Assembly (NCBI GenBank): GCA_027604665.1
Contig: JADGIZ010000456.1
Location: forward strand, 1-13,371
DNA from: Polyrhizophydium stewartii
Taxonomy: Eukaryota > Chytridiomycota > Chytridiomycetes > Rhizophydiales
Reading direction: 5' to 3'
Length of the DNA: 13,371 nucleotides
This document shows positions 1 to 13,371 of this stretch, piece after piece. The notes under the pieces were generated by a model. That model was not told where the DNA came from and did no database searches. It was given only the letters and a program-made list of their open reading frames with translations. A program made the position numbers and the translations under genes. How positions within the stretch are numbered: position 1 is the first letter of the stretch; each line of letters opens with the position of its first letter.

Positions 1-1
1 C

Positions 2-25
2 CCGCACCCGCACCCGCACCCGCAC
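2..25 (+). repeat. Tandem CCGCAC hexanucleotide, 4 copies at the window edge
   Basis: Four exact copies encode alternating Pro-His in the first visible exon. The array may extend left of the window. Confidence 0.9.
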
Positions 26-2376
26 CAGCTCAACGGGCAGCAGCACTACCAGCAGCAGCAGCAGCACTTCCAGCAGCAGCAGCAGCACTTCCAACAACCG
101 CTGCACTTCCAGCAGCCCCTGCACTTCCAGCAGCCCCTGCACTTTCACGACCCAGGCCCCTTCCAGGTGCGAGCCGCTTGCCCTGCCACGCCCCAAAAAC
201 TCCGCCCGTCTTGCTCATCCCGCCGTCTCGCTTGCAGAACCGGCGACGGCACTCGACCCACTCGCGCTCCAGCAGCACCCCGCTCGACCTGGACGCGGAT
301 CCCACGACCTCGCCCCAGATGGTCTACATCCACTACCAGCCGCCGCAGTCGCCCCAGCCCGTGTCGCCCTACTCGGCCACGTCGCCCTCGCTGTCCCACG
401 ACTCGCTGCCCTTCGTGCACCAGCACCACATCCTCGCCCTCGCCCAGCAGTCCAGCCTGCCACAGGCCTTCAGATACGGCCCGTCGCCCTCGACGCACCT
501 CAACCCATATCACCCGCACCAGCTGCAGCCCCAGCTGTCGATGCCCCACATGCAGGCACCCGGCCTCGCCCAGAGCCAAGTCTCGCCCACGCCCCACCCC
601 CACCAGCACGACCACTCCTTCTCGCAGCCGGCGTACATGCCCCACGACTACGCAGGCTCCCCGGCCCCGCCGCCCTCGCCCCTCGCAGCCTACGCCTACC
701 CGCCGCCGCCGCCGTCGCCGCTGCCCCACGAGCCGGGCCGCCGCGCGTACCGCTCCTTCGACACCTCGCGCCACGACGAGGAGCGCGACCGCTTCATCGA
801 CCGCTTCCCGGCCTTCCATCGCAGGCACCTGTCGCGGCCCGCCTCCGCCATGCCCGACCAGCATGCCGTGCTCCAGCAGCCACACCTGCCTCACGGACAG
901 CGCCTGCTCGTCAACATTGGCCGCAAGGTCTCCTCGTCGACCCTGAGCGAGGAGTCGGAGGCCAGCGTCGCCACCCCGACCAGCGCATCCCCGTCGCCGG
1001 CCGCGTCCGGAAACAAGTGGGTCCAGCGCGCCAAGAGCATCCTCACGCGCACCATGTCCATCCGCACCCTCGCTTCGACCTCGTCGTCCGCGAGCGGCTC
1101 AAGCGGCAGCGGCGCAACGCCAGGATCCGCCCTCGGCCCGCTCTCGCCCACGTCCGCCGCCCGCTTCCAGGCCCCGATCTCGTCGTCGGCTCCGGTCGCC
1201 TCGCCGCTGTCGCTCTCGAACCCGACCGACCAGTCCTTTCCCGCCGCCGCAGACGCCCTGCCCGGCCGCTCGTCCTCGGCCCAGGCGTTCTATCCGTACC
1301 ACCCGTCTGCGGCCCACGGCGGGTCGGCCGAGTCGCTGCTGGTCAGCCCCGTCACCGCGCAGCCGCCGCCGCAGTTGCCGCTGCCGCAGCCGTCGCAGTC
1401 GCAGCAGCAGCAGTCGCAGATCCAGCAGCAGCAGGCGGCGGCTCCCCCGCTCTCGGCTCGCGAGCGCCGCAAGCTGCTGCAGGCGCACTCGCGCAAGACG
1501 GGCACCGGCCTCGGCGCGCTGTTTGGCTGGCGCCAGCACACAGAGACCGTCAACCCCGCGGCCTTTGGCGGCCTCGACCCAACGGGCAACATCCAGTGGA
1601 CCGCCGTCGATTACGTTGCACGACCCTGGCGTCGCGGCGCTCCACTCTTTGCAAGCAACTGGAACCCGCTCGATCCGCACGACCAGGAGGCCATTGACGC
1701 TTATGACAAACTCCTCGATCTCTTGCGCACCGCCGCCGCCGCTGCTGCTGCCGCGCAGGCCACCAGCCCCGCGCTCAAGGCGTCTGCCGCCGCAAACGGC
1801 ACGCAGCTGCAGGCCCAGCTGTCGCCTGAGACGGCCCCGTCGCGCAAGTCGGTTGATCGCGCCGAGCCGCGCGGCAAGCTCCGTCTGCGCAGTGTCTCTG
1901 CCGTGTCGGCGTCGTCGGCGGCTTCGGTGCTGTCGAGTCTGGCGGGATCCACGCTCGGTGCGTCGACGGCGTCGTCGTCGGCAGCCTCGTCGGTCTCGGG
2001 GGCCACCGGTCAACACCCCGTGGGCTCCCAGATCGCATATTTGCCCAGCATGCAGCAGATCCAGGAGATCTATCTTGGTCCGGCACGTCTCCAGCAGCAG
2101 CAACAGCGCGGGCACGCTTCTTTTGCGCCGCCGCCGCCGAGCGGCTTCAAGCGCGCCAAGTCGTCGGTCAGCATCTCGCTGTCGCGGTTCGGATCGGCCC
2201 GCTCGTCCGTTTACGGCTCGACTGCTTCAATGCCGATGGGCTCGCATGCTCAGGCACCGGCGCCGATGCCGCCTCAGCAGACGCCATCGCAGCCTCAGCA
2301 GCCGCATCAGCAGCAGCCGCAGTTGCCCATGTCGCCGTCGCCGTCGCCCCCGCCGCCGTCGCTCCAGCAACAGCAG

Positions 2377-2420
<44 letters not shown>

Positions 2421-4158
2421 GCAACAGGCGGTGCCAGGCCAGCACAGCTTGCAGCACGCACAGCAGCTGCAGCAGCTTCGCCAGCAGCTTCTGTCCGCCA
2501 ACGGCGGCCCCGCTGTGCCCGCCTTCCCGATGGCCTCGTCGCACTCGAGCCAGTCTGCCGCGACGGCCGCTGCAGTTGCTGCGGCATCTGCGAGTGCAAC
2601 GGCGTCGGCGGCGGCCTTTGCGCGCGAGGAGCGCAGGCCCGGCGGACACTCGCGGCCCAAGTCGTGGTGGAAGCGGCACACGGTGCACGAGGACACGCTG
2701 CTGGCTGCTGCTGCCGCGACGAGCATTTCGTCGGGACGGTACAGCTCCGACGGCGTCGTGCGCGGCGCCACGTCGCTCAGCTCCATCTCGGAGGTGGCGG
2801 CCATGACGACGGGCGGCGTGCTGCCCAACTGCATGCCGCAGACGGTGCTGACGCTGGATGCGCTCAAGGCGATTCTGGAGACGTCGGCCGTTGGTGGGCA
2901 GTTTGACCCTGTTGCGCTCGCTGCGCGCATCACCCCGCGGCGCGACTCGACGGCGTCCCTGTATGCTCCCGAGAGCACGCCGGCCCAGGCTACTGCCGCG
3001 GGGCTTGCTGGCGCGTCGGGCGTGGACCCTGTGGACGGTGCCTCGGCGGTCGACACGGTGCCGCTGTCTCCCGAGTCGGCTGCGGTGGCGGGCATGGTCG
3101 ACTTTGCGCAGCTGCAGCTGCCGATGCCCATGCCCATGTCGATGCAGATGCCGATGCCGGCGCCGCTGTCGTCGACGCCGCCCAGCCTCTCGCGCTCGCT
3201 CAACCGCTCGGCGTCGTCGACGGACCTGCGGCACGCCAAGTCGCGCGACAGCTTCTTTGCCGAGATTGGCCATCTGGCGACGGCGTCTGTCATGGCTGCG
3301 CCGCCCACGCCGGGATCTGGCGCCCTCCCCGTCGTTGGCATGCAGGTGCCCGTCACCCTCGCGCCGCAGGACCTAGTGCACGTGACGTCGAGCGACGGCA
3401 GTGGCGTGTCGGTCGTCGGCGGCCTTTTTGCTGCTGTCGGGTCGGCAGAGTCGCTGGTCTCGCTCGACGCCGCCGTCGATGATCTGGACGATGTTGACGA
3501 CGGGTCGCTGTTTGACGGCGTCGAGAGCATCAACTCGTCGGTGTTTTCGATCGACGAGGTTGGCATGGCGGCGGGCGGTAGGCCTGGCGGCGGCGATGTG
3601 TCTGGCGGCCGCAGCAGGAGCGGCAGCGGCGTCGACGGAGCGCCGACGTTCTTTATGCAGTATGCGAACGCAGCTGCGACGGCGCATGCGGCGCAAGAGT
3701 ACCTCGAGCACGAGCATCAGAAGCAGCAGACGCTTTTGCGGTACCGCGCGCGGCAGGCGTCGAGCGACCAGATATTCGCGGCCTTGGATGCCAGCGACGC
3801 TGCCGACGCTGCCGAGACGGCTGCTGATGCTTCTGATGATGATGCGGCGGGGGCGGCGGCGGCAGCCGACGACGACGATGCTGCAATTGCAGCTGCTGTT
3901 GCTGCTGTTGTGGCTTCGGATGCGGATGCGCCGCCGTCTCTGTCGACTGCGTCGGCGTCGTCGACCGCGTCCCTGACCAAGTCGATGATTGTGCCCGACG
4001 TGCTGGTGCCGAGCGATGCGGCGTTTGACCCTGTGGTTGCGTTTGCAAGCCTGCATCGTGCGGCACGGCGTGCTCGCGGAGACGGCGACGATGACGATGC
4101 CGTCGAGGACCGCACTGCCGCTGCTGTTCCGACGGACTTTGGCGTGGCTGCTGTGTGA
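2..4158 (+). CDS. Very long Gln/Ser/Ala/Pro-rich protein, 5' partial
   Basis: I do not recognise this protein. Two exons are visible: 2-166 (frame starting at base 2, open to the left edge) and 238-4158, stop TGA. Removing the 167-237 intron joins a His/Gln-rich segment in phase 0 to the long frame, giving at least 1361 residues. The ATG at 178 lies inside the intron and is not the start. Visible parts: Pro-His dipeptides and three HFQQPL hexapeptides; Ser/Pro-rich stretches; one less biased block near residues 490-550 (contains NIQWTAVDYVARPW and ASNWNPLDPHD); a 21-Gln run; a Met-Pro repeat near 3120-3170; Asp/Ala blocks near the C-terminus. Basophilic-kinase-like sites (RRHS, RAKS twice, RPKS, RRDS) recur. 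No membrane segment or catalytic motif is apparent. It is probably a mostly disordered regulatory or scaffold protein; that role is inference only. Confidence 0.8.
86..139 (+). repeat. 18-bp tandem coding repeat, 3 copies (HFQQPL)
   Basis: Copies at 86-103, 104-121 and 122-139. The last two are identical; the first differs by synonymous changes (CAA for CAG, CCG for CCC). A partial fourth copy (CACTTT) follows. The synonymous differences show selection or drift at the codon level and confirm frame 2 as coding. Confidence 0.85.
167..237 (+). other. Intron (71 nt) in the long low-complexity gene
   Basis: The donor is GTGCGA and the acceptor is CTTGCAG after a C/T-rich stretch. Upstream, frame 2 is clearly coding (PHPH, poly-Gln, HFQQPL repeats). 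Downstream, frame 1 is coding from AAC CGG CGA. The junction is phase 0. The alternative of reading frame 1 straight through gives a poly-Ala/Pro translation of the CAG tracts and puts the start in the intron. Confidence 0.8.
2365..2427 (+). repeat. CAG/CAA tract encoding 21 glutamines
   Basis: Twenty-one consecutive Gln codons, mainly CAG with six CAA interruptions, inside the long low-complexity gene. Shorter Gln runs flank it on both sides. Interrupted CAG tracts are more stable than pure ones, but length variation between strains is expected. Confidence 0.95.
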
Positions 4159-4731
4159 AGTATTTTTCGGCATGGCGGCGGCTGGAGCGCGTCTCACCCT
4201 TTCTCTTCTCATTTCATATACTGGTCCTTCCTGATCTATCCCTTCCCTCGCTCTCCCTCCCACTCACTCACTTTTCCTTTTCATATACACACCCTGATTT
4301 CCTCTCAGACACGCACACTCTCACTCTCCCACACAAGCACAATCTCACGCCCACTCACTCACTCTCTCTCAACTCGTTCACTATGGCTTGCCCGCTCCTC
4401 CTCTCACCCGGTTGTCTCCCATCCACCTGCCCAAATCGCTTTTGCCTCTCGCTGTCTCACTCGTTCCAGGCATTTTTGCAAGCTCCTCTGAGTATCTGTC
4501 TCCCCTCTTCACTCTCTCACTGTCTCACTCACTCTCTCTCTCTGTGCTGCTTTTGCATAGGGCCTGCATGTATGGGTTTATTTGGGCAGCAATGAACGAA
4601 ATCTGATGCACGTGATTTGTTGAAGTTTACTTTTGCGATGCCGTGTTTTCGGGAGATAGTTTGAGGAGGAGGGGGTGTGTCAGACATTGACCAACTTTGG
4701 GAATCACAGAATCAGCGAATCTTCTTGCGTT
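4159..4731. other. Spacer between convergent genes, with a G-poor pyrimidine tract
   Basis: No gene is supported here. It must hold the 3' UTRs of the plus-strand gene ending at 4158 and the minus-strand gene ending at 4732. From about 4195 to 4550 the plus strand is mostly C, T and A with very few G, and has many CACT/CTCT units (for example 4261-4270, 4350-4368 and 4510-4545). Small open frames here (from 4155 and 4388) only mirror this composition (Ser, Leu, Thr, His). No canonical AATAAA was seen on the plus strand. Confidence 0.7.
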
Positions 4732-6375
4732 TCAATTGTGCGAGTACACAAACAGCAGCGCGCCGAGCATGCCGCCGAGCGCACCGCCAACGTTGCCCAC
4801 AAAGACGAGATCCGAGACGACCTGGGGGCCGAGCATTGCCCAGACGTGCCACGGCTCGATGCGGTGGCGGCCCAACACGCCGCGGCCGAGGCGTCGCCAC
4901 GCATCGCGCTGCGCGCGAACCGCCGCGAGCGACATTCCCGAGCGCTGTGCCGCGGCCGCGGAGCCCGCAACGACGAGGACAAACATGCGGAGAGCCGCGA
5001 CCCAGCCCCCTGCGCCGCCAAAGACGACCTGCCGCCAGACGTGGGCGCTTCCCCTGACGCCCTGGGCGAGACTGCGACTGTGCCGCAGCCACGCGTAGAG
5101 CAGCGACCCTGCCGCGCTGAACGCGAGCGCGGCGGCCACGAGGGCGGCGAACTCGCGGTCGCCGAGCACCTGGTATGCGAGCGGGCCAAAGCGTAACAGC
5201 CCGTACATGTTCACGGCGAGGTGCACGATGGTGACGTGCATCATCTGCGCCGTCACGAGCGTGTGCTGCCCGCCGAGCCGCGCGACGCTGTTGTCCCACG
5301 AGGCGGTGAAGTTGTCGGCGAGCGCTTGCTCGAGCCAGATGCCTGCGGACCACCCCGACGCGGCGAGCGCGCGCGCGGCCTGGTACGCGGCGTACAGCGC
5401 CACATTGGATGCAACGAAGAGGTCCAGGATCGACATGCTGCGCGCCGTGTCTATCAGGTGGTGCTCGTCCAGCCACTGCGCGGCGGCGCGCGGCAGCGCC
5501 TTGACCGGCAGGCCAAAGAAGGTCCGCTGCGTGCTCCACCACGCGAGCGCGTCCGAGGCTGCGGGTGGCAGCCGTCGCGAGAGCCATCGCACGGCGGGGC
5601 CAAGCCAGCCGTCCCACAGCGTCACGCGGCCAGAGAGCGGCTGCTCGCAGGTGCGGCCCGTCCAGCTTGGCATGCACAGGCACTGGGCGCTGGGCGGCAG
5701 CAGCGTCGTCGGCACGCACACTCCTGCAAACCGCGTTCAACCAAGCCCGAGAGATCCCACGGCAAGCAGCACCCACCAGGCGTCAGCAATCGCTCGGCCG
5801 ACAAGCAGCACGGATCGGATCCATGATGTTCGGAAAGACGCCGGACGCACCGTGAACGCAGTCTGGGCACGCCGCGTGCATGTCTGCCGCCCACGACTCG
5901 GCCTCGGCCGCCCACTGCCCGATCTCGGCCGACGTCGGCACGTGGTCGAGCCACGGCGAGCGGCTGGCGTCGTACCAGTTGCCGAGCACGCCCAAGAGCC
6001 GCAGCGGCGGCATGCCGTGGCCCGAGTCGACCCGCACGACCGCAAACAGGCCGTAGTCGACGTACTGCAGCATCCCGGCTGTCGTTGCATCGGACACGCA
6101 AGTGTCAGCGGGGCCGCAGCACCCACCATCGCCGGTTGCTTGTGGAAGCGTATCGAACACCTCCACCCCTCCCCCCGGGGCGGTTGATGCTGCTCCTCAC
6201 CGATGCTCATCACAAACGCCGTGCCCCGCGAGACCAGCGACCACAGCGGGCCGCCCTCGGCGCGCGCGGCGTCCTCGAGCGCAGCGTGGAACGACGCCTC
6301 GTCGGGCTTGGTGGCGTACAGCAGCAGCACCAGCAGCGCAACCACCACGGCCGTCTTGGCCGTCGTCGTCGCCAT
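4732..6375 (-). CDS. EGF-like plus rhomboid-fold membrane protein, predicted pseudoprotease
   Basis: Three exons on the minus strand, 6375-6201, 6078-5851 and 5723-4732, give 464 residues with both introns in phase 1. Domains: signal peptide (residues 1-26, hydrophobic VVVALLVLLLY); lumenal domain of unknown family (about 27-128); EGF-like module with six Cys at 129, 132, 137, 149, 151 and 160, rebuilt only by splicing; then a rhomboid core. The core has TM1 near 232-255, the TM2 motif HVTIVHLAVNMYGLLRFGP (His297, His302, Asn306), the TM4 loop FGGAGGW and the last TM segment VGNVGGALGG. Active rhomboids use Ser in GxSG on TM4 and His on the last core helix; here these are Ala372 (GCA, 5013-5011) and Asn445 (AAC, 4794-4792). 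Loss of proteolysis is inferred. Location is probably endoplasmic reticulum or other secretory membrane. The gene diverges from the RsfS gene. Confidence 0.8.
5724..5850 (-). other. Intron 2 (127 nt) of the EGF-rhomboid gene
   Basis: Donor GTGCGT at 5850, acceptor TTTGCAG ending at 5724, with a GCTGACG branch-like motif inside. The phase 1 junction creates CPDCVHG|VCVP, which completes the six-cysteine EGF pattern; this independently supports the splice. Confidence 0.85.
6079..6200 (-). other. Intron 1 (122 nt) of the EGF-rhomboid gene
   Basis: Donor GTGAGG at 6200, acceptor CGACAG ending at 6079, with CTGAC about 28 nt before the acceptor. It is phase 1, and the TGA in the donor closes the downstream frame, so splicing is required. 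An alternative AAG acceptor 60 nt earlier is also in phase and would add about 20 residues with three Cys; the one chosen has the better branch and acceptor context. Confidence 0.6.
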
Positions 6376-6668
6376 GGTGTGTGAGAGGTCGGTGCGGTTG
6401 GATGTGAAGTGGGCGAGGGGGTATGGGTCGCTGGAAGTTTGGGAAGGATCGGATCGGGTGCTCGCACCCCAGATCCTTGGGGACGCTGTGAGGAGTGGTC
6501 GGCCTGGGTCCAGAGCACCAGCAGTGCAAGGAAGGCTCGAGTGGATTGCGTATCCGCACACGAGCCGGGGGTGCAGCCCGGCCTGCCAAAGTCCGGCTTG
6601 ACGGGGGGTGGGGGAGCCGACTTCCAAGCGGCATTCAGCCATTCGGCGCTCTTCGTCCAGCGATCGCC
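6376..6668. promoter_or_regulatory. Divergent promoter region, EGF-rhomboid and RsfS genes
   Basis: The 293 bp between two head-to-head start codons must carry both 5' UTRs and promoters. It contains an imperfect inverted repeat at 6451-6476 (arms GGATCGGGTGC and GCACCCCAGATCC, loop TC), overlapped by a second pair AAGGATC (6444-6450) / GATCCTT (6472-6478). No TATA-like box is obvious. The plus strand becomes G-rich around 6600-6616. Confidence 0.55.
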
Positions 6669-8262
6669 ATGCTCCGGTTTCTCTCGCTCGCTGCGGCCGC
6701 ACCCCGCGCTGCTGCCGTTGCAGCTGCCGCGCACGCCCGCGCGACCGGCACACACGCACTTGCCGCGGCTGCCTATCCCGTACCGAGCCGCTGCGCATGC
6801 GCACACACCCGCGCAGGCCCGCCGCAGCCCGCGCATCGCGGCGTGCTGTCGCTCTCCTTCCTCGAGCACCAGCATCCGCAGGTTATCCACCGCCGCACGC
6901 TGCAGGCCGCAACTGCGGCGCTCGCGCGCATGCGACGCCGCGCGGCTGTGGACCCAGACTCGGGGGACAGCGAGCCATCGCAAACCACGGGCCTGTCCGT
7001 GCGCGAAGCACGGACAATCGCCAGCGAGCTCGACGAGATCTCAGAGAACTTGCTGTCGCCGCTGTACGAGGCCAAGGGCAAACCGCGGGCGGGCGAGACC
7101 GGCGCCGGCGGCGCCCGCGGCGGCGACGGCAGCGACGGAGCCGCTGCCGGCAGTGCGTTCAACCCGGACGTGGATGCGGCCGCGCGGGCGGCGATCGCGG
7201 CCAAGAAGGCCGGCGGCGAGTCGCCGACCCAGGGCCGCGATCCGGGACCAAAGTCGCCCATGGAAAGGGACCCGGACACCCGCTTTGCGGCCATGGACGC
7301 CCTCGACGAGCCGCTGTCGCAGATTGCCGCCGAAAAGGCGGCTGCCGGCATGCGCGGGTCCGCCTCGCTGGCTCTCACCGAGGCCGAGCTTGCTGCGAGG
7401 CGCGCGGCCGTTGCGGATCTGTTTGACTCGCGGCACCAGTATGTTGATGCGGGCGCTGCTGCCGCGGGCGACGAAGGCGCGGACGAAGAGGCGTCTGTGC
7501 GCATCAAGCGCCGCCGCGTGCACTCGCAGAAGCCGGTTGCGGCTCGAGATGCTGCCGATGGCGGCGCGGCCGAGGACGAGTGGTTTGTCGACGAGGCGCA
7601 CAACGTGCCGCAGTCGTTCACGCGCACGTTGACCCGCGGTGCGGCTGCCGCTGCTGCGGCAGATGCCACGCTGCCGCGGTGGATGCGCGGCATTGAGACG
7701 GCCGAAAAGCGGCAGATGGGCATTGACGTCGAGGACGACACTGTGCATGTCGACGCGGGCGCTTCCGTGACGCAGATGATTCTCGACCGCACGATTGACG
7801 CCATCCGCGGCGAGCGCGGCCGCAACTTGGTTGTGATTGACGTGCGCCAAAAGTGCGACCATGCGGATTACATCGTCATTGTCGAAGGCCGGTCGTCCAA
7901 GCAGATCCATTCCATGATCGACGCCGTGCGACGAAGTGTGCGTTTCTGCTTTGCAATGTCCCTGCGCAATTTGGTATCCGGTGTGCTGACTGGGTGCGAT
8001 GGCGATGGTGGCGGTGTTGGTGGTGCGTCTGCAGGTCCGCCACGTGTTGCCCCGCGACACTTCGCTGCCAGACAACCTTGCGATCCAGGGCGAGGACAGC
8101 GAGGACTGGAAGTTGCTCGATCTCGGCGGCGTGATGGTCAACTGCTTCACGGCGGATGCGCGCGCATTCTATGACCTCGAGGAGCTGTGGATCAACATGG
8201 ACCCGTCGCGGCTCAACGTGGACTTTGCGATGGAGCCCGACGAGCTGCGCGACAGTCTGTGA
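6669..8262 (+). CDS. MALSU1: RsfS-domain mitochondrial ribosome-silencing factor, MALSU1-like
   Basis: Two exons, 6669-7937 and 8035-8262, give 498 residues; the start is the first in-frame ATG. RsfS/MALSU1/Atp25-N proteins bind uL14 of the large ribosomal subunit and block premature subunit joining; eukaryotic members act in mitochondria or chloroplasts. The domain lies at about residues 367-480: VVIDVRQKCDHADYIVIVEG, then across the intron IQGEDSEDWKLLDLGGVMVN and YDLEELW (469-475), which match the family's aDy-fvi, EG-dW-llD and YdLE-lW signatures. The N-terminus (MLRFLSLAAAAPRAAA, Arg/Ala-rich, almost no acidic residues for some 90 residues) looks like a mitochondrial presequence. Between the two lies a 250-residue Ala/Asp/Glu-rich linker with a basic patch (IKRRRVHSQK). 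Typical relatives are far shorter. There is no Atp25 M domain, so MALSU1-like fits better than Atp25. Confidence 0.88.
7938..8034 (+). other. Intron (97 nt) inside the RsfS domain
   Basis: Donor GTGCGT, acceptor GTCTGCAG, CTGAC at about 7986-7990, phase 0. It joins MIDAVRRS to VRHVLPRDTSLPDNL and so links the two halves of the RsfS domain, which lie in different frames. Confidence 0.88.
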
Positions 8263-8391
8263 ATGAAGTTGGTTTCTGGGAACGAATCCGATGTTTTGCC
8301 CAGCAACGCGCGAGTCGCCACCACGGGTCCCCCGGCCTGCGTATCGGTCAAACTCGCTCCCGCCGCTCGCTGCTCGCTTCCCGCCACTCGC
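8263..8391 (+). other. Very short spacer between RsfS and deaminase genes
   Basis: Only 129 bp separate the RsfS stop (8260-8262) from the ATG chosen for the deaminase. An in-frame ATG lies directly after the stop (TGA ATG, 8260-8265) and would add 43 residues with no recognisable motif. The 8392 start is preferred because it leaves room for UTRs, but the sequence does not settle it. Confidence 0.5.
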
Positions 8392-10201
8392 ATGCACCCC
8401 GGCGCGCTCGGCGTGCCGCCGACGGCCCTCGCCGACGCCTCGCTGCTCGTCTGCAACAGCGCAACCCGCATCCGCTCGCGCGACGTCTTCATGCTCATGG
8501 CGCTGTGGATGGAGCGGCACCCGGGCCGCACGCCGGCCGCCGCCACGCCCGGTGCGCGCGGCGCCGCGCCGAGCCTTGGGACGCCGCAGTCCGTGCGGCC
8601 GACGGGCTGCGTGCTCGTCGACCCGCGCGACCGCGTCGTGGCACTCGAGAGCACGGGCGAGTCGCACGCCATCGTGCGGGCCATCCTGCGCTGCCCGCAC
8701 GACCCGCGCGGCTGCGACATGTGGGTCCTCTCGCGGCCCCTCGACGCCCGTGTCCGCGATGCTGCCAGCGGCTCACCAGGCCGCCTTACCATGCATCCCG
8801 CCGTGTGTGCTGCTGCGTCGCAGATACGTCTCACGCTTCCCGTGCGCCATGTGCGCCAAGTTCATGGTCCAGGCAGGCATCCGCAAGATCTACTACTTCC
8901 CGGCGCAGGAGTGGGAGATGGACTGGGTCGCCCACTGCGCGCGGCTGACGGACGCCGACGGCGCCGCATCGCCAGGCACCGCCGCCGGAGGGGGCAGCAG
9001 CAGCAGCGCCACGACAGACACGCCGCCGCCCGCGATGCCTCGCCCGCTTGCGGCACCGTCGTCATCGCACCGCGGCGCCAAGAGGCCGAGCGACGCATCT
9101 GCATCGGCGCCCTCGCCGTCCAAGCCCCGCGCGGCGTCGCCCGACCGCGCCGGCTCGCCGCCGCCGCCGCCGCACCAGCACGCCGCCAAGCGCCTGCGCA
9201 AGCCGTCGACGTTTGCCGTCATGGTCGCCGAGAAGCGCGAGTTCAATATCCGCTCGGTGCAGCGGCTCATCAGCAACAACCCCATCGGCATGTCGCTGTA
9301 CATCCCGCAGTGGGACCACTCGGGTCTAGACGAGGACGACGACAAAGACGATGGCGGTGATGCCACCGTGGCCACGTCGCATCTCAGCGGCGGCGGTGGT
9401 GGTAGCTACTCGGGCGATGTCGAGATCTCGGACGCGGATGAGAATGGCGGTGTGGATGCGACCGGCGCAGCGGCAGAGCGGCTTGACTGGGCGCTAGACA
9501 TGTCGATCGCCTCGACGCCGGCGCTGTCGATGCGGTGGGCGACGATTGTGGCCAAGTTCCGGCGCACGATCCGCGCGCTGGAGCTACTGCACGGACGGTA
9601 CACGCACGCCACGATCCGGCGCAGCGTTGCCGGACCGCACTCTGCGGCTGCCGTTGCGGCGGTGGCGGCAGGCGGCGCACACACCAACCACGATCGGTCG
9701 AGCAGCGAGACCATGACCGACGCGTACCGCGCTGCGCTTGTCCGCCACGCCATGGTGCTCGCCCACATCGCCGCCAAGCGCACCGACGACCCCAAAGTCG
9801 GCGTTGGCTCGGTGCTTGTTGATCCGTGCGGGCGGTACGACTCGGTCGGGTGGAACGGATACCCGAAGAAGGCCGCGCACCTCGACTATCCGCAGGCCGG
9901 CGCCGACGACTCTGTCGAGGACGAGGAGCTCAAGTACGACTACATCCTGCATGCCGAGCAGAACACGCTGCTGTGGCGCAACCCGCCCGGCGGCCGGCTT
10001 GCCCCTGGCGCCATGATCGTGTCGACCAAGATGCCGTGCGACGAGTGCTCGCCGGTCATGGCCGACTGCGGCGTCTCGTGCGTCGTGTCCGTCCCGCAGG
10101 CGGCCAAGTCGATCCATGATCCGGCCAGGCTGCGCGGGCTGACGTACGACAAGCTTGCGGCGCTGATCCCGGACCGGTGGGTGTTCGAGGTTGCTGTGTG
10201 A
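8392..10201 (+). CDS. CDADC1: CDADC1-like protein with two cytidine/dCMP deaminase domains
   Basis: Two exons, 8392-8720 and 8824-10201, give 568 residues. The order matches animal CDADC1: an N-terminal helix (DVFMLMALWMERHP), deaminase domain 1, linker, deaminase domain 2. Domain 1 has His92 in SHAIVRA where active enzymes have HAE, plus PCAMC (Cys117, Cys120). Zinc ligands are therefore kept but the proton-shuttling Glu is Ile94. Animal CDADC1 also lacks that Glu. Domain 2 is complete: HAEQN (His486, Glu488) and PCDEC (Cys515, Cys518). Family knowledge points to deamination of cytosine deoxynucleotides (dCTP/dCMP to uracil forms) feeding thymidylate supply; the exact substrate is not visible. 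The linker has Ser/Pro/Ala/Asp-rich inserts and a likely nuclear signal KRLRK (about 232-236). The next gene downstream is convergent. Confidence 0.88.
8721..8823 (+). other. Intron (103 nt) in deaminase domain 1
   Basis: Donor GTGGGT, acceptor TCGCAG, phase 2. The junction rebuilds GCDIYVSRFPCAMC, which lines up with the conserved CDLYFSRKPC-type segment of CDADC1. Reading through from a frame-2 start at 8291 would lose the N-terminal helix and His92, so splicing is favoured. Confidence 0.88.
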
Positions 10202-10461
10202 CAAGCTCGTTGCTCTTTTTTGGTTCTGAAATGGAGCATCTGCGATTTGTTTTGGATGGCGAATGAACCATGGGTGTTCGGCAAAGCCGGGGATTTCGTG
10301 TTGTTCATGATCGGCCTTGCGTTGCCTGGTGACACTCGCATCTCATCTGCCGAAATGGTCGCCCAAAGCTCGCATCACTGAGAAGTGAGCCGCATCGACC
10401 GATCGAGAGTGCCCCCAGCCGCCGCGGCACGCAGGCAGCGTCCCCATCCGCGGCAGGCTGT
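10202..10461. other. Spacer between convergent genes
   Basis: It holds the 3' ends of the deaminase gene and of the minus-strand zinc-finger gene. A T-rich stretch follows the deaminase stop (10214-10223). No further gene or clear repeat was seen. Confidence 0.5.
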
Positions 10462-12811
10462 TCATGTGGCGACGCGGCCCGAGGCGGCCGGCTGGCCCGC
10501 AGATCCGGCGCCGCCGTTCCCGCGGTCGAGCATCCCAAAACATTCTAATCGCATCGATCGGTAATCGGCCTCGGGCGCCCGATCAACACACAGAAGCCCA
10601 CCATTGCCAAATTTAAAAACTGTGAATACTGCTGATTCGCACCCGTGGTTTCTTTGCAAAGGCAAAGGAGTGTGCAGCAGTGGCTGCACATGATGCTTGA
10701 GCATGTTTTTGTTGTCGACGGCGCAAGCACAGCGGGCCTCCATCGCGGCCTCGTCCCCAGTGGGCGGCAAAGACCGGCAAGCGCAGCATTGGCCACGGCA
10801 AAACTTCTTGCCAGTCTGTTCCTGTGCCTTGAAAACAGCGCGATGCGATTTAAGATCCGGCGGTGATCCATTGATACCGGCGTGCCCTTGAGCGCATGCC
10901 ATTGCGACGGGCCGGTGTTGTCGTGCCAAACAGGGTGGTCGACGGCCTGGGTCATAATCGACCTAAGCATCAGCTTGAGCGCATGAAATGACGCCCGGCC
11001 GCCGCTCTTGCCCGCATCCTCGTTGGCATCGCCGGTCGCGTCCGCCTCCGCGTCGCCTTGTGCGACCTTAGGCTTCTTGGTCGCCTTCTTGTGCGCCTTG
11101 TATGATTGCTTGCGCTTCTTGGCAGCCGGCTTCGTGGTTGTCTCCTGTGGGCAGAATGGATGCACGTCAGCCAGAGTTGTGATGTAGACCAACAGCAAAC
11201 AGAGTTAACATACCTCACTATTCTTTGGAAGCAACTCACGGATCTGGTCGCTGCTCCTGGCTGCAAGAAGCGCTTGTTGCCTTCTGGCCTCGATGAGTGT
11301 GCGCTGTGTCTGGCAGCGCTGTCGTTTCGACTGTGGTTGACCAGAGACGAGTTGGTTCAAGCAGGCGAGTGGGTGCAAGTGGGCAAGATGAGCAGCCGCA
11401 GTCAGCCATCTGCTTAACAGCCGCATCAGCCATATACACTCACTCAGTGTCTGAGGCCAAAACATCCTCGCTGCTGCCCTTGTCCGAAGCAGCACCATGT
11501 TGCACTGCCTTGCCTTTCTTGCACTTGTGCTTGGATGCGATTGTGGGGGCTGCGGGCTGTTGGATTGGCAGAGTGGATGCTTGTCAGCCATGGCCGAGGC
11601 ACAGACCAACCGCAAACAGGCCAACGCACCGTATTCGCGGCAGATCCAGTTGCTACAGCTGCTGCGTTGGCACCGCCTGCTGCGACGTCGCCCTCAACCG
11701 CACCATCAGCCTGCATGGGTGCAATGTCGTGCAGGTCGGCCGCCTGCAGCAAGCAGCAAGTAGGTGTGGCAGCAAATGAACAACAGTCAGCAACAGCTGC
11801 AGCACAACAGACATCTCGACACATCGTGCAAGCGACAGGCACCAGCAGACAGATCGGCGCAACTCACAATCGTGCCAATGCGTGTGCGATTGGATGGCTC
11901 GTCGTGGATTCGGAGCCCAGCCGCCATGTCGGGACGCCGCAACAGGGTGGCTGCGCCGAGTGCGATGGTCTTGGAGCAGCCAGTTTTGGTCAGGTGCGTC
12001 TCGCAGGTTTGGATCCACTTGTAGGATTTGCGGCAGGTCTGCAGGGATGTTGCATGTGGCCGGATCAAGCAGTTGCGGGTCAGTGTCGCGCCTGCAAATC
12101 AGAATCCCGGATCCCCCGTGGCCTTTGTGCAGCAGCCAGGTTTGGAGGAACGGCAAGGGGCAGCACAGATGTTGCAACACACCGTGCAGACAACGGCGTG
12201 GTTCGGGAAGTGCGTCTTGATGTGCGAGTCGATCTCTTTGTGCCCGGAAAACTCGGCGGAGCAGCCAATCCAATTGCATTTGATGCGCTGCTGGCCCCTG
12301 CTCTTGTGGTTGATGCGTGTTTGGCGTATGTGGGCATACAGGGCGTCGGTCAAGGCAAAGAGAGCACCGCATTGCGTCGTGGGGGTGCCAATGATCCACT
12401 TGTAACGAAGGAGCTGGTGGCCATGGAGGCCGTGTTATCTTGATCCAGTGTTGTCTGAAGGTCCGACATCTGTTGCAGGCTTCTTGGGCAGAAGGCGACA
12501 GGCAGTTGGAGGCGGTTGCAAGCAGGCAGCACGCGCTGGTCAGCACCAAGCGCTGGAGCGACGCACAGCGGCGCGTTGTGTGCTCCCACCCGAAGCACTT
12601 GACTGCAATCTGGAGGTGCGACCTGGGTGCCGAGCACAGACGAGAACGAGGTGCAGCAGCAACTGCACGGTGCGCAATGCACGCGCCGGTCAGCGTCGGT
12701 GTCGGTGGGAAGCGCGGCTCACGGCCGCCGCACGCGCAGTCGCACGCGCAGTCGCACCCTTGTCGCCTGCTGCATGACGCGATTTGGGGGAACGTTCTTC
12801 CCGCAAACCAT
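10462..12811 (-). CDS. Multi-exon C2H2 zinc-finger protein with PacC/Rim101-like finger spacing
   Basis: Exons in minus-strand order: 12811-12758 and 12662-12567 (provisional), 12413-12183, 12038-11868, 11743-11630, 11556-11444, 11283-11214, and from 11144 on. All joins are phase 0 except one phase 2. Numbering uses the provisional ATG at 12811. Finger 2 is intact: Cys96, Cys101, His114, His118 (CNWIGC then HIKTH). Finger 3 is rebuilt by splicing: Cys126, Cys129 (CTTCRKSYKW), His142, then Cys148 instead of the usual second His. Finger 1 keeps CGALFALTDALYAHI but has Tyr54 for the first Cys, six extra residues before Cys65, and Arg83 for the last His. The spacing, including RINHKS before finger 2, matches PacC/Rim101 pH-response factors. 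The tail is Ala/Asp-rich, then basic (KKRKQ, KKATKKPK). The 3' end is unresolved: one frame stops at 10545, another at 10462. Likely a nuclear DNA-binding protein. GC is lower than in its neighbours. Confidence 0.55.
11145..11213 (-). other. Intron A (69 nt) of the zinc-finger gene, homologous to intron B
   Basis: Donor GTATGT at 11213, acceptor CCCACAG ending at 11145, TGGCTGAC branch region, phase 0 between LLPKNSE and ETTTKP. It shares long blocks with intron B (CTGTTTGC, GTTGGTCT, TGGCTGAC, GCATCCA, TCTGCC) in the same order. Confidence 0.8.
11284..11443 (-). other. Probable intron C (160 nt) of the zinc-finger gene
   Basis: Donor GTGAGT at 11443 after ASDTE; the frame closes at once with TGA, so splicing is needed. 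The acceptor GGCCAG ending at 11284 is the first reasonable one in phase 2. Acceptors CCACAG (11331) and TGCCAG (11310) look better but break the frame. The intron also contains a TGGCTGAC. Confidence 0.45.
11557..11629 (-). other. Intron B (73 nt) of the zinc-finger gene, homologous to intron A
   Basis: Donor GTGCGT at 11629, acceptor CCAACAG ending at 11557, TGGCTGAC branch region, phase 0 between ATGSAANT and PAAPTIAS. By eye, about 40 of 53 ungapped positions match intron A; the flanking exons do not resemble each other. Confidence 0.8.
11744..11867 (-). other. Intron D (124 nt) of the zinc-finger gene
   Basis: Donor GTGAGT at 11867, acceptor CTTGCTGCAG ending at 11744, TTGCTGACT branch-like motif, phase 0 between NRTRIGTI and AADLHDIA. 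Confidence 0.75.
12039..12182 (-). other. Intron E (144 nt) splitting the third zinc finger
   Basis: Donor GTGTGT at 12182, acceptor CCCTGCAG ending at 12039, CACTGACC branch-like motif, phase 0. Splicing brings VVCT to TCRKSYKW, giving a Cx2Cx12H finger. An inner acceptor TTTGCAG is excluded because it meets a stop codon at once. Confidence 0.8.
12414..12811 (-). other. Provisional 5' part of the zinc-finger gene
   Basis: The finger-1 frame has no ATG after its upstream stop, so an earlier exon is needed. One model stays open in phase 0: exon 12811-12758 (starts MVCGKNVPPN), intron 12757-12663 (GTGCGA to GTGCAG, with CGCTGACC), exon 12662-12567 (ends GGSTQRAA), intron 12566-12414 (GTGCGT to CACCAG, with TGCTGACC). 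A competing ATG at 12469 (MSDLQTTLDQDN) gives a natural-looking start, but its frame closes before the fingers unless another intron is added. Confidence 0.35.
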
Positions 12812-12832
12812 GCCCTCATGGCATTCGCTTCC

Positions 12833-12849
12833 ATTGGCGGCAGGCCAAT
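12833..12849. promoter_or_regulatory. Inverted CCAAT-box pair in divergent promoter
   Basis: ATTGGC (12833-12838), 5-bp spacer, GCCAAT (12844-12849): one CCAAT on each strand, 95 bp before the plus-strand ATG at 12944 and 22 bp before the provisional minus-strand ATG. CCAAT boxes are bound by the HAP/NF-Y complex in fungi. Promoter use is inferred from position. Confidence 0.5.
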
Positions 12850-12943
12850 CAGAAGCCGGAGTTTGTGACTGGTCAGGCAGACAGACCCGCGTATCGAATT
12901 CCCTCCACCCCAAACGAATTCCAATACCAGCGCCGCCGATCCA

Positions 12944-13200
12944 ATGAACCAAGGCGGACCTTCGGGAGCCGCCCCCGCCACCACCGCCTCTGGCACCTCC
13001 GGCGCGCGGGCTGCGCCGGACGCCGTGCCGGACGCAGCGCCTGGCGCCGCGGGCGAGCAGCAGCCGTCGCCGCAGCAGGAGCCGCAGCAGCCAAAGAGCA
13101 TCCACCGCGCGCTCGACTTCCTGGACGCCGTCAAGGCCACGGCGACGCAGGCCGAGTTTGTCGAGTTCCTGGGCCTGCTGCGGCAGTTCAAGGCCGGCCA
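12944..13200 (+). CDS. First exon of a PAH/harmonin-N-like domain protein, 3' partial
   Basis: The ATG at 12944 opens a frame of 85 codons plus 2 bases, ended by a strong donor. Residues 1-51 are disordered (Gly/Ala/Pro/Gln-rich). Residues 53-85 (HRALDFLDAVKATATQ, then EFVEFLGLLRQFKAG) look like the first two amphipathic helices of a paired-amphipathic-helix domain (Sin3) or the related harmonin-N-like fold (RTEL1, harmonin). The loop before FVEFL is about two residues shorter than in typical Sin3 PAH1, so the family is left open. Further exons lie beyond the window. If Sin3-like it would be a nuclear corepressor scaffold. Confidence 0.6.
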
Positions 13201-13371
13201 GTGAGTCCCGCATGCCCGCACGCAAGCCGCCGGCCCCGCCGCGCCAGCGAAGGCTCGCCGCATGCGCTGGCTGACCGCTGCCGCCCTCTCGCCGCCCGCT
13301 GCCGCCCCGCTTTGGCTTGCTTGACGCCGCCCGCCCGCCCGCCGACCCCCGGCCCGTGCGTGCGACGGGCC
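13201..13371 (+). other. Start of an intron running off the right edge
   Basis: Donor GTGAGT at 13201 follows codon position 2. In-frame reading hits TGA at once. A GGCTGACC branch-like motif lies near 13268-13275, with no AG after it before the window ends, so the intron is at least 171 nt. Confidence 0.75.

Follow-up and report, generated by a model that had tools for sequence, protein, structure and literature searches.

A chytrid rhomboid-family protein with an EGF-like module and very probably without proteolytic activity

Introduction

Rhomboids without proteolytic activity have roles in both signaling and protein quality control in animals and yeasts. The iRhoms, the Derlins, and Dsc2 act on membrane clients without cutting them (excerpts of PMC7618786, PMC12615303, and PMC11513148), and yeast Dfm1 needs the WR motif for its membrane substrates (excerpt of PMC12615303). 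For the iRhoms, conservation in metazoans is described (excerpt of PMC6451368). The rhomboid types named in fungi are Pcp1/Rbd1, Rbd2, and ROM-1, or RhoA, RhoD, and PARL (excerpts of PMC5567314 and PMC8778642), and likely inactive homologs are set aside in the excerpt of PMC5567314. Among the literature matches listed, no title or abstract opening described an EGF-linked or a chytrid rhomboid pseudoprotease.

We analyzed a gene of Polyrhizophydium stewartii, a chytrid (Chytridiomycota, order Rhizophydiales) described as a nonpathogenic, saprophytic relative of Batrachochytrium dendrobatidis (2025 paper, excerpt of PMC12204190). The gene lies in a stretch of 13,371 nucleotides, referred to here as the window. 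Its sequence suggests a rhomboid-family protein that very probably lacks proteolytic activity and that carries an EGF-like module, in a fungus.

Results

A three-exon gene with two deposited models

The original prediction of three exons is borne out: splicing them on the minus strand gives a product of 464 amino acids with 100% identity to a public protein of P. stewartii, HK105_208605 (P0001). The gene is laid out as follows.

6375-6201, 6078-5851, 5723-4732, minus strand: three-exon gene, 464 amino acids (splicing and public protein match)
6201..6375, minus strand: exon 1, with the start codon and the N-terminal hydrophobic helix (product matches P0001; GC3 0.96 over residues 1-128)
6313-6372, minus strand: N-terminal helix, residues 2-21, a signal peptide or signal anchor (the protein's most hydrophobic segment)
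6079..6200, minus strand: intron 1, GTGAGG...ACAG, 122 bases, GT-AG (splice sites; codon score below 0 in all three frames)
5851..6078, minus strand: exon 2, with an N-terminal region without a recognized domain and the first two module cysteines, C129 and C132
5724..5850, minus strand: intron 2, GTGCGT...TGCAG, 127 bases, GT-AG, falling between cysteines 2 and 3 of the EGF-like module (codon score negative in 3/3 frames)
4732..5723, minus strand: exon 3, with the last four module cysteines, the linker, the rhomboid core, and the stop codon

The third-position GC of the gene is 0.90, and the coding score is positive in every part scored, for example +0.355 bits per codon for residues 346-464. 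Thus, when tested by codon usage, the view that the changes in this gene are not simple decay holds up, with gene-like codon usage throughout. Even with E values up to 10, Pfam gave no match to residues 1-128, and a suspected likeness of this region to DUF4359 was not borne out. NCBIfam gave no match near any cut-off.

A second public model of the same gene, HK105_005866 (P0002; 409 amino acids), has the donor region of P0001 and a more distant acceptor for intron 2 (window about 5555-5851), and it is without the EGF-coding stretch. The two deposited annotations of this one gene differ in the intron 2 acceptor, and the EGF-like module is lost in P0002.

A rhomboid core that is partly retained

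The following features mark the core.

4750..5262, minus strand: Rhomboid domain (Pfam PF01694), residues 289-459 (30.9 bits vs. a cut-off of 22.6; E 3.5e-7)
5209..5238, minus strand: TM2 motif H297-x4-H302-x3-N306, kept (invariant in 40/40 rows of alignment A2)

We found that a rhomboid core is present, as had been claimed. The Pfam match is above its cut-off (the same domain scored 30.7 bits in the genome search), and a profile of 80 bacterial rhomboids gave the protein 32.6 bits, whereas residues 201-464, shuffled 200 times, reached at most 5.7 bits in the same run (7.3 in a single stretch). The three motifs quoted for the core are found, starting at residues 297, 369, and 443. By piece, the Pfam Rhomboid score was 36 bits for residues 280-358, 37.4 for residues 280-400, and 33.8 for residues 280-464; residues 348-464 alone had no Pfam Rhomboid match.

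The further claim, of a fold that is otherwise retained, stands in part. His297, His302, and Asn306 of TM2 are in place, the last two of which we equate with the oxyanion residues in GlpG, and the TM6 glycines (the GG after Asn445) are kept; on the other side, the WR motif of L1 is lost and TM4-6 are weakly conserved. Because of this weak conservation of TM4-6, we consider retention of the fold to be only partial.

Structure prediction from the single sequence was useless (pLDDT 41.5). A model guided by an alignment had some confidence in TM1-3 and TM6 only, with the EGF-like module not confidently modeled; its last helix spans residues 439-462, and the chain ends at 464. In Foldseek, this model had no match at E <= 0.001, the best being GlpG (E 0.16). 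VIA-align re-scored 119 of the 120 Foldseek chains; a Derlin structure is absent among the 120, so that this set excludes nothing for Derlins. Searches of the PDB by sequence gave chance-level matches only. A profile search with alignment A2 reflects mainly its 39 other rows and was not used as evidence.

The catalytic positions

The following residues come into question as equivalents of the catalytic dyad.

5008..5010, minus strand: Gly373 (GGG), best equivalent of the catalytic serine (Pfam mapping, hhalign, codon)
5053-5055, minus strand: Arg358, rival equivalent of the serine (MAFFT, 80-rhomboid profile)
4792..4794, minus strand: Asn445 (AAC), best equivalent of the catalytic histidine (Pfam mapping, global hhalign, MAFFT, codon), with His427 as rival

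The catalytic serine of an active rhomboid protease (S54), found in the GxSG motif of TM4, appears to be absent here; its place is taken by Gly373 or Arg358, according to the alignment used. The original prediction had Ala372 at this position, which has to be corrected. Pfam mapping and hhalign both give Gly373 (GASG to GAGG), and Ala372 falls outside the top seven residues in both of our forward calculations. We calibrated the Pfam scale on P0004, an active-type rhomboid, in which the serine is at position 72 and the histidine at 126. With residues 387 and 388 aligned to Pfam positions 86 and 87, the serine column falls on Gly373 provided that there is no gap between, and hhalign, both global and local with a loose cut-off, paired GAGG (371-374) with GASG. 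Several results count against Gly373. The strict local hhalign alignment stops at residue 330; for a piece cut off after residue 376, the Pfam alignment runs no further than residue 361 (profile position 67); and MAFFT puts GVRG (356-359) opposite GASG, with Arg358 at the serine. With the 80-rhomboid profile, the HMMER match ends at 357, and residues 447-461 are paired with TM4 at -2.2 bits. In the forward calculation, the serine column of this profile gave 0.786 to Arg358 and 0.022 to Gly373; that of a looser profile gave 0.336 and 0.017, respectively, with most weight on no residue. Serines together had <0.05 at the serine column. No alignment reading gives a serine much weight at the site, and as aligned the position most likely holds a glycine, Gly373.

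The replacement of the histidine by Asn445 was claimed as well, and here the alignments are divided. Residue 459 lies at Pfam position 140, so that, with no gap between, the histidine column falls on Asn445; global hhalign and MAFFT both pair Asn445 with the histidine; and the looser profile agrees (Asn445 0.108, His427 0.030 at the histidine column, most weight on no residue). The 80-rhomboid profile instead prefers His427 (0.360, vs. 0.180 for Asn445). We favor Asn445 as the probable equivalent, a reading that we hold to be less certain than the absence of the serine. Gly373 and Asn445 are preferred because GAGG and GNVGG are correctly placed in hydrophobic stretches, while a polar stretch follows Arg358. 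The alignments thus indicate that there is probably no catalytic dyad. GxSG and AHxGG occur in 80/80 bacterial loci; as the histidine motif was part of one of the two patterns by which these loci were fetched, the tally is biased and was not used to argue rarity.

The EGF-like module

The module upstream of the core occupies a single stretch of the protein.

5647..5869, interrupted by intron 2 at 5724-5850, minus strand: EGF-like module, residues 129-160 (six-cysteine spacing)

All six cysteines of the protein (C129, C132, C137, C149, C151, and C160) lie in this module with EGF spacing, a pattern found in 0 of 200,000 shuffles, although it was defined after the sequence had been seen. The Pfam family EGF_2 scored 16 bits in the whole protein and 20.7 bits in a 90-amino-acid piece, and did not reach its cut-off of 22.1. 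The claim of an EGF-like module in a fungus is therefore upheld as to the cysteine spacing and the host, which belongs to Chytridiomycota, and is weakened by the Pfam score; since that score is under the cut-off, we use the name "EGF-like," which rests on the spacing.

Comparison with active rhomboids and with known pseudoproteases

The protein shares with active rhomboids (GlpG and the bacterial P0003 and P0004) the homology in TM2-3, and by hhalign also in TM1, as well as the His/His/Asn of TM2, the GG of TM6, and, to judge by the guided model, probably the fold. It differs from them in having no serine at the site, probably Asn445 for the histidine, no WR motif, longer L3 and L4 loops, a short TM5, and the added EGF-like module.

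It is also separate from the iRhoms (RHBDF1/RHBDF2), as had been proposed. The iRhoms are animal proteins with a GPx motif, in place of which the fungal protein has GAGG (in FGGAGGW) or GVRG. They have a cysteine-rich homology domain of ~230 amino acids between TM1 and TM2, whereas the cysteines of the chytrid protein all precede TM1 (129-160) and its L1 has none; and they have a long cytosolic tail, which we did not recognize here. With the Derlins and Dsc2/UBAC2, the chytrid protein would share that they are rhomboid-like membrane proteins that do not cut, and plausibly a way of working. The Derlins, however, belong to PF04511, whereas this protein matches PF01694. The Pfam matches listed for the protein, from which HMMER leaves out most of those with E above about 0.1, do not include DER1 (PF04511), DUF1751 (PF08551, TMEM115), or a UBA domain of the Dsc2/UBAC2/RHBDD3 type, and the chain ends two residues past the last modeled helix. 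Thus, by the sequence features tested, the protein is not a pseudoprotease of the iRhom, Derlin, TMEM115, or UBA type.

Genome setting and ortholog searches

The assembly that we searched, which may be incomplete, has 690 contigs totaling 12.86 Mb. Four Rhomboid matches in this assembly exceed the cut-off, and the three others keep GASG and the TM6 histidine; no second copy of the gene was found in it. There are Derlin matches on two other contigs, no match to TMEM115 (PF08551, DUF1751) at E 0.001, and one EGF_2 match over the cut-off, on another contig. The viral contigs scanned gave no match.

Searches for orthologs with the whole protein, against the 7,997 candidates sharing most words, gave two matches only, P0001 itself and P0002. 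With residues 205-464 and E up to 10, again among 7,997 candidates, two weak matches were added, P0003 and P0004, which are bacterial proteins with Rhomboid domains (PF01694). Residues 276-350, with E up to 10, found P0001 and P0002 only among 1,544 candidates. A distant ortholog, for instance in Batrachochytrium, may have been missed, since the 7,997-candidate set is perhaps filled by alanine-rich words.

Several other loci were noted in the course of this analysis. On contig C417 (L002 1-2900, minus strand), there are two tandem rhomboid-like coding stretches with nearly the same N-terminal leader, of which that at L002 1-420 has NASG in place of the usual GASG, keeps ASHLGG, and scored only 5.9 bits with the 80-rhomboid profile. 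On contig C658 (L013 1357-1877, minus strand), EGF_2 (23.1 bits; cut-off 22.1) adjoins CUB (25.6 bits; cut-off 21.4), near a stretch judged by eye to be kelch-like; we take this order to recall attractin. In the window itself, an RsfS/Iojap match (35 bits) lies late in a long open frame at 6492-8171 (plus strand), divergent from the rhomboid gene, and a match to the cytidine/deoxycytidylate deaminase family (56.9 bits, in two stretches) lies at 8267-10198 (plus strand).

Membrane topology

Hydrophobicity, for which our values are approximate and the loop limits were set by us, makes the N-terminal helix (2-21) the strongest membrane segment of the protein. Lysines and arginines number nine in L2 and L4 together, compared to five in L1 and L3, a distribution that by the positive-inside rule places the sequence before TM1, including the EGF-like module, in the cytosol. 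The single N-glycosylation sequon, at Asn272 in L1 (~40 amino acids, without cysteine), also favors a cytosolic module. A lumenal EGF-like module would therefore conflict with the charge distribution of the rhomboid core, so that either the core is inverted (1+6), or one helix is unseen, or the module is without disulfides.

Discussion

An intact gene that shows gene-like codon usage but has lost the catalytic serine, and probably also the histidine, is in keeping with a pseudoprotease. The original prediction stands with one correction, Gly373, and with three reservations, which concern the weak TM4-6, the histidine, and the topology. We infer location, topology, and client binding. In the mechanism that we propose, the protein, whose rhomboid core most likely has Gly and Asn at the catalytic positions and is preceded by a hydrophobic N-terminal helix, a stretch without a recognized domain, and the EGF-like module with its six cysteines, would reside in the secretory pathway. 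There the core, in the manner of iRhoms and Derlins, would grip the transmembrane helix of a client, and the module would add a contact on the lumenal or outer side. We give an even chance to this reading of an intact, non-cutting rhomboid-family protein that binds membrane proteins in the secretory pathway with the module as an extra contact. The missing WR motif speaks against its simple version, as do the charges and the Asn272 sequon, which would put the module in the cytosol.

Two alternatives concern the core. That the protein still cuts, by a displaced dyad of Ser360 or Ser352 with His427, is very improbable: the 80-rhomboid profile does rank His427 above Asn445 and gives small weight to both serines, but neither exceeds 0.023 in either profile, the looser profile favors Asn445, the GG that follows the TM6 histidine is present at Asn445 and absent at His427, and Pfam, global hhalign, and MAFFT agree on residue 445. 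A decaying gene, with catalysis, the WR motif, and TM5 on the way out and no function left, would account for the several changed conserved sites and the weak TM4-6, as well as for a single copy in the assembly and no ortholog in our searches; we nonetheless think it improbable, given that the frame is open, the splice sites are usable, every part scored has gene-like codon usage, and the TM2 active-site residues and the TM6 glycines are retained.

Two others concern the module. A rhomboid pseudoprotease whose true transcript skips the EGF-like stretch would agree with the 409-amino-acid model HK105_005866, with an EGF_2 score under the cut-off, and with the conflict between positive-inside charges and a lumenal module ahead of a canonical core. 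Codon usage bears on the choice between the two models: residues 135-190, which are skipped in P0002, score +0.234 bits per codon (GC3 0.86), while their two shifted frames and the introns are negative. Joining the exons as P0001 does, moreover, brings all six cysteines into EGF spacing, and we assign this alternative a low probability. The core of PARL is inverted, and in the chytrid protein the N-terminal helix, as the best membrane segment, could be the extra helix of a likewise inverted (1+6) core, with a lumenal EGF-like module and the former active-site side in the cytosol. Forms of the 1+6 type occur in the rhomboid family (excerpt of PMC12615303). This topology, a variant of the mechanism proposed above, is unlikely in our view, as the eight lysines and arginines of L4 would then be lumenal and the sole sequon, Asn272, cytosolic.

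We return to a pseudoprotease that binds membrane clients and is specific to its lineage as the most likely reading, and the protein may have a role in trafficking or in the ER. It is an unusual member of the known class of dead proteases, so far from one species, and the weight of the finding is limited because it comes from one genome and no ortholog was found. We consider it possible, if somewhat doubtful, that the protein stands for a class of fungal rhomboid pseudoproteases whose origin is independent of the iRhoms, with both catalytic residues lost and the EGF-like module as an arm that binds clients or ligands. If so, the iRhom principle would have been invented separately in an early branch of the fungi. 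A rhomboid that carries an EGF-like module and has other residues at both catalytic positions, in a nonpathogenic relative of Batrachochytrium, a chytrid that kills amphibians, would show that the rhomboid scaffold became a binder more than once, and would also put this scaffold in a new domain setting.
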